Assembly: GCF_003150675.1 (NCBI RefSeq)
Contig: NZ_QGGB01000008.1
Coordinates: 248,001-312,000, forward strand
Direction of reading: 5' to 3'
From: Rhodohalobacter mucosus
Lineage (GTDB): Bacteria > Bacteroidota > Rhodothermia > Balneolales > Balneolaceae
DNA: 64,000 nt
Part shown: positions 1 through 64,000 of the stretch, piece by piece
Layout: each line of letters opens with the position of its first letter
Numbering within the stretch: position 1 is the first letter of the stretch
Notes under the pieces: model-generated
The model's input: only the letters and a program-made list of their open reading frames with translations
Database searches by the model: none
Told to the model about the DNA's origin: nothing
Program-made: the position numbers and the translations under genes

Positions 1-1
1 T

Positions 2-172
2 AAGTTGCTTTCAAATCTGAATCCCAAAACTAAAAACCTAATCAAATTAGTTGCTGGGCCGACACCTCAAAATGACTCAGAATCGAGACAAGCTGCTAGG
101 TACATTTTGAGTAGATATTTAGATAACTCAACCGGAGAGTCACTATCTAAAATTCCTTATAAAGGATGGTAA
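2..172 (+). CDS. 3' end of an unidentified gene (partial)
   Basis: An open frame runs from base 2 to a TAA at 170-172 and encodes the last 56 residues of a protein whose start lies before the window. The peptide is hydrophilic, rich in Lys, Asn and Ser, and ends in Tyr-Lys-Gly-Trp. I do not recognise the family, and no transmembrane segment or catalytic motif is visible. It is called as coding because the frame stays open to the window edge and its stop sits two bases before a good rho-independent terminator. Confidence 0.6.
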   Translation, partial: KLLSNLNPKTKNLIKLVAGPTPQNDSESRQAARYILSRYLDNSTGESLSKIPYKGW

Positions 173-173
173 A

Positions 174-205
174 AAAAGGGCCGCAGGATCAACTGCAGCC
201 CTTTT
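174..205 (+). terminator. Rho-independent terminator after the partial first gene
   Basis: A 13-bp stem with one internal mismatch (arms 174-186 and 193-205) encloses a 6-nt loop. The right arm ends in TTTT and the left arm begins with AAAA, so it could act in both directions: for the upstream + gene and for the gpx gene arriving on the - strand. Confidence 0.75.
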
Positions 206-267
206 ATCGGGATGGTGATGGGATGTATGTAAGATGTTGAAATTTTTTCTAAATGTGCCCTGACTAT

Positions 268-813
268 TTATTTCAGCAGGGCTTCAACAGCACTTATCAG
301 TTCTTCGCTTTCAGGTGCTACATTACTCTTAAACCTTCTTACAAGATTTCCGTTCCGATCAACCAAAAATTTTTCAAAATTCCATCCGATGTCTCCTGTA
401 AAGTCGGGATTCTCCGTGGTTGTGAGATCGCTGAACAGCGGATGAATGTCGTCTCCCCTTACTGATACTTTCTCAAACATTGGAAAGGTAACTCCATAAT
501 TGAGCTGGCAAAACTCTGCAATCTCCTCATTCGTACCCGGTTCCTGTCCGCCAAAATTGTTCGCCGGAAAACCCAGAATCGTTAATCCTTCGTCACTGTA
601 CGTCTCATAAAGTGTCTGAAGCCCTTCATACTGGGGAGTGTAGCCGCACCTGGATGCCGTATTCACAATCAGAATGACATCGTTTTCATATTCTTTCAGT
701 AAAATATTTTCACCCTCAATTGTGTTTACCTGATACTCGTAAATGGTTTTCATGTGCAGTGAGTCCGTTATCATAAAAGATGCGAGCGTTAGCAGCAGTA
801 TTATTGTTTTCAT
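268..813 (-). CDS. Glutathione peroxidase family protein (Cys-type), possibly exported
   Basis: Thiol peroxidase that reduces hydroperoxides; bacterial Cys-type members often use thioredoxin rather than glutathione. The family signatures are visible: NTASRCGYTPQ with the peroxidatic Cys, FPANNFGGQEPG with Gln and Asn, and WNFEKFLV with the conserved Trp-Asn. The first ATG (813) adds about 20 residues with a hydrophobic stretch (IILLLTLASFMI) that looks like a signal peptide. A second in-frame ATG at 753 begins exactly where cytosolic relatives start and would give about 161 residues, the usual family length. Location is therefore undecided. It is divergent from the outer-membrane protein gene at 870, sharing a 56-bp promoter region. 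Confidence 0.93.
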   Translation of the reverse strand: MKTIILLLTLASFMITDSLHMKTIYEYQVNTIEGENILLKEYENDVILIVNTASRCGYTPQYEGLQTLYETYSDEGLTILGFPANNFGGQEPGTNEEIAEFCQLNYGVTFPMFEKVSVRGDDIHPLFSDLTTTENPDFTGDIGWNFEKFLVDRNGNLVRRFKSNVAPESEELISAVEALLK

Positions 814-869
814 ATCCTTATCGGTTTATTTTGACGAGTTAACTTAATTTTTCGCAACACCATTCCATA

Positions 870-1622
870 ATGAACAGCAATTCACCTGTATCCGGCCTTT
901 TAATTTCCGTACTTTTTTTAACGTTATCCATGTTTTTTCTGCCCGGCGCTGCAAATGCCCAGATGTTCTCCATTGGGGATCAGTCAACAGAGCAGAGGCC
1001 AAATGCTCCCGGCATTTATACCATCGCAGGCTTCAGCTGGGAACCGGCTTCATTCAGCTTCCAGGGAAATGGTGTACCGGTCTCTGAACGGGTTGATTTT
1101 GATGATTCCATTTTGCGTCTTCGCCTCGAAACTCCCGGCCTTGAGCTTTCGCTGGGCATGGGCGGAGAACTGACCGGAATGGATGAAACAACGTTTACCA
1201 ACGTCAGCGCCAGAATACTGAATCAGTTCTATATCTACAGAAAAGAGAACATGAACGTATTTCTTCCTGTTCAGATATCGACCGACCTATTGCGTGTACG
1301 GCGTGCAAATACGCGGTTTGAGTTTCAGCAAAGCTCATTTATTATCGGTTCAGGCATAGGGTCATCGTTTCGGGTCGGTGACCGGATTGATTTTACCCTT
1401 CGCGCAACGCCAAATTACGGCTTCAGTTTCTCACAGGGCAACCTTTTTGGCGGCAGCCTGTTTCGTTTCGACGGCAAAAGCTACCTGGTTATCCGCAATG
1501 TGATTGGGCGCCGGTCTCTGGCTCTGGGTTATCATTTCGACTTTCGAAGGTATGATGTTGAAGAGGAGCTTAACGATTACGACTTTACAAGCCACTCATT
1601 TACGCTGGGTATTGCCTTTTAA
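870..1622 (+). CDS. Predicted outer-membrane beta-barrel protein of unknown function
   Basis: A 250-residue protein with an N-terminal signal peptide (hydrophobic core about residues 8-25, likely cleavage after AANA, then Gln). The rest shows alternating hydrophobic/polar residues, many aromatic residues and a C-terminus ending in Ile-Ala-Phe, typical of small Bacteroidota outer-membrane barrels. No enzyme motif is seen, and the function is unknown. The next gene starts 10 bp downstream, so they are probably cotranscribed. Confidence 0.75.
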   Translation: MNSNSPVSGLLISVLFLTLSMFFLPGAANAQMFSIGDQSTEQRPNAPGIYTIAGFSWEPASFSFQGNGVPVSERVDFDDSILRLRLETPGLELSLGMGGELTGMDETTFTNVSARILNQFYIYRKENMNVFLPVQISTDLLRVRRANTRFEFQQSSFIIGSGIGSSFRVGDRIDFTLRATPNYGFSFSQGNLFGGSLFRFDGKSYLVIRNVIGRRSLALGYHFDFRRYDVEEELNDYDFTSHSFTLGIAF

Positions 1623-1632
1623 AAAATATTCT

Positions 1633-1935
1633 ATGAAAACGGAAAAACTGATACTTGAACTGGAGTCGCTTTGTGAAAAGTACGGATACACTATCCGTAA
1701 AGAGCGCGGTACGTTCAGGGGGGATCAGTGCGTGATCGAAGGCGACAAGCTGATTGTAGTCAACAAAAACCGTCCCCTTGAATCTCAGGCAGCCATACTC
1801 GCCAAGGTTCTCAAAAACAGCGGTACAGACGATACCTACATCAAACCCGCTGTGCGGAAAAAACTGGAAGAGTTATGGGACAGAATCGACAGGTTTGAGA
1901 CAGCCGGCGACTCTGCAGAAAGCGACATGTTATGA
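1633..1935 (+). CDS. Conserved hypothetical protein, about 100 residues
   Basis: Small soluble protein with a helical N-terminus (LILELESLCEKYGYTIRKE), a central beta-rich part around GDQCVIEGDKLIVVNKNRP, and a charged C-terminal helix. I chose the ATG at 1633 rather than upstream in-frame starts because those lie inside the preceding barrel gene. Its last four bases overlap the start of the MBL hydrolase gene, which implies translational coupling. I recall similar proteins next to MBL hydrolases in related genomes, but no function is known to me. Confidence 0.75.
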   Translation: MKTEKLILELESLCEKYGYTIRKERGTFRGDQCVIEGDKLIVVNKNRPLESQAAILAKVLKNSGTDDTYIKPAVRKKLEELWDRIDRFETAGDSAESDML

Positions 1936-2690
1936 AGGTTACGTTTTTGGGGACCGGAACATCCATGGGAGTGCCCGTTGCAGGCGGTTTCGGGAAAGAG
2001 ATGATCAAGGGAGATCCCAGGAATCAGCGTACCCGCTGCTCGGCATGGGTTCAGACCGAACAGAGCTCTGTTGTCATAGATACCGGGCCTGAATTTCGAA
2101 TCCAGACGCTTCGAAGCAATGTGAACCGGATTGATCTTGTGCTGATTACCCATGAGCACATGGATCATATTGCGGGTCTCGATGACCTCAGGTCGTTTAA
2201 CTACGCTCAAAAAGCACCTATTCCGCTTTTTAGCTCAGGGCGTGCAATCCGTTCAATTGAAAACCGGTTTGACTATATGTTCGGTGAAAACAAGTATCCC
2301 GGATCTACATCTGTGGAAATGTCGGAACTGACCGAAAGCACCCGTTTCCGCGACATCCGAATCACACCGCTGCCTTACAGTCACGGTGCCACTCAGGTCT
2401 TGGGTTTCCGGCTGAACGACTTTTCCTACCTTACAGACGTTAAATCCATTCCGGATGAAACGCGCGAAAAAGTACGGGGGAGCAGGGTAATGGTTCTGAG
2501 CGGGCTCCGATGGGAGCCGGGTCACCCAACCCATTTAACCATTCCCGAAGCCGTGGAAATAGCCACGGAACTGGAAATACCGGAAACCTATCTGATTCAC
2601 ATGAATTCGTATGTTGACCATGAGGAATCTAACCGTCGCCTCCCCCCTCACGTACAATTGGCCTACGACCAGCTTGAAATAACAATCTGA
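1932..2690 (+). CDS. MBL-fold metallo-hydrolase (PhnP-like/phosphodiesterase-type)
   Basis: A 252-residue metallo-beta-lactamase-fold hydrolase. It begins with the GTGTSMGVPV strand-turn of the PhnP/RNase Z-like branch. The dinuclear metal motif THEHMDH lies at residues 73-79 (His74, His76, Asp78, His79), with later ligands probably in YLTDVK and in GHPTHLT. The substrate is likely a phosphodiester, perhaps a cyclic nucleotide, but this cannot be read from sequence. Relatives often have Cys in the VAG(C) turn near residue 18; here it is Gly. The start overlaps the upstream small gene by 4 bp. Confidence 0.9.
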   Translation: MKVTFLGTGTSMGVPVAGGFGKEMIKGDPRNQRTRCSAWVQTEQSSVVIDTGPEFRIQTLRSNVNRIDLVLITHEHMDHIAGLDDLRSFNYAQKAPIPLFSSGRAIRSIENRFDYMFGENKYPGSTSVEMSELTESTRFRDIRITPLPYSHGATQVLGFRLNDFSYLTDVKSIPDETREKVRGSRVMVLSGLRWEPGHPTHLTIPEAVEIATELEIPETYLIHMNSYVDHEESNRRLPPHVQLAYDQLEITI

Positions 2691-2726
2691 CCAAAGCTTC
2701 TGTTCTTTCTGCAGGGCTCTGAAAAT

Positions 2727-3803
2727 TTACAGAAATCGCTCTCTGTCAGGATTATTCCGCAGGTCTTCCACCACTTTTTTAACTCCCTGTGCCTCTTTCA
2801 GGTTTACTACCAGAATGGCATTGTCCGTCTCCACCACGGCCAGGTTTTCTACCCCAACCAAAGCGATCAGTTTATTGCTTTGGGTATGTATGAGATTATT
2901 GACAGAGTCCTGAATACTGGTCAGTGCACCGCCTGCAGCATTACCATTTTCATCTTTCGGCGAGAGTTCGTGAACCGCTGTCCAGCTTCCTACATCATTC
3001 CATTCAAAATCGCCCGGCACAACGTGAACTTTTTCTGCTTTTTCCATTATTCCGTAGTCAATGGATATGGATGGGCATGCCGTGTAAAATTCGTCCAGAT
3101 CCTCCTTGCTGCAGTCCGACATCATAAGCTCCTCCGTGAGAATAAAGATCTCGGGAAGGTACTCTTTGATGGCCTCCAGAATCGCTGATGTTTTCCATAT
3201 AAACATACCGCTGTTCCATAAATAATCGCCGGACGACAAAAATTGCTCTGCTGTTTCCTTGTCAGGTTTCTCCGTGAAATTTTTTACGCTATATACGTCC
3301 TCGTTATCAGGTCCATTTACGCGATCTGCGTCGAAGCGGATGTACCCATAACCGGTTTCCGGACGGTTCGGCTTGATGCCGATGGTAACCAGGGAATTTT
3401 CTGACCGGGCCGTTTCAACAGCGAGATCCAGCACACGCCTGAAACCGGTCGGTTTGCCTATCACATGATCTGCCGGCAGTACAACCATCACAGAGTCAGG
3501 GTCTTCATTATGCAGTATTGCGGCAGCAGCAGCAACACACGGAGCGGTATTTCGCGCAACGGGCTCTCCTATGATAAACTTTTCATTTACTTCGGGTAGC
3601 TGTTCTTCCACAATAGATGTGTAGTCATCATTTGTGACCACCACTACGCTTTCAGGTCCGATGGCGCCTTCAAGACGGGAAACCGTATCCTGAATCATGG
3701 TCTGATCTCCGAACAGGTTCAGAAACTGCTTGGGAAGAGACTGCGTACTTTTAGGCCAAAAACGGGTGCCGGATCCGCCGGCCATAATTACGGCGTAGGT
3801 CAT
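2727..3803 (-). CDS. manC: Mannose-1-phosphate guanylyltransferase
   Basis: Makes GDP-mannose from mannose-1-phosphate and GTP, a precursor of surface polysaccharide. The nucleotidyltransferase signature MAGGSGTRFWPKS occupies residues 7-19, followed by LPKQFL, the VLPADHVI strand with the metal-binding Asp, and FTEKPD and NSGMFIWK in the sugar-binding region. At 358 residues it is the single-domain form, without a phosphomannose isomerase domain. It is convergent with the MBL hydrolase and has no sugar-pathway partners in the window. Confidence 0.95.
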   Translation of the reverse strand: MTYAVIMAGGSGTRFWPKSTQSLPKQFLNLFGDQTMIQDTVSRLEGAIGPESVVVVTNDDYTSIVEEQLPEVNEKFIIGEPVARNTAPCVAAAAAILHNEDPDSVMVVLPADHVIGKPTGFRRVLDLAVETARSENSLVTIGIKPNRPETGYGYIRFDADRVNGPDNEDVYSVKNFTEKPDKETAEQFLSSGDYLWNSGMFIWKTSAILEAIKEYLPEIFILTEELMMSDCSKEDLDEFYTACPSISIDYGIMEKAEKVHVVPGDFEWNDVGSWTAVHELSPKDENGNAAGGALTSIQDSVNNLIHTQSNKLIALVGVENLAVVETDNAILVVNLKEAQGVKKVVEDLRNNPDRERFL

Positions 3804-3949
3804 ATCATATTCTTTTTACAGTTTGGATTTTATTGTGCCGTGGTTTTCCGGATCACTGGTGTTGTTTCTCAGTTACCGGAATGCCTGTGCGAAACCATTT
3901 CATACACTGTTGCACGTCGAATCAAGGTGTGAAAGTAGAGAAATGATAT

Positions 3950-5017
3950 CTAAACCGAAACGTGTGATACTTGAGTCAGTGAAAAACTGAAGGTAGAGCC
4001 GCTGTCGGGCCGGCTTTCGATTTTAAGCTCTTCACCGTGGGCTTCAATAATATGTTTAACGATGGACAGCCCAAGCCCGGTTCCTCCTTTTTCCCTGGAT
4101 CTTGATTTATCTACCCTGAAAAACCGTTCGGTTACCCTTGCGATGTCCTTGCTATCGATTCCGATTCCGGTATCCGTGATATAGAGCCATATTTTCTCCT
4201 TGCTGCCCTGTTTATCCCTGATACCCACTTCTACGTGGCCCCCCTCGCGGTTATATTTGATTCCGTTTTCGATCAGATTGATCAGCACCTGCTTTATCTG
4301 GTTGCGGTCAGCCCGTACCTGCAGATTTTTATCAAAATCCTTTACAATAATCTCCACATTTTCTTTCTGGGCTTTGTACTGGAGGCTTTCCACCACATCC
4401 AGTACAACATCCCGCAGATACATCTCCTGAAAGTTGGATTTCATCTCACCGGTCTCAAGTCGCGAAATTTCCATAAGATCCTTGGTGAGGTAGATGAGCC
4501 GGTTTACGTTGCGCATCGCTTTTTTCAAAAAAACCTCATTCACTTCCTTGTCGTGTATGGCCCCGTTCAAAAGGGTTTCAATGAAGCCCTGGATAGCGAA
4601 AATCGGTGTTTTAAGCTCATGGGAAATATCGCCTATAAATTCTTTTCTGTAATTTTCAATCTTGTTGAGGCGGATAATCTCCTTTTCAACCATCGTGCTG
4701 GCCCGGATGGTCTGCAGCAGAATAAAATCAAGCTCATCCCGGTTTTTACCGTTCACCCAGTCGTACTCTTTAAATTTTTTCCTGGAGATATTCTTTACCA
4801 CTTCGTTGATAGCCCTCATGCGGCGATTGTGGAGTCCGGCCGACACAGCGTAGATCACAAGGAAAGAAATGAGAAAAACAGAGCCTGAAAGCAGAATCAG
4901 TTCACTCCTTGAACTGTTTACGCCATAGTGCAGAACGGCGGCAAGGAAAACAGAGATGGCTGCAGCAGAGTATGCAGCGGTTCGCAGTGAAATAACCGAT
5001 ATAAATCTCTTCTTCAA
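3950..5017 (-). CDS. Sensor histidine kinase, PhoR-like
   Basis: A 355-residue membrane sensor. Two transmembrane segments (about residues 11-31 and 40-60) enclose only a short loop, so there is no large periplasmic sensor. A HAMP-like linker follows, then the dimerisation/phosphoacceptor box with His133 (GDISHELKTP), N box (NLIENGIKYN), G1 (DTGIGI), F box (RFFRVDKSRS) and G2 (GGTGLGLSIV). The only usable start is TTG at 5017, because an in-frame TAA lies 18 bp upstream and no ATG or GTG intervenes. The response regulator gene ends 15 bp upstream. The stimulus is unknown; phosphate sensing would be a guess. Confidence 0.93.
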   Translation of the reverse strand: MKKRFISVISLRTAAYSAAAISVFLAAVLHYGVNSSRSELILLSGSVFLISFLVIYAVSAGLHNRRMRAINEVVKNISRKKFKEYDWVNGKNRDELDFILLQTIRASTMVEKEIIRLNKIENYRKEFIGDISHELKTPIFAIQGFIETLLNGAIHDKEVNEVFLKKAMRNVNRLIYLTKDLMEISRLETGEMKSNFQEMYLRDVVLDVVESLQYKAQKENVEIIVKDFDKNLQVRADRNQIKQVLINLIENGIKYNREGGHVEVGIRDKQGSKEKIWLYITDTGIGIDSKDIARVTERFFRVDKSRSREKGGTGLGLSIVKHIIEAHGEELKIESRPDSGSTFSFSLTQVSHVSV

Positions 5018-5032
5018 TGAAACGTAAACGTG

Positions 5033-5710
5033 TTAGTCTTTAAAGCGGTAGCCAACGCCCTTTACTGTTTCAATATAGTGATCTCCAAGCTTTTCCCTGA
5101 TTTTTCTCACGTGAACATCCACTGTGCGGTCAACAACATAGATATTGTCACCCCACACTTTGTTTAGAAGGGTTTGGCGGTCGCGAACTTTTCCTTTTCG
5201 GCTGGCCAGATAATAGAGAAGTTCGAACTCTTTTCTCGGCAGCTGAAACTCTTCGTCGCCACGGGTCACAATATAGCGTTCCTTATCAATTTTCAGATCG
5301 TGAACGTCCAGAACCTGCTCTTCCTCTTCGGTCTCCTCAAAACGCCTCATAACCGCGTTAATTCTGGACAGAAGTTTAGTGGTGCTGATCGGTTTGGTAA
5401 TAAAATCGTCTGCCCCCTTGTCGAGCCCTTCAATCTCTGTTTTTTCATCGCTCCGGGCAGTGAGAAAAATAATGGGTATGTGCTTCAGTTCAGGGTCGGC
5501 TCGCAGATGTTCGCATGTCTCAATGCCATCCATTTTAGGCATCATGATATCAAGGAGAACCAGATTTGGGTGGTGCTCTCTGGCTGCTTTAATGCCCTCC
5601 AGGCCGTTTTCGGCCTTAATTACGTTATATCCCTCTTTTTTAAGGTTATATTCAATCAGATCCAGAAGATCCTGTTCATCGTCAACGACTAGAATGGTTT
5701 TTTTGGACAA
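5033..5710 (-). CDS. OmpR/PhoB-family response regulator
   Basis: A 225-residue regulator with an N-terminal receiver domain (acidic pair at residues 10-12, phosphoacceptor Asp54 in LVLLDIMMPK, Lys106 in ITKP) and a C-terminal winged helix (TVDVHVRKIREKLGD, then VKGVGYRF). It is the cognate partner of the kinase just downstream. The frame is closed upstream by TAA and offers no ATG or GTG before the receiver domain, so TTG at 5710 is the likely start. Both members of this pair therefore use TTG. Confidence 0.95.
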   Translation of the reverse strand: MSKKTILVVDDEQDLLDLIEYNLKKEGYNVIKAENGLEGIKAAREHHPNLVLLDIMMPKMDGIETCEHLRADPELKHIPIIFLTARSDEKTEIEGLDKGADDFITKPISTTKLLSRINAVMRRFEETEEEEQVLDVHDLKIDKERYIVTRGDEEFQLPRKEFELLYYLASRKGKVRDRQTLLNKVWGDNIYVVDRTVDVHVRKIREKLGDHYIETVKGVGYRFKD

Positions 5711-5798
5711 ATCTATGATGATTGGTTTACTATTCCCTGCGCCGGAAAACGTTGTGCTGTTCTCCGTTTAATGATACAAAGCTTTTGTTAAGAAACTA

Positions 5799-6392
5799 TT
5801 ACCTGTTCATTTGGGCAAGCGCCTGTTTAACAACCTCCGATATCGTAAGGTCAGGGCCTCCAGCCATAATTTGCTGAACTGCCTGCTCTGCATCCCTTTT
5901 TCTGAAACCCAGCGCTTCGAGGGCGGAAACCGCCTCTTCACGCTTGCTTCTTGACTGCATTGACCCGGTAACCACAGACGGGCCGGATTCATCAAACAGC
6001 TTATCCTTCAGTTCCAGAACCATTCTCTCCGCTGTTTTTTTACCGATACCCGATATGCCTGATAGGGATGCGGTGTTCTGTGTTACAATCGCCTCCATAA
6101 GACCCGCGGCCGGCATACCCGAAAGAATGGTAAGCCCCAGCTTGGGACCAATTCCCTTTACGGTGATCAGCTTTTCGAACAGATTCTTCTCCTTTGCCGT
6201 GGCAAATCCGAAAAGCCTCTGATCACTATCAGTGAAGTGGTGATATATCAGAATTTTGAGTTCTTTTCCGGGTTCCGGCAGGGTTCCCAGGGTTTGGTTT
6301 GAAATCTCTACACGGTAGCCCGTTCCACTCACATCGATAATCAGTTCACCTTCATTCTTGCTGTGGAGTATGCCGTTTAAAAATGCAATCAT
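5799..6392 (-). CDS. ruvA: Holliday junction branch migration protein RuvA
   Basis: Tetrameric junction-binding subunit of RuvAB. The N-terminal OB fold starts MIAFLNGILHSK, helix-hairpin-helix motifs appear in VKGIGPKLGLTILSG and LSGISGIGKKTAERM, and the small C-terminal RuvB-binding domain is RKRDAEQAVQQI. The ATG at 6392 is preferred over the TTG one codon upstream; it gives 197 residues, a normal length. It lies downstream of ruvC with a 76-bp gap containing a short inverted repeat. ruvB is not in the window. Confidence 0.97.
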   Translation of the reverse strand: MIAFLNGILHSKNEGELIIDVSGTGYRVEISNQTLGTLPEPGKELKILIYHHFTDSDQRLFGFATAKEKNLFEKLITVKGIGPKLGLTILSGMPAAGLMEAIVTQNTASLSGISGIGKKTAERMVLELKDKLFDESGPSVVTGSMQSRSKREEAVSALEALGFRKRDAEQAVQQIMAGGPDLTISEVVKQALAQMNR

Positions 6393-6432
6393 CAATTATC
6401 TGCCCTTATGCAAAATGAGTTATTTATAGAGG

Positions 6433-6452
6433 GTTCGAACACCCCTTCGAAC
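6433..6452. repeat. Short inverted repeat between ruvC and ruvA
   Basis: Perfect 7-bp arms GTTCGAA and TTCGAAC are separated by six bases. The inner TTCGAA is itself palindromic. It could be an operator or RNA hairpin separating ruvC from ruvA expression; there is no T tract in the direction of transcription to make it a terminator. Confidence 0.4.
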
Positions 6453-6468
6453 TGAACTTTTTCTTTCT

Positions 6469-7047
6469 TTAATGCTCTTTTACGCGGCCGGGATTATTTT
6501 GCACGAACGCCGACCAGCTGGACTTGCTGTTGTTTTGGTGCATTTTTTTGGATCCTTTTTCGGACGAAATCTTGTTCGAGTTGGTGTGATGACACCAGGC
6601 TACAGCAAGAGCATCTGTTGCATCAGCCGAAAGATTCCGGTCGGGAAGAGCCATCATTTTTTCGAGCATATAGGCTACCTGCTTTTTACTTGCGTTTCCA
6701 TTGCCTGTTATCGCTTTTTTGACCGCTTTGGGATAGTACTCTGAAACCGGAATTTTTTGATTGGTAATGGCAAGAATGGCTGCAGCCTGAGCCCGGCCCA
6801 GCTTTAGCATTGCAAGCGGATCTACACCATATACGGGTGTTTCAACGGCACACTGGTTCGGCTTGTGTTCTTTAACAAGCCGCGTTATCTCATCAAAAAT
6901 AAACTGCAGACGGTCGTTATGATCACTCATCTTCTCCATGCGCAGCACATCACATATCTCTGCCGAATAGGCCCCGTTCTCCTCTACCAGGATGGCATAT
7001 CCTGTAGTGCGAGAACCTGGATCGATGCCGAGTATTCTGAAAGCCAT
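6469..7047 (-). CDS. ruvC: Crossover junction endodeoxyribonuclease RuvC
   Basis: Dimeric Holliday-junction resolvase. Catalytic acids match the family: Asp9 in GIDPGSRTTGYA, Glu69 in AVETPVYG, and Asp142/Asp145 in SADATDALAVAWCH. At 192 residues it carries a slightly long basic, Asn/Ser-rich C-terminal tail (after about residue 155) that is not needed for the nuclease fold. It sits between fabI and ruvA, all on the - strand. Confidence 0.97.
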   Translation of the reverse strand: MAFRILGIDPGSRTTGYAILVEENGAYSAEICDVLRMEKMSDHNDRLQFIFDEITRLVKEHKPNQCAVETPVYGVDPLAMLKLGRAQAAAILAITNQKIPVSEYYPKAVKKAITGNGNASKKQVAYMLEKMMALPDRNLSADATDALAVAWCHHTNSNKISSEKGSKKMHQNNSKSSWSAFVQNNPGRVKEH

Positions 7048-7101
7048 GATGCTGTAGCTGTATATATGAAAAAGATTACTTAAAGTGGCCGGAGTACCGG
7101 G

Positions 7102-7938
7102 TTATTCGCTGCCCTCTGCATAAATTTTTGCAAGGTCATCAATCATCTCTTCTGAAATCCCGGAGGTTACAAACCCGCCATCGTGATACAGGTTCTGCAT
7201 CGTCACTTTACGGGTCAGGTCCGAAAAGAGGGTGACGCAGTAATCAGCACACTCGTCGGCGGATGGATTTCCAAGCGGAGCCAGTTTCTCTGCAAACGTA
7301 TACATACCGTCAAAACCCTTGATCCCCGTACCGGCGGAGGTTTTTGTCGGAGCCTGTGATACTGTATTTACACGAATGCCGCGTTTTGCAAGACGGCTGC
7401 CATAATTTCTTGCTATACTTTCAAGAAGTGCTTTTGCATCGTTCATATCGGAATATTTGGAGAAGATCCGCTGGGCACCGATATATGACAGCGCAACCAC
7501 ACTGGCGCCCTCGTTAAGTACCCCGTTCTTTTCAGCGTAGTTCAAAACCTTGTGAAGTGAGATCGCGGATATATCAAGGGTCTGGTTCAGCCAGTTGTAG
7601 TTAAGATCATTGTACTCTTTCTTTTTCCTGATATTTGGCGACATCCCGATAGCGTGGAGAATGAAGTCGACCCCTCCCAGCTCTTCTTTTGTTTTTTTCA
7701 TCAGCTCGTCCACCTCATCCTCCTTGCTCACATCACAGGGGATAATCGGTGCGTCCGTTTCTTCTGAAAGAGCATTCAGCGTTCCCAGCCTAAGGGCTAT
7801 CGGTGCATTCGACAAAACGAAATCAGCTCCTTCACGCTTACATGCGAGGGCAATACGCCATGCAATGCTGCGCTCATCCAAAGCACCAAAGATTATTCCC
7901 TTTTTTCCCTTTAAGAGTCCATATCCGGTTTCAGTCAT
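7102..7938 (-). CDS. fabI: Enoyl-[acyl-carrier-protein] reductase [NADH] FabI
   Basis: Reduces the enoyl-ACP double bond in the last step of each fatty-acid elongation cycle. The sequence shows the NADH-binding start of a divergent SDR (KGIIFGALDERSIAW), the LHAIGMSP strand, and the active-site order Tyr-x6-Lys in KYSDMNDAK preceded by a second Tyr in ALSYIGAQR, as in FabI. The ATG at 7938 gives 278 residues and begins just before the first strand; a TTG six codons upstream is less likely. It leads a - strand run with ruvC and ruvA. Confidence 0.95.
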   Translation of the reverse strand: MTETGYGLLKGKKGIIFGALDERSIAWRIALACKREGADFVLSNAPIALRLGTLNALSEETDAPIIPCDVSKEDEVDELMKKTKEELGGVDFILHAIGMSPNIRKKKEYNDLNYNWLNQTLDISAISLHKVLNYAEKNGVLNEGASVVALSYIGAQRIFSKYSDMNDAKALLESIARNYGSRLAKRGIRVNTVSQAPTKTSAGTGIKGFDGMYTFAEKLAPLGNPSADECADYCVTLFSDLTRKVTMQNLYHDGGFVTSGISEEMIDDLAKIYAEGSE

Positions 7939-8288
7939 TGTAGTCAGTCCGTTCAAAATTTTGAGATTCGTTTATCAAGCAGAAGATAACAAATCTGAAG
8001 TCGTGAAAAAGAATCCCGGATTTTCCTTTTCATCCTGCTGTACACGTCAATGACTGATACTTTTCGGCCCGGTTGTATTCACTGTCCGTGGATAACCTGT
8101 GAAAATCTATCGGAATTACTCTTCATAATCTGCGTAAATGCTCCATTTGAAGGCAGTCTATATGGCGGGGAGTATATATAAAAATATTCATTCCGAATGT
8201 TGATAATTGAAGGGGATGTGCTTACCTTTTGAGACTCTGCATCAAACGATGCTGAACTTCTTTATTTATTTACTCTAACGACTGTGTA
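7939..8288. other. Intergenic promoter region between fabI and ffh
   Basis: 350 bp between divergent genes, with no ORF, tRNA or terminator that I can support. It must hold the promoters of both operons. The half nearer ffh is AT-rich (around 8160-8215). A near-match to the Bacteroidota -7 box with one extra T occurs at 8225-8233 but is not exact. One near-consensus DnaA box (CGTGGATAA) lies at 8088-8096. Confidence 0.5.
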
Positions 8289-9629
8289 ATGTTTGAAGAT
8301 TTGTCTTCTAAAATAGAATCAGCCGTTCAGACCCTGAAGGGTCAGTCCAGGATCACTGATGTTAATATAGCCGAAACCGTTCGGGAAATACGGCGCGCTC
8401 TCCTCGATGCAGATGTGAACCTCGATGTTGCCAGGGAGTTCACCAACAATATTAAAGAGAAAGTGATGGGTTCCGGCGTACTCACCAGCGTCAACCCGGG
8501 ACAGCAGTTTACCAAAATCGTTTATGACGAAATGGTGCAGATTCTCGGTGAAACCCGGTCCGATATCGCTGTTGCAAATACGCCGCCCACCGTTATTTTG
8601 ATTGCCGGTCTTCAGGGTTCGGGTAAAACAACTTTTTCCGGAAAGCTTGCACGATATCTAAAAACTGAAAATAACAGAAATCCCATTCTGGCCGCCGCTG
8701 ACGTCTATCGGCCGGCCGCCATCAATCAGCTTAAAACGCTGGCCGACGATATCGGGGTCCCGGTTTATTCCATCGAACAAAAAGACCCGGTCCGCGTTGC
8801 CAGGGAAGCCGTTTCCATGGCAAAAAGCCTGGCTCTCGATACAGTAATTATCGATACGGCAGGCCGTATGCATGTAGACGAGCAGATGATGAATGAAGTG
8901 GCGGAAATCAAAAAAGCCGTCAACCCGCACGAAATACTGTTTGTTGTAGATGCTATGACCGGCCAGGATGCGGTAAACACAGCGAAAGCATTTAATGAAA
9001 CGATCGATTTTGACGGTGTTGTGCTGACAAAGATGGATGGAGACACCCGGGGAGGAGCTGCACTCTCTATCCGTTCCGTTGTTGAAAAGCCGATTAAATT
9101 CATGAGCACGGGTGAAAAGCTGGATGCTCTCTCTCCATTTTATCCCGATCGTCTGGCTCAGCGAATTCTCGGCATGGGCGATGTAGTTTCTCTGGTTGAA
9201 AAGGCTCAGAAAGAGTTTGATGAACAACAGGCTGAAAAGCTCCAGAAAAAGATAAAGTCCGACAAGTTTGATCTGAATGATTTCTACGAACAGATTCAGA
9301 AGATCAAGAAAATGGGAAATGTTGCCGATCTGGTCGGTATGATTCCCGGTGCAGATAAAGCTCTTCAGGACGCTGATTTTGACGAAGATTCTTTTAAGCC
9401 CATTGAAGCGATAATCAGCTCTATGACACCTGAAGAACGCGAGGATCCGTCACTGCTTAACGGAAGCCGCAGAAGGAGAATTTCAAAAGGTTCCGGCACT
9501 ACGGTTCGGGAAATAAACGAACTGATGAAGCAGTTTGACCAGATGAAGAAGATGATGAAGACAATGTCAAAAATGAATAAAGCGGGCCGTGCCATGCAAG
9601 GCCTGAAGAACCTGCCTTTTGGGCGATAA
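8289..9629 (+). CDS. ffh: Signal recognition particle GTPase Ffh
   Basis: Targets nascent membrane and secreted proteins to the SecYEG channel together with the SRP RNA and FtsY. The four-helix N domain is followed by the G domain with P-loop GLQGSGKTTF, DTAGRMHVD, and TKMDGDTRGG, then the Met-rich M domain (residues about 320-446) ending in helices with MKKMMKTMSKMNKAG, which contacts RNA and signal peptides. The length, 446 residues, is normal. It precedes rpsP by 37 bp, as in many bacteria, so the two are probably in one operon. Confidence 0.98.
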   Translation: MFEDLSSKIESAVQTLKGQSRITDVNIAETVREIRRALLDADVNLDVAREFTNNIKEKVMGSGVLTSVNPGQQFTKIVYDEMVQILGETRSDIAVANTPPTVILIAGLQGSGKTTFSGKLARYLKTENNRNPILAAADVYRPAAINQLKTLADDIGVPVYSIEQKDPVRVAREAVSMAKSLALDTVIIDTAGRMHVDEQMMNEVAEIKKAVNPHEILFVVDAMTGQDAVNTAKAFNETIDFDGVVLTKMDGDTRGGAALSIRSVVEKPIKFMSTGEKLDALSPFYPDRLAQRILGMGDVVSLVEKAQKEFDEQQAEKLQKKIKSDKFDLNDFYEQIQKIKKMGNVADLVGMIPGADKALQDADFDEDSFKPIEAIISSMTPEEREDPSLLNGSRRRRISKGSGTTVREINELMKQFDQMKKMMKTMSKMNKAGRAMQGLKNLPFGR

Positions 9630-9653
9630 AAATTATACGTAAACAAACCTTAC

Positions 9654-9659
9654 AAGGAG
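9654..9659 (+). promoter_or_regulatory. Shine-Dalgarno AAGGAG that fixes the TTG start of rpsP
   Basis: AAGGAG is placed 7 nt before TTG at 9667. It is notable because strong Shine-Dalgarno motifs are uncommon before genes in this group, and here it supports a non-ATG start. Confidence 0.7.
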
Positions 9660-9666
9660 TACATCA

Positions 9667-10665
9667 TTGATTAAATTAAGATTACAGCGAAAAGGAAGAA
9701 AAAAGAGGCCATTCTACCACATTGTGGTGGCAGACAGCCGGTCGCCAAGAGATGGCCGGATTATTGAACAACTTGGCCGTTTCGACAATGTGAGCGAAAA
9801 CAAGCAGCTTACATACGACGAAGACCGGGTTATCCACTGGCTCCGCATTGGCGCCCAGCCGAGCAATACTGTACGGAATATCCTTCAAAAAGAAGGGATA
9901 CTCTATAAAGTACATCTGATGCGCTGGGGTAAAAGCGAAGAAGAAATTGAAGCCGCCCTTGAGGAGTGGAGATCACAGCGTACAGCCCGTGAATCAGAGA
10001 AAGATGTAAGCAGAAAAACGCAGCAAAAAGAGCTGCTGAAAGCGGAAGAGAAAGAGTATAAGAAACAGCTTGAAGAGAAAGCTGCAGCTGCCGCTAAAGA
10101 GCTTGAAAAGAAAAAAGAGGAAGAAGCCAAAGCCAAGGCCGAAGAGGAAGCAGAAGCCCAAAAAGCCGAACAGGCTGAAGAGGCCCCTGAAGCTGCTGAA
10201 GCATCTGAAACTGAAGCGGAAACCGCTCCGGAAGAAGAAACTGAAAAAGCAGCTGCTCCCGAAGAAGCGGAAGAAGAAAAAGCAGCGGCTGAAGAGGAAG
10301 CAACCTCTGATGAAGCAGAAGAGGAGGAAGCCAAGGCTGAAGAGTCCAAAAAACCTGAAGCTGAAGCACAGCCCGAGGAGCAAGACGTCGCAGAAGAAAC
10401 CGAAACCTCAGAAGAGCAACCGGAAGCTGCAGAGGAAGAGACGCCTGATGAAACCCAGGCCGAAGCTGCACCTGAAGAGGAGGCTGAAGAGAAAGAGGAA
10501 GAGGAGGAAAAAGCTCCTGCCTCTCTTTCAACCGATATGAATGCCAATGAGGCCATAGATCACATTAAGAACACGCCCATTGATGAGCTGAAAGGATTTG
10601 TTCCTGAAGATGAGGAACGGGTAACTGTGCAGCGTGCATGGGAAGCTAAACAGGCTGAAGATTAA
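9667..10665 (+). CDS. rpsP: Small ribosomal subunit protein bS16 with a very long acidic C-terminal extension
   Basis: Residues 1 to about 85 form a normal bS16 core (starts with TTG, reads IKLRLQRKGRKKRPFYHIV, then DGRIIEQLGRFD). The usual protein stops near residue 80-100, but this one runs to 332. Residues about 105-285 are a low-complexity Glu/Ala/Lys-rich, probably helical or disordered segment, and the last 45 residues form a distinct end containing NEAIDHIKNTPIDELKGFVP. Longer bS16 tails are known in Bacteroidota, so the extension is lineage-typical in kind but unusually long. The tail frame is supported by ending just before rimM with no internal stop over 600 bp. Confidence 0.93.
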   Translation: MIKLRLQRKGRKKRPFYHIVVADSRSPRDGRIIEQLGRFDNVSENKQLTYDEDRVIHWLRIGAQPSNTVRNILQKEGILYKVHLMRWGKSEEEIEAALEEWRSQRTARESEKDVSRKTQQKELLKAEEKEYKKQLEEKAAAAAKELEKKKEEEAKAKAEEEAEAQKAEQAEEAPEAAEASETEAETAPEEETEKAAAPEEAEEEKAAAEEEATSDEAEEEEAKAEESKKPEAEAQPEEQDVAEETETSEEQPEAAEEETPDETQAEAAPEEEAEEKEEEEEKAPASLSTDMNANEAIDHIKNTPIDELKGFVPEDEERVTVQRAWEAKQAED

Positions 10666-10692
10666 CACTGAATATGATAAATACGGCCGGCA

Positions 10693-11232
10693 ATGAAACC
10701 TTCGGCAGATAACCGGTTCACGGAAATCGGCCGGCTCGGAAAGGCTCACGGACTTCAGGGTGAAATCCGTTTCTTTCCGAACAAACTGTTTGATCCCGGC
10801 CTGTTTGACCAGGTTTCGATTTTTTACATGAAAAACCGCCGGTCTGATATGGTTCCGGTTCGTCTGATTAATTACCGGACTGAAAACAAGCAGAAGCAAG
10901 TATTGTTCTTTGTAAAATTTGATATGATCACCACACGAAGTGATGCGGAAGAGGCGATGGACAAAGCCCTCTATGCAGATCGGTCTGAACTGGAATCCGT
11001 TGTGACTGAGCAGGAGGGTACCGCTGATGCAGATCTTACAGGCTATGCGGTGTTTTGCAATGGGAAAAGATGGGGTGAAGTTCTGGATGTACTCGACAAC
11101 CCCGCGCATCCCATTCTCGAAATGCGTGTTGAATCAGGTGCACTCCTGGTTCCATATGTAGACGAGTACGTAGAAAGCGCTGACCATGAAGAAGGTGCAA
11201 TCTATTGCAAAAACCTTAACCAACTGATCTAA
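10693..11232 (+). CDS. rimM: Ribosome maturation factor RimM
   Basis: Assists 30S head assembly by binding uS19. The N-terminal RimM domain starts at IGRLGKAHGLQGEIRF, and the PRC-barrel domain includes GYAVFCNGKRWGEV, HPILEM and VPYVDEYV. At 179 residues it has normal length. It lies between rpsP (27 bp) and trmD (6 bp) in the classical order. Confidence 0.96.
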   Translation: MKPSADNRFTEIGRLGKAHGLQGEIRFFPNKLFDPGLFDQVSIFYMKNRRSDMVPVRLINYRTENKQKQVLFFVKFDMITTRSDAEEAMDKALYADRSELESVVTEQEGTADADLTGYAVFCNGKRWGEVLDVLDNPAHPILEMRVESGALLVPYVDEYVESADHEEGAIYCKNLNQLI

Positions 11233-11238
11233 CCCTCT

Positions 11239-11934
11239 ATGCTGCGGATAGATATCATTTCCGGTGTACCCGAGCTCCTCAGGAGTCCGCTGGAGCATAG
11301 CATAGTGGCCAGGGCCAGGGAGAAGAAGCTTACGGAAATCTTTATTCATGATTTACGCGAGTATTCTGACGACAAGCACCATAAGATCGATGATTATCCC
11401 TACGGTGGCGGAGCGGGAATGGTTTTATCACCGCAACCCATTTTTTCGTGCATAGAAAAACTGATGTCGGAAAGAAGTTACGATGAGATCATTTTTACTG
11501 CCGCAGACGGGGTTCCTTTTAAACAGCAGCACGCGAACGAACTATCCGTCAAAAAGAATATCATTATTCTTTGCGGACACTATAAAGGAGTGGATCAGCG
11601 CGTCAGGGATATGCTGATAACCCGCGAATTTTCTGTCGGCGATGTAGTGCTTTCCGGAGGTGAACTTCCCGCACTGGTTATTACCGATGCCGTTGTTCGC
11701 CTGATCCCGGGATCGCTGGGAGATGCGGAGAGCGCATTGACGGATTCGTTTCAGGATGACCTCCTGGAACCGCCTGTTTATACAAGGCCGTCTGTGTTTA
11801 AAGGGGCCGCAGTACCGGATGTGTTGCTCTCAGGGGATCATAAAAAAATTGAAACATGGCGTTCAGATATGGCAATTGAGCGAACCAGGGAACGAAGACC
11901 CGATTTATACAAAAAATTTAAAAAGAAAAACTAA
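11239..11934 (+). CDS. trmD: tRNA (guanine-N1-)-methyltransferase TrmD
   Basis: Methylates G37 of tRNAs using S-adenosylmethionine to prevent frameshifting. Key trefoil-knot motifs are present: [23 protein letters not shown] and [15 protein letters not shown], plus the dimer-interface stretch with [16 protein letters not shown]. At 231 residues it is a complete SPOUT-class enzyme. It is the third gene of the rpsP operon. Confidence 0.97.
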
Positions 11935-11957
11935 AGCCCAGTAACGAGGACAAAATC

Positions 11958-12332
11958 ATGGACAAACTAAAATTAGTAGAACAGACCGTTGTACGCGACG
12001 ACATACCGGAGTTTAATGCCGGCGACACTGTAAATGTTCATTACCGTGTTCGTGAAGGGGAGAAGGAACGTATTCAGCAATACGAAGGCGTTGTTATTAA
12101 TGAGCGCGGAAGTGGAGCCAATAAAACGTTTATCGTTCGTAAAATGTCCGGAAGTGTGGGCGTTGAAAGAATTTTCCCCCTCTATTCACCATTTATTGCC
12201 AAAATTGATGTGAAGAAAAGAGGCCGTGTCCGGCGCTCGAAGCTCTTTTATCTCCGAGAGCGGCGTGGTAAATCAGCCAGAATTCGTGAAAAGGATTCTA
12301 TCAATAAGAATCAGAATAAGGACAAGGAGTAA
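11958..12332 (+). CDS. rplS: Large ribosomal subunit protein bL19
   Basis: A 124-residue ribosomal protein at the 30S/50S interface. Family motifs: [41 protein letters not shown] and [19 protein letters not shown]. It ends with a short Lys/Asn-rich tail. It closes the rpsP-rimM-trmD-rplS operon, 23 bp after trmD, and is followed by a clear terminator. Confidence 0.97.
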
Positions 12333-12339
12333 TCTCCTG

Positions 12340-12372
12340 AAAAGCGGTGATCGTTCAGACATCGCTTTTTTT
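12340..12372 (+). terminator. Rho-independent terminator of the rpsP-rplS operon
   Basis: A 10-bp stem with one G-T pair (arms 12340-12349 and 12360-12369), a 10-nt loop and a run of seven T on the 3' side, starting 8 bp after the rplS stop. Confidence 0.85.
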
Positions 12373-12495
12373 GTTCTGTGGTGATGATGAATGTCCGGAT
12401 CTAATCTGCTTTTTGTCAATTCACCTCAGATTCACACGATTCTGTTTACTTACAAACTGAGGTACGAAAACACTATCTGAAAACCAATTTCAGGA

Positions 12496-13056
12496 ATGAT
12501 GAATATTATCTTATTTGGCCCGCCGGGAGCCGGAAAAGGAACACAGGCTGAAAAAATATCTTCTAATTTTAATCTTCCCCATCTGTCAACAGGCAATATC
12601 TTCAGGGAGAACATTAAAAATGAAACCCCTCTTGGAAAGAAGGTTAAATCCATCATGGATTCGGGGAATCTGGTGCCGGATGAAACCGTGGTTGAACTGG
12701 TTGCCAGTGAGCTCGACAAACCTATGTATGACAATGGCGTAATACTGGATGGCTTTCCCAGAACGGTTGCACAGGCAAAAGAACTGGATAGCTATCTGGA
12801 AAAAAATGACAAGCAGATCGATGCATTCATCACGCTTGAAGTACCGGAAGAAGAGCTAATCAGCCGTATTTTGAACCGCGGTGAAGGCAGAAGCGACGAC
12901 ACCCCGGAAAAAGTAAAAACCAGGCTCCAGGTTTATCGCAATGAAACCAAGCCCGTTATGGATTACTACGAAGAGAAGGGAGCCGTGCAGAAAATTGACG
13001 GTGTCGGCAGTGTGGATGAAATCTTCAACAGAATCAAAGATGCTGTTTCTGAATAA
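12496..13056 (+). CDS. adk: Adenylate kinase
   Basis: Interconverts ATP + AMP and 2 ADP. P-loop GPPGAGKGTQ at about residues 8-17, NMP-binding LSTGNIFRENI, GFPRTVAQA, and RSDDTPEKVKTRL in the lid/Arg region. At 186 residues it is the short-lid form without the zinc-binding insertion, common in Bacteroidota. Two adjacent ATGs (12496 and 12499) could serve as start; the second matches most relatives. It has its own promoter region after the rplS terminator. Confidence 0.97.
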   Translation: MMNIILFGPPGAGKGTQAEKISSNFNLPHLSTGNIFRENIKNETPLGKKVKSIMDSGNLVPDETVVELVASELDKPMYDNGVILDGFPRTVAQAKELDSYLEKNDKQIDAFITLEVPEEELISRILNRGEGRSDDTPEKVKTRLQVYRNETKPVMDYYEEKGAVQKIDGVGSVDEIFNRIKDAVSE

Positions 13057-13100
13057 TAGTTACAGCATCCGAATACATTCACTATAGTAGTGTACTTAAA

Positions 13101-13132
13101 AATCCCCGCTACATTTTCTTGGCGGGTTTTCT
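13101..13132 (+). terminator. Probable terminator between adk and the convergent phosphatase-family gene
   Basis: A 5-bp GC stem (13105-13109 and 13122-13126) has a 12-nt loop and is followed by TTTTCTT, with a run of A on the other side. The stem is short, so strength is uncertain. Confidence 0.5.
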
Positions 13133-13138
13133 TATATC

Positions 13139-14032
13139 TCAATTTTCTAATAGCCGGATGATGGCCGGCGCTACATCCGTAATACGCTTGCTCTCCCGGA
13201 AAGGCTCAACATCTCCTTTCACAAACAATGGAACCGGATTTCTTGTATGAGTTCTGACCGACAAGTCCTCCAGGTTCCCGTGATCACTTGTAAGAAGAAA
13301 CGTATCCGTATGATCGAGCTGTTTTAATATACCCGATAAAAAACGATTCAAATCGGTCAGTATCTTCTCAGCTTTTTCAAAATCCATTTCATGGCCCGCT
13401 TTATCGGTCAGATAATACTCATAGAGTACAAGATCATGCGCATTAAGCGAATCCGTTACCCTTTCAGAAGCTTCTTCGGGGGTTATCAGGGGCACATCCA
13501 GGCCAAGCATCTCCCTCCATGCATATTGGGTAATTTCAGCCGTAACCGCTGTACCGTTTAATATATCATCGATCGTATTCAGTCTTACACCGGCCGATCT
13601 GGCCATAAGTGTAGTTGAAGTCCACCTGTTTTTTTTGGATGATTTTCTGAAAAAGATGTCGGGGTAAGCATTCAGAAAATGGGGTTTTTTACCAAGTTCA
13701 ATTACTTTGTGAAACAGGCTTTGATTCTCCAGAATAGGCTTGGTGGTTGAATATGGATAAGGGCCGAAATGCTTGCCAATTAGCTTTGAAGCATTTTCAC
13801 CTGAAAAAAGGCTAACCTGTCCCGTACCGCTTTGAGGAAGTCCCTCTACCCCCAGGTTCGCATCCAGCATTTTATACAGTGTGTTTTCTGTAACCCTCTC
13901 TTTACATCCTGAATGCAGGCCATCACAGCCTGTGAAGTGGGAAAAAGCGCTCCATTTATCTGAACTGAGCGGATTTTGAGAACCTTTATCTCCAACTCCC
14001 ACTCCGTCAACAAAGATAAATACCACACTCAT
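13139..14032 (-). CDS. Alkaline-phosphatase-superfamily metalloenzyme, substrate unknown
   Basis: A 297-residue cytosolic protein of the alkaline phosphatase/phosphoglycerate mutase fold. Metal-ligand motifs are in place: FIFVDGVGVG with Asp9 at the N-terminus, the nucleophile loop PQSGTGQVSLFSG, TDKAGHEMD, TSDHGNLED and THTRNPVP. It lacks the inserted domain of cofactor-independent phosphoglycerate mutase, so that activity is unlikely; phosphodiester or nucleotide hydrolysis is possible. It overlaps dtd by 4 bp (ATGA), so the two genes are translationally coupled. Confidence 0.85.
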   Translation of the reverse strand: MSVVFIFVDGVGVGDKGSQNPLSSDKWSAFSHFTGCDGLHSGCKERVTENTLYKMLDANLGVEGLPQSGTGQVSLFSGENASKLIGKHFGPYPYSTTKPILENQSLFHKVIELGKKPHFLNAYPDIFFRKSSKKNRWTSTTLMARSAGVRLNTIDDILNGTAVTAEITQYAWREMLGLDVPLITPEEASERVTDSLNAHDLVLYEYYLTDKAGHEMDFEKAEKILTDLNRFLSGILKQLDHTDTFLLTSDHGNLEDLSVRTHTRNPVPLFVKGDVEPFRESKRITDVAPAIIRLLEN

Positions 14033-14478
14033 TGCGCCTCTTTTTTAATAATAAGTGTAACCGGTCCGTCATTCACAAGTTCTACATCCATCATGGCTCC
14101 AAAAACCCCTGATTCAACATTGAGATCGGTTCTTTGTCTGAAAATTTCGATCATCCGTTCATAAATGGGTTCCGCTGCCTCTGGCGGTGCAGCATCCGTA
14201 AACCCGGGCCTCGTGCCTTTTCTTGTATCACCGTAGAGGGTAAACTGGGATACCACAAGTATTTCTCCATTAACATCCTGTACCGAACGGTTCATCAAAC
14301 CCTCCTGATCATTAAAAATCCTGAGCTTCATAATTTTATTGCAGCACCATTCAAGCTGCTCATCGGTATCGTCTGCATGTATTCCAGCCAGTAGAAGAAG
14401 CCCGTGGCCAATTTTACCGATTATTTCTCCATTTACGGTAACCGATGCTCTTTTAACGCGCTGGACTACAATTTTCAT
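14029..14478 (-). CDS. dtd: D-aminoacyl-tRNA deacylase
   Basis: Hydrolyses D-amino acids, and glycine mischarged on tRNA-Ala, from tRNA. Both active-site motifs are present: SQFTLYGD (SxxQFTL-type with the catalytic Thr region) and NDGPVT near the C-terminus, whose Gly-Pro excludes L-amino acids. At 149 residues it is the standard dimeric form. Its start codon borders the proposed replication origin. Confidence 0.97.
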   Translation of the reverse strand: MKIVVQRVKRASVTVNGEIIGKIGHGLLLLAGIHADDTDEQLEWCCNKIMKLRIFNDQEGLMNRSVQDVNGEILVVSQFTLYGDTRKGTRPGFTDAAPPEAAEPIYERMIEIFRQRTDLNVESGVFGAMMDVELVNDGPVTLIIKKEAQ

Positions 14479-14491
14479 TTGTTGAATAACT

Positions 14492-14500
14492 TGTGGATAA
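14492..14500 (-). promoter_or_regulatory. DnaA box, perfect consensus
   Basis: TGTGGATAA on +, i.e. TTATCCACA on -. A second box of the TTTTCCACA form follows at 14514-14522 in the same orientation, 13 bp away. Confidence 0.7.
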
Positions 14501-14685
14501 AACGGGATTTCTATGTGGAAAACGAGTGACGGCTAAATTATGTCATATTTCTCCACAACAATTAACATCTGTTCAGGGTTACCAACAGTTAAAAAGAATA
14601 ACCCGGTTCGTGAACGAAGATGATCCAAAAGATAGGTGTGAAATATGCAAAATGTTAATTACTTAAAATACCACTCCATAACTAA

Positions 14686-14710
14686 TTGATATTATTGATA
14701 TAAATATCAA
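14686..14710. repeat. AT-rich inverted repeat inside the candidate origin
   Basis: Perfect 8-bp arms TTGATATT and AATATCAA are separated by nine A/T-rich bases. It lies between the two DnaA-box groups and may be part of a duplex-unwinding element. Confidence 0.5.
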
Positions 14711-14762
14711 CAATGTTGTTCACATCCGATCCCCTTTTCAGAAACGGATCAGGAAAACTTTT

Positions 14763-14779
14763 TTATCCACATATCCACA
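14763..14779 (+). promoter_or_regulatory. Two abutting DnaA boxes
   Basis: TTATCCACA (perfect) at 14763-14771 shares its last base with ATATCCACA (one mismatch) at 14771-14779, on the same strand. Confidence 0.7.
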
Positions 14780-14831
14780 CGGTTCTACTACTATACAACA
14801 AAATCAAAATTTCATTTTTTCAGTAATTACC

Positions 14832-14840
14832 TGTGGAAAA
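14832..14840 (-). promoter_or_regulatory. DnaA box (TTTTCCACA)
   Basis: TGTGGAAAA on +, matching the relaxed consensus TTWTNCACA on -. It lies about 100 bp before the purM start. Confidence 0.6.
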
Positions 14841-14939
14841 CCTTTTGGAATAAAGGAAAATGTGAACCCTGTTTCTTTTTATATTTGATCGGAAAGGTAG
14901 TCCGATCTGAAGCAACTTAATTAAATTCCTTTAAAATCT

Positions 14940-15944
14940 GTGTCTGAAAAAAAGTTCACCTATAAAGATTCCGGAGTCGACATACAGGCAGGAGAAGATC
15001 TTGTCAATTCAATAAAAGATGTTGTAAAAGAGACTCACAATGCAAATGTGGTAAGCAATATCGGTGGATTCGGCGCTCTTTTCTCTGCGGATTTTAAAAA
15101 CTTACGTAATCCGGTGCTTGTAAGCAGCGTAGACGGCGTAGGTACAAAACTGATCGTTGCCTTTAAAACAAATACCTATGATACGGTTGGCCAGGATCTG
15201 GTAAATCATTGTGTAAACGATATAGCCGTTTGCGGTGCCACACCTCTCTTTTTTCTAGACTATTTTTCTACCGGAAAACTGGAGCAGCATATAGGGTACG
15301 ATGTTATCAGGGGCTTTGCGAAAGCTTGTAAAGAGAATGGAGTGGCGCTGATTGGCGGTGAAACGGCAGAAATGCCCGATATCTACCAAAAGGGAGAGTT
15401 TGACCTGGCCGGTACAATTGTAGGAGTTGTAGACAGGGATGAGCTGATCACCGGCGAGCAAATCCAAAAAGAAGATCTTCTGATTGGCTTTAAAAGTACA
15501 GGTTTGCATACCAACGGTTATTCTCTGGCAAGAAAAGTTCTTTTCAGTAAGTTTGACGTAAATGACACTCCTGAAGAACTGAGCTCCAGTATTGGTGAAG
15601 AACTGCTAAAAGTTCATAAGTCCTATCTGCCCCTTATTTCCCGCCTCAGGAACAAGAAAGGCATCCATGGATTCTCACACATCACAGGTGGCGGTATCGA
15701 GGGAAATACAAAACGTATTCTGCCGGACGGCCTGAAGCTATCGGTTAAGTGGGACAGCTGGGAAAGGCCTTCTATCTTTTCCCTGATCCAAAAACTTGGA
15801 AATGTTCCTGAAGAGGATATGAGAAGTTCTTTTAACCTGGGAATCGGGTTGATTGCAGTAATCTCAAAAGACGCTCTTTCCGAGATGGAAGATGTATGCA
15901 ATGAACTCGGGGAAGAGTGGATCCAAATTGGCAAAATTGTCTGA
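14940..15944 (+). CDS. purM: Phosphoribosylformylglycinamidine cyclo-ligase (AIR synthetase)
   Basis: Closes the imidazole ring in purine synthesis using ATP. Motifs: SSVDGVGTKLIVAF, VNDIAVCGATPLFFLDY, ALIGGETAEMPD, LIGFKSTGLHTNGYSLAR and ITGGGIEGNTKRILP. At 334 residues it is complete. The start is GTG at 14940 (SEKKFTYKDSGVDI), which matches where the family begins. It stands alone, without other pur genes nearby. Confidence 0.97.
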   Translation: MSEKKFTYKDSGVDIQAGEDLVNSIKDVVKETHNANVVSNIGGFGALFSADFKNLRNPVLVSSVDGVGTKLIVAFKTNTYDTVGQDLVNHCVNDIAVCGATPLFFLDYFSTGKLEQHIGYDVIRGFAKACKENGVALIGGETAEMPDIYQKGEFDLAGTIVGVVDRDELITGEQIQKEDLLIGFKSTGLHTNGYSLARKVLFSKFDVNDTPEELSSSIGEELLKVHKSYLPLISRLRNKKGIHGFSHITGGGIEGNTKRILPDGLKLSVKWDSWERPSIFSLIQKLGNVPEEDMRSSFNLGIGLIAVISKDALSEMEDVCNELGEEWIQIGKIV

Positions 15945-16040
15945 TTGAACCGATTGCCCGAAGGCTGATTCTATTCAAAAGCGATGCAGTAGAGCATGAA
16001 GTGCTGGTGACACATGTTCCCAGGTACAGTTTTACCGGAT

Positions 16041-16058
16041 GGCTCTTAAAAAAGAGCC
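16041..16058 (+). repeat. Perfect hairpin downstream of purM
   Basis: GGCTCTT and AAGAGCC arms (7 bp) with a four-base A loop, about 100 bp after the purM stop. It is not followed by a good T tract, so it may be a weak terminator or an mRNA-end stabiliser. Confidence 0.4.
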
Positions 16059-16141
16059 CGATTTGCTGTATACCTGAAATTCACATTGTGAGCCGGGAAA
16101 CTTTTCACACTCACACCGATTAAATACCCTTAAAAAAAGCG

Positions 16142-16861
16142 ATGAACGGAAATTGGATTAAAGCAGCGGTAGTAACGGGACTCTCATTTATTTCGGGACT
16201 ATTTATACTTGGAACCTATATCCACAGCTCAGTGGATACGTTTAAACAGTATGAACGTACAGTAACAGTTCGCGGACTCTCTGAGCAGGAACACAGGGCA
16301 GATATTGTGATCTGGCCCATACAGTTTACGGAGGCAAGCAATGATCTTCAGGAGATTTATACATCCCTGGATGAAGGGGCTGAAAAAATAAGAAGTTTTC
16401 TTATCGATTCAGGTCTTACACATGAGGAGATATCCGTTTCCTCTCCCGTGGTTACCGATCGCTCGGCGCAGCGCTACGGAACGGATGGTTCGATGCAGTT
16501 CAGGTACGTTGCAACGCATACCGTAACGGTCTATTCAGATCAGATTGAGAAGGTAAGAGAAATCATGAGCAGCATAGCTGATCTGGGCCGCCAGGGTATT
16601 ACGATCAGCGGTGATGAATTTTCAAACAGAACGGAGTACCTGTTTACACGTTTGAATGATGTAAAGCCGATGATGATTGAAGAAGCGACGATTGAAGCGA
16701 GAAAAGTAGCAGAAAAATTTGCAGAGGATTCAAACAGTAAACTTGGTAAAATTAAGACAGCTTCACAGGGACTCTTTACGATCTCGCCACGTGATAACAA
16801 CAATCCGCACATCAAAAAAGTGAGGGTGGTATCCACCATTGTTTATTATCTGACGGATTAG
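16142..16861 (+). CDS. SIMPL domain-containing protein, membrane-anchored
   Basis: A 239-residue protein with a single N-terminal hydrophobic segment (about residues 7-27) followed by a SIMPL (DUF541) domain: RTVTVRGLSEQEHRADIVIW, then the internal YxTSLDEGAEKIRSFL helix and RYVATHTVTVYSDQIEKVRE. The domain is presumably periplasmic. SIMPL proteins are widespread and their function is poorly defined; some affect stress resistance or outer-membrane traits. Confidence 0.88.
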   Translation: MNGNWIKAAVVTGLSFISGLFILGTYIHSSVDTFKQYERTVTVRGLSEQEHRADIVIWPIQFTEASNDLQEIYTSLDEGAEKIRSFLIDSGLTHEEISVSSPVVTDRSAQRYGTDGSMQFRYVATHTVTVYSDQIEKVREIMSSIADLGRQGITISGDEFSNRTEYLFTRLNDVKPMMIEEATIEARKVAEKFAEDSNSKLGKIKTASQGLFTISPRDNNNPHIKKVRVVSTIVYYLTD

Positions 16862-16909
16862 GTATCTTTTTGGTCAATATTCATCCTGCTTTGAAGTAAG
16901 AAATAATTT

Positions 16910-17254
16910 ATGCCAAAAGTTAAACTGATAGAGATAGCCCACGGAAGGAGCGGTGACAAAGGGAATGGATCCAATGTAGGCATAATTGCACGTCACCCCG
17001 ACGTATATCCCTTTTTGGAAAAAGAGCTGACGGCCGAAAGAGTCAAGGACCACATGAAGCACATTTGCAAGGGAAAGGTTGAGCGATACGAGATGGAAAA
17101 TATTGGAGCGCTGAATTTCATTCTGAATGAAAGTCTCGGGGGCGGGGGTACCGTATCCCTGAAGCTGGATGCGCAGGGAAAAACACACGCCTCCACAATG
17201 CTTCGCATGGAACTGGATGTTCCGGATCATTTGATCGCTTTGGTCAAAGACTGA
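16910..17254 (+). CDS. AtuA-related protein (stand-alone C-terminal-type domain)
   Basis: A 114-residue soluble protein. The motif HGRSGDKGNGSNVGIIAR at residues 11-28 and the C-terminal LGGGGTVSLKLDAQGKT resemble the C-terminal domain of AtuA-type proteins from acyclic terpene utilisation. Here the domain stands alone, without the large N-terminal DUF1446-type part. Its biochemical role is unknown, and no terpene or acyl-CoA genes are adjacent, so terpene breakdown should not be inferred. Confidence 0.8.
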   Translation: MPKVKLIEIAHGRSGDKGNGSNVGIIARHPDVYPFLEKELTAERVKDHMKHICKGKVERYEMENIGALNFILNESLGGGGTVSLKLDAQGKTHASTMLRMELDVPDHLIALVKD

Positions 17255-17407
17255 ATCAGTCAGGTGCCGTTAATGGCGCACGTATGTTTTATGGAAGACC
17301 TGTTTGACGTATAAGTTGGTTGAAAGGTGTACCTCCGCCGGCTGCCCGATGGCAATTAAGGAAGAGGGACATTCTTGGTTTAATTGCTTGCTTTAACCGA
17401 TGTTGTG

Positions 17408-19555
17408 TTATTTAAGAAGCAGCATTTTTTCAAACTTCACTTCACTGTCTGTTGCAAGCCTGTAAAAGTAGACTCCCGATGAGAGTGCAGAAGCGTTGTA
17501 GGGTATTTCGTAATATCCCACGGTAAGCTGGTCGTCAAACACGGTGGCGACATGAGCGCCGGCAGCGTTGAAGACGTCAATTTTGACTCTGGATGTTTCG
17601 GGTACAACAAGAGGTATGCGTGTTTGATTGTTAAACGGATTCGGATAGTTGTTCCCCAGCAGTGTTTCGGCCTCTGTGAAGAGAAACTCAATTTCGACGG
17701 GATTTCCGACAACCAGATCTTCAGCTACAACAGAATATTGAATAGTCTCTTCACGATCGTGCGTTATCGAAAAACTGGCTTCTCCGTTACTGTCGGTTAT
17801 ATTGTTGACAGCTTCGACATTTGAAAAACCATCCTGTTCAATAAGCACCTCCACTCCGCTTACCGGTTCAAGCCGGCTGTCACGAAGGGTAACATCGATC
17901 CGGCTTTCCTGCTCTCCCGTTGCCAGCACACGATTTCTTTCTACGGAAACAAGAGAAGAAACAGAGCTTATATCCACGGTTGTAAACGATATATTATCAC
18001 CGTATGACGTACCACCTGTGTTTCTAGCATAAGCCCTGGCATAGTATGTAGTATTTCCATTTAGGCCTGTAAGATCTACGGTAAATGTTGAACTGCTCAG
18101 CAGAAATTCCTGGCACGTATCAAGTACCGTAGGATCAGGGCTGGTATCCCAGCATATTCCGCGGCCTGTAATACTGCTGCCGCCAATATCGACAATGGTA
18201 CCCGTACCTACGGCTTTTCCGGCGGTGATGTCAAAAATAGCATCCGTCTGTACAACGGGCGGATCCGAAGCTACCCTGTATTGGGATATGGCATGCTTGA
18301 TTTCTCTCATACTCCGGGCATTGTCAGCCGGTGCGCCATTGGCAATGTACGATCCGGTTGCCACTCCCTGAAAGGTGACATCCGGGTTTGAAAAAATCTG
18401 TACGCCCGCAGCACCCTCGTTATAGGTCATAACGGAAACATACTCCTGGTTATCCTGGCCTGTCCATCTCCAACCGGTTGAGTAGGGAAACAGGCCGCCT
18501 GTTCCACCGGCTGCATTTTGGTTTTGAAGGCGGCTGTGTGCATTCCCCATGTTATGTCCCATCTCATGTGCATGAGTCGTCCCTGCAGCCTGCTGTACAC
18601 GGGTGAGAGAAAAACCGAATCGGTCATCACCGTTCGTGCTGGTGTTTAACCAGCCTAACCCGCCAACCGCATCAGTAAAAATAAAAAGGGCAACAAGATC
18701 CGCTTTAAATTCATCTCTCCAGTCGTGTACTTCATCCATATATCCCGAATACTGTGTACCAAGACCGTTAAACTGAGGAGAAGTGGTCAGCCTTCTGAGG
18801 TCTGTACTTGGGCTGTCACTCTCCTGATAATCTACTTCAGAAGCATAAACCAGGCGAAATTCAATACCAATATTGGAGTTATCTGCAGAATTTTGTGCAA
18901 CGGCCATCGATTGATTGACAATATTCTCTATACCGCCGTTAATGTCCGCCCATGATTTTGCACGGGGCGTGTACACGATCAGGACATCGATTACAGCTTC
19001 ATCATCCACACCCTGTTCCTGCAGATCGAAACCCATCGCTTTGTTGGTCGACTGAACCGTATGATCTTCATGTATTCCGCAGGCAATCTCATCTTTTTCG
19101 TGCGGATCGACCTGAATAAAGGAGTGCTGTCTTTCCTGTTCAGAGTAGCGAATTTCGAAAAATTCATGATCCGTAAAATTATGGATAGATGAGAGAACCC
19201 TGTCATCGGAAAAGGAAAGGGTAAAGGAGTTCAACTTGTCACCATTTAGATAGGCTGTTACAGACCAGTCTCCGTTGTAGTGTTCCATTACCCTTCTTAC
19301 TGTTACCTGATGGGTATCTTCATCAAAATCGGTTATCTCAAATGATCTGATTTGTTCGCGGCGCAGCTGGTCGAGAAGTTCCTGATTCAGATCAATAGAC
19401 ATCCGGCTGAGCTCGGATTTTGATTTAGAAGCCCATTGTGTTTGAACGGTGTTTGTGCTGTTAAATAGCTGAAGGTCACTAACTTGAGCAAACAAACTCT
19501 CTGTTAGGAAAAACAACAGGGCAAGAGTAAGAAGGCTTGTAACATTTACTTTCAT
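17408..19555 (-). CDS. Secreted reprolysin-like metallopeptidase with T9SS sorting domain
   Basis: A 715-residue exported protease. Signal peptide at residues 1-23; propeptide-like region to about 180; zinc-metzincin domain about 185-425 with HEMGHNMGNAH at 330-340 (HExxHxxGxxH) and a Met-turn in SVMTYNE. Then come a fibronectin-like segment (TYYARAYARNTGG), a Big-1-like Ig segment (VTLRDSRLEPVSGVEVLI), and a C-terminal type A sorting domain (NYPNPFNNQTRI, SSGVYFYRL, KMLLLK), the signal for type IX export and surface attachment or release. It stands alone; no T9SS machinery genes are in the window. Confidence 0.93.
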   Translation of the reverse strand: MKVNVTSLLTLALLFFLTESLFAQVSDLQLFNSTNTVQTQWASKSKSELSRMSIDLNQELLDQLRREQIRSFEITDFDEDTHQVTVRRVMEHYNGDWSVTAYLNGDKLNSFTLSFSDDRVLSSIHNFTDHEFFEIRYSEQERQHSFIQVDPHEKDEIACGIHEDHTVQSTNKAMGFDLQEQGVDDEAVIDVLIVYTPRAKSWADINGGIENIVNQSMAVAQNSADNSNIGIEFRLVYASEVDYQESDSPSTDLRRLTTSPQFNGLGTQYSGYMDEVHDWRDEFKADLVALFIFTDAVGGLGWLNTSTNGDDRFGFSLTRVQQAAGTTHAHEMGHNMGNAHSRLQNQNAAGGTGGLFPYSTGWRWTGQDNQEYVSVMTYNEGAAGVQIFSNPDVTFQGVATGSYIANGAPADNARSMREIKHAISQYRVASDPPVVQTDAIFDITAGKAVGTGTIVDIGGSSITGRGICWDTSPDPTVLDTCQEFLLSSSTFTVDLTGLNGNTTYYARAYARNTGGTSYGDNISFTTVDISSVSSLVSVERNRVLATGEQESRIDVTLRDSRLEPVSGVEVLIEQDGFSNVEAVNNITDSNGEASFSITHDREETIQYSVVAEDLVVGNPVEIEFLFTEAETLLGNNYPNPFNNQTRIPLVVPETSRVKIDVFNAAGAHVATVFDDQLTVGYYEIPYNASALSSGVYFYRLATDSEVKFEKMLLLK

Positions 19556-19609
19556 GGAATTGGGATCGGTTTGTACATCTACTTAAAAAAACGATATAAT
19601 ATAAAAGAA

Positions 19610-20962
19610 TCAGTTATTTAATTTTAACTTTTCCATACGGTGCTGAAATTGTTTGATTGCGTAATCTAAAAACCACTCCTCTTCAAGCCCGAATGGAACA
19701 GTATCGTAACGGTCAAATATCTCGTGAATAATATTGGTTGCATCGGTCAGGAGTTCATCAAGGAGGTTCTCAAAAGACGGATGAAGATCCTCGTTTTCTT
19801 CAAGAATCCTGTTAATCAACCAAAGTCCGTAAGCAATATGTCTCGATTCGTCTTGCTTGAGTTTCAAAACTCCTTCACGAAGGCCCGGCATTAAATCATG
19901 ATCGTCCAGCATTTTGTAATAGGCTTCATATCCTGTTTCTGCCAGTGTACCCTCCACAATCATATTATAGGTTGCGGAAGCCCTCAGCTGCACGGCGGGT
20001 GAACGATCATGATCAAGGGCCGATAATGCCTGAGGCAATTTTTCATAAAACAGTTTTTTATAAAACGGACCGTGAAACCGATCTGCATCCGGTTGGGTTT
20101 TTATGACCTCCATAACGAATCTCGCAAAGAATTCAGTATGTTTGGCTTCTTCCCACAAAAATGATGTGATGTAGATCTCTTCTTCAATGCGTCCTTCTTT
20201 TGCAATTACGCGTATCAGCGGAAGCAGATCTAACGTGACGGCTTCCTCTCCGGCCAGAAAAAGTGAAGAGAGATGCATAATAATGGTTTGTTCATCCGCA
20301 CTCATGTTTTTCCAGTCTGATCGATCCTTTTCAAAAGATATATCTGAAGGATTCCACACACCATAAATTTTGGCCTTCTGAAAAAGCTTCATTGGAAAGG
20401 ACTCAAAATCCAGGCCCTTTGTTACGGTTGAAAAGCGTTCATGTGGTTCGGATGTCGGGCGGTTGTTGCCAATATTGGATTCCTGCTCAGATACGTTTGG
20501 GATTTGGTCACCGCTATTGGAAGGAGCTGCGTCAAGGAGGGCCTTTGCAGCGCCTGCGTTTGACACAAGCAGGGTTTTGCTCCCTTTTTCCAGTTTGAGC
20601 TTGCCGTTTAACAAAAACAGGGTTGGATTCTTCCCCGATTGGAGCAGTTGCAGCCAGCTCTTTTCTGATGCAGACAGAACCACGCAATTTGTTTCGATGT
20701 CATCAGAAACTGCATATCTGAGTTCCGTACATGTACCGGACCTCAGGTCAAGATAAATTCCAACGCTGTTCTTGCTTTTGAAAAAGTCGGGTAACGGCTT
20801 AAAAAGAAGTATAAGAGGAATATTCCATGCAGCTGCCTGTTTACTGTATGATTCACTTTTATTTATGGATTTTCTCCATTCCTGAAGCCATGAGTCGGAA
20901 AATAAATGGCCTTCATCTTTATTTTGTTGTCCTTTTATAAAATACTCTTTAAACGGATTCAT
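19610..20962 (-). CDS. R2-like ligand-binding oxidase (R2lox) fused to an N-terminal SCP2-like domain
   Basis: 450 residues. Residues about 171-450 are a ferritin-like Mn/Fe R2lox core. With an offset of 170 relative to the characterised Geobacillus enzyme (numbering from memory), every key residue fits without a gap: ligands Glu239, Glu272, His275, Glu337, Glu372, His375, and the Val242/Tyr332 ether cross-link pair. The extra 170 residues resemble a sterol-carrier-type SCP2 domain (residues about 45-145, e.g. WLQLLQSGKNPTLFLLNGKL), then a Ser/Asn/Pro-rich linker. R2lox proteins bind a fatty-acid-like ligand and activate O2; an attached lipid carrier would make sense, but that is inference. 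Ribonucleotide reductase R2 is unlikely because no R1 gene is nearby and the Val/Tyr pair is R2lox-specific. Confidence 0.88.
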   Translation of the reverse strand: MNPFKEYFIKGQQNKDEGHLFSDSWLQEWRKSINKSESYSKQAAAWNIPLILLFKPLPDFFKSKNSVGIYLDLRSGTCTELRYAVSDDIETNCVVLSASEKSWLQLLQSGKNPTLFLLNGKLKLEKGSKTLLVSNAGAAKALLDAAPSNSGDQIPNVSEQESNIGNNRPTSEPHERFSTVTKGLDFESFPMKLFQKAKIYGVWNPSDISFEKDRSDWKNMSADEQTIIMHLSSLFLAGEEAVTLDLLPLIRVIAKEGRIEEEIYITSFLWEEAKHTEFFARFVMEVIKTQPDADRFHGPFYKKLFYEKLPQALSALDHDRSPAVQLRASATYNMIVEGTLAETGYEAYYKMLDDHDLMPGLREGVLKLKQDESRHIAYGLWLINRILEENEDLHPSFENLLDELLTDATNIIHEIFDRYDTVPFGLEEEWFLDYAIKQFQHRMEKLKLNN

Positions 20963-21100
20963 AGAATTGCTCCTGGCACGGTTTTATCATATATCGATGT
21001 GGGAGGCTAAAACGTTTAGATATTCAAAATAAAGCGATATTTTTACTGAAGTTGAAAAGCTTTTGTATAAAACAAATAAAATAATAAAAAACAGTAACAT

Positions 21101-22990
21101 ATGGTAAGTTTATATCCCACATATGATGTGATAGTGGTGGGAGCGGGTCATGCGGGCAGTGAAGCAGCCGCTGCGTCAGCCCGGATGGGAGCAAAAACTC
21201 TTCTCATTACGATGAATATGGATGCGATTGCTAAAATGTCGTGTAATCCGGCTATGGGGGGTGTGGCCAAGGGCCAGCTTGTAAGGGAAATTGATGCCCT
21301 TGGGGGGCTAAGCGGTATTGTAAGTGACAAAAGCGGTGTTCAATTCAGAATGCTGAACCGGTCGAAAGGCCCGGCCATGTGGAGCCCAAGATGCCAAAGT
21401 GATCGGATGCTTTATGCAAAGATCATGAGAGAAGAGCTCGAAAAGATACCGGGGCTTCATTTCAGACAGGATAACGTAACGGCGGTTCTCACGGATGATG
21501 CGGGAAAGAAGGTTACCGGAGTGGCAACGCAGACTGGTCAGGTTTTTGAAGCTGATTCAGTAATTTTAACAAGCGGAACGTTCTTAAACGGTATTATTCA
21601 TATTGGTGAAAGTCAGTTTGGTGGAGGGAGATCCGGAGAGCGCGCATCTGTTGGAATATCAGGGGCTCTGGAAAAACTGGGATTTGAAGTAGGGCGATTA
21701 AAAACCGGCACGCCCCCCAGGATAGACGGCAGGTCGATTGATTACTCTAAACTGGAAATTCAGTATGGTGATGAGGACCCAAGCCCGTTTTCCTTTATGA
21801 CGGACAGCCTTCCGGGTATTGATGATCAGCTTACATGCTGGATTGGATATACCAATCATGACGTACATGAAATGCTGAAAACAGGCTTTGACCGGAGCCC
21901 GATGTTTAATGGGCGGATACAATCCGTAGGGCCCAGGTATTGTCCCAGCATAGAAGATAAAATTGATCGTTTTGCAGATAAGGATCGTCATCAGCTGTTT
22001 CTGGAGCCTGAAGGCTGGCATACATACGAAATGTATCTAAATGGATTTTCTACGTCACTACCCGAAGATGTTCAGTATCATGCACTTCGAACGATTCCCG
22101 GCTTTGAGGAGGCGATCATGCTGCGGCCCGGGTATGCAATTGAATACGATTACTTTCCACCCTATCAGGTTAAGCGCAGCCTTGAAACCAAACTTGTGGC
22201 AGGACTCTTTTTTGCCGGACAGATTAACGGTACCACAGGTTATGAAGAGGCGGCTTGCCAGGGGCTGATGGCCGGAATAAATGCAGCTCTTTTTATTGAA
22301 GGAAAAGAGCCGTTTGTGCTTAAAAGGTCGGAAGCCTACATAGGAGTACTGATTGATGACCTGATCAACAAAGGTACTGAAGAGCCTTACAGAATGTTTA
22401 CCTCCAGGGCCGAGCACCGGATATTGCTTCGCCAGGACAATGCTGATCTTCGGCTGACTGAACTGGGATGGCGAATAGGCCTTGCCGGTGAAAAGCGCTA
22501 TAACCGGTTCAAAAAGAAAAAAGGGGAGATTGACAGGCTCTACGATCTCATCAGTGAGTATACGGTTCGTCCTGAACAAATGGACCCAATGCTTGAAAAG
22601 AAAGGAACCAGCCCCCTAAAACAACCTGTGAAAGCTAAATCATTAATACCAAGGCCTGAACTGCATATACAGGATATTATAGAAGCAGATTCGGCGCTTG
22701 AAGAAAGTGTGCGCGAAATAACAAACGACAGATATGTTATTGAGCAGGTTGAAATTCAGATCAAGTACGATGGATATATACGCCGGGAATTTGAGATGGT
22801 AGAGGAGATGAGCCGCCAAGAGGATACCCGTATTCCGCAAAAGATCAATTACAGCAATATCAAAAGCCTCTCCTCTGAAGGAAAGAGCAAACTCGAAAAG
22901 ATCAAACCGGAAACCATCGGGCAGGCTTCGCGCATCAGCGGTGTGTCACCCAGTGATGTTGCGGTATTAATGGTTTACCTAAAAGGGTAG
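21101..22990 (+). CDS. mnmG: tRNA uridine-5-carboxymethylaminomethyl modification enzyme MnmG (GidA)
   Basis: With MnmE it installs the cmnm5 group at wobble uridine 34. The FAD Rossmann motif [12 protein letters not shown] is at the N-terminus, with [49 protein letters not shown] and [14 protein letters not shown] as family signatures. At 629 residues it is complete, including the C-terminal MnmE-binding helices. The stop codon abuts the GTG start of rsmG, the classic gidA-gidB pair often found near bacterial origins. Confidence 0.98.
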
Positions 22991-23641
22991 GTGTTTCACG
23001 TGAAACAGTCTGTAAAAGAAGTCAATATAGGCCTTAACGTGCTGGAAGATGCCGTTGCGCTCTACAACAAGCACGCGGAGAGGCTGGAGGAATATACCGA
23101 TCTGCTGCTCGGGTGGAACGACAAAATCAACCTTGTAAGCCGGAATGTTTCACGTGAAACATTGAAAGAGCACATCATTCATTCACTCATTCCGGCGGGG
23201 ATGGGCTTATTGAAAAGTCACGACAGATGGATCGATACGGGTTCGGGCGGCGGGCTTCCGGGAATACCGCTGGCCATTTGTGAAGGCCAAAAAAAATGGA
23301 TTCTGAATGATAACGTCAGAAAAAAAATGAGAGTAGCGCAGGACATTATAGATACGATGAGCCTGGAAAACTGCAGTGTAGCGGCAAAGAGTATTTCACT
23401 TTTTGATCTTGCGAAGGGTGACGGGATTGTAACCAAACATGCATTTAAAGTCGATGATCTAATCCGGCTGCTGGGAAAAAAACCGTGGCAAACTATTTTA
23501 ATGTGGAAAGGAGCTGAGGAGGCATTGAAAGAGGTAAAGTCAGTAGGAAAAAACATGAATGTTACCCTGTATCGTTTTGAGTTTGGTAAAATGAACCCGT
23601 TTTATGAAGGAAAAGCTCTCCTGCTGCTGAAGAAGAAATAA
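22991..23641 (+). CDS. rsmG: 16S rRNA (guanine(527)-N7)-methyltransferase RsmG (GidB)
   Basis: Methylates G527 of 16S rRNA with S-adenosylmethionine. GWNDKINLVSRN precedes the SAM-binding glycine loop DTGSGGGLPGIPLAI (residues about 77-91). It is 216 residues with the first GTG. That GTG (22991) directly follows the mnmG stop and overlaps a parS site, so the predicted N-terminus (MFHVKQ) is partly the translation of parS; a GTG at 23000 or slightly later could be used instead. A second parS encodes the internal Asn-Val-Ser-Arg-Glu-Thr. Confidence 0.96.
   Translation: MFHVKQSVKEVNIGLNVLEDAVALYNKHAERLEEYTDLLLGWNDKINLVSRNVSRETLKEHIIHSLIPAGMGLLKSHDRWIDTGSGGGLPGIPLAICEGQKKWILNDNVRKKMRVAQDIIDTMSLENCSVAAKSISLFDLAKGDGIVTKHAFKVDDLIRLLGKKPWQTILMWKGAEEALKEVKSVGKNMNVTLYRFEFGKMNPFYEGKALLLLKKK
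22992..23007. promoter_or_regulatory. parS: parS centromere site 1 (ParB-binding)
   Basis: The 16-bp palindrome TGTTTCACGTGAAACA matches the bacterial parS consensus with no mismatch. It lies across the mnmG-rsmG junction and the rsmG start codon. Confidence 0.93.
23146..23161. promoter_or_regulatory. parS: parS centromere site 2 (ParB-binding)
   Basis: A second perfect copy of TGTTTCACGTGAAACA, 154 bp from the first (start to start), inside the rsmG coding sequence. Two full consensus copies this close are not expected by chance. Confidence 0.93.
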
Positions 23642-23735
23642 GCACGCATAGTGGAAGCAAATAAAAATGAATGTTTTGAAAGGCTGAGATCCATTCAGGG
23701 CCGGCGCCTGAAGTCACCTATAAACCCATACCAGA

Positions 23736-24698
23736 ATGTCACGACTAAAAAGTTCAGAGAGGAGGATGAAGCTGATACTCATGCTCCAGCAATCTAAAAA
23801 GAGGATCACCGTGGATAAGCTGGCAGATATGTTTAATGTCAGCAGGCGAACTATATTTAGGGATTTCAATGCTTTATCGGATCTAAAAGTGCCTGTTACG
23901 TGGGATGAATTCAATGGCTATGGTATCATGGAAGGGTACAAAATTCCACCGTTGATGTTCACCACCGAGGAACTCGCTACGATCATGGTAGGGCTTAATT
24001 TCGTGAAGTCCCAGGTTGACAAAAAGCTTGCAGAAGACGCAAAAGGGGTAGAGCTGAAAATAAAAGAAGTAGTGAATGATGAACTTAGAAACTTTATGGA
24101 TTCACTCGAAAATAAAACGGTAGTGGACCCCTTTCTGCACTTTGGCCATGAGAAAAAAGATGGCGGGAATTGGTATATCGTGAGCAGCGCAATTTCCAGG
24201 CAGAAGTCTTTGAGATTTGTATACCGGAGTAAAGGCGATTCAACGGAAACAGAACGATTGATCGACCCCTATCTGATCGTTTTTTACAAAGACCATTGGA
24301 ATGTAATCGGTTATTCTCATAAACGAGCCGCGATTCGAAACTTTGTGCTTGATCGCATGAGCGGAGTAGAAATTACAGACCAAAAATTCGAGCTGAAAAG
24401 CGAAATTAACGCAGAGGCCCTGATTTTTAATTCTAACGAGTCCGGACAAAAAATAGAGGTACTGGTAGGCAAAGAAGCAGAGCGCGCGTTTATGGCAAAC
24501 CTGCCAACTAAGATTATTAGGAAAGAAGCGATAAACTCTAAAAAAATTAAAGTGGAGTTCCGGTTTGAAAGCCTGGACTATTTAAACGACTGGCTGCTTC
24601 AGTTTGGGGATAAGGTAACTGTACTATCTCCAAAACAGTTGATACGAAAAAGAGAAAGACTCATCAGCAGCATGATGGAAAACTTACATTCATCCTAG
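23736..24698 (+). CDS. WYL-domain transcriptional regulator
   Basis: 320 residues. The N-terminal winged HTH (KRITVDKLADMFNVSRRTIFRDFNAL, about residues 22-47, shown here in part) is of the HTH_11/DeoR-like type. A WYL domain follows (about 140-215; SAISRQKSLRFVYRS, IDPYLIVFYKDHWNVIGY), then a WCX-type C-terminal part. WYL domains sense nucleotides or nucleic-acid fragments in several systems, including DNA damage and phage defence, but no defence gene is adjacent. Its target is unknown. It ends opposite gyrA, separated by a bidirectional terminator. Confidence 0.9.
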   Translation: MSRLKSSERRMKLILMLQQSKKRITVDKLADMFNVSRRTIFRDFNALSDLKVPVTWDEFNGYGIMEGYKIPPLMFTTEELATIMVGLNFVKSQVDKKLAEDAKGVELKIKEVVNDELRNFMDSLENKTVVDPFLHFGHEKKDGGNWYIVSSAISRQKSLRFVYRSKGDSTETERLIDPYLIVFYKDHWNVIGYSHKRAAIRNFVLDRMSGVEITDQKFELKSEINAEALIFNSNESGQKIEVLVGKEAERAFMANLPTKIIRKEAINSKKIKVEFRFESLDYLNDWLLQFGDKVTVLSPKQLIRKRERLISSMMENLHSS

Positions 24699-24805
24699 CC
24701 GCGGAACTTACCTATACTTTGGAATGGAAGAGTGCAAACGATCCGGCTCTGAATCACTCTTGATTATTGGTGCCGGATGCTGATAGCCGGTTTGATATTC
24801 AGAAA

Positions 24806-24838
24806 ATAAAAAAGGCTCCGAAGTGGAGCCTTTTTTAT
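24806..24838. terminator. Bidirectional terminator between the WYL gene and gyrA
   Basis: A GGCTCC/GGAGCC stem with a 5-nt loop is flanked by six A on the left and TTTTTT on the right, extending the stem to about 11-12 bp. It is suited to stop transcription from both convergent genes. Confidence 0.85.
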
Positions 24839-24867
24839 TAAGATAAATCGCAACTGTAAAATATGAT

Positions 24868-27336
24868 CTATTCTACAGTTGGTGCCTCGTCATCATCTTC
24901 TTCATTTACGACCCTGGTGACTGCTGCAATCTTACCTTCGTCATCAAGTCGCATGATACGGACACCCTGGGTATTTCGGCCCATGGTTCGAATACCTTTA
25001 CACTGCATGCGGATTACCTTGCCGCTGGTTGTGATTACCATCAGGTCATCCTTGTCCGATACCTCCTTCAGTGCAATCAGGTTACCGGTTTTAGGAGTTA
25101 CCTTCAATGTAATCACGCCTTTACCTCCCCGGCTCTGTTCACGATAATCATCCACGAGTGATCGTTTTCCATAGCCGTTTTCTGAGATGGCAAGCACAGT
25201 TGCTTCATGTGTATTCTTTATGACAACCATGTCGACCAGTTCATTGTCTTTGCCAAGACTCATGCCGCGAACGCCGGATGTGTTGCGGCCCATTTCGCGG
25301 GCTTCACTTTCGTGGAAGCGAATTGCCCGTCCATTTTTATTGGCCAGGATGATATTGCTGTCACCGTCGGTTAAGGCAGCGCCGAGAAGACTGTCGCCGT
25401 CCTTAATATTTATCGCAATTATTCCATCCCTGCGCGGCCTGCTGTAGGCTTCAAGCGTTGTTTTCTTCACCTGGCCTTTTTTGGTGGCCATGATAATGGA
25501 GTGGTTTTGGATGTACTCTTCATCATCGAGAGTTTTGACGGGCACAAATGTTTTTATGCTATCGTCTTTTTCAATGTCTATCAAATTAACGATAGCGCGC
25601 CCTCTGGCCAGACGGGATCCTTCCGGGATTTCGTACACTTTCAGCCAGTAACAGTTGCCTTTTTCTGTAAAGAAGAGAATATAGTTGTGGTTCGTTGCAA
25701 CAAAAAGGTGCTCTACATACTCATCGTCTTTGGTAGTGGTACCTTTCATCCCTTTGCCGCCTCTCCGTTGTCTGCGATAACCGCTGACGGGCATTCTTTT
25801 GATGAAGCCCTTATTGGAAATGGTAACCACTACATCCTCATCGGCAATCATATCCTCTACGCTGAAGTCATCAGCGGAGTATACAATCTGTGTCCTGCGC
25901 TCATCGCCGTATCGATCCTTGAGATCGAGAAGTTCACTTTTGATAATTTCATTTTGTTGATTGCGGTCAGAAAGTATTTGCCGGAAATCAGCGATCTTAT
26001 CCACAATATCCCTGTATTCCTGGTCAATTTTTTCTCTTTCAAGCCCGGTCAGTTTCTGAAGGCGCATATCCAGAATGGCTTTAGCCTGAATGTCGGTCAG
26101 CGCAAACTTGCGGCGCAGCTCTTCGTTGGCTTCCTGTGGGTTTTTGGAAGCGCGAATGGTTTTGATCACCTCATCAAGATTATCAAGGGCAATCTTGAGT
26201 CCTTCAAGAATGTGGGCACGGGCCTCAGCCTGATCCAGGTCATATATGGTTCTGCGGATAATAACTTCAACCCGGTGCTCAATAAAGTGCTCAATCAGCT
26301 CTTTTAGCGCCATAACTTTCGGCCGGCCCTTAACCAGAGCCAGATTGATAACGCCAAAGGTTTGCTGCATCTGGGTATACTTGTACAGCTGGTTCAGTAC
26401 AATCCCCGCATTGGCACTGCGCTTCAGAATGATTACAATTCTCATTCCCTCGCGATCCGACTCATCACGGATCTCCGAGATATCGGTAATTTTTTCGTTA
26501 TGAACCAGGGTGGCAATTTTTTCAATAAGGGTAGCCTTGTTTACCTGGTAGGGAATCTCGGTTACAACAATCTGTTCACGGGAATTGCGGAGTTCTTCAA
26601 CATTGGCCCGTGCACGCATGGTAATTTTCCCGCGGCCGGTTTCGTAGGCCTCTTTTACGCCCTCATATCCGTAAATGATGCCGCCCGTTGGGAAATCAGG
26701 AGCGGAAATGTGCTCCATCAGCTTGGAGGTTTCAATATCCGGATTATCAATAACGGCTACCGTTCCGTCTACAACTTCTTTCAGGTTATGGGGAGGCATG
26801 TTTGTTGCCATACCCACTGCAATTCCGGATGCACCATTCAGTAACAGGTTTGGCAGCATTGAGGGAAGAACGGTGGGCTCGGTAAGGGTATCATCGAAGT
26901 TGGTCTGAAAATCGACCGTCTCCTTATTGATATCCGTAAGAAGTTCTTCTGCAATACGCTGCATTCTCACTTCGGTATATCGCATGGCAGCTGCAGAGTC
27001 GCCGTCAACGGAACCGAAGTTACCCTGACCGTCCACCAATGGATAGCGAAGAGAAAACTCCTGCACCATTCGCACTATGGAGTCGTAAACGGCAGAATCG
27101 CCATGCGGGTGATATTTACCCAGAACTTCACCGACAATACGGGCACTTTTCTTGTAATTTCGGTTATGAAGCATTCCGAGGTCACTCATACCGAAGAGAA
27201 CCCGCCGGTGCACCGGCTTCAGTCCGTCACGAACATCAGGCAGTGCACGGGATACAATGACCGACATCGAATAGTCGATGTAGGACGATTGCATTTCATC
27301 TTCAATTGTAATGGGGATGATTTTTTCGCTGGCCAT
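24868..27336 (-). CDS. gyrA: DNA gyrase subunit A
   Basis: Breakage-rejoining subunit of gyrase. The catalytic Tyr is residue 120 (AAAMRYTE). The quinolone region reads [10 protein letters not shown] with Ser81 and Asp85, the susceptible-type residues at the E. coli 83 and 87 equivalents. The C-terminal beta-pinwheel contains a GyrA box (QRRGGKG), which marks it as gyrase rather than topoisomerase IV. At 822 residues it is complete, with an acidic tail. It lies 123 bp after gyrB on the same strand. Confidence 0.98.
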
Positions 27337-27459
27337 TTATTGAATAGTATTGAGTAGTGAGTTTTGAGAAGTAAGGGCGTGGAAGCGCAAGGTGTAATAT
27401 GCGGACAACCAGGCCGGATTCAACAGTCAGTTTTTAACTTTCCATGATTCCGCTTCACT

Positions 27460-29442
<1,983 letters not shown>

Positions 29443-29493
29443 CTAAAATACCGCTAAAATGAGCAAAATCAAAAAAAGGTATAGTTTTTATTC

Positions 29494-29521
29494 GGGGAGG
29501 GAGTGGTAGGGGTTGCAGGGG
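29494..29521 (+). other. Putative G-quadruplex-forming tract upstream of gyrB
   Basis: Four G-runs of at least three (29494-29497, 29499-29501, 29509-29512, 29518-29521) with loops of 1, 7 and 5 nt meet the standard G4 pattern. It sits about 95 bp upstream of gyrB, on the strand opposite to the gyrB coding strand, in the 269-bp gyrB/rpmB gap. Confidence 0.5.
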
Positions 29522-29603
29522 TGAATCAGGCGTTTTTTAGGGAGGGTAATCAAGTGTAGCGCCGTATTGACCAAAGTATAGGCAAATGAATTGATAAAAA
29601 TGC

Positions 29604-29635
29604 ATTGAATTTAAATTGATTAAGCGGTAATTTTG
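29604..29635 (+). promoter_or_regulatory. Candidate Bacteroidota-type promoter for rpmB
   Basis: TAATTTTG at 29628-29635 matches the -7 consensus TAnnTTTG exactly. ATTG at 29604-29607 could serve as the -33 element with a 20-bp spacer. The ribosomal gene starts 34 bp downstream. Confidence 0.6.
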
Positions 29636-29669
29636 GTGTCTATCAAAAAATTCAGCTAATACGAATATT

Positions 29670-29915
29670 ATGGCACGCAAGGACGATATAACTGGAGACA
29701 AGCCGCTGAACGGTTATCGCTCTTCCAAGGCGAACAACAAGACCAAACACCGTTTCCATCTGAATCTGCAGAAGCGGCGTTTTTATATCCCTGAAGAAGA
29801 TCGCTGGGTTACTCTGAAAGTGACGGCTAAAACACTCCGTACGATAAACAAGAAAGGGATCACAGCTGTACTCAAAGAGGCCAGAAAAAAAGGAACACTA
29901 CTAAAAGAGGTATAG
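29670..29915 (+). CDS. rpmB: Large ribosomal subunit protein bL28
   Basis: 81 residues. Family features: [17 protein letters not shown], then [17 protein letters not shown]. The usual N-terminal MARVC(x)GK pattern is divergent here ([12 protein letters not shown]), with no zinc cysteines. It is the first gene of a bL28-bL33-DUF4295 triad, with 4 bp to the next start. Confidence 0.93.
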
Positions 29916-29919
29916 TAAA

Positions 29920-30084
29920 ATGGCAAAAGGCAATCGCATACAGGTTATACTTGAATGCACAGAGAAGCCAGGCAGCTCCAGGTATGTTACAATGAAAAAC
30001 CGCAGAAATACTACGGAAAGGCTGGAACTGAAGAAATACAATCCTGTTCTCAGGAAACACACCGTTCATAAAGAAATCAAATAA
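29920..30084 (+). CDS. rpmG: Large ribosomal subunit protein bL33
   Basis: A 54-residue protein: [35 protein letters not shown], ending HKEIK. The single Cys shows it is the zinc-free form. It starts 4 bp after rpmB and ends 8 bp before the DUF4295 gene. The coordinates come from reading the frame from ATG at 29920 to TAA at 30082-30084. Confidence 0.95.
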
Positions 30085-30092
30085 GCGGAACC

Positions 30093-30263
30093 ATGGCAAA
30101 GAAACAGGCATTTGGTGAAGAAGCACTCGCGCTGAAACAGTCTCAGCGTAAAATGGCAAAGGTTATCATATCTACAAAGAATGAGAGGGGCAAGTACTCT
30201 TTCAAGGAGACTATGATAGACCAGGATGCTGCAAAGGATTTTATCCAGAGAAATAAAAAGTAA
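30093..30263 (+). CDS. DUF4295-type small protein (bL28/bL33 operon)
   Basis: A 56-residue basic protein, starting MAKKQAFGEEAL and containing KVIISTKNERGKYSFKET. Proteins of this type follow rpmB-rpmG in Bacteroidota and related phyla, and a ribosome-associated role has been suspected from that location. The function is not established. It ends the operon, 30 bp before a strong terminator. Confidence 0.9.
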   Translation: MAKKQAFGEEALALKQSQRKMAKVIISTKNERGKYSFKETMIDQDAAKDFIQRNKK

Positions 30264-30292
30264 TTCTCTCTTTTTAAGAGCAGAAGGAAAGT

Positions 30293-30335
30293 AAGGTTCC
30301 ACCCCGCAACGTTTCGGGATGGAACCTTTTTTTTT
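30293..30335 (+). terminator. Rho-independent terminator of rpmB-rpmG-DUF4295
   Basis: A 14-bp stem with one mismatch (arms 30293-30306 and 30315-30328), an 8-nt loop and nine T at the end. Confidence 0.93.
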
Positions 30336-30380
30336 GCTTACATTCATTAAATTGAACACATAAGGGAAAGGAATAGATTT

Positions 30381-30839
30381 ATGGATATCAAAGAAACCAT
30401 TCTCAGTGATCTGAAAAAGGCGATGAAAGCAAAGGACGCAGATAAGCTCAGGGTCCTCCGTTCGCTCAAATCCAAACTCCTTGAAAAAGAGATAAGCATC
30501 AGGTCGGGGGGTGAGGGAGATATCACCAACGAACAGGCTGTTGAGGTTCTGATGAAAGCAGCCAAACAACGCAGGGAATCAATTGACCAGTTTGAAAAAG
30601 GGGGAAGGGATGACCTGGCAGAATCTGAAAAAGCGGAACTGGAAATTATTGAATCCTATCTTCCCAAAATGATGGACGATGAGAAGATCCGGGAAGAAGT
30701 GAAGGCTCATATTGATCAAACCGGCGCATCCGGCATGGCTGATATGGGGAAAGTTATGGGCGCGATGATGGGACGGCTGAAAGGCAAGGCCGATGGGTCG
30801 GATGTAAGCAGAATCGTGAAAGAAGAACTTTCAAGATGA
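30381..30839 (+). CDS. GatB/YqeY domain-containing protein
   Basis: A 152-residue YqeY-type protein, homologous to the tail of the GatB amidotransferase subunit. The helical domain shows LRVLRSLKSKLLEKEI, ESIDQFEKGGRDDLAE, EIIESYLPKMM and GKVMGAMMGRLKGKADGSDV. The stand-alone function is unclear; tRNA binding is inferred from the GatB relationship. It leads the yqeY-cvpA-tyrS-marR group, 12 bp before cvpA. Confidence 0.93.
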   Translation: MDIKETILSDLKKAMKAKDADKLRVLRSLKSKLLEKEISIRSGGEGDITNEQAVEVLMKAAKQRRESIDQFEKGGRDDLAESEKAELEIIESYLPKMMDDEKIREEVKAHIDQTGASGMADMGKVMGAMMGRLKGKADGSDVSRIVKEELSR

Positions 30840-30851
30840 TTCAGGAAAAGC

Positions 30852-31415
30852 ATGAACACCCTTGATTTTATTATCCTTCTGCCGATAGCCTATTTTGCCT
30901 GGCGAGGATTTATGAATGGATTTATAAAAGAAATCCTGAGTATCGCAGGTATCGTGATTGCTGTATTTCTCACATTCGAATATATGGCGGATGTATCCAG
31001 AATGTTTCGGCCTATCTTTTCAAATGGAAGTCAGGCAACCATCGCAGCGGGCATATTTATTTTTGTATTGACGGTGGCAATGGCTCAATTCATTGCTTAT
31101 GCAGCGGGCAAGTTCCTGGAGCTCATCAATATTAATTTTATAAACAAACTGGTGGGTCTTATTTTTGGTTCCCTGAAATCAGGAATCATAGTAAGTGCAT
31201 TTCTGCTGCTTCTGGCGGGCTTTAATCTGCCGGGTGAAACAGCAAGAAATGAGTCGATATCATACCCCTATGTAATATATCTGGCACCGGCTGTATTTGA
31301 TTTGGCTTCAGCGGTCTACCCGGGAGCTGAAAACTTTATCGAAACCATTGAAAAAACCCTGGAAGAAAATAATCCAATACGAAATTTACCACTATTTGAA
31401 GACAGCGATTCATGA
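30852..31415 (+). CDS. CvpA family membrane protein
   Basis: A 187-residue inner-membrane protein with about four hydrophobic segments (residues about 4-22, 24-44, 63-86, 100-123) in the CvpA pattern: DFIILLPIAYFAWRGFMNGF, IFGSLKSGIIVSAFLLLLAG. CvpA proteins are linked to envelope stability and, in E. coli, colicin V export. Its stop overlaps the tyrS start by 4 bp. Confidence 0.88.
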   Translation: MNTLDFIILLPIAYFAWRGFMNGFIKEILSIAGIVIAVFLTFEYMADVSRMFRPIFSNGSQATIAAGIFIFVLTVAMAQFIAYAAGKFLELININFINKLVGLIFGSLKSGIIVSAFLLLLAGFNLPGETARNESISYPYVIYLAPAVFDLASAVYPGAENFIETIEKTLEENNPIRNLPLFEDSDS

Positions 31416-32626
31416 GCAGCTTTCTATCTGTTAAGGAACAATTAAGCGTAATCAAAAGAGGAACGGTTGAAATTGTTCCGGAACAGGAACTGATTGAAAA
31501 ACTAAAGACTTCACGAAAGGAAAATCGTCCTCTCAGAATAAAACTGGGCTGTGACCCTACCCGTCCGGACCTTCACCTGGGTCATTCCGTCATTTTGAGA
31601 AAACTGAGGCAGTTTCAGGACCTGGGTCACCATGTCATTTTGATAATCGGCGACTTTACAGCGTTGATAGGAGATCCTACAGGCCAGAATAAGACACGCC
31701 CCTCGCTTACTGAAGAGGAAATCCGCGAAAACGCTAAAACCTACCTTGACCAAGCGGGTAAGATACTTGAAAGGGATAAGACAGAGATTATCTATAATTC
31801 GGACTGGTTACGCCCCATGAGGTTTGAGGATGTGATTCGCCTATGCTCCAAACTTACGGTAGCCAGAATGATCGAAAGGGATGATTTTTCAAAGCGCTTC
31901 AACAACAACGAGTCCATTTCTCTTCACGAATTTCTATACCCGCTAGCCCAGGGACAGGATTCGGTTCACCTGAAATCGGACGTGGAGCTGGGGGGCACCG
32001 ATCAGAAGTTTAATTTGCTGGTTGGCAGAGATCTGCAGAGGGATGCCGGACAGGAACCTCAGGTTTGTCTGATGATGCCACTGCTTGTGGGCACAGACGG
32101 GTCGATGAAAATGAGTAAATCGTACGATAACTATATCGGAATAGACGAACCGGCAAATGACATGTACGGGAAAGCGCTATCCATACCCGACGATTTGATT
32201 TATCCATACTTTGAACTGGTAACGGATGTGGACCAGGAGAATCTGGAAGACGTCAGACAAAAAGCGGAAACCGATCCCAGAAATACCAAGCATGAACTGG
32301 CCTTCACGCTTACCCGGATGTATCATGGGGAAGAGAAAGCGATTGAAGCCAGAAAGCATTTTGAAAAAACGGTTATTAATAAAGACATTCCGGATGATGC
32401 ACCTGTGCTTGAGTTCGAGGGGGGAACGTCACACCGTTTGATGGATATTATTTCAGATGCCGGTCTCACCTCAAGCAATGGTGAAACAAAGCGCATGATG
32501 AAACAGGGCGGCGTAAGTATTGACGACCGTAAGATTAAAGATCCGAATTTCGAAATTACATTTAAAAAAGGAGATGAACTTGGCCTGAAAGTAGGTAAAA
32601 GAAAGTTCGCAAAGCTGGTTTCCTGA
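31412..32626 (+). CDS. tyrS: Tyrosyl-tRNA synthetase
   Basis: Class I synthetase charging tRNA-Tyr. The HIGH motif is HLGH within CDPTRPDLHLGHSV, the KMSKS motif is KMSKSYDN, and the C-terminal S4 RNA-binding domain is visible from MKQGGVSIDDRKI. At 404 residues it belongs to the TyrZ-like branch, which has the S4 domain directly after a short anticodon-binding region. It is translationally coupled to cvpA. Confidence 0.96.
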   Translation: MSSFLSVKEQLSVIKRGTVEIVPEQELIEKLKTSRKENRPLRIKLGCDPTRPDLHLGHSVILRKLRQFQDLGHHVILIIGDFTALIGDPTGQNKTRPSLTEEEIRENAKTYLDQAGKILERDKTEIIYNSDWLRPMRFEDVIRLCSKLTVARMIERDDFSKRFNNNESISLHEFLYPLAQGQDSVHLKSDVELGGTDQKFNLLVGRDLQRDAGQEPQVCLMMPLLVGTDGSMKMSKSYDNYIGIDEPANDMYGKALSIPDDLIYPYFELVTDVDQENLEDVRQKAETDPRNTKHELAFTLTRMYHGEEKAIEARKHFEKTVINKDIPDDAPVLEFEGGTSHRLMDIISDAGLTSSNGETKRMMKQGGVSIDDRKIKDPNFEITFKKGDELGLKVGKRKFAKLVS

Positions 32627-32667
32627 GGAGGCTTCAGGGTAATTGCCAATCACTTTCACCATTGACT

Positions 32668-33132
32668 ATGGGAACTCATTATTCCGGTTCGAAGTCGGAA
32701 ATTCATACACTGAACGCTTTCATAAAACTTATGAGGGCCAGTGAATCAATCAATACACGACTGAACAGGCACCTTTCAGATGCCGATCTGACCCTTAGCC
32801 AGTTCGGTACGCTGGAGGCTCTCTTCCATCTGGGGCCTCTTAACCAGAGAGCCATTGGTGAAAAGATCCTGAAAAGCGGCGGGAACATAACGATGGTGGT
32901 GGATAATCTCGAAAAAAGCGGATTTGTTGTAAGAAAAAAAGACCCAACCGACCGCAGGGCTGTATTGATACACTTGACAAAAAAGGGAGAAGAATTTATC
33001 AGTGATTTCTTTCCCAAACATCTTGAGAAAATTAAAGAAGAGTTCAGCGTACTATCCGACGGGGAGAAAAAGACACTGGCTGAATTGTGCAAAAAATTGG
33101 GTGTACGCGACAAAGAGCAGAATGATGAATAA
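32668..33132 (+). CDS. MarR family transcriptional regulator
   Basis: 154 residues. Winged-helix MarR fold: LTLSQFGTLEALFHLGPLNQ, IGEKILKSGGNITMVVDNLEKSGFV (shown here in parts) and the wing KKDPTDRRAVLIHLTKKG. The ATG at 32668 is preferred over a TTG two codons upstream. Regulators of this kind usually respond to oxidants or phenolic ligands; no Cys sensor is evident in the wing. Its target is unknown; it lies between tyrS and comEC on the same strand. Confidence 0.93.
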   Translation: MGTHYSGSKSEIHTLNAFIKLMRASESINTRLNRHLSDADLTLSQFGTLEALFHLGPLNQRAIGEKILKSGGNITMVVDNLEKSGFVVRKKDPTDRRAVLIHLTKKGEEFISDFFPKHLEKIKEEFSVLSDGEKKTLAELCKKLGVRDKEQNDE

Positions 33133-33193
33133 TGGATAAAGATAAAACACCGCTAATGCTGTAAGGGAGTTTCGATAACGGGATCATACAGGT

Positions 33194-35611
33194 ATGGGAA
33201 GAGATCAAACTTCTACATACCGCTTTCCTTTCGCATCATATCCGGCTGTTAGAATAGCCCTGTTTCTATCTTGCGGCATACTGGCCGGCCGGGTTACCTC
33301 CATTCATTACGCAGATGCAGCTATTCTCTTTTTCGGATTATGTGCTGTCTGGCTGTTTATTGAGTTTATTCTATTCAGGTACAGTCCTGCAGGTTCTGTT
33401 CTAGCGGCAGTGCCCCTTTACTTTTTATGCATCTTTGCCGCTGGTACTCTTCTCTATTCATTTCAGGAAGAGAAAAAAGAGAGATCAAGTGAAGCAGAAG
33501 GCATACTGTCTCTCTATGAAGGAGAAGAAGTAAGAGTGACGGCCAGGGTAGTCGAGATGAGTACACGAAGCAATGGCAGAACTATCCTGGTTTTAAAAGT
33601 TTCAAAAACCCATTTCGCCGGATCTCTCGCATGGCAGCAACCCTACAGGGCAAGAGTGTATTCGGATCAGCAGATGAACCTATCGGTCGGTGACGTCGCA
33701 GAGCTGTCTGTTCGCGTGTATTCTTTTCCGGAAAAACGCAATCCTCATGAATTTGATTACGGTGGTTGGCTCAGACAGGAGCGCATCTCCATGCACGGAG
33801 AGGTAAAATCGGTTAATCAACTTGAATCGTACAGACCGGGCGGTTGGCTTCAATTGAGAAACCGTGTGACTGAAAACGTTGAGCGTCAATTCAGCAAATC
33901 TCATATTCCTTTGGCAAAAGCGCTGTTTCTGGGGATGAAACAGGACCTGGACCCCGGTATTAAATCACAATTTTCGCGCTCCGGCCTTTCGCATATCATG
34001 GCTGTTTCGGGTCTTCATGTTGGCTTTATTGTTGCCCCGTTCTGGATTCTGGTACCGTTTTTCTGGGGCAGCAGATTTGGGAAAATTTCGGGACTGTTGA
34101 TTCTTACCTGCCTGTTGACAGGATACGCGGGTCTTACGGGATTTACCGCTTCTGTTTGCCGTGCCTCTTTGATGGCCTGGCTTCTGACTTTCGCAAAGCT
34201 GTTTCACAAAATGCGAAATTCCGTGAACCTTACGGCAGGCGCCGCAATTATTCTGTTGTTAGCAGACCCCGGAGAGCTGTTTAATCCGGGTTTTCAGCTT
34301 TCATTTTCAGCGGTTTTTGTAATTCTGCTTGTGATGCCGGAAGTGTTGAGGTGTCTGCCATCAGGAATTCGTTTTGGGAGGGTGGCTCCGCTGGTTTCGA
34401 TTATTACCATTTCAATTGTGGTTCAGCTGGGCCTCTATCCCATATTGGTTAGCTACTTCGGCGAGTTTTCCATTGCAGGCCCCCTTGCCAATGCACTAGT
34501 AATACCCGTTCTGTCGATAACCGTTCCTCTTGGCCTGCTCATATCCGTTACCGGTTTTTTTGATACAGGCGATATTGCAGCCGCTGTCCGGACAGTAGAA
34601 TATTTACTGGACTGGATTCAGTGGGTAGCGTCTGCAATCGGACAGCAGGATGTAAGCTATATCAGGGCAGGATTACCGTCCCGGTTTCTTTTTGCCGTGT
34701 GGACTGCAATTGTGCTTTTGGTGGCATCGGCCAGAATACCGTTTTTAAAGTGGAAAATGTTTGTTCTGCTGCTGGTATGCATCAGCCTGACCTACATCGA
34801 CCTGAATCTTAAAAAGCCGGGTTATCATACAATGGATATTACCTTTCTGGATGTGGGTCAGGCTGACGCGGCTCATATTAAAACTCCGGACAATCGGCAT
34901 TTGCTGATCGATACGGGCCGTTGGAGTCCCGGCTCAAACAGCGGAGATCGCATTTTAGTGCCGTATTTCAGCCAAATGGGAATACAAAAACTGGACGCGG
35001 TTATTCTGACGCACCCGCATGCAGACCATATCGGGGGCATTTCGGCACTTATTGATGCATTTGAGATTGGGATTATATATCAGAGTGACTATGAGTACGA
35101 TTCAGACCTTTATCGGGAGTATATGCGCAAAGCGCATGAAAAAGATATCCGGGTTGCTACGCCTTTTGGAGGTGAAAGGCTGGAGCTGGATCCGTATATA
35201 AAACTTTTTGTGGTTGGACCGCAAAGAAACGATGGGTACTTCTCAAACGCAAATAATCGCTCGCTGGCAGTGAAGCTGGTGTACGGACAGACCTCCGTGC
35301 TTTTTACAGGAGACGCCGAGAAAGAGCAGGAAGCGCAGATGGTATCCATATACGGTGATTTTTTGGATGCTGACCTATACCAGGCGGGACATCACGGCAG
35401 CAATACAAGCTCGTCAACCGGGTTGCTTCAACATGTTCAACCTGAACATACCGTTGTTTCGCTGGCTTTTGAAAACCGTTTCAGTCATCCCGGCAATGAA
35501 ACCGTTGAGCGGATTTACAGTATACCAAACACCCAGATAAGCTACACAAGCCTGGAGGGTGCTGTCACGTATTCAACAGATGGCGAGACATTCAAAAAAA
35601 TGAAATGGTAA
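33194..35611 (+). CDS. comEC: ComEC/Rec2 family DNA-uptake channel with MBL domain
   Basis: An 805-residue inner-membrane protein that carries single-stranded DNA into the cell during transformation. It has the N-terminal hydrophobic segments and DUF4131-type domain, the Competence domain (about 240-500; SRSGLSHIMAVSGLHVGFI), and a C-terminal MBL-like domain with DVGQADAAHI, LTHPHADHIGG, LFTGDAEKEQE and AGHHGSNTSS. The metal-binding motif is intact, consistent with a nuclease role in degrading the non-transported strand. No other competence genes are adjacent. Confidence 0.95.
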   Translation: MGRDQTSTYRFPFASYPAVRIALFLSCGILAGRVTSIHYADAAILFFGLCAVWLFIEFILFRYSPAGSVLAAVPLYFLCIFAAGTLLYSFQEEKKERSSEAEGILSLYEGEEVRVTARVVEMSTRSNGRTILVLKVSKTHFAGSLAWQQPYRARVYSDQQMNLSVGDVAELSVRVYSFPEKRNPHEFDYGGWLRQERISMHGEVKSVNQLESYRPGGWLQLRNRVTENVERQFSKSHIPLAKALFLGMKQDLDPGIKSQFSRSGLSHIMAVSGLHVGFIVAPFWILVPFFWGSRFGKISGLLILTCLLTGYAGLTGFTASVCRASLMAWLLTFAKLFHKMRNSVNLTAGAAIILLLADPGELFNPGFQLSFSAVFVILLVMPEVLRCLPSGIRFGRVAPLVSIITISIVVQLGLYPILVSYFGEFSIAGPLANALVIPVLSITVPLGLLISVTGFFDTGDIAAAVRTVEYLLDWIQWVASAIGQQDVSYIRAGLPSRFLFAVWTAIVLLVASARIPFLKWKMFVLLLVCISLTYIDLNLKKPGYHTMDITFLDVGQADAAHIKTPDNRHLLIDTGRWSPGSNSGDRILVPYFSQMGIQKLDAVILTHPHADHIGGISALIDAFEIGIIYQSDYEYDSDLYREYMRKAHEKDIRVATPFGGERLELDPYIKLFVVGPQRNDGYFSNANNRSLAVKLVYGQTSVLFTGDAEKEQEAQMVSIYGDFLDADLYQAGHHGSNTSSSTGLLQHVQPEHTVVSLAFENRFSHPGNETVERIYSIPNTQISYTSLEGAVTYSTDGETFKKMKW

Positions 35612-35713
35612 ATGGTTTGAACAATGATCTGCGGGAACGGCAGATTTACAACTCTGTTTGAAGCTTAGTCAGGATCGGGCTACATTATCTGAATACCCAA
35701 AAAAATTAAAAAG

Positions 35714-35932
35714 ATGGCAAAGAAGGAACGACTTGGTTTCGAAGAGGCTTTAAAACGATTGGAAGCTGTTGTCGAGAAACTGAACAATGAAGACATTTCT
35801 CTGGAAGAGTCTGTTGCTCTGTACGAAGAGGGAATACAGCTCTCAAAAATATGCACGGAAACACTTGAGAATGCTGCTCTGAAGATTGAACAGATCGATC
35901 AGATCAACAGTAATGATCCAAAACAAGCCTGA
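35714..35932 (+). CDS. xseB: Exodeoxyribonuclease VII small subunit
   Basis: 72 residues with the helical hairpin of XseB: FEEALKRLEAVVEKLNNEDIS, EESVALYEEGIQLSK (each shown in part). The enzyme degrades single-stranded DNA with the large subunit XseA, which is not in this window, so the pair is split. It is followed closely by dxs. Confidence 0.93.
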   Translation: MAKKERLGFEEALKRLEAVVEKLNNEDISLEESVALYEEGIQLSKICTETLENAALKIEQIDQINSNDPKQA

Positions 35933-35939
35933 GATACCT

Positions 35940-37859
35940 ATGAAAGATTATAAACCGAAACCCGGAACACTTCTTGAACATATACGGACACCGGACGATC
36001 TGAAAAAATTGGAGCCTGAACAGCTCCAGGAAGTATGTGATCAGCTCAGAGAGTTTATCATCGATACAGTATCGGTTTACGGCGGACATTTTGGCGCCAG
36101 CCTGGGTGTTGTAGAGCTTACAGTTGCAATGCATTATGTCTACAATACACCCGGAGACCGGATTGTCTGGGATGTGGGGCATCAGGCGTATGGACACAAG
36201 ATTCTTACGGGCCGAAGAGAGGATTTTCACACCAATCGAAAGTACAAGGGGATTTCAGGATTTCCGAAACGCAGCGAAAGTGAATACGACACCTTCGGGG
36301 TAGGCCACTCCAGCACCTCCATCTCGGCCGGATTGGGTATGGCCATTGCAAGGGACCTGGATCAGTCGGATAGAAAAATAGTTTCCGTTATTGGCGACGG
36401 CGCCATGACGGGCGGTATGGCATTTGAAGCACTGAATAATGCGGGAGCTCTTAAGTCGGATATGCTGGTGGTTCTGAATGACAACAATATGTCGATTGAC
36501 CCGAATGTGGGAGCCCTGAAGGAGTACCTGGCGGAAATCACCACCAGCAAAACCTTCAACAAGATGCGGGACGAAATTTACGACCTGCTCGGTCATTTGA
36601 AGGGCGCCGGTGAGAAAATGCGAAAAGTAGCCTCTAAACTTGAAAGAACTGCAGTTGCTGCCATTACACCCGGAGCCCTTTTTCAGGCACTTGGATTTAA
36701 ATACTATGGCCCGGTGGACGGACATAATGTTGATGCGCTTCGACGCCACCTGGAGGATCTCAGAACCGTATCGGGTCCCAAACTATTGCACATTGTAACA
36801 GTAAAAGGAAAGGGATTTGCACCGGCTGAGCGTGAACAAACCAAATGGCACGCACAAAGCAGTCCGTTTGATAAGATTACAGGTAAATCACTCGCGAAAG
36901 CCACAACCGGAAAAACTCCTCCGCCCAAGTATCAGGACGTATTCGGAGAAGCGCTGGTGGAACTGGCAGCTAAAAATGAGCAGATTGTTTCGATGACGCC
37001 CGCAATGCCCAGCGGCTCCAGCCTCTGGCCCATGATGAATACGTTTCCCGACAGAGCATTTGATGTGGGTATTGCAGAGCAGCATGCGGTAACCTTTGCC
37101 GCAGGCCTCGCTACGGAGGGCAAAAAACCCTTTGCTGCACTCTATTCAACATTTTTGCAACGCGCTTATGACCAGGTCATTCACGATGTGGCCATACAGA
37201 AATTGCCGGTAGTGTTCTGTATTGACCGGGCCGGACTTGTGGGAGCGGATGGCCCCACTCATCATGGGCTCTATGACGTGGCGTATTTGAGGGCTGTTCC
37301 CAATATGATTGTATCGTCCCCCATGGACGAACAGGAGCTTCGCGATATGATGTACACAGCTTCAGAATACGACGAAGCGGCCTGGGCAATCCGGTACCCG
37401 AGGGGTAGATCAACCGGTATGGACCTGCGCGACGGATTTGAGAAAACGGACATTGGCAAAGGACGTATCATCAGGGAGGGCGATAAAGTTGCTGTTTTGA
37501 GTTTTGGACCGATAGGCAATTACGTTACTGAAGCCACAGAGGCTTTGATGGATGACGGTATTGATATCGGGCACTTTGATATGCGCTACGCTAAACCACT
37601 GGATACGGAGATGATCGATTATGTTCTGGAACACTATGAACATATCATTACACTGGAAGACGGTACCTGTTTGGGCGGGTTCGGCTCGGCCGTGGCTGAG
37701 TATGTAGCCGGGAAAGGAGTCGCTGTTCCTGTTAAGATTATGGGCGTACCCGATGCGATTATAGAGCACGGAACGCAGCGTGAGCTTCATGATGAAGTAG
37801 GTATTGGTCCTGCCGGAATCGTGGAAAATGTTAAGAAGTCGCTGGGAATATTAGTATAA
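35940..37859 (+). CDS. dxs: 1-deoxy-D-xylulose-5-phosphate synthase
   Basis: First enzyme of the MEP isoprenoid pathway, using thiamine diphosphate. Motifs: DVGHQAYGHKILTGR, GVGHSSTSISAGLG, the ThDP GDG-N motif GDGAMTGGMAFEALNNAG, and DRAGLVGADGPTHHG in the pyrimidine domain. The ATG at 35940 gives 639 residues and starts at MKDYKPKPGT, 8 bp after xseB. Earlier in-frame starts (35913, 35886) lie inside xseB and are less likely. Confidence 0.96.
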   Translation: MKDYKPKPGTLLEHIRTPDDLKKLEPEQLQEVCDQLREFIIDTVSVYGGHFGASLGVVELTVAMHYVYNTPGDRIVWDVGHQAYGHKILTGRREDFHTNRKYKGISGFPKRSESEYDTFGVGHSSTSISAGLGMAIARDLDQSDRKIVSVIGDGAMTGGMAFEALNNAGALKSDMLVVLNDNNMSIDPNVGALKEYLAEITTSKTFNKMRDEIYDLLGHLKGAGEKMRKVASKLERTAVAAITPGALFQALGFKYYGPVDGHNVDALRRHLEDLRTVSGPKLLHIVTVKGKGFAPAEREQTKWHAQSSPFDKITGKSLAKATTGKTPPPKYQDVFGEALVELAAKNEQIVSMTPAMPSGSSLWPMMNTFPDRAFDVGIAEQHAVTFAAGLATEGKKPFAALYSTFLQRAYDQVIHDVAIQKLPVVFCIDRAGLVGADGPTHHGLYDVAYLRAVPNMIVSSPMDEQELRDMMYTASEYDEAAWAIRYPRGRSTGMDLRDGFEKTDIGKGRIIREGDKVAVLSFGPIGNYVTEATEALMDDGIDIGHFDMRYAKPLDTEMIDYVLEHYEHIITLEDGTCLGGFGSAVAEYVAGKGVAVPVKIMGVPDAIIEHGTQRELHDEVGIGPAGIVENVKKSLGILV

Positions 37860-37947
37860 CATACCGTCCATGATTCCATGCCAAACCGATAAGTCTGCCA
37901 TTGAGCGGTGTACCGGAATTTGTTCACATATTTAAACCGGGCCTGTT

Positions 37948-38949
37948 GTGCAGTTCACTCTATCTGACTTTGACTATCATCTCCCTGAAGAGCTCATAGC
38001 GCAAAAGCCTGCGGAACCCCGCGATCATTCCAGGCTTCTTGTATACAATCGCTCAACCGAAAAAATCACAGACGACCACTTCTATAACATTGGGGATCAC
38101 CTGCCCCAAGAGACATCCCTGGTAGTAAATAACAGTCGGGTTGAGAAATGCAGGCTGCTCTTCAACAAAGGCAGAATTGAAATTTTTGTTATTAAAGCGG
38201 TGGACGACCGGGTGGTAGAGGCGATGGTACGTCCCGGGAAAAAGTTTAAAAAGGGGAAGACGGTTGAGCTGCCCGGCGGCATCACGGCTTCAACCATCGA
38301 CATCGCGGAAGACGGGATCCGAACCCTGAAGCTGAGTCATTCGATCGATCATCCATTGCTCGAACCCTACCGGCACACACCGTTCCCTCCGTATATTGAA
38401 CGGGATGAATCGCTGGCAGAACGCTATCAGACGGTGTATGCAAAAGATGAAGGGAGCAAGGCAGCCCCCACTGCGGGCCTCCATTTTACTCCGGCCCTGT
38501 TGAAAACGCTGAGCGACCGGGGTATTGAAAAGAAAGAAGTGACGCTGCATGTTGGCCTGGGCACATTTGCGCCGGTGAAGAGTGAAAAAATCGAGGAACA
38601 CATCATGCACAGCGAATGGTATCAGGTTACCGCTGAGCAGGCAGAAGCGCTGAACCGGTCGAAAAGCATCACAGCGGTGGGTACCACCTGCGTACGGGTT
38701 CTGGAATCAGCGCCCAAAAAGAACGGCATGTTCATCGCTTCATCTGGAGAAACCGACATTTTCATTACACCCGGTTACACGTTTACATCTGTTGATCATC
38801 TCATTACCAATTTTCACCTTCCGAAAAGTACGCTGCTGATGCTGATTGCGGCATTTACAGGTTTCGATGAGATGCAAAAGATTTATGAGCACGCCATACG
38901 AGAGAAGTACCGTTTTTATTCATTCGGCGATGCGATGTTATTGCTGTAA
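37948..38949 (+). CDS. queA: S-adenosylmethionine:tRNA ribosyltransferase-isomerase QueA
   Basis: Adds the ribosyl moiety of SAM to preQ1 in tRNA on the way to queuosine. Motifs: FDYHLPEELIAQKPAEPRD, AAPTAGLHFT, HVGLGTFAPVKSE, TTCVRVLES and TNFHLPKSTLLMLIAAF. The GTG start at 37948 fits the family N-terminus (MQFTLSDFDYHLP). At 333 residues it is slightly shorter than many homologues. No other queuosine genes are close. Confidence 0.96.
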   Translation: MQFTLSDFDYHLPEELIAQKPAEPRDHSRLLVYNRSTEKITDDHFYNIGDHLPQETSLVVNNSRVEKCRLLFNKGRIEIFVIKAVDDRVVEAMVRPGKKFKKGKTVELPGGITASTIDIAEDGIRTLKLSHSIDHPLLEPYRHTPFPPYIERDESLAERYQTVYAKDEGSKAAPTAGLHFTPALLKTLSDRGIEKKEVTLHVGLGTFAPVKSEKIEEHIMHSEWYQVTAEQAEALNRSKSITAVGTTCVRVLESAPKKNGMFIASSGETDIFITPGYTFTSVDHLITNFHLPKSTLLMLIAAFTGFDEMQKIYEHAIREKYRFYSFGDAMLLL

Positions 38950-38953
38950 TGAA

Positions 38954-40000
38954 TTAGATTGGCCAGGACATTTTAACTACAACGCCATCCATTCGGCTGC
39001 CCAGATAAATGTCGGCTCCGTCATGAGAAACGGCAATAAGATCCGGATTGAAATTATCTGTTTCGGGAAGATATGCAGACACGACTCTATCACCCTGATT
39101 GGAAACCCAAACCACCGTGGAGGCGCGTTCCGGAATGGTGTTCATAAGCAGGAATACTCCTGAATCAGCTGCGGTAATGTCTGAAGCGTGTTGAATCATA
39201 TACATATTTCGCATGCCCCGATCTGCAAATGATTGATTTATTTCGATAAATCTATCAAAGATACCTTCAGTTGCAGGGATATCAGACAAGTTAACTTCCC
39301 ATAATAACTCTTGAGAGTGTGAATATTTTTGTAATACAGCCGTAGCTTGCTGAAAAGAAAATAAACCGCTTTCATTGCTGCTCAAAATGAGGCGATTGAT
39401 CATGGTTGGAGGGATTTTACCGGAGAGAATTTCCTGCTGGCTTCTGTCAAAATCAAAATCGTAGTCATCACCCATAAGCGATTCCCCCAATAACACAGTT
39501 GAATTATTCTGGAGGGTAATTCTTCTGATTAATGACCCCTCAAAACCGTTAGCGGGCACATAAATTTCGTTCTCCGTAAGCAATGACATAGACAGCGGCA
39601 TCGCCTCCAAATCCAAAGGTGTCTCTTTAACAAACAAGCCGTCCGTGTTGTAATGGATTAATTTTCCACTGTTCCGATCATATGCAATGTATTGATCGTT
39701 TTTTTTCCATAAACCCGCAATATATCTGAACTCGCCGGGTCCGTCTCCCTCACTGCCAAATCGCAGAGTTTCTTCACCGTTATCATCAAAAAGAAAAACG
39801 GATTGGGCTGAATAATCATACAGAATTAATCCTGAGTTGGAATAATGCAGGTTTGCCGGCTGACCAATTTGGTCGTGGCTTTCAGCTGATAGCAGCGTCG
39901 TAACTTCAGCAAAATTGACCTCTTCAAACTGAACTGTTTCTGAATCGTCAGGTTGACAGGCAAATAGACAAATCAGAAAAAGAGGATAAAAGCGACTCAT
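38954..40000 (-). CDS. 6-bladed beta-propeller lipoprotein
   Basis: 348 residues with a lipoprotein signal (LICLFAC, Cys15 as the lipidated residue). The body has repeated propeller-like blades, including YDYSAQSVFLFDDNGE, FGSEGDGPGEFRYI and YNTDGLFVKET. The GxGPGEF motif is typical of 6-bladed propeller lipoproteins abundant in Bacteroidota/Balneolota. Substrate and role are unknown. It is convergent with queA, with only 4 bp between the stops. Confidence 0.85.
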   Translation of the reverse strand: MSRFYPLFLICLFACQPDDSETVQFEEVNFAEVTTLLSAESHDQIGQPANLHYSNSGLILYDYSAQSVFLFDDNGEETLRFGSEGDGPGEFRYIAGLWKKNDQYIAYDRNSGKLIHYNTDGLFVKETPLDLEAMPLSMSLLTENEIYVPANGFEGSLIRRITLQNNSTVLLGESLMGDDYDFDFDRSQQEILSGKIPPTMINRLILSSNESGLFSFQQATAVLQKYSHSQELLWEVNLSDIPATEGIFDRFIEINQSFADRGMRNMYMIQHASDITAADSGVFLLMNTIPERASTVVWVSNQGDRVVSAYLPETDNFNPDLIAVSHDGADIYLGSRMDGVVVKMSWPI

Positions 40001-40067
40001 AAACTATCTTTTTAGTTAAAGAAAGAAGTATAGCTTTTATGAAGTCAAAGACCAAATAAAGAGAGGT

Positions 40068-40268
40068 TTACCCGTACTGATTTTTATAGGCAGTCGTTAT
40101 TTTCCGGTTCATGTGGCGTTTGTAGTTTTCATACTCATAACGGCGTATGGTGAACCCGGAGTGGTAGGTGCCGTCATTGCAGTCCACATGAAGTTTGAGC
40201 GGGTTTTCGGTTTCGGTAATTACAACACGGATGTTGCCCAGATTATACGATTCTACTTCCTTGCTCAT
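40068..40268 (-). CDS. Small hypothetical protein (66 residues)
   Basis: Starts with ATG and reads like a folded soluble domain with alternating strand patterns (NIRVVITETENPLKLHVDC, YHSGFTIRRYEYENY). It is hydrophilic and basic at the C-terminus. I do not recognise the family. Its reality is supported by balanced composition, an ATG start and the absence of a competing ORF with better features. It is divergent from the lipoprotein gene at 40371. Confidence 0.6.
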   Translation of the reverse strand: MSKEVESYNLGNIRVVITETENPLKLHVDCNDGTYHSGFTIRRYEYENYKRHMNRKITTAYKNQYG

Positions 40269-40370
40269 TGGTTTATGGCGTATGGGTTTAATTCGGGTCC
40301 AAAGATACGTTTTTTGGTTTTAATGATCCGATTTGTGAATTTGGAGCCCTTTTCATAACCAATAAAATTC

Positions 40371-40934
40371 ATGAAACATTTTCTTTTACTTCTGTTTTCA
40401 CTGTCACTTCTCTGTGCCTGCAGAAATGGAGGTGATGACCCGGGGGATCAAACATCCCATGAAGCTTTTTTTGAAGCACTTTCAGCACAGTGCGGATCTG
40501 TTTATACCGGTGAATCAACCTATCCCGAAGACGAAGATCATCCCCTTGTAGGGACCGAACTCCGGGTTGAGATCACTGATTGCAGCGATTCGCATGTAAG
40601 AATGGACCTCATAAGGGATGGAGACTACTGGCACGGTGCATGGGTGGTTGAAATGAGGGAAGAGGGACTGCATTTGTATCACGATCATTTGGGTGAGTCG
40701 AGAACAATGCAAGATCTGGGAGAAGAGGATTTTCACGGATACGGAGGGTATGCGGATGAAACCGGCGGCTCCCTGACACAGTATTTTCCGGCAGATGATG
40801 TTACTGCGGAGATGATACCGGCTGCGGCTTCCAATGTATGGATGATATCGCTGAATCCGGATGAAAAACAGATTATCTATTATCTGGAGCGCAATGAGGT
40901 TCCAAGATTCCGGGCCGTGTTTACGAAGGGCTAA
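40371..40934 (+). CDS. Predicted lipoprotein of unknown function
   Basis: 187 residues; signal sequence with lipobox LLCAC (Cys17 lipidated), then an Asp/Gly-rich spacer suited to outer-membrane attachment. The mature part contains LHLYHDHLGESRTMQDLG and GGYADETGGSLTQYFPAD. I have seen similar small proteins in environmental Bacteroidota without an assigned function. It is followed by a short repeat also found at 49396. Confidence 0.75.
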   Translation: MKHFLLLLFSLSLLCACRNGGDDPGDQTSHEAFFEALSAQCGSVYTGESTYPEDEDHPLVGTELRVEITDCSDSHVRMDLIRDGDYWHGAWVVEMREEGLHLYHDHLGESRTMQDLGEEDFHGYGGYADETGGSLTQYFPADDVTAEMIPAAASNVWMISLNPDEKQIIYYLERNEVPRFRAVFTKG

Positions 40935-40938
40935 TTAT

Positions 40939-41025
40939 CGTCAGTTCGAGATAAGGAAATGAACTGAAAAAATCCCCCTATCCCTGTAGGGATCCCCTCG
41001 GCAAGCTCACGTTAATTACCATAGC
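40939..41025. repeat. Intergenic repeat, copy A (truncated)
   Basis: Begins CGTCAGTTCGAGATAAG and continues with a C-rich block (TCCCCCTATCCCTGTAGGGA) that parallels copy B at 49396-49589. The right inverted end of copy B is missing here. It lies between a lipoprotein gene and the 3' end of the gene at 41045. Confidence 0.6.
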
Positions 41026-41044
41026 CGTCCAATTGATAGCTTCT

Positions 41045-43951
41045 CTAAAATGAGCCTGCCTGAAAGCTGAAGCGATTGCGTGTAGGCTCCCATCCAATCG
41101 ATATGCCCACATCAAAGGCAAGATTGCTCAACCGGAAGCGGCTTCGGATACCTGCACCATATACAGACCGGCTTCCCTCCAGAAGCGATGGACTTTCAAG
41201 GTCGGAAAGGGTTTGATGAAAAAGAACGAAATAGAGATTGGAGAGATAAACCGGAAGAAGCACACCTCCTTCGTCAGGATAAGTAATCGGAATTGTATAA
41301 CGGGTATCAAAAATGCCCACATTATTGGCACTGCCAAGGGCATTAAATGAGAAGGAGTCTGTGAAGAGCGAGGGAGTATTAAAAACGGGCACATCCGTTT
41401 GGGAAATCACCTGTGCCGTGAGCCTCAGCGATTGGTTCCAGCGACGGAGAGGTGATACAAAGGTAGAAACGCCGGCCCGTATTCCCCTGCGGTCGGTGAG
41501 GTTGGCTGTGACGGAGAATTCACGGGTTGTAACCGGAAGTTCGCTGTCGTTTAAACCGTAACGGGACTCCGTAAAAAATACCCATCCTGCATTTGGCTGA
41601 AGGTCACGGGTAAACTGTCTGAGCCGGTAATTGAGCACCGTTCGAAGGCCCAGGGTATGACGCGTTCCAAACAGCGAATAGGAGGTGTAAGGGGACTGCG
41701 GATCCAAAAACCGTAGTTGAGACAGAAAATATTGTGGCTCTATGGTGAAGGAGCTGAACCGGGCATTGCTTTGGAGCCGCACACGGAACGGTATTTTTAC
41801 AGCGGCTCCTCTCGATTGCTGCAAAAACGTGCGGGTAAATTCCTGATCCTCCTGTACAATCCTGAAGGTAGGCAATGACGGCCGGTTAAATACTTCTATC
41901 TGATACCCGGGATAAAACCCCTTGTGACGATAGGTAAGATCGTACCAGAATCGGTTTCTGTAAACGAATGACTCCAGCGAGTACGAACGGGTGCTCATGA
42001 GGTTGGTTCCCTCCAGCGTAACTCCGTACCGGGCTTTATCATTGTTGTTCTGTTCGAATGTGGGAACCCATAGTCTGGGCTTCAGCCAGGAGATGCCCGT
42101 AATAAACTTTGTTGATGTCCAGCCGGCTGATACCGAATCGGGAATCTCTTCCCGGTTCATCAGATTCCGGTTCAATAAAGAGGGTACAGTACGGTAGGTG
42201 TTTTCGGAAACCGACTGATCCGCCGATTCACTCAGGTCCAGAATTTTAATAACCTGTTCGTTTCGGTGTTGGGCTACATAAGCGATTTTGTTTCCATCGG
42301 GTGAATAAGAGGGCTCAAAAGCATTATAGAGGCTTTGGGTGATCTGCGTTGCCTCTTTGCCGGATATGGTATACTCATACACGTTCATGATTCCGGTATG
42401 GTCGCTTACAAAAAGGAGTCTGTCACCATCTGAATGCCAATGCAGATCGAACACGGAGCCGCTTTCAAACGCAATGTCAGGATTTTTTTCAAAGGGAGGC
42501 TCTGATGATCCTGGCCGGTAAAACCAGACGGCCTGAACACCGTTCTTTCTTCCGATAAGGGCCATCATATCGGGATTCTCCGGATTTACGGCAATATCAA
42601 TTACACTTGTTTCAGGGTCGGAATCAAACCGCTGTATAAGCGTACCTTTATCCGGGTCAATGCGGACAAGAATCTGCCGCTGCCCCTCTGTTTTAGCTGC
42701 ATAAAGATGCTCACCGACAATCGAGGGGGTGAAGAGCCTCATGTTGCTGGTCAGCCGTTCCGAGCTGCCGGTCGTTACGTCAAGTCTATGAAGATCACCC
42801 TTGAATACGTTGTCATAAAGCGGATCGGTGTGATATCGTGAGTAAATCACATTTCTGCGGCCGGCCTCAAGAACGTACTCTGCATTCTCAGTCAGTACCA
42901 CCTCCTGAAGCAGGTTCAGACGGGCATTTTCGGTATGATAGGTATAAAAACCGGATGGCCTGTTGCAGGAACGGCTGTAAAACAACACAGAACTGTTATC
43001 GATCCAGGCTGGGCGCTGCATTCGACGGCAGGTAGCACTGAAAGGAATTTGGAATGACATGGAATCGGTTTCTCCGGAGAGTGAGGAGAGACGGTTCTCT
43101 TCTTCCGATTCCATTTGCAGGGAAAAGTCCCTGAACAAGGCCCGTGGCCATTTACCCGTCACCGATTTAAGCGGCACGCCAAAACCAAGAAAGGGATACT
43201 TATAGTGTATCCTAACAGCCTCTTTGAATGTATCATCGCCGTAGCTATTCAGCAGCCAGTTTACGAACTGATATCCTCCGTTGTAGTGCCGGTTGAAGGG
43301 TATGGTAAAATCGGATATGTGCACCAGCTGGCCCATTGACCACTCTTCTTTACTGCCCAGCAATGCATGGTACTGGTTATTGAAATAGGGGTAGTTTCCC
43401 CTGCCCGATTCCGGTATTGTGCCGTGAGACTCATGCTGAACCGCAATACCCTCCAGAAAACCGGCGGGGACAGCGCCATGCACCGATCTTCTCATATCGG
43501 GTGAAAACAAACCCAGCACACGGGTAACGGCCGGTGGGTTTACAGAAAAATGAAGCGCGTGTACAAGTTCATGCGGAAGTACAGACTCAAGCCAGTCGCC
43601 TGATCGCGGGCTTAAAGCCTTACCCCGGATGGGTGCAATTTCCACTTCAGACCGGTAGTTGAAGGAGGTTACAAAGCCGTTAGAGCGGTCGTTCTCAGGA
43701 TTCAGAATCAGAGGGAACCGTTCCAGGTTTCCACCGATCAGCTCGCGTACATCACTATATTCAGCTTCCAGTATAGACAGTGACCGAAACGCTTCGCTTC
43801 TGTAACGTTCGGGATAGATAATGCGGAAATGGTCCGATTTTAATTCCATCCAGTTTTGACCCGGAACACGGTACTTGGTGGAATAGAACTGTCCGAATGC
43901 AGGCAGTGTAACGATGGCAGTAAGGATGAACAGGGTGATAAATCTCTTCAT
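41045..43951 (-). CDS. Gluzincin-like metallopeptidase domain + PD40 propeller + outer-membrane barrel
   Basis: 968 residues with a signal peptide (1-20, cleavage after AFG). An N-terminal peptidase-MA-like domain has HELVH at 127-131 and the third-ligand helix GFLEGIAVQHE (Glu167). A TolB-type PD40 propeller follows (about 320-590; YEPSYSPDGNKIAYV-type blades such as FEPSYSPDGNKIAYVAQ). The C-terminal 350 residues are rich in aromatic and Arg-flanked strands and end in Gly-Ser-Phe, as for an Omp85-like barrel. It is probably an outer-membrane-anchored protein with a periplasmic or surface protease-like domain. Whether it is catalytically active is unproven. It lies downstream of the Nramp-like gene on the same strand (16 bp). 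Confidence 0.82.
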   Translation of the reverse strand: MKRFITLFILTAIVTLPAFGQFYSTKYRVPGQNWMELKSDHFRIIYPERYRSEAFRSLSILEAEYSDVRELIGGNLERFPLILNPENDRSNGFVTSFNYRSEVEIAPIRGKALSPRSGDWLESVLPHELVHALHFSVNPPAVTRVLGLFSPDMRRSVHGAVPAGFLEGIAVQHESHGTIPESGRGNYPYFNNQYHALLGSKEEWSMGQLVHISDFTIPFNRHYNGGYQFVNWLLNSYGDDTFKEAVRIHYKYPFLGFGVPLKSVTGKWPRALFRDFSLQMESEEENRLSSLSGETDSMSFQIPFSATCRRMQRPAWIDNSSVLFYSRSCNRPSGFYTYHTENARLNLLQEVVLTENAEYVLEAGRRNVIYSRYHTDPLYDNVFKGDLHRLDVTTGSSERLTSNMRLFTPSIVGEHLYAAKTEGQRQILVRIDPDKGTLIQRFDSDPETSVIDIAVNPENPDMMALIGRKNGVQAVWFYRPGSSEPPFEKNPDIAFESGSVFDLHWHSDGDRLLFVSDHTGIMNVYEYTISGKEATQITQSLYNAFEPSYSPDGNKIAYVAQHRNEQVIKILDLSESADQSVSENTYRTVPSLLNRNLMNREEIPDSVSAGWTSTKFITGISWLKPRLWVPTFEQNNNDKARYGVTLEGTNLMSTRSYSLESFVYRNRFWYDLTYRHKGFYPGYQIEVFNRPSLPTFRIVQEDQEFTRTFLQQSRGAAVKIPFRVRLQSNARFSSFTIEPQYFLSQLRFLDPQSPYTSYSLFGTRHTLGLRTVLNYRLRQFTRDLQPNAGWVFFTESRYGLNDSELPVTTREFSVTANLTDRRGIRAGVSTFVSPLRRWNQSLRLTAQVISQTDVPVFNTPSLFTDSFSFNALGSANNVGIFDTRYTIPITYPDEGGVLLPVYLSNLYFVLFHQTLSDLESPSLLEGSRSVYGAGIRSRFRLSNLAFDVGISIGWEPTRNRFSFQAGSF

Positions 43952-43967
43952 GGTATGTTGATAAACG

Positions 43968-45224
43968 TCAAATCAAAACGGTCCAGTATATGTAAATGAA
44001 CGCAAAAAGGGTGAGAAATAGAATACCGAAGATGCTCAGCCGGCTCAGCCAGGGTTTGGGCCTGAATTCATCGGGAATATCCGGGTGATGGATTAGTTTA
44101 TGGTTCATGTACGCAAGAACAGGCGCGGTCAGGAAAGAAAGTGTTGTGGCCAGATCGATGAGCAGTCTGAATTGGTCGCCCAGCAGAACCAAAAAAAGAA
44201 ACGAGCCGGCGCTGATGAGCGGCAAGAGTATTCTGTAAATACGGTTATTTGATGTTTCGGTTTGCGGTTTCAGCACATTCAGGATATGCGTGAGAACCCG
44301 CGGATAGGTATCGGTGACTGTGAGGGTGGTGCTGAACATGGTGGTAAAAGCGCAGATTACGATTACGATGCCCGACCAGTCACCCAGAGCCAATGTGTAA
44401 AGGTTCAGAAACTGATTGGAAAAAGCTGCAGCACTGGAGGCGTACGATTCGCCGGAGCCGTACATGATAAGGGCGCCAAGAGCCAGGAAAAAAAGTGCGA
44501 TCAAGGCGGCTCCGATATAGCCCAGGTTGAAATCAAACCGGACCTCACTCAGTTTTGGCTTGTATCCGGTAAGCTTCATCTTCTCAACGGTCCATATAGA
44601 GTGCCAGGCCGCTGCATCGATGGGTATGGGCATCCAACCCATCAGGGCGATCAAAAAAGCTACGCCCGATACAGTCCAGATATCCGGTGGGATAAAACCG
44701 GGTTCCGCCTGATATCCGGTGATGGAGAAGGCTGCAACCACGGCTATGATTGTAGAAAGTGCAAAAATGACCATCAGTGCCTTAATCAAAGAGTCGAAAA
44801 AGGAGAATCGGTTCTGAATAAGCAGAAGCACACACACAATCAACACGATGCCGCTCCAGGCAATTACAGGTAAATCAATGCCGGTAAGGTTGCTGGCAAG
44901 GCTTCCTGTAACTATGGTTACCGCAGCATGGATAGCGAACATGGTGAGAAGCGTGAACAGAACAAACACCCATAAAGCGGCCTTCCCCAGCTTAGCATAA
45001 CCGCGGATCATGTTTTGGCCGGTGGCCAGCGCGTAACGGGGGCCGAACTCCAAAAAAGGATATTTAAAAAGATTGGCAAGCAGAACAGCCCAGACGAGTG
45101 CAAAACCGTACTCGGCTCCAGCCCGGGTAGATTGTACCAGATGAGACACGCCGATCGCCGCGGCTGCCATAATGATGCCTGGACCGAGCGTTTTTCTTAT
45201 TCCGTGCCAGCCAGATAGATCCAT
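43968..45224 (-). CDS. Nramp-family transporter with atypical metal-site motifs
   Basis: 418 residues with 11-12 predicted membrane helices and Nramp layout (GPGIIMAAAAIG in helix 1, repeated LeuT-like fold). The canonical helix-1 DPGN is replaced by GVSH (residues 25-28). The helix-6 MPH is MPI (198-200 in MGWMPIPID). These changes remove the Asp, Asn and His positions used by Mn/Fe Nramps, so the substrate may differ (Mg-type relatives are known), or the protein may not transport a transition metal. It is divergent from the baeRF gene. Confidence 0.85.
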   Translation of the reverse strand: MDLSGWHGIRKTLGPGIIMAAAAIGVSHLVQSTRAGAEYGFALVWAVLLANLFKYPFLEFGPRYALATGQNMIRGYAKLGKAALWVFVLFTLLTMFAIHAAVTIVTGSLASNLTGIDLPVIAWSGIVLIVCVLLLIQNRFSFFDSLIKALMVIFALSTIIAVVAAFSITGYQAEPGFIPPDIWTVSGVAFLIALMGWMPIPIDAAAWHSIWTVEKMKLTGYKPKLSEVRFDFNLGYIGAALIALFFLALGALIMYGSGESYASSAAAFSNQFLNLYTLALGDWSGIVIVICAFTTMFSTTLTVTDTYPRVLTHILNVLKPQTETSNNRIYRILLPLISAGSFLFLVLLGDQFRLLIDLATTLSFLTAPVLAYMNHKLIHHPDIPDEFRPKPWLSRLSIFGILFLTLFAFIYIYWTVLI

Positions 45225-45322
45225 ATTTATTTTAAAACTCTTCGAAATTGGAACCTTTATATAGATAAAATTTTTTAGTTTTTATAGTAGAGAAATTAAT
45301 AACCCGCAAAGATGAGGTTAGG

Positions 45323-46450
45323 ATGGTAAGTGAAAAAAAAATACGCAAACTCATTAACAGCAGCGGAGATACGCTGGTCACCATAACGATGCCCACGCAT
45401 AGGAGTGGAGAGGAGTCCAAACAGGATCCCATCCGCTTTAAAAATCTGATTAACGAAGCTGCAGAAAAGCTCAAAAAGAAAGGAGTAAAGGAGAATGATG
45501 TAAACCGATTGCTCGGAGAGGCGAAAGATCTGCTTGATCAACCCTTATTCTGGTCGCATACCGACCATAGCCTTGCAGCCTATATCAGTGAAGATGGCTT
45601 TGAGTATTTCAGACTGCCGTACACACTCGAGAGCATGGTCTATCTGAATGATCATTTTATGATCACTCCGCTGCTGCCTATGATGAGTATGGACGGAACC
45701 TTCTGCGTGCTGGCAGTAAGCAGGCAAAACGCGCGATTGCTTCAGTGCACCCGAAATGATGTAGAAGATATTACGCCCCAAGATGTATCTACATCTGTTG
45801 ATGACTACCTTGAAGTAGAACCTGAAAAACAGCTGCAGTTTCACTCGGGAGCGCAAAGACAAAGAGCCATGTTTTTCGGCCACAATGCCAATGAGGAAGA
45901 CAAAATGGTAGTTGTGGAACAGTTTATGCGGGAATTCGAGAAGAGTGTTACCCCGGTAATGCGCGAACGAAATGATCCGCTGGTTTTGGTGGGGCTGAAA
46001 GAAAACGTTTCCCTATACAAAAAGGTAAATAACTACAGAAGGCTCGTTGACGATATGGTTGTGCACAACCCTGATGAACTGCAGGATCAGGAGCTGCGCG
46101 ACAGAGGATGGGAGATAATTCAGAGGCACTTTCTGAAAGATATGTATAACTCCCTGGAACAGTTCTCTGAAAAAGTGAAGGAGAAGGTTTCAAATAATCT
46201 GAGCGAAATAGCGGAATCTACCGTAATGGGGCGGACCGAAACCATTTTTATCTCGCATGATGAGAAAAAATGGGGTGTTTATGATGAGGACAACCATACG
46301 GTTCACTACAGCAGCACGCCGGGAAGTGAAGATGTGGAACTTCTGAACTGGCTCGCTATCACCGGTTATAAAAACGGGAGCAAAGTCTATACCCTTCCCA
46401 AGGAAGAGATGCCGATGCGCTCCATGGTTGCCGCAGAATACCGGTTTTGA
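45323..46450 (+). CDS. baeRF-type (archaeo-eukaryotic release-factor-like) protein
   Basis: 375 residues with the three-part layout of bacterial eRF1-like (baeRF) proteins: N-terminal SGDTLVTITMPTHRSG, a middle domain with FCVLAVSRQNARLLQ, and a C-terminal domain with ESTVMGRTETIFIS. The baeRF superfamily is proposed to act at ribosomes, but the role in bacteria is largely untested. No GGQ motif is visible. It is monocistronic, with a strong terminator after it. Confidence 0.85.
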   Translation: MVSEKKIRKLINSSGDTLVTITMPTHRSGEESKQDPIRFKNLINEAAEKLKKKGVKENDVNRLLGEAKDLLDQPLFWSHTDHSLAAYISEDGFEYFRLPYTLESMVYLNDHFMITPLLPMMSMDGTFCVLAVSRQNARLLQCTRNDVEDITPQDVSTSVDDYLEVEPEKQLQFHSGAQRQRAMFFGHNANEEDKMVVVEQFMREFEKSVTPVMRERNDPLVLVGLKENVSLYKKVNNYRRLVDDMVVHNPDELQDQELRDRGWEIIQRHFLKDMYNSLEQFSEKVKEKVSNNLSEIAESTVMGRTETIFISHDEKKWGVYDEDNHTVHYSSTPGSEDVELLNWLAITGYKNGSKVYTLPKEEMPMRSMVAAEYRF

Positions 46451-46479
46451 CAGGGCGAATAATTCTGAAAATACAGTGC

Positions 46480-46510
46480 AGGCACCATTCGTCAGAGTGG
46501 TGCCTTTTTT
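46480..46510 (+). terminator. Rho-independent terminator of the baeRF gene
   Basis: An 8-bp stem AGGCACCA/TGGTGCCT with a 10-nt loop, followed by six T, about 30 bp after the stop. Confidence 0.88.
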
Positions 46511-46678
46511 AATGTAAGCGCCGGTTGAAATGTTGAGGCCGGGGCAACCTTGTTGGTTTGCGACAATATTTTAAAATCTGTAACACTCAGCCCAACCATT
46601 TCACAGATTGTGCTGAAATGATTACTATTCAGCCTCCAAAATGAAATACACCAATATTCACATTATACATAAACCCGG

Positions 46679-49264
46679 ATGAAATCTACCCTACTATCCA
46701 CGATACTCTGGCTTCTTTTCCCAGCATTTATCTATTCTCAGGTACAGCTCGACTACTATTTGCCTGAAGGCGTTGAGTATGATCCAGAAATCCCGACACC
46801 CGAAGAGGTGGTTGGCCATCAGGTGGGAGAGTGGCATATTACACATGATAAACTTGTGTATTACATGCGCGCCCTTGCGGATGCATCAGATCGTGTATCC
46901 ATTCAGGAATATGCCTACACCTATGAAGATCGACCGCTGCTTCTGCTGACCATTACAACACCCGAAAACCATCGGTCTATCGATCGCATAAAGGAGAATC
47001 ACAGGCTGCTCAGGGATCCCGACCAGTCAGCGAATCTTGACCTGGAGAGAATGCCCGTTATCGTCAATATGGGTTTCAGCGTTCACGGAAATGAACCAAG
47101 CGGTGCAAATGCATCCCTGCTTACCGCGTATCATTTTGCAGCGGCCCAGGGCCCCGAAATTGAAGAGATGCTTAGCAATATGGTGATACTTGTCGACCCC
47201 TCACTGAACCCTGACGGACTTCAGCGTTTTTCAACATGGGTGAATATGCACAAGAGCCATACGATAAATCCAGACCCTAATTCAAGGGAGTACAATGAAG
47301 TATGGCCTAACGGGCGCACAAATCACTATTGGTTTGACCTTAACCGTGACTGGATGCCTGTGGTTCATCCGGAAAGCCGCGGGCGCGTTAGCATGTACCA
47401 GGAGTGGAGGCCGCATGTTCTGACCGATCACCACGAAATGGGCACCAATGCTACGTTTTTCTTTCAGCCGGGAATACCGTCGCGTACACACCCCCTTACT
47501 CCGCAGAGAAATCAGAATCTGACGGCAGCTATCGGTGAGTTTCACGCGGAAGCGCTGAATGAAATCCAGTCTCTCTATTACAGCAAGGAGTCTTTTGATG
47601 ATTTTTACTACGGTAAAGGATCCACTTACCCGGATATCTTTGGTACCATCGGTATTCTTTTTGAGCAAGCCAGTTCGCGCGGGCATGCCCAGGAGAGCGT
47701 AAACGGGGTAATAGATTTTCCATTTACCGTTCGCAATCAGTTTGTAACCTCTCTTTCGACCGCTAAAGCGGCTTACGAGCTCAGAATGGCACTTCATGAC
47801 AATATGAGGGAACATTACAGGGAAGTACGTCAGGAAGCAGCACGGAGTGACATCAAAGCGATTGTGGTTGGCGATGCACACGATAATGGAAAAAATTATC
47901 ACCTGGCCGATATGCTGGCACATCACAGCGTAGAGCTGTATGAGCTGGCACAGGATGCAGAGTTTGACGGCAAGGAGTTCAAGCAGGGCATGGCGTGGGT
48001 TATTCCGACGGACCAACCGGAATACAAGTTTATAGAAGCGATGTTTGAACGCAGAACGGAATTTACCGACAGCCTTTTTTATGATGTTTCAACGTGGACC
48101 CTGCCATTTGCCTTCAATATGCCGTTTGCGGAGCTGAATCAGCGCCAGTTCAGCCAGGATCTTCTCGGCAGTCTGGTTGCGGAACCGCAAATGCCGGAAG
48201 GAGCGATTGTTGGGGGACGAAGCAGTTATGCCTATGCTTTTGAGTGGGATGAATATTACGCCCCGCGTGCGCTTTACAGATTGCAGAAAATGGGTGTACG
48301 AACCAAGGTGGCTGCCCGCCCGTTTCAGTCGGTGACAACATCCGGCGTTAAAGAATTTGACTATGGCACCATATTGATCCCGCTCGGCATTCAGGATGTG
48401 GACGAAACTGAAATTTTCAGAACACTTCAAACATCCGCCGGTGAGGATGCTGTAACGTACTACAATCTCCAGACCGGGCTTTCTGCATCCGGTATTGACC
48501 TGGGAAGCCCGAATATGGACAATATCGAGAAACCGTCTGTAGCCATACTGGTGGGAGGCGGCATCAGCAACCTGGAAGTGGGAGAAATCTGGCATCTGTT
48601 TGATCAGCGGTACAAAATGCCACTCACGCTTCTTGAAAAAGATGATGTGGGAGGAGCCGATTTGTCGCGCTACAATACGCTCGTGATGGTAACCGGCGGG
48701 TACGGCGACCTTTCGGATCGTGCCAAGGTTGAGATTAAGGAGTGGGTAAGAAACGGAGGAACGCTGATTGCACAACGCGGAGCAGTGAACTGGGCACGAA
48801 GTGAAGGCCTGGCGGACGTTGAACCGGTCACAAGTGATGACGAAGAGGAACCCTCAAGAGATCAGCTGCCCTATGCAGATTTATCGAACATAAGGGGAGC
48901 CCAGGTAATCGGCGGATCCATTTTTAATGCTCACCTGGATGTAACCAATCCTATGGGATATGGCTATAACACGGCAAACATGCATGTGTTCAGAAGTACA
49001 ACCAGTTTTATCCAAAAAACCACCAACAGCTTTGCCACACCGCTGTATTTAACCAATGATCCCCTTGCGAGCGGATATATTTCGGATGATAATCTGGAGC
49101 GAATCGGTGATACAGCTTCCATCGTGGTAAGCGGATATGGAAGGGGCCGGGTCATCAGCCTGATTGACAATCCCAATTTCCGCGCTTTCTGGTATGGAAC
49201 CAATAAGCTTTTTGCGAACGCGGTTTTCTTTGGAAGAAATATCAGTGGTGCTGCGGCCAATTAA
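46679..49264 (+). CDS. Secreted M14-family zinc carboxypeptidase
   Basis: 861 residues with a signal peptide (cleavage after IYS, residue 20). Zn ligands His136 and Glu139 are in SVHGNEPSGA, the third in LTDHHEMG (His251/252), and the catalytic Glu in GILFEQASSRG. The N-terminal catalytic region is about 360 residues. The C-terminal half includes a glutamine-amidotransferase-like segment (LVMVTGGYGDLSDRAK, EIKEWVRNGGTLIAQRG). Together these match a group of large M14 peptidases of Bacteroidota and relatives. Probably periplasmic or outer-surface peptide degradation. Confidence 0.92.
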   Translation: MKSTLLSTILWLLFPAFIYSQVQLDYYLPEGVEYDPEIPTPEEVVGHQVGEWHITHDKLVYYMRALADASDRVSIQEYAYTYEDRPLLLLTITTPENHRSIDRIKENHRLLRDPDQSANLDLERMPVIVNMGFSVHGNEPSGANASLLTAYHFAAAQGPEIEEMLSNMVILVDPSLNPDGLQRFSTWVNMHKSHTINPDPNSREYNEVWPNGRTNHYWFDLNRDWMPVVHPESRGRVSMYQEWRPHVLTDHHEMGTNATFFFQPGIPSRTHPLTPQRNQNLTAAIGEFHAEALNEIQSLYYSKESFDDFYYGKGSTYPDIFGTIGILFEQASSRGHAQESVNGVIDFPFTVRNQFVTSLSTAKAAYELRMALHDNMREHYREVRQEAARSDIKAIVVGDAHDNGKNYHLADMLAHHSVELYELAQDAEFDGKEFKQGMAWVIPTDQPEYKFIEAMFERRTEFTDSLFYDVSTWTLPFAFNMPFAELNQRQFSQDLLGSLVAEPQMPEGAIVGGRSSYAYAFEWDEYYAPRALYRLQKMGVRTKVAARPFQSVTTSGVKEFDYGTILIPLGIQDVDETEIFRTLQTSAGEDAVTYYNLQTGLSASGIDLGSPNMDNIEKPSVAILVGGGISNLEVGEIWHLFDQRYKMPLTLLEKDDVGGADLSRYNTLVMVTGGYGDLSDRAKVEIKEWVRNGGTLIAQRGAVNWARSEGLADVEPVTSDDEEEPSRDQLPYADLSNIRGAQVIGGSIFNAHLDVTNPMGYGYNTANMHVFRSTTSFIQKTTNSFATPLYLTNDPLASGYISDDNLERIGDTASIVVSGYGRGRVISLIDNPNFRAFWYGTNKLFANAVFFGRNISGAAAN

Positions 49265-49350
49265 TTGACCGAACATACGATATGCGATTTGTGTGAACCG
49301 CTGCGCGGAACATGTATCAATTATATCTTTACAGTAACGGACTGAATTTT

Positions 49351-49388
49351 AAAAACCGGAATCCTTAACCGGGATCTCCGGTTTTTTT
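49351..49388 (+). terminator. Rho-independent terminator of the M14 peptidase gene
   Basis: AAAACCGGA/TCCGGTTTT arms (49352-49360 and 49377-49385) with an inner ATCC/GGAT stem, followed by further T. Confidence 0.88.
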
Positions 49389-49395
49389 GTTTTAA

Positions 49396-49589
49396 CGTCA
49401 GTTCGGGATAAGCAATTGAACCGGAAAAGTCCCCCTTCACCCGCTGGGATCCCCTTGGGGGTGAGCGTTGATTTTACTACGAACAACCCTTCCCGACTAA
49501 GGAGGTAATCCCCTCAAGGGAAGTCCACTATTGCTCTCCGTCAGCCGACGGAAGGACACTCTGCAACAAGCTCTTATGTCGAACTGAGG
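49396..49589. repeat. Intergenic palindromic element, copy B (MITE-like)
   Basis: 194 bp bounded by imperfect inverted ends: CGTCAGTTCGGGATAAG at 49396-49412 and CTTATGTCGAACTGAGG at 49573-49589 (its complement reads CCTCAGTTCGACATAAG). The interior is C-rich (TCCCCCTTCACCCGCTGGGA) like copy A at 40939. It has no ORF. It fits a small non-autonomous element or an extragenic palindrome. Confidence 0.65.
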
Positions 49590-49596
49590 TTATTTT

Positions 49597-49944
49597 ATGG
49601 ACCCATTAAAGCTGACATTCTCAATCCTTTTTATTGCAGCCGGATTGTTTCACTTTCTGCGTCCGCAGCTTTTCGTAAAAATAATGCCCCCATGGGTTCC
49701 TTGGCACCGGTTTATGGTATTTTTCAGCGGGTTTCTGGAAATCCTTTTCGGGGTGATGCTGCTTGTACCTTCTACATCGGCAATCGGTGCATGGGGGTTG
49801 ATTGCAGTGCTGATCGGAGTATTTCCGGCCAATATCCATATGGCGGTCAACTCAGATCAGTTTCCGGAGATACCGGCCTGGCTCCTGTGGCTTCGACTGC
49901 CAATGCAGCTGGTATTGATCGGCTGGGCATGGATTTATGTATAA
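49597..49944 (+). CDS. DoxX-like membrane protein
   Basis: 115 residues with four predicted transmembrane helices and the pattern of DoxX-like proteins (FIAAGLFHFLRPQLFVKIMPPWVP at the start, shown in part; GFLEILFGVMLLVPS; FPANIHMAV). The function in this family is poorly defined; some members work with sulfur or quinone enzymes. It starts 8 bp after the repeat element and is convergent with the ATPase operon. Confidence 0.8.
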   Translation: MDPLKLTFSILFIAAGLFHFLRPQLFVKIMPPWVPWHRFMVFFSGFLEILFGVMLLVPSTSAIGAWGLIAVLIGVFPANIHMAVNSDQFPEIPAWLLWLRLPMQLVLIGWAWIYV

Positions 49945-50009
49945 AAAGCAGCAAAGAACAGACTCTAAAAGTCTCAGGAAGAACGACATTGCACGGGCCG
50001 CCCGGGTTT

Positions 50010-50900
50010 TCAGGAGCCTTCGCGGGATACAACCGCTTCAAATCCTGCCATTATATCAAGCAGCTCACCTGTGATCGATCTCTGTCTCTGCTGCGTGTAC
50101 TCTTTGTTCAGATCGTGCAGCCGCTCATCTATTTTGACCTCGGCGCGCTGCATAGCAGAGAGGCGGCTGCTGTACTCTGCGGTGAGCGACTGTGCAACGG
50201 CCCTGTACAATGATTCGAAGAAATACTGGCGGAGAAGCGACATAAATAGCTTTCTGGAGTCGATGGTAAAAGCGGGAATGTTGTTCGTTGGCCACTCTTT
50301 ATTGACCAGCCGGTTAAGCCAGGCCCTGTTCAGCGGAAGGAGATTCTGTGTAACCGGCTCATATCCTTTTCTGGAAAGAGGTTCGTGGTAAAACATTTTT
50401 ACCGTTTTCACATTTTGGCTTGATTGCCACTCCTCAATGGCCGACAGAAGCTCCAGAACCATAGCGTTTATTCCGCTGACGGAGCCCGGCATCTGAAATA
50501 TCTGATCAGGCCGCAGGTTTCTTTGTTCCATATACGCCGCAAGGCGCTCACCAAGAACGAGAATATGAGAGCTTTCAAGGATCTCTTTTTCGGTTTTCTC
50601 AACTGTATAGGCCAGAATGGACTCGTCGAAAGGGCCGCAGAGGGCCTGGCCCGACCCCATGATAATCAGTCCGGTGGAAGCGTGACGATCGGTCGTTATA
50701 AATGGCTGCACCTCGCTGAAAGACTGCTTTAGCACCGCCTGCAGGGCCAGTTCAAGGGTGTTGTGGTAATTGTTAATGGAATCGACCGAACGCTCGAACT
50801 GTGTGATTTCAACTGCAGCCATCACCTTCATGGTCCTCACAATCGACTGAATATCTTCCGCATTTTTAATCTTGCGCTGAAGCTGTTCCAGTTTCTGCAT
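50010..50900 (-). CDS. atpG: N-ATPase gamma subunit
   Basis: Central rotor-shaft subunit of the F1 part; 296 residues. N-terminal coiled-coil helix [19 protein letters not shown], with [11 protein letters not shown], and the C-terminal helix [19 protein letters not shown]-type pattern. It is divergent from housekeeping AtpG, as expected for N-ATPases. It is the last gene of the operon, and its start overlaps the end of atpA by 35 bp. Confidence 0.9.
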
Positions 50901-52461
50901 CCGGCTCCTCCGTCTCTTTTTCTCCTTCTCCTTCCTCTTTTTCTTCTTTGAATGTTTGAATGGCGTTTTGTGCTATACCCAACAGCCGCTCACGCTCTTT
51001 GTCCTTTAATTCTTTATCCCAGTTGATCGATATATCCGATTTTTCCATCTCACTCTGCACAGCCTGGCGGATCCTGTTTTTGGCCTCTTCAATCTCATCC
51101 AGGTGAAGGTTGTCGAAAAGGCCCTGTGTGACGGCCAGAAGCAGTACCACCTGCTCATCTACCCGCAGGGGATCGAATTGGGGCTGCTTCAGCGTTTCCC
51201 TTATCCGCTTTCCACGTTCTATCAACTGCCGGGTACTTTCATCGAGCCGTGAACTAAATCGCGAAAACGCCTCCATCTCTTCAAATTGTGAATAGGCGAG
51301 CCGAAGCTTTTTGGAAACCGATCGATAGGCCGGAAGCTGTGCCGATCCTCCCACCCGGGATACGGAGTTCCCTGCATCGATTGCGGGCAGAACATCTTTT
51401 CTGAAAAGCTCAGGAGAAAGATAAATCTGTCCGTCCGTAATGGATATCAGATTTGTGGGAATAAATGCAGAGATATTCTGGGCCTGGGTTTCAATGATTG
51501 GCAGCGCTGTAAGGGACCCTCCGCCATGCTCGGGCTTCAGCTTTGTAGACCGCTCCAGAAGCCTGGAGTGGATGTAAAAAATATCACCGGGGTAGGCCTC
51601 TCGTCCCGGCGGACGCCGCAGCAGCAGGGCCAGTTCACGATAAGCGCGTGCATGCCAGGTAAGGTCGTCATATACGATAAGCACATCGCGGCCCCGCTCC
51701 ATAAAATATTCTGCAATGCTGGTGGCCGCATAAGGAGCGATATATTGCAAGCCCACAGGGTCTTCACTTGTTGCCGAAAGAACGATGGTATAATCCATTG
51801 CATTCCGTTTTCGAAGATCGGCAATGACACGGGCAACGGCCGCTTTCTGTTTTCCGATTCCGCAGTAAATACAGATCACGTCCTTATCGTATTGGTTGAT
51901 AATGGTGTCTACGGCAATGGCTGTTTTTCCTGTCTGCCTGTCACCCAGAATGAGCTCTCTCTGCCCACGTCCGATCGGAAAAAGTGCGTCGATGGTAATA
52001 ACGCCCGTTTGAAGAGGCGTTTGAACCGGTGCACGGTGCATAATCGGCGGTGCGGGTCGCTCAATTGCCAGATGTTTATTGGAATAGAGCTTCTTTCCGC
52101 CATCCAAAGGCCGCCCAATTGGATCTATGACTCTGCCCAAAATGGATTCGCTTACGGGAATGCTTACAATACTACCGGTTCTGTACACTTCGTCGCCGGC
52201 ATCAATTTTTTTTTCTTCGTCGAGAAGAATAATACCGCACTCATTTTGATCCAGGTTATAAACAAATCCGGGCATGCCGTTCGAGAAACGGACCAGTTCG
52301 TCAATGCCTGCATTGGGTAAACCCCGTACCTTTACAAATCCCTCGCCAACGGATATAACGGTACCAAATTCCCGGAGCTGCAGTTCTTCCTTCTGCCTGA
52401 GTGAACGGCTCAGGCGCTTAATGGTTTTTTCTGCTACAGATGTGACGGAGGGAGTTTTCAT
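50866..52461 (-). CDS. atpA: N-ATPase alpha subunit
   Basis: Non-catalytic nucleotide-binding subunit. P-loop [23 protein letters not shown] before it, and SISDG-type [15 protein letters not shown] and [12 protein letters not shown] after. At 531 residues, with an acidic Glu-rich tail ([19 protein letters not shown]) that extends beyond the usual end and overlaps atpG. It follows atpF by 5 bp. Confidence 0.94.
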
Positions 52462-52466
52462 AAAGC

Positions 52467-53285
52467 TCAGGAGTCCTCTTTCTCTGCTTCTTTCTCATTC
52501 TTTTCCTCTTCCGTGTCATCCTCAACGGATTTTTCTTCTTTGATCAGATATGTTTCAAGGTCAGCCAGCATTTCATCCAGATAGGACTTCATGCTCCAGC
52601 CGAGTTTCCAGCCATTGGTGCGGAGTTCCAGGCCAAAACCAAGAGAATCATCCGTCTCATACCGGCATTCTGTTTTAGCAGATACCAGTTCTGTTACTGC
52701 ATGAGATACTTTCTCTTTGTCCTTTTCACTCAGTTCAGTGGCCGTAAGAATGGTGACAGGGTCGTTTTTTGCGGCATCGCTAAGTGTTTGCCTGTCATCA
52801 GGGCTCATATTTTCAAGTTTCTTCAGAAAGGTTTCCAGCGCCTGTTCATCCAGGCTGCTGCCGGACAAATTGCAAATGACCTCTTCCACAATGTCAATTA
52901 TTTGGTGAAAAGCCTGTTTCTCAAGCTCATCCAGAAACGACTCTTTTTCAAGCCTGATGCTTTCATTCCAACGTTCAGATAGTTTTTCAACTTCGGCCCG
53001 TGCATTTTCGATCAGCTCTTTTTTGCGTAACTCCGCTTTCTGCTTGGCTTCTTCCATAAGTTCATTCTTTTCATCTTCGAAATTGTCAATCCGCGACTGA
53101 TACTCATTCGCTCTCTTTTCTGCTTCCTCAAGCCTGGTTTTTGCCTCTTCAAGTCTCGATGAGATCTTGTTCTCCCGTTTCTCCATGACCTTCATCACGG
53201 GGCCAAAGAGAAACTTTTTCAGAAGCCAGATGAGGATCAGAAAATTGATGATTTGTGCGACAAATGTGAACCAGTCGATCTGCAT
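52467..53285 (-). CDS. atpF: N-ATPase b subunit with C-terminal delta-like domain
   Basis: 272 residues. The first 30 residues are the membrane anchor ([19 protein letters not shown]), then a long charged coiled coil (about 31-130, e.g. [20 protein letters not shown]), and residues about 135-245 resemble the delta subunit ([36 protein letters not shown]). The protein thus combines stator stalk and delta function, which explains the lack of a separate atpH. The tail is highly acidic. Confidence 0.9.
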
Positions 53286-53286
53286 A

Positions 53287-53556
53287 TTAACCTCCGGCTA
53301 CGAAATCCCAGAAAGGATTGGCAAAGATGATGATCAGGGCAACAACAAAACAGTAGATGGCGGTTGATTCAATCATTGCAAGTCCTACGAAGAGAGTTCG
53401 TGTGATAGTAGGGGATTCGTCAGGCTGCTGAGCGATGGCAGTGAGTGCCTGGGCCAAAGCTCGTCCTTCGCCCAGCGCAGGGGCAATGGACCCAACAGCT
53501 ATGGTGATGCCCGCTGTGATAATGGATACCATTCCAATGATGCTTATGCTGTCCAT
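53287..53556 (-). CDS. atpE: N-ATPase c subunit (rotor ring)
   Basis: 89 residues in two membrane helices. The helix-1 carboxylate is Glu30 (APALGEGRA), and the helix-2 site is Glu63-Ser64-Thr65 with Tyr68 (MIESTAIY). Relative to Ilyobacter c (Gln32, Glu65, Ser66, Thr67, Tyr70; from memory) the spacing is identical, with Gln replaced by Glu. The start at 53556 is chosen because upstream in-frame starts give a non-family leader that overlaps atpB. Na+ or H+ specificity cannot be settled from sequence. Confidence 0.95.
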   Translation of the reverse strand: MDSISIIGMVSIITAGITIAVGSIAPALGEGRALAQALTAIAQQPDESPTITRTLFVGLAMIESTAIYCFVVALIIIFANPFWDFVAGG

Positions 53557-53560
53557 AATA

Positions 53561-54274
53561 TTAAGTCGTTTCGGTGTTAGGGTTTGATGGTTCAGAAGAA
53601 ATGTTTCGATCCTGAATGCTGGTTGCAGACGCAATGTAAACAAGTGCCAGAATTGCAAAAACATAGGCCTGTATCACCCCGATCAGGATACCAAAAAGCT
53701 GCATCACGACCGGGAAAATAAGAGGGGTGAGGCTCAGTAAAATGGCTACAATGAGGCTGCCGCTCATGATATTTCCGAACAAACGTATGGCAAGTGCCAG
53801 GGTTCTTGACAATTCGCCGATTATATTGAACGGCAGCATAAGGGGTGTTGGCTGAATGTATCGCCTGAAATACGGTATAAACCCTTTTCTGGCGATACCA
53901 AATACAGGTACCGCCACAAAAACGCAGAAAGCCAGGGCAGCGGTTGTCGATAGCGAAGCTGTGGGCGGGTGTACACCCGGAACGACATTTATTACGTTGG
54001 ATACGACAATAAACAGAAAGAGGGTACCGATGAACGGAAGGTACGTCTCGGCCTTTTGCCGGGTGGACTCTTCAATCTGATCAACAATCACCGTTACAAC
54101 AGATTCAAGAAGAGCCTGCTTCCTTGAAATATCGGGTCCCGATGTAAGGTTGCGGCTCATCAGCCAGGAAGCAGCCGGAAGCAACAGCACCACCACCCAG
54201 GAGAAGAGTAGTGTGGCATTGATCTTGAAAAAATCATATTGCCAATAAATCAGTTGATCTATATTAAATTCCAT
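53561..54274 (-). CDS. atpB: N-ATPase a subunit
   Basis: 237 residues, five to six membrane helices forming the ion half-channels beside the c-ring. The essential Arg lies in the helix LALAIRLFGNIMSG. Further family motifs are PFIGTLFLFIVVSNVINVVPG and FGILIGVIQAYVFAILALVYI (each shown in part). It begins 11 bp inside the end of atpR and ends 4 bp before atpE. Confidence 0.95.
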   Translation of the reverse strand: MEFNIDQLIYWQYDFFKINATLLFSWVVVLLLPAASWLMSRNLTSGPDISRKQALLESVVTVIVDQIEESTRQKAETYLPFIGTLFLFIVVSNVINVVPGVHPPTASLSTTAALAFCVFVAVPVFGIARKGFIPYFRRYIQPTPLMLPFNIIGELSRTLALAIRLFGNIMSGSLIVAILLSLTPLIFPVVMQLFGILIGVIQAYVFAILALVYIASATSIQDRNISSEPSNPNTETT

Positions 54275-54572
54275 GGCTTTTCACAGTGGTTTGATTTTCC
54301 GGGCTGGCCGTCAGGCGAACGACGACCTGCCGGGTAATCATAAATGCGATAAATGCAGCAACCAATGCCGACCAATGCTGCAAGATCAGAAAATAGAAGG
54401 CAGCCAATACGATAGCGTTTCGGACAATAAAGCTGCCGGCAACGAGAATCCATTGCCTGCGCCAATTCTCCATATGCTTGAGTGTATACCAAAGTCCGCC
54501 AAAAAAGATAAGGCTGAGAATAATTCCGGATAAAATGCCGATTAAGATCATAAGCCAGGTCATATCATCCAT
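54264..54572 (-). CDS. atpR: N-ATPase accessory subunit AtpR
   Basis: 102 residues, three membrane segments (about 6-30, 44-62, 66-84). It matches the N-ATPase-specific AtpR in size, topology and position (between atpQ and atpB), with conserved Arg-Asn in FIVRNAIVLAAFY. The role is thought to be assembly or c-ring related. It overlaps atpQ by 8 bp. Confidence 0.9.
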   Translation of the reverse strand: MDDMTWLMILIGILSGIILSLIFFGGLWYTLKHMENWRRQWILVAGSFIVRNAIVLAAFYFLILQHWSALVAAFIAFMITRQVVVRLTASPENQTTVKSHGI

Positions 54573-54861
54573 CCTCCGATTCTCTTTTCACCCAAAACCA
54601 GGCATTCATGCAGCCGATAATTATGCCGATGACCAACATCATAAGGGTCCATGAGTAAGGGCTTTGATAGTTATTGTCCATCCAGATGCCGGCAACCAAA
54701 AAAAGGAGTGTAGGTATAGCCACAGACCAGCCGACCAATCCGAACATGCCAAGTCCGTACCAAAGACCTTTCTCGTCTTCATCCCGGGCCCGTAATTTCC
54801 GGGATGATTTCTTCCCTATTTTTTCTGCAAATTTATCCTTTCGGTTGTTTTCATCTTCCAT
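54565..54861 (-). CDS. atpQ: N-ATPase accessory subunit AtpQ (AtpI/AtpZ-like)
   Basis: 98 residues with a charged cytosolic N-terminus (residues 1-32) and two membrane helices (about 34-60 and 70-90; FGLVGWSVAIPTLLFLVAGIW, shown in part). It matches the AtpI-like Mg/Ca-binding small subunit, found as atpQ in N-ATPase operons. It lies between atpC and atpR. Confidence 0.9.
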   Translation of the reverse strand: MEDENNRKDKFAEKIGKKSSRKLRARDEDEKGLWYGLGMFGLVGWSVAIPTLLFLVAGIWMDNNYQSPYSWTLMMLVIGIIIGCMNAWFWVKRESEDG

Positions 54862-54870
54862 GATTCAGAT

Positions 54871-56705
<1,835 letters not shown>

Positions 56706-56927
56706 TCACATGTTCCCTTTCATCAATATAAATATTTGCAGACAGAGTTGAAGATCTCATGTCAGCTTCCCGGAACAGGCAGAATCATCCCGGCTTGATT
56801 ATGTTGCGTCTGCCTGAGTAATCACTGAACGGTTTAATTTCCGATAAGGGAATCGGGTGCACCAGGAAAAATCCATTCCGATGAAGAGGCGTGGCCGTGG
56901 CAAAGAGGGAAGCAACGGGTACGCGGT

Positions 56928-57722
56928 CTACTTATAGGGGATCTCATCCAGAATATGCTGTATGGCCTTCAGGCGGGCGGTTGTTTTCCGGTTGGCATCA
57001 ATGATAATCCAGGGCGACAGTTCGGTATCGGTTATCTCGAACATCTTCTCTTTGTATTTGGTATAGGAATCCCAAAGCTCCTGTGCCCGTTCGTCAACTG
57101 GCGTCATCTTCCAGCGTTTTAGCGGGCTGTTCTTTATGTCGCGAAACCTTCTTGCCTGTTCTTTTTTGGAAATCGAAAAATAGAACTTGATCAGATAGGT
57201 ATTCGACTGGATCAGCATTTTTTCGAAATCATTGACCTGCGACATAAAGACCTCATACTCCTGCTCCGTGCAAAACCCGTTTACAGGTTCGACAACTGCG
57301 CGGTTGTACCAGCTGCGGTCAAAAAATACCATTTCTCCCGGGTTGGGAAGCTGGCCGATATATCTCTGAAAAAACCACTGCTTTTGTTCGTCATCTGAGG
57401 GTTTATTAAGGGCAACGATGCGGAAAAACCTCGGGTTGATACGCTCGGTAAGCCGCCGTATGGCTCCCCCTTTTCCTGCTGCATCGCGTCCCTCGAATAT
57501 GACCACCAGTTTTTTGTCGTTTTCAATCACCCAATTTTGCAGCTTGATAAGCTCTTCCTGCTTTTTGGCAAGCCGTTCAGCATATCGAACCTCCCGCAGG
57601 GCCTTTTTGATGTTTACATTTTTCCTTTTCAGAAGGGCATAGAGGCCATTTTTGGAATTCAGCAGTTCCAGTTCCTTTTCCGACAATTTTAACTCTTTCA
57701 TAGTTTTGTTTATTTCAGACAT
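56928..57722 (-). CDS. Polyphosphate kinase 2 family protein (copy 1)
   Basis: 264 residues. The P-loop is VIFEGRDAAGKGG, with an Arg-rich RRLTERINPRF helix, QLPNPGEMVFFDRSWYNRAVVEP (lid/Walker-B-like region, shown in part) and PLKRWKMTPVD. It transfers phosphate between polyphosphate and nucleotides. The ATG at 57722 is preferred over the TTG one codon upstream. It overlaps the upstream paralogue by 8 bp. Direction (ADP/GDP phosphorylation or polyP synthesis) cannot be read from sequence. Confidence 0.94.
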   Translation of the reverse strand: MSEINKTMKELKLSEKELELLNSKNGLYALLKRKNVNIKKALREVRYAERLAKKQEELIKLQNWVIENDKKLVVIFEGRDAAGKGGAIRRLTERINPRFFRIVALNKPSDDEQKQWFFQRYIGQLPNPGEMVFFDRSWYNRAVVEPVNGFCTEQEYEVFMSQVNDFEKMLIQSNTYLIKFYFSISKKEQARRFRDIKNSPLKRWKMTPVDERAQELWDSYTKYKEKMFEITDTELSPWIIIDANRKTTARLKAIQHILDEIPYK

Positions 57723-58563
57723 CAATTTGCATGGCGCTTCGGTGGTATCTCATAACGATGTTGGGGTCGGGCAGCAAGGTTGTGTCCGATTCTCCCTTGC
57801 CGTCATAGTCAAACCTGGAAAGCACATAGCGCATGCTCTCAAGGCGGGCGGTTTTTTTACTGTTTGCCTTTACGATGATCCAGGGACTAAAATTGGTGTG
57901 GGTTTTGGCAAACATCTGCTCTTTGTGGTGGGTGTATTTTTCCCAGAGTTCCTGCCCCCTCCTGTCAACCGGACTGTATTTCCAGCGCTTCAGCGGGTTT
58001 TGAATGCGTGACTCGAATCGGCTTTTCTGTTCATCTTTGGAAACCGAAAACCAGAATTTAATGATGATGCAGTTGTCTTCGTAGAGCAAGTGCTCAAATT
58101 CAGGAACCTGCACCATAAATTTCTCATACTCTTCGCTGGAACAAAAACCCATCACAGGTTCTACCACGGCCCTGTTGTACCAGCTGCGGTCAAAAAACAC
58201 CATTTCACCGGGGTTCGGCAGGACCTTGATGTAGCGTCTGAAATACCACTGCCCCTTTTCCATCCTGGTCGGTTTGCTGAGGGCAACCACACGGGAGGAT
58301 CGCGGATTCAGATGCTCCTTAAATCTTTTAATTGTACCTCCTTTTCCGGAGGCATCCCGGCCCTCGAACAGAATGGCAAGCCTCATATTCTTTTGAATAA
58401 TCCATTTTTGGAGATTCACCATCTCAATTTGAAGCTGCTCAAGCTCTTCTTCATATTGAAGCTTTTTGAGCGTTTTTTCGACCGGAATACCATTTTTTTT
58501 AGCAATCTCAATAAGGTCGTTCCTGGTTTTAACTTGCTGAAGGTGTTCGGCAGTAAAATTCAT
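57715..58563 (-). CDS. Polyphosphate kinase 2 family protein (copy 2)
   Basis: 282 residues, paralogue of the next gene, with P-loop ILFEGRDASGKGG, IKRFKEHLNPRSSRVVALSKP-type region, LPNPGEMVFFDRSWYNRAVV and PLKRWKYSPVD. The N- and C-terminal extensions differ from the neighbour, while the catalytic core is closely similar. The two ORFs are an overlapping tandem pair, which suggests duplication and coordinated expression. Confidence 0.94.
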   Translation of the reverse strand: MNFTAEHLQQVKTRNDLIEIAKKNGIPVEKTLKKLQYEEELEQLQIEMVNLQKWIIQKNMRLAILFEGRDASGKGGTIKRFKEHLNPRSSRVVALSKPTRMEKGQWYFRRYIKVLPNPGEMVFFDRSWYNRAVVEPVMGFCSSEEYEKFMVQVPEFEHLLYEDNCIIIKFWFSVSKDEQKSRFESRIQNPLKRWKYSPVDRRGQELWEKYTHHKEQMFAKTHTNFSPWIIVKANSKKTARLESMRYVLSRFDYDGKGESDTTLLPDPNIVMRYHRSAMQIDV

Positions 58564-58873
58564 AATAAGGCTTGGGCCATGTTGCTTTGGTTCAGACGCA
58601 GGATGTCTGCGGTCGAAGCTTTTGGATTATGTGAAAGTTGATGACGAGTGACGAAGTGAACCCGGTTAAATCAAGTATTTTAAAACAGCCGGCAAAGGCG
58701 GATCGATGGAATAGTCGTCAGTCGGCGGGTAGTGCAAAGCAGGGTTTAAATTGCATATTTATACTGGTAAAGCTTACATACCAAGAAGATGCTCAAAAAA
58801 TAACAGAAAAGTGAATTTCATTTACAGCAGAGCATCATGCGCCGCTACGTTACCGGGGTAATATCGGCTCCTG
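58564..58873. other. Intergenic region upstream of the PPK2 pair
   Basis: 310 bp between the PPK2 start and the stop of the next - strand gene. It must contain the PPK2 promoter. I see no ORF, terminator hairpin or exact TAnnTTTG box on the relevant strand, only AT-rich patches near 58670-58690 and 58745-58765. Confidence 0.4.
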
Positions 58874-60082
58874 CTACCGCGTAAGTTCTTCCACTATTTC
58901 ATTAAATCTGCGATCAAACTCATGGTAATACTCGCCGGTTGCCGGGCCGTTGAAATAGCTGTGCACATACCGTGCATAGCCGTCCTTGTCAATGAAAACA
59001 AGGGTTGGAAAGGCAAGAATCTGATCCATAAAGGGGAAGGGTTCGGCCGCTGCCCGTTTGGAGAGCGGCCCGCCCAGAATCATTTTGTAAGGAATATTGA
59101 GGCGTTCTTTATAGGATTCAATACGCTGCAGGCCATATTCAGGCGAATAGTTGGCTTCATAGTTTACAGACAGTATTTCCAGGCCGGGATAGTCGTGCTC
59201 TTGAAGCCAGTTTGTTAAATAAAGGGTCTGGTCTCTGCTGTTGGTGCACCAGGTTCCCATCAGCTGAACAATCAATACCTTTCCTTCATAATCCTCAGCC
59301 GTAACCGTTTGTTCGTCAAGAGCAGCCAAAGCGTTCAGGTTGGGTCGGATATTTTGCGCGTTCAGATCAATGATCCCAAACGGGTCGGGCAGCTCAGCCG
59401 TATCATCCTGTTCAGCGGTCCAGGATCTGGAATATCCGTCATCAAGAATGAGATCGCCGCTCCACTGCCCGGTCTTTTCGTCGAAGGCGCCCTTCAGAAG
59501 AAAGGAGTGCACACCGTCAAAAACGGACATCTCGATATCTTTGCCTTTTATATGACCCTCAAAAAACCGGTAATCGCTGGTTTCGGTCATGATTGTTCCG
59601 GTGATGTGATTCCCGTTCTGACTGAAAAGGCCGACCGCGGGATACTCGCCCCTTTGGCCCGGATTGATGGTCATCCTCCAGCGATTTCCGACCAGAAGCG
59701 GGGTCTCTTCCGGCGCGATATCGTATCGGGGCTGCCCGAGAACAGCCTGAAAGGGATAGGATCGTCCGTTGTAGTGCTTGTTGAGAGATCCCTGCATCGT
59801 ATCCTCACCCAGTGCCATTTTAAGGGTGATATCGAAAGCAAACATGGGTATGAAAAGGCTGTCATTTCGAACCTCAGCCTGCAGTGAGGCCCGGTCTTCA
59901 CCATTGATAAAAGTGAATACAGGATTACCGGAATCATCCGGATACCGCAGATCAAAAGTAAAGGGTATCTCGCCATTGCTGTAGAAGATAGTTCCCTTCC
60001 AGGATCCTTCCCCGGGCGTTTGTGCATGAAGAAGAACGGTAAGCAAGCTGAAGACGGAGAATAAGAGGAAGAATTTTTTCAT
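58874..60082 (-). CDS. Exported TlpA-like thioredoxin-fold protein with a CxxS site
   Basis: 402 residues. Signal peptide MKKFFLLFSVFSLLTVLLHA. Residues about 20-240 are beta-rich, without a family I can name. The C-terminal 150 residues form a TlpA/redoxin fold: GKVLIVQLMGTWCTNSRDQ, the cis-Pro AFPTLVFIDKDG. The usual CxxC is WCTNS, so the resolving Cys is Ser. The ATG at 60082 is used because the longer TTG start lacks a signal sequence. It might act as a thiol-isomerase-like or glutathione-type protein; a redox cycle with two cysteines is excluded. Confidence 0.85.
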   Translation of the reverse strand: MKKFFLLFSVFSLLTVLLHAQTPGEGSWKGTIFYSNGEIPFTFDLRYPDDSGNPVFTFINGEDRASLQAEVRNDSLFIPMFAFDITLKMALGEDTMQGSLNKHYNGRSYPFQAVLGQPRYDIAPEETPLLVGNRWRMTINPGQRGEYPAVGLFSQNGNHITGTIMTETSDYRFFEGHIKGKDIEMSVFDGVHSFLLKGAFDEKTGQWSGDLILDDGYSRSWTAEQDDTAELPDPFGIIDLNAQNIRPNLNALAALDEQTVTAEDYEGKVLIVQLMGTWCTNSRDQTLYLTNWLQEHDYPGLEILSVNYEANYSPEYGLQRIESYKERLNIPYKMILGGPLSKRAAAEPFPFMDQILAFPTLVFIDKDGYARYVHSYFNGPATGEYYHEFDRRFNEIVEELTR

Positions 60083-60214
60083 GGGCGGAATATAGAAAAA
60101 GGGGTGATAATGAGGAAAAGGCAAAAGGGTGTGATGTTATGGGTCAGAGAGGTTCATTTTCTGTGTAACAAATTATGACCGAATCGTACAATTCGGGAAA
60201 TAAAACTCTATGCT

Positions 60215-61531
60215 ATGATCAAAACTGTACGTTTAACCGCAATTGCCGTTCTGCTCATTTTCTCTACCGTGACCCTTTCACATGCACAGGAGGATGGCGG
60301 GGATCCCCTCAAATATCGAAAATGGAGGGTTACCCTGATCAATCCGCTGGGTACCAATGGTGTGGATGCTCTCGATTATACCGCCAAATACTCAATCAAT
60401 ATTCTGGGCGGCGCACATGGCGGACTGGACGGTGCAGAAATCGGCGGTTTCTTTAATTACACACGCCACTATTCTGCAGGCATGCAGCTGGCCGGTTTCG
60501 CAAACATATCCTCCGGCAGGATGGAGGGATTACAGATTGCAGGCTTTATGAACGGCAGTTCGAGAGCCATGTCAGGCTTGCAGATATCGGGATTTGCCAA
60601 TCTTGCCGGAAGGAGTGTTTCAGGTCTGCAGGTTTCAGGGTTTGTAAACGGCAGCCGGGCGAGCATGGATGGTCTCCTGGTAACAGGGGGACTGAACCTG
60701 GCAGGAACCAGTGCGTCAGGGCTACATGTTGCCGGAATCGGAACCCTTGCCGGGCAGCATATCGACGGCTTGATCATTTCAGGTGTTTTGACGGCATCAA
60801 AAGGGTCCCTGTCCGGCCTTGCCGTATCGGGAGTGCTGAATTCGTCTCAAAGCATGGACGGGCTTGCTGCGGCTGGGATTTTGAACCTGTCAAAGCGGAT
60901 GTCGGGCCTTCAGGCAGCTCCCATCAATATTGCTGAAACGGCTTCAGGAGTTCAAATCGGATTGATTAACCTTGCACGGGAATTTGAGGGCGCACCGGTA
61001 GGACTGATAAGTCTGTATGGAAACGGCCGAAAAAATGTTGATTTCAGGTTTTCTGACGGCGGGTTCACGGATATTGGGATCAATCTGGGCACCTACAGGG
61101 TCTATAATATGCTTTTTGCGGGATACAATCCTTTGCTTACCCGGGATGTCTATCGCGTGGGCGTGGCCGTGGGGATGGAGAAGCCGTTGAGTGATGCATT
61201 CAGAAACATGACCGACTCAAGTCTTTTTATTAATCAGGAGCTCTCCTATACCCACCATATCGAAGGGAGCTGGTCATGGGATAAGAATGGGATTTGGTCC
61301 TACAAATATCTGTTGGGTAAACGTTTCGGAAACGGACTATCCCTGTATGCAGGGCCCACTTTTAATTTGCAGATCGTGCGTACAAGTATCGAAGGCGCAA
61401 ATGAATATACCTGGTACAGCTTCTGGTCGCCCAGCGGTCACGGCCGGGACTACCGGTTTTGGGTAGGGTTTACCACAGGTATCCGGATCTTCAAGCAGGA
61501 AGTGGTGCCGTCTAGTATTTCACAATGGTAA
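60215..61531 (+). CDS. Surface protein with 16-residue solenoid repeats and C-terminal barrel
   Basis: 438 residues with a signal peptide (cleavage after SHA). Residues about 70-270 hold 11-13 tandem repeats of about 16 residues with the pattern Gly-Leu-Gln-hydrophobic-Ser/Ala-Gly-Phe-x-Asn. This predicts a stacked beta-roll or solenoid. The C-terminal 160 residues contain aromatic-rich strands (YRVYNMLFAGYNP, SYTHHIEGSWSW, WVGFTTGIRIF) suggestive of a membrane or surface barrel. It resembles the LA_2272-type surface repeat family, but that identification is uncertain. It stands alone. Confidence 0.8.
   Translation: MIKTVRLTAIAVLLIFSTVTLSHAQEDGGDPLKYRKWRVTLINPLGTNGVDALDYTAKYSINILGGAHGGLDGAEIGGFFNYTRHYSAGMQLAGFANISSGRMEGLQIAGFMNGSSRAMSGLQISGFANLAGRSVSGLQVSGFVNGSRASMDGLLVTGGLNLAGTSASGLHVAGIGTLAGQHIDGLIISGVLTASKGSLSGLAVSGVLNSSQSMDGLAAAGILNLSKRMSGLQAAPINIAETASGVQIGLINLAREFEGAPVGLISLYGNGRKNVDFRFSDGGFTDIGINLGTYRVYNMLFAGYNPLLTRDVYRVGVAVGMEKPLSDAFRNMTDSSLFINQELSYTHHIEGSWSWDKNGIWSYKYLLGKRFGNGLSLYAGPTFNLQIVRTSIEGANEYTWYSFWSPSGHGRDYRFWVGFTTGIRIFKQEVVPSSISQW
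60422..61025 (+). repeat. Tandem 48-bp coding repeats
   Basis: The segment encoding the 16-residue repeats of the gene at 60215. The DNA units are diverged, while the protein pattern is strict, which suggests an old, structurally constrained array. Some units are 14-15 residues long near the C-terminal end. Confidence 0.75.
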
Positions 61532-61611
61532 ACGGAGCGTATAAGATTTACAGATAACTCATATCAAGAACGAGTCAACCCTGAAAGATTGATAATTTTA
61601 TTATTTAAAAG

Positions 61612-62526
61612 TCAGTGATCCTTCAAGCCAAATTGAAAAACATCAGGCCGGGAGTAGTGGCCCACAGTGTCAAACATTCGTTTGGCAGCGATAATTTTCT
61701 GAAGATCAATATTGGCATATAGAATATCCTCCTGAGCTTCTAGCGGGCCTGCAATAATTTCTCCGTTTGGTGCTATTATACAGCTGTTCCCCGAATTGAT
61801 CCACGTTTTACCGTCCGGATAGAGTTTCTTGAAGGAGTATTCATCAGGTATATCGTCCATCTGAAGAGCCATGCAGCAGCTGATTAAAAAGATTCCTCCT
61901 TCCCTTGCAATATGCTGCATCGACTGAAGCCATCGCAGACTTTTATCCCAGGTGGGAGAAGCAAGTATCTGTACACCGCTCTCATAAATGGCAGTTCTTG
62001 CCAGGGGCATAAAATTTTCCCAGCAAATAAGCCCTGCAATTTTTCCTATGGAAGTATCGTAAGAACGCAGCGATTTTCCGTCACCACGTGACCATATCAG
62101 GCGTTCTCCGCCTGTGGGGATTAGTTTGCGGTGCTTTCCGAGAATTTTCCCGCCGTCACTGATAAACAGGATGCTGTTGTAAAGGCTCGCACTGCTTGTT
62201 TCAGAGCTGCGCTCATTTATGCCCATCACCACATCTATGCCCGCAATTTTGGCAGCCTTGCAAAGTTTTTCAGTTGCATTGTCTGGCACGGAAACCGCAT
62301 GCTCCACCAATTTCACGTAGAGATCGTTCAGTTCGGCTCCCTTGCTGTTGGGGATAAGCCACACCCAATCGGGATAGCCTGAAATGAACGCTTCCGGAAA
62401 AACAATTAAATTGGCGCCTTTCTCACCGGCCTCTAAAATTGCTTTACAAGCTTTCTCAACCGTCTTATCCTTATTTAAAAAGATGGGTGAAATTTGTGCA
62501 GCTGCAACTCTGATATTTTTACCCAT
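61612..62526 (-). CDS. Nitrilase (carbon-nitrogen hydrolase family)
   Basis: 304 residues. The Glu-Lys-Cys triad is in place: Glu45 (VFPEAFISG), Lys134 (KHRKLIPTGGE) and Cys168 (GLICWENF). The PTGGERLIWSRGDG segment and the CWEN-x-PLAR region fit true nitrilases, which convert nitriles to acids and ammonia, better than amidases. It lacks partner genes for a known pathway; the substrate is unknown. Confidence 0.92.
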   Translation of the reverse strand: MGKNIRVAAAQISPIFLNKDKTVEKACKAILEAGEKGANLIVFPEAFISGYPDWVWLIPNSKGAELNDLYVKLVEHAVSVPDNATEKLCKAAKIAGIDVVMGINERSSETSSASLYNSILFISDGGKILGKHRKLIPTGGERLIWSRGDGKSLRSYDTSIGKIAGLICWENFMPLARTAIYESGVQILASPTWDKSLRWLQSMQHIAREGGIFLISCCMALQMDDIPDEYSFKKLYPDGKTWINSGNSCIIAPNGEIIAGPLEAQEDILYANIDLQKIIAAKRMFDTVGHYSRPDVFQFGLKDH

Positions 62527-62671
62527 TCAGATCCTTTTCTTGATTTAACGTGTTAACTGCATAACACAATCAATGCTTTGATTATCCGGTTGTTTTAGAC
62601 TAATGAAACGGCAATATGGAGAAACCGCGGTTGATAACAAAGAAACAGGTTGAGAAGGTTGAATAAGTTAA

Positions 62672-63751
62672 TTAAGAAAGTAAATAATAATCCCTCAGCG
62701 ATTCATAAACTATTCTCGCGCTGTTAACCGCCCCATCCATATAGCCCGGAGAAACAGCCGATGTTTCTGCGCCGGCGATATAAAGTTTTCCATTCAGAAA
62801 AGGCTTTTGATATATGCCGTGGCCGTTATTTTGATGGGGCAGTACGTGATCGACGTATGGAGTAAAAGTGTATTCTTCACGACTCCAGACTAGCTCATGA
62901 TAGTGAAGAAGGGTTTGATCCGCTTGTTTGCCGTAATATTTTCTGAGCTGATTCAGCACCATGGTGCGCCTTTCGTCCGAGGAGAGCGAATAATAACTGC
63001 CGTTCAAAAACCCCATTAGTGAATAACGGTTGTCTTCAAATGAAGAGTGATCGTACATTTCCGTAATTGGACCGACATTACTGAACAGGGTGCCGCTTGA
63101 GCTTTTATCCCGCCAGAACGGCTTTTTATAGGTAAGACCGAATTTGATCGATTCCCCCATCCAGGTATGGGTTGTGGCCATAATGTATTGAACGGAGTGA
63201 GGAAGTGCAGGTTCAATCTCTACCAGATGATGAAGAAGTCCCGGCGGTAGAGTAGAGACGACCTGCCTGGCGCTGAATGAGACATCTGCACATTCTACGA
63301 TCAGGCGATCGTCCTTTTCAAGAAGCGACTGCACCGGCTGACCCGTAAATAAATGGTCCGGATCCAGATCTGATGAAAGGGTTTCAATTAAGCTGAATGT
63401 GCCGCCCCTGATGCGGTAACTGGGTTCCTGCTGCTCCGGAAGAGAAACCAGCTGATGCGGACTCATGGATGTTGGTTCGTAGATTGCACGATCACCCAGA
63501 ATCTGTTCAAACAATTCAATATCCAGATCATGAATAAGTTTGAAGAGATGTGTATGGGATGAACCCAGCCAGGTGGCTCCCATCTCAACGGGCGCTTCAG
63601 GGCCTGAATCAAAGCCGGCCGTATATATTCTGCCGCCAATCCTCTCACGGGCTTCAACAACCCTGACCCTACACCCGTGATCCTTCAGGTAGTGGTGCAA
63701 AGTTAGTCCGGTGAGTCCGGCCCCGATAATCAGGACATCCGTTTGTATCAT
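62672..63751 (-). CDS. Flavin-dependent amine oxidase family protein
   Basis: 359 residues. FAD-binding motif VLIIGAGLTGL near the N-terminus with VVEARERIGGRIYT, the amine-oxidase MGATWLGSSHTHL loop, and the C-terminal FAD loop LYIAGAETSAVSPGYMDGAV. The protein is shorter than typical monoamine oxidases (about 450). The substrate may be an amine or a carotenoid/protoporphyrin-like molecule. It overlaps the following (upstream) CIA30 gene by 4 bp, so the two are coupled. Confidence 0.9.
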   Translation of the reverse strand: MIQTDVLIIGAGLTGLTLHHYLKDHGCRVRVVEARERIGGRIYTAGFDSGPEAPVEMGATWLGSSHTHLFKLIHDLDIELFEQILGDRAIYEPTSMSPHQLVSLPEQQEPSYRIRGGTFSLIETLSSDLDPDHLFTGQPVQSLLEKDDRLIVECADVSFSARQVVSTLPPGLLHHLVEIEPALPHSVQYIMATTHTWMGESIKFGLTYKKPFWRDKSSSGTLFSNVGPITEMYDHSSFEDNRYSLMGFLNGSYYSLSSDERRTMVLNQLRKYYGKQADQTLLHYHELVWSREEYTFTPYVDHVLPHQNNGHGIYQKPFLNGKLYIAGAETSAVSPGYMDGAVNSARIVYESLRDYYLLS

Positions 63752-64000
63752 TCCGTGACTAAAGTGATCTTGTCGATCATTAGTTGAAAAGACTCGGGCT
63801 TACCATTTCCGAACTGGAACGTGATCTCCTGAATGCGGTTATGGTTGTAATTGGGCTGGTTCAGTCGATTACCACGAAACTCGGGATACATGTCCTTCAA
63901 CTGGATTTCAATTTCCTGCCATTCACCGCTTGTCTCAAAATCGGCCTGGTACGAATAATAAGAGCGTACATCGTGTTTTATACGCAGCTGATAGGGTTTG
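63748..64000 (-). CDS. CIA30-like domain protein (partial, C-terminal part)
   Basis: The frame enters from the window edge and ends at TGA (63748-63750). The visible 83 residues show YQLRIKHDVRSYYSYQADFE, SGEWQEIEIQLKDMYPEFRG, and FGNGKPESFQLMIDKI, the C-terminal beta-sandwich pattern of CIA30 (NDUFAF1-like) proteins. In bacteria the function is unknown and need not involve complex I. The start lies beyond the window. It overlaps the amine oxidase gene by 4 bp. Confidence 0.75.
   Translation of the reverse strand, partial: KPYQLRIKHDVRSYYSYQADFETSGEWQEIEIQLKDMYPEFRGNRLNQPNYNHNRIQEITFQFGNGKPESFQLMIDKITLVTE

Follow-up and report, generated by a model that had tools for sequence, protein, structure and literature searches.

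R2-like ligand-binding oxidases (R2lox) have been studied for their Mn/Fe cofactor and their cross-link, while their physiological function has been stated to be unidentified (PMC6399176). A long-chain fatty acid has been reported in a tunnel that is lined by A171, a position at which R2lox conserves an alanine and RNR R2 a phenylalanine (PMC6399176). For GkR2loxI, the published account gives the residues E69, V72, E102, H105, Y162, E167, E202 and H205, claims an alkane hydroxylase on the basis of C10-C22 alkanes degraded in crude lysate, and places the gene in the cluster GK2769-GK2782 beside alcohol/aldehyde dehydrogenase and beta-oxidation genes, with no SCP2 reported in the parts consulted (PMC10867098). 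The alkane-degradation assay lends the claim weak support, and a metal-ligand mutant was only slightly less active (PMC10867098). With respect to the carrier, the closest described protein is Thermus thermophilus TT1886 (1wfr, 2cx7), and an enzyme-borne form is found in the alkylsulfatases SdsA1 (2cfu) and Pisa1 (2yhe/4axh), which act on long alkyl chains and possess a domain of the SCP2 fold. The catalytic domain of these alkylsulfatases is of the metallo-beta-lactamase type and is unrelated to R2lox.

In the window, a stretch of 64,000 nucleotides from Rhodohalobacter mucosus (contig NZ_QGGB01000008.1), both elements are present in one protein (Table 1). The gene occupies its interval as a single open reading frame, has an ATG start codon with a GGAG motif about 8 bases upstream, and encodes the sole NCBIfam NF006202 match in the 3.9 Mb genome. 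The AlphaFold2 model of the full protein reaches a mean pLDDT of 87.6 and a pTM of 0.82. Disorder is predicted for residues 1-15 and again within the linker, which is mostly disordered and variable in length across the alignment. An assembly artefact as the source of the fusion is ruled out, since many assemblies contain the same fusion as a single uninterrupted reading frame.

Table 1. Location of the SCP2-R2lox fusion gene and of its encoded segments in the window.
Feature	Position	Strand	Remarks
SCP2-R2lox fusion gene (P0001)	19610..20962	minus	450 aa, stop codon included
SCP2-fold domain, TT1886/2cx7 type, residues 19-146	20525..20908	minus	phmmer, profile, modelled fold
Linker, residues 147-172	20447..20524	minus	pLDDT <50 at 150-168; alignment
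Predicted R2lox domain, residues 173-450	19613..20446	minus	E239, V242, E272, H275, Y332, E337, A341, E372, H375

The C-terminal segment is predicted, from its sequence and its modelled fold, to be a complete R2lox. It scores 362.6 bits against NF006202 with a cutoff of 315, and the match is therefore not due to chance. Six metal ligands (two His and four Glu: E239, E272, H275, E337, E372 and H375) are present, as are V242 and Y332, the two residues of the ether cross-link pair as read from the sequence. The original prediction had placed these eight residues at R2lox spacing with an offset of 170, and indeed all eight letters match the GkR2loxI positions + 170; the phmmer alignment to the Geobacillus R2lox structure runs without gaps over the whole eight-residue stretch, and none of the eight columns varies among 36 aligned R2lox-domain sequences. 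In addition, A341 corresponds to the tunnel alanine A171 of GkR2loxI, whose exchange for phenylalanine keeps the fatty acid out of the active site of that enzyme. The model matches R2lox crystal structures with Z scores of 33.9-37.5, compared to at most 28.5 for RNR R2 structures. Fold, metal ligands, Val/Tyr pair and tunnel alanine are thus the same as in the known R2lox proteins GkR2loxI (4hr0) and those of M. tuberculosis (3ee4/4ac8) and S. acidocaldarius (6qrz/7qbk). Whereas the solved R2lox chains matched comprise 316-330 amino acids and have no SCP2 domain, here an SCP2 domain and a linker precede the oxidase.

The resemblance to SCP2 that had been proposed for the N-terminal 170 residues is real, but the domain extends over residues 19-146 and not over all 170. 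Pfam PF02036 gives the fusion protein 18.9-20.6 bits, just under the gathering cutoff of 21.3, which is exceeded by several stand-alone homologues. With phmmer the N-terminal region matches 1wfr and 2cx7 at E values from 3e-13 (1wfr) to 7e-13, and a profile of relatives reaches about 2e-34 against the same two structures. Modelled alone (pLDDT 87.8), the domain folds as SCP2, with a Z score of 18.0 to 2cx7 (rmsd 2.3, 127 of 130 residues, 30% identity) and of 15.2 to 1wfr. A chance resemblance is ruled out by the sequence profile and the fold match together. The N-terminus belongs to the same SCP2 subfamily as TT1886; the Thermus protein consists of this single domain, whereas in the window an oxidase is attached to it. 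The next structure matches score no higher than Z 9.2 and comprise the SCP2-like domains of alkylsulfatases, SCP2 of animals and yeast, UbiJ and Eis. SdsA1 and Pisa1 score about 8-9 and carry their SCP2-like domain at the C-terminus, in contrast to the N-terminal position in the fusion protein.

We propose, with a probability of roughly 0.6, that the protein is a two-domain oxidase in which SCP2 supplies the R2lox tunnel with a long-chain alkyl compound that is then hydroxylated. The SCP2-type domain would bind a long-chain hydrophobic compound (an alkane, a fatty acid or a similar alkyl chain), taking it up from the membrane or the cytosol, and would use the flexible linker to bring it to the hydrophobic R2lox tunnel, where the Mn/Fe centre would activate O2 and probably hydroxylate the alkyl compound. 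In other bacteria, alcohol and aldehyde dehydrogenases whose genes neighbour that of R2lox may carry out the next steps. We infer three points from the published tunnel fatty acid (PMC6399176), the alkane assay (PMC10867098) and the linkage between SCP2 and R2lox: the role of SCP2 as carrier of the R2lox substrate, the long-chain alkyl nature of this substrate, and hydroxylation as the reaction. To call the identity of the ligand unknown, as in the original prediction, was too strong in view of that same fatty acid and of the alkane hydroxylase claim made in the second paper. The substrate question becomes directly testable, since any compound that SCP2 binds is a candidate R2lox substrate.

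The same two elements are also encoded by separate neighbouring genes in other phyla, in part within alcohol/aldehyde dehydrogenase operons, which adds evidence to the idea of substrate delivery put forward in the original prediction. In two Bacteroidetes/Ignavibacteriales MAGs (L030 and L031) the SCP2 gene and the start of R2lox share one base. A search of 200 Bacilli genomes yielded 13 TT1886-type SCP2 copies in 11 genomes; 12 of these copies have an R2lox-family gene no more than 3 kb away, and for 11 of the 12 the distance stays within 1.2 kb; the nominal binomial p of about 1e-27 is a guide only, as the genomes are not independent and the profile includes R2lox-linked SCP2. A clear R2lox is encoded in 10 of the 11 SCP2 genomes versus 36 of 200 overall (p 1e-7), a linkage biased by an SCP2 profile that was built partly from R2lox-linked proteins. 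This bias is answered, though only partly, by the Pfam scan, which is independent of R2lox and finds PF02036 in 31 of the 36 R2lox genomes of the Bacilli versus 56 of 200 overall (p 4e-16). A canonical PF02036 protein directly adjoins R2lox in three further genomes (G073, G089 and G113), and SCP2-like proteins are encoded near R2lox on plasmids of Rhodococcus and Mycobacterium, with acyl-CoA ligase and alcohol dehydrogenase as neighbours. The two-gene linkage recurs across phyla and with different SCP2 subfamilies.

Divergent R2lox-like proteins are encoded at L171:2899-4387, L172:6112-7595 and L209:4072-5458 (the last from Actinobacteria); each is directly followed by a distant SCP2 gene, which overlaps in L172 and L209. 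The L171 and L172 proteins stay below the NCBIfam cutoffs. Pairs of this kind make up two of the 12 close Bacilli cases, and a second R2lox-SCP2 lineage is possible. In one Bacilli cluster (L178:5535-9201), two R2lox genes enclose a single SCP2 gene together with a gene for alcohol dehydrogenase.

For a putative turnover of alkane to alcohol, support comes from the gene context of relatives. Genes for both alcohol and aldehyde dehydrogenase are found within 5 kb of 18 of 36 R2lox genes (Bacilli and Bacillota loci read), and at two loci (L213 and L214) R2lox is clustered with acyl-CoA ligase, acyl-CoA dehydrogenases and a canonical SCP2. The order SCP2, alcohol dehydrogenase, R2lox, aldehyde dehydrogenase occurs on one strand at eight Bacilli loci. 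Here the SCP2 gene adjoins the dehydrogenase gene and not R2lox and, given that SCP2 also lies beside acyl-CoA ligase in other clusters, the carrier might instead act as product acceptor or exporter: R2lox would oxidise a membrane-derived chain and SCP2 would move the product to the dehydrogenases or the acyl-CoA ligase. We consider this unlikely, as SCP2 is joined to the oxidase, and not to a dehydrogenase, both in the fusion and in the gene pairs that overlap, and the direction of transfer is not readable from gene order alone.

Extending the carrier-fed oxidase beyond the fused form, R2lox and TT1886-type SCP2 may constitute a widespread two-part, carrier-fed soluble Mn/Fe alkane/fatty-acid hydroxylase, encoded as a fusion or by separate genes, a generalisation that we offer tentatively and at somewhat less than even odds. 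If true, the question of what this R2lox branch does physiologically would be settled. A fused carrier, together with the same carrier in dehydrogenase operons of distant bacteria, is an independent pointer to a hydrophobic substrate that is mobile, and it provides a named partner protein.

Further genes accompany R2lox in other bacteria. In Bacilli, R2lox is often succeeded by a UbiB-type ABC1 kinase (L034, L173-L181, L189, L213 and L214), and a conserved protein of about 110-185 amino acids (p133) commonly accompanies it, one copy of which was scanned and gave no Pfam match. On the Rhodococcus plasmid pRB11 (L136:5459-9029), genes for an alcohol dehydrogenase, an FAD-dependent oxidoreductase and a ferredoxin directly precede R2lox, and it is plausible that the ferredoxin and the FAD reductase serve as R2lox electron donors.

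The SCP2 carrier is neither exclusive to R2lox nor obligatory for it. Of 52 sampled Gemmatimonadota genomes that have a TT1886-type SCP2 (G061 aside), 39 have no R2lox, which rules out exclusivity and indicates that this SCP2 type is not dedicated to R2lox. Many R2lox genes have no TT1886-type SCP2 nearby, so that R2lox can work without it; the Bacilli group beside an iron-type alcohol dehydrogenase, with the order R2lox, aldehyde dehydrogenase, iron-type alcohol dehydrogenase as in the GkR2loxI comparison, has none nearby either. SCP2 genes without R2lox are also seen at L164-L166. At L182 and L183, a TT1886-type SCP2 is located on another contig than the R2lox of the same genome, beside genes that by eye resemble acyl-CoA ligase and methylmalonyl-CoA mutase.

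The many Gemmatimonadota with SCP2 but no R2lox would fit a regulatory lipid sensor, or a membrane or partner docking module, that passes no lipid to the active site. SCP2-like domains are also part of enzymes such as Eis acetyltransferases, in which, to our knowledge, they have no carrier role, and no fixed channel is evident in the fusion protein because its linker is disordered. We nevertheless hold such a function to be quite improbable: apart from TT1886, the structurally closest group is formed by the SCP2-like domains of the alkylsulfatases, with their long-alkyl-chain substrates, and the recurrence of the R2lox linkage with different SCP2 subfamilies argues in the same direction.

A fusion that was common and already described would have told against the original prediction. 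The fusion is widespread, yet in the R2lox literature searched it is not described, and R2lox together with SCP2 or a sterol carrier was not found there, most subscription papers lying outside the search. The nearest relatives found belong to Balneolaceae/Balneolales, and 32 of the 59 relatives searched match the fusion protein, a few of them partially or weakly. The fusion is found at about 25 Balneolales loci and is conserved throughout this order; it is also present in KSB1 (L022), in two Calditrichota-group genomes (L025 and G892) and in six Gemmatimonadota-group genomes (G061, G744, G724, G773, G786 and G735), the Calditrichota and Gemmatimonadota group names being taken from the phylum to which the named locus at the centre of each search belongs. 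For a plasmid-borne fusion, no plasmid place covering 80% of the query was found. A single clade of fusions was not rejected on the first set (p-AU 0.44; SCP2 tree 0.21), but it was rejected once Gemmatimonadota were added (p-AU 0.014), in a test with a group partly known beforehand and with long branches present. Consequently, the trees make several fusions, or a fusion followed by separation, likely. That the fusion is a mere by-product of neighbouring genes joining without functional interplay, both serving the same fat-oxidation pathway, seems highly improbable: although loss of one stop codon could fuse the already overlapping genes of L030 and L031, and R2lox and SCP2 share lipid-metabolism clusters, the fusion has been kept throughout Balneolales outside any metabolic operon, and the rejected single clade suggests repeated fusion or later separation.

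In Balneolaceae the fusion gene has mnmG/rsmG and a gene for a metalloprotease as its immediate neighbours. With regard to a possible operon of the fusion and metalloprotease genes, the region contains about as many promoter- and terminator-like sites as shuffled sequences do. The gene directly downstream of the fusion gene (17408-19555, minus strand) is separated from it by a gap of 54 bp, and its homologue at L006 contains an M12-type metalloprotease, fibronectin type III and C-terminal secretion-sorting domains. The same succession of fusion gene and metalloprotease gene is seen at about a dozen loci of Balneolaceae.
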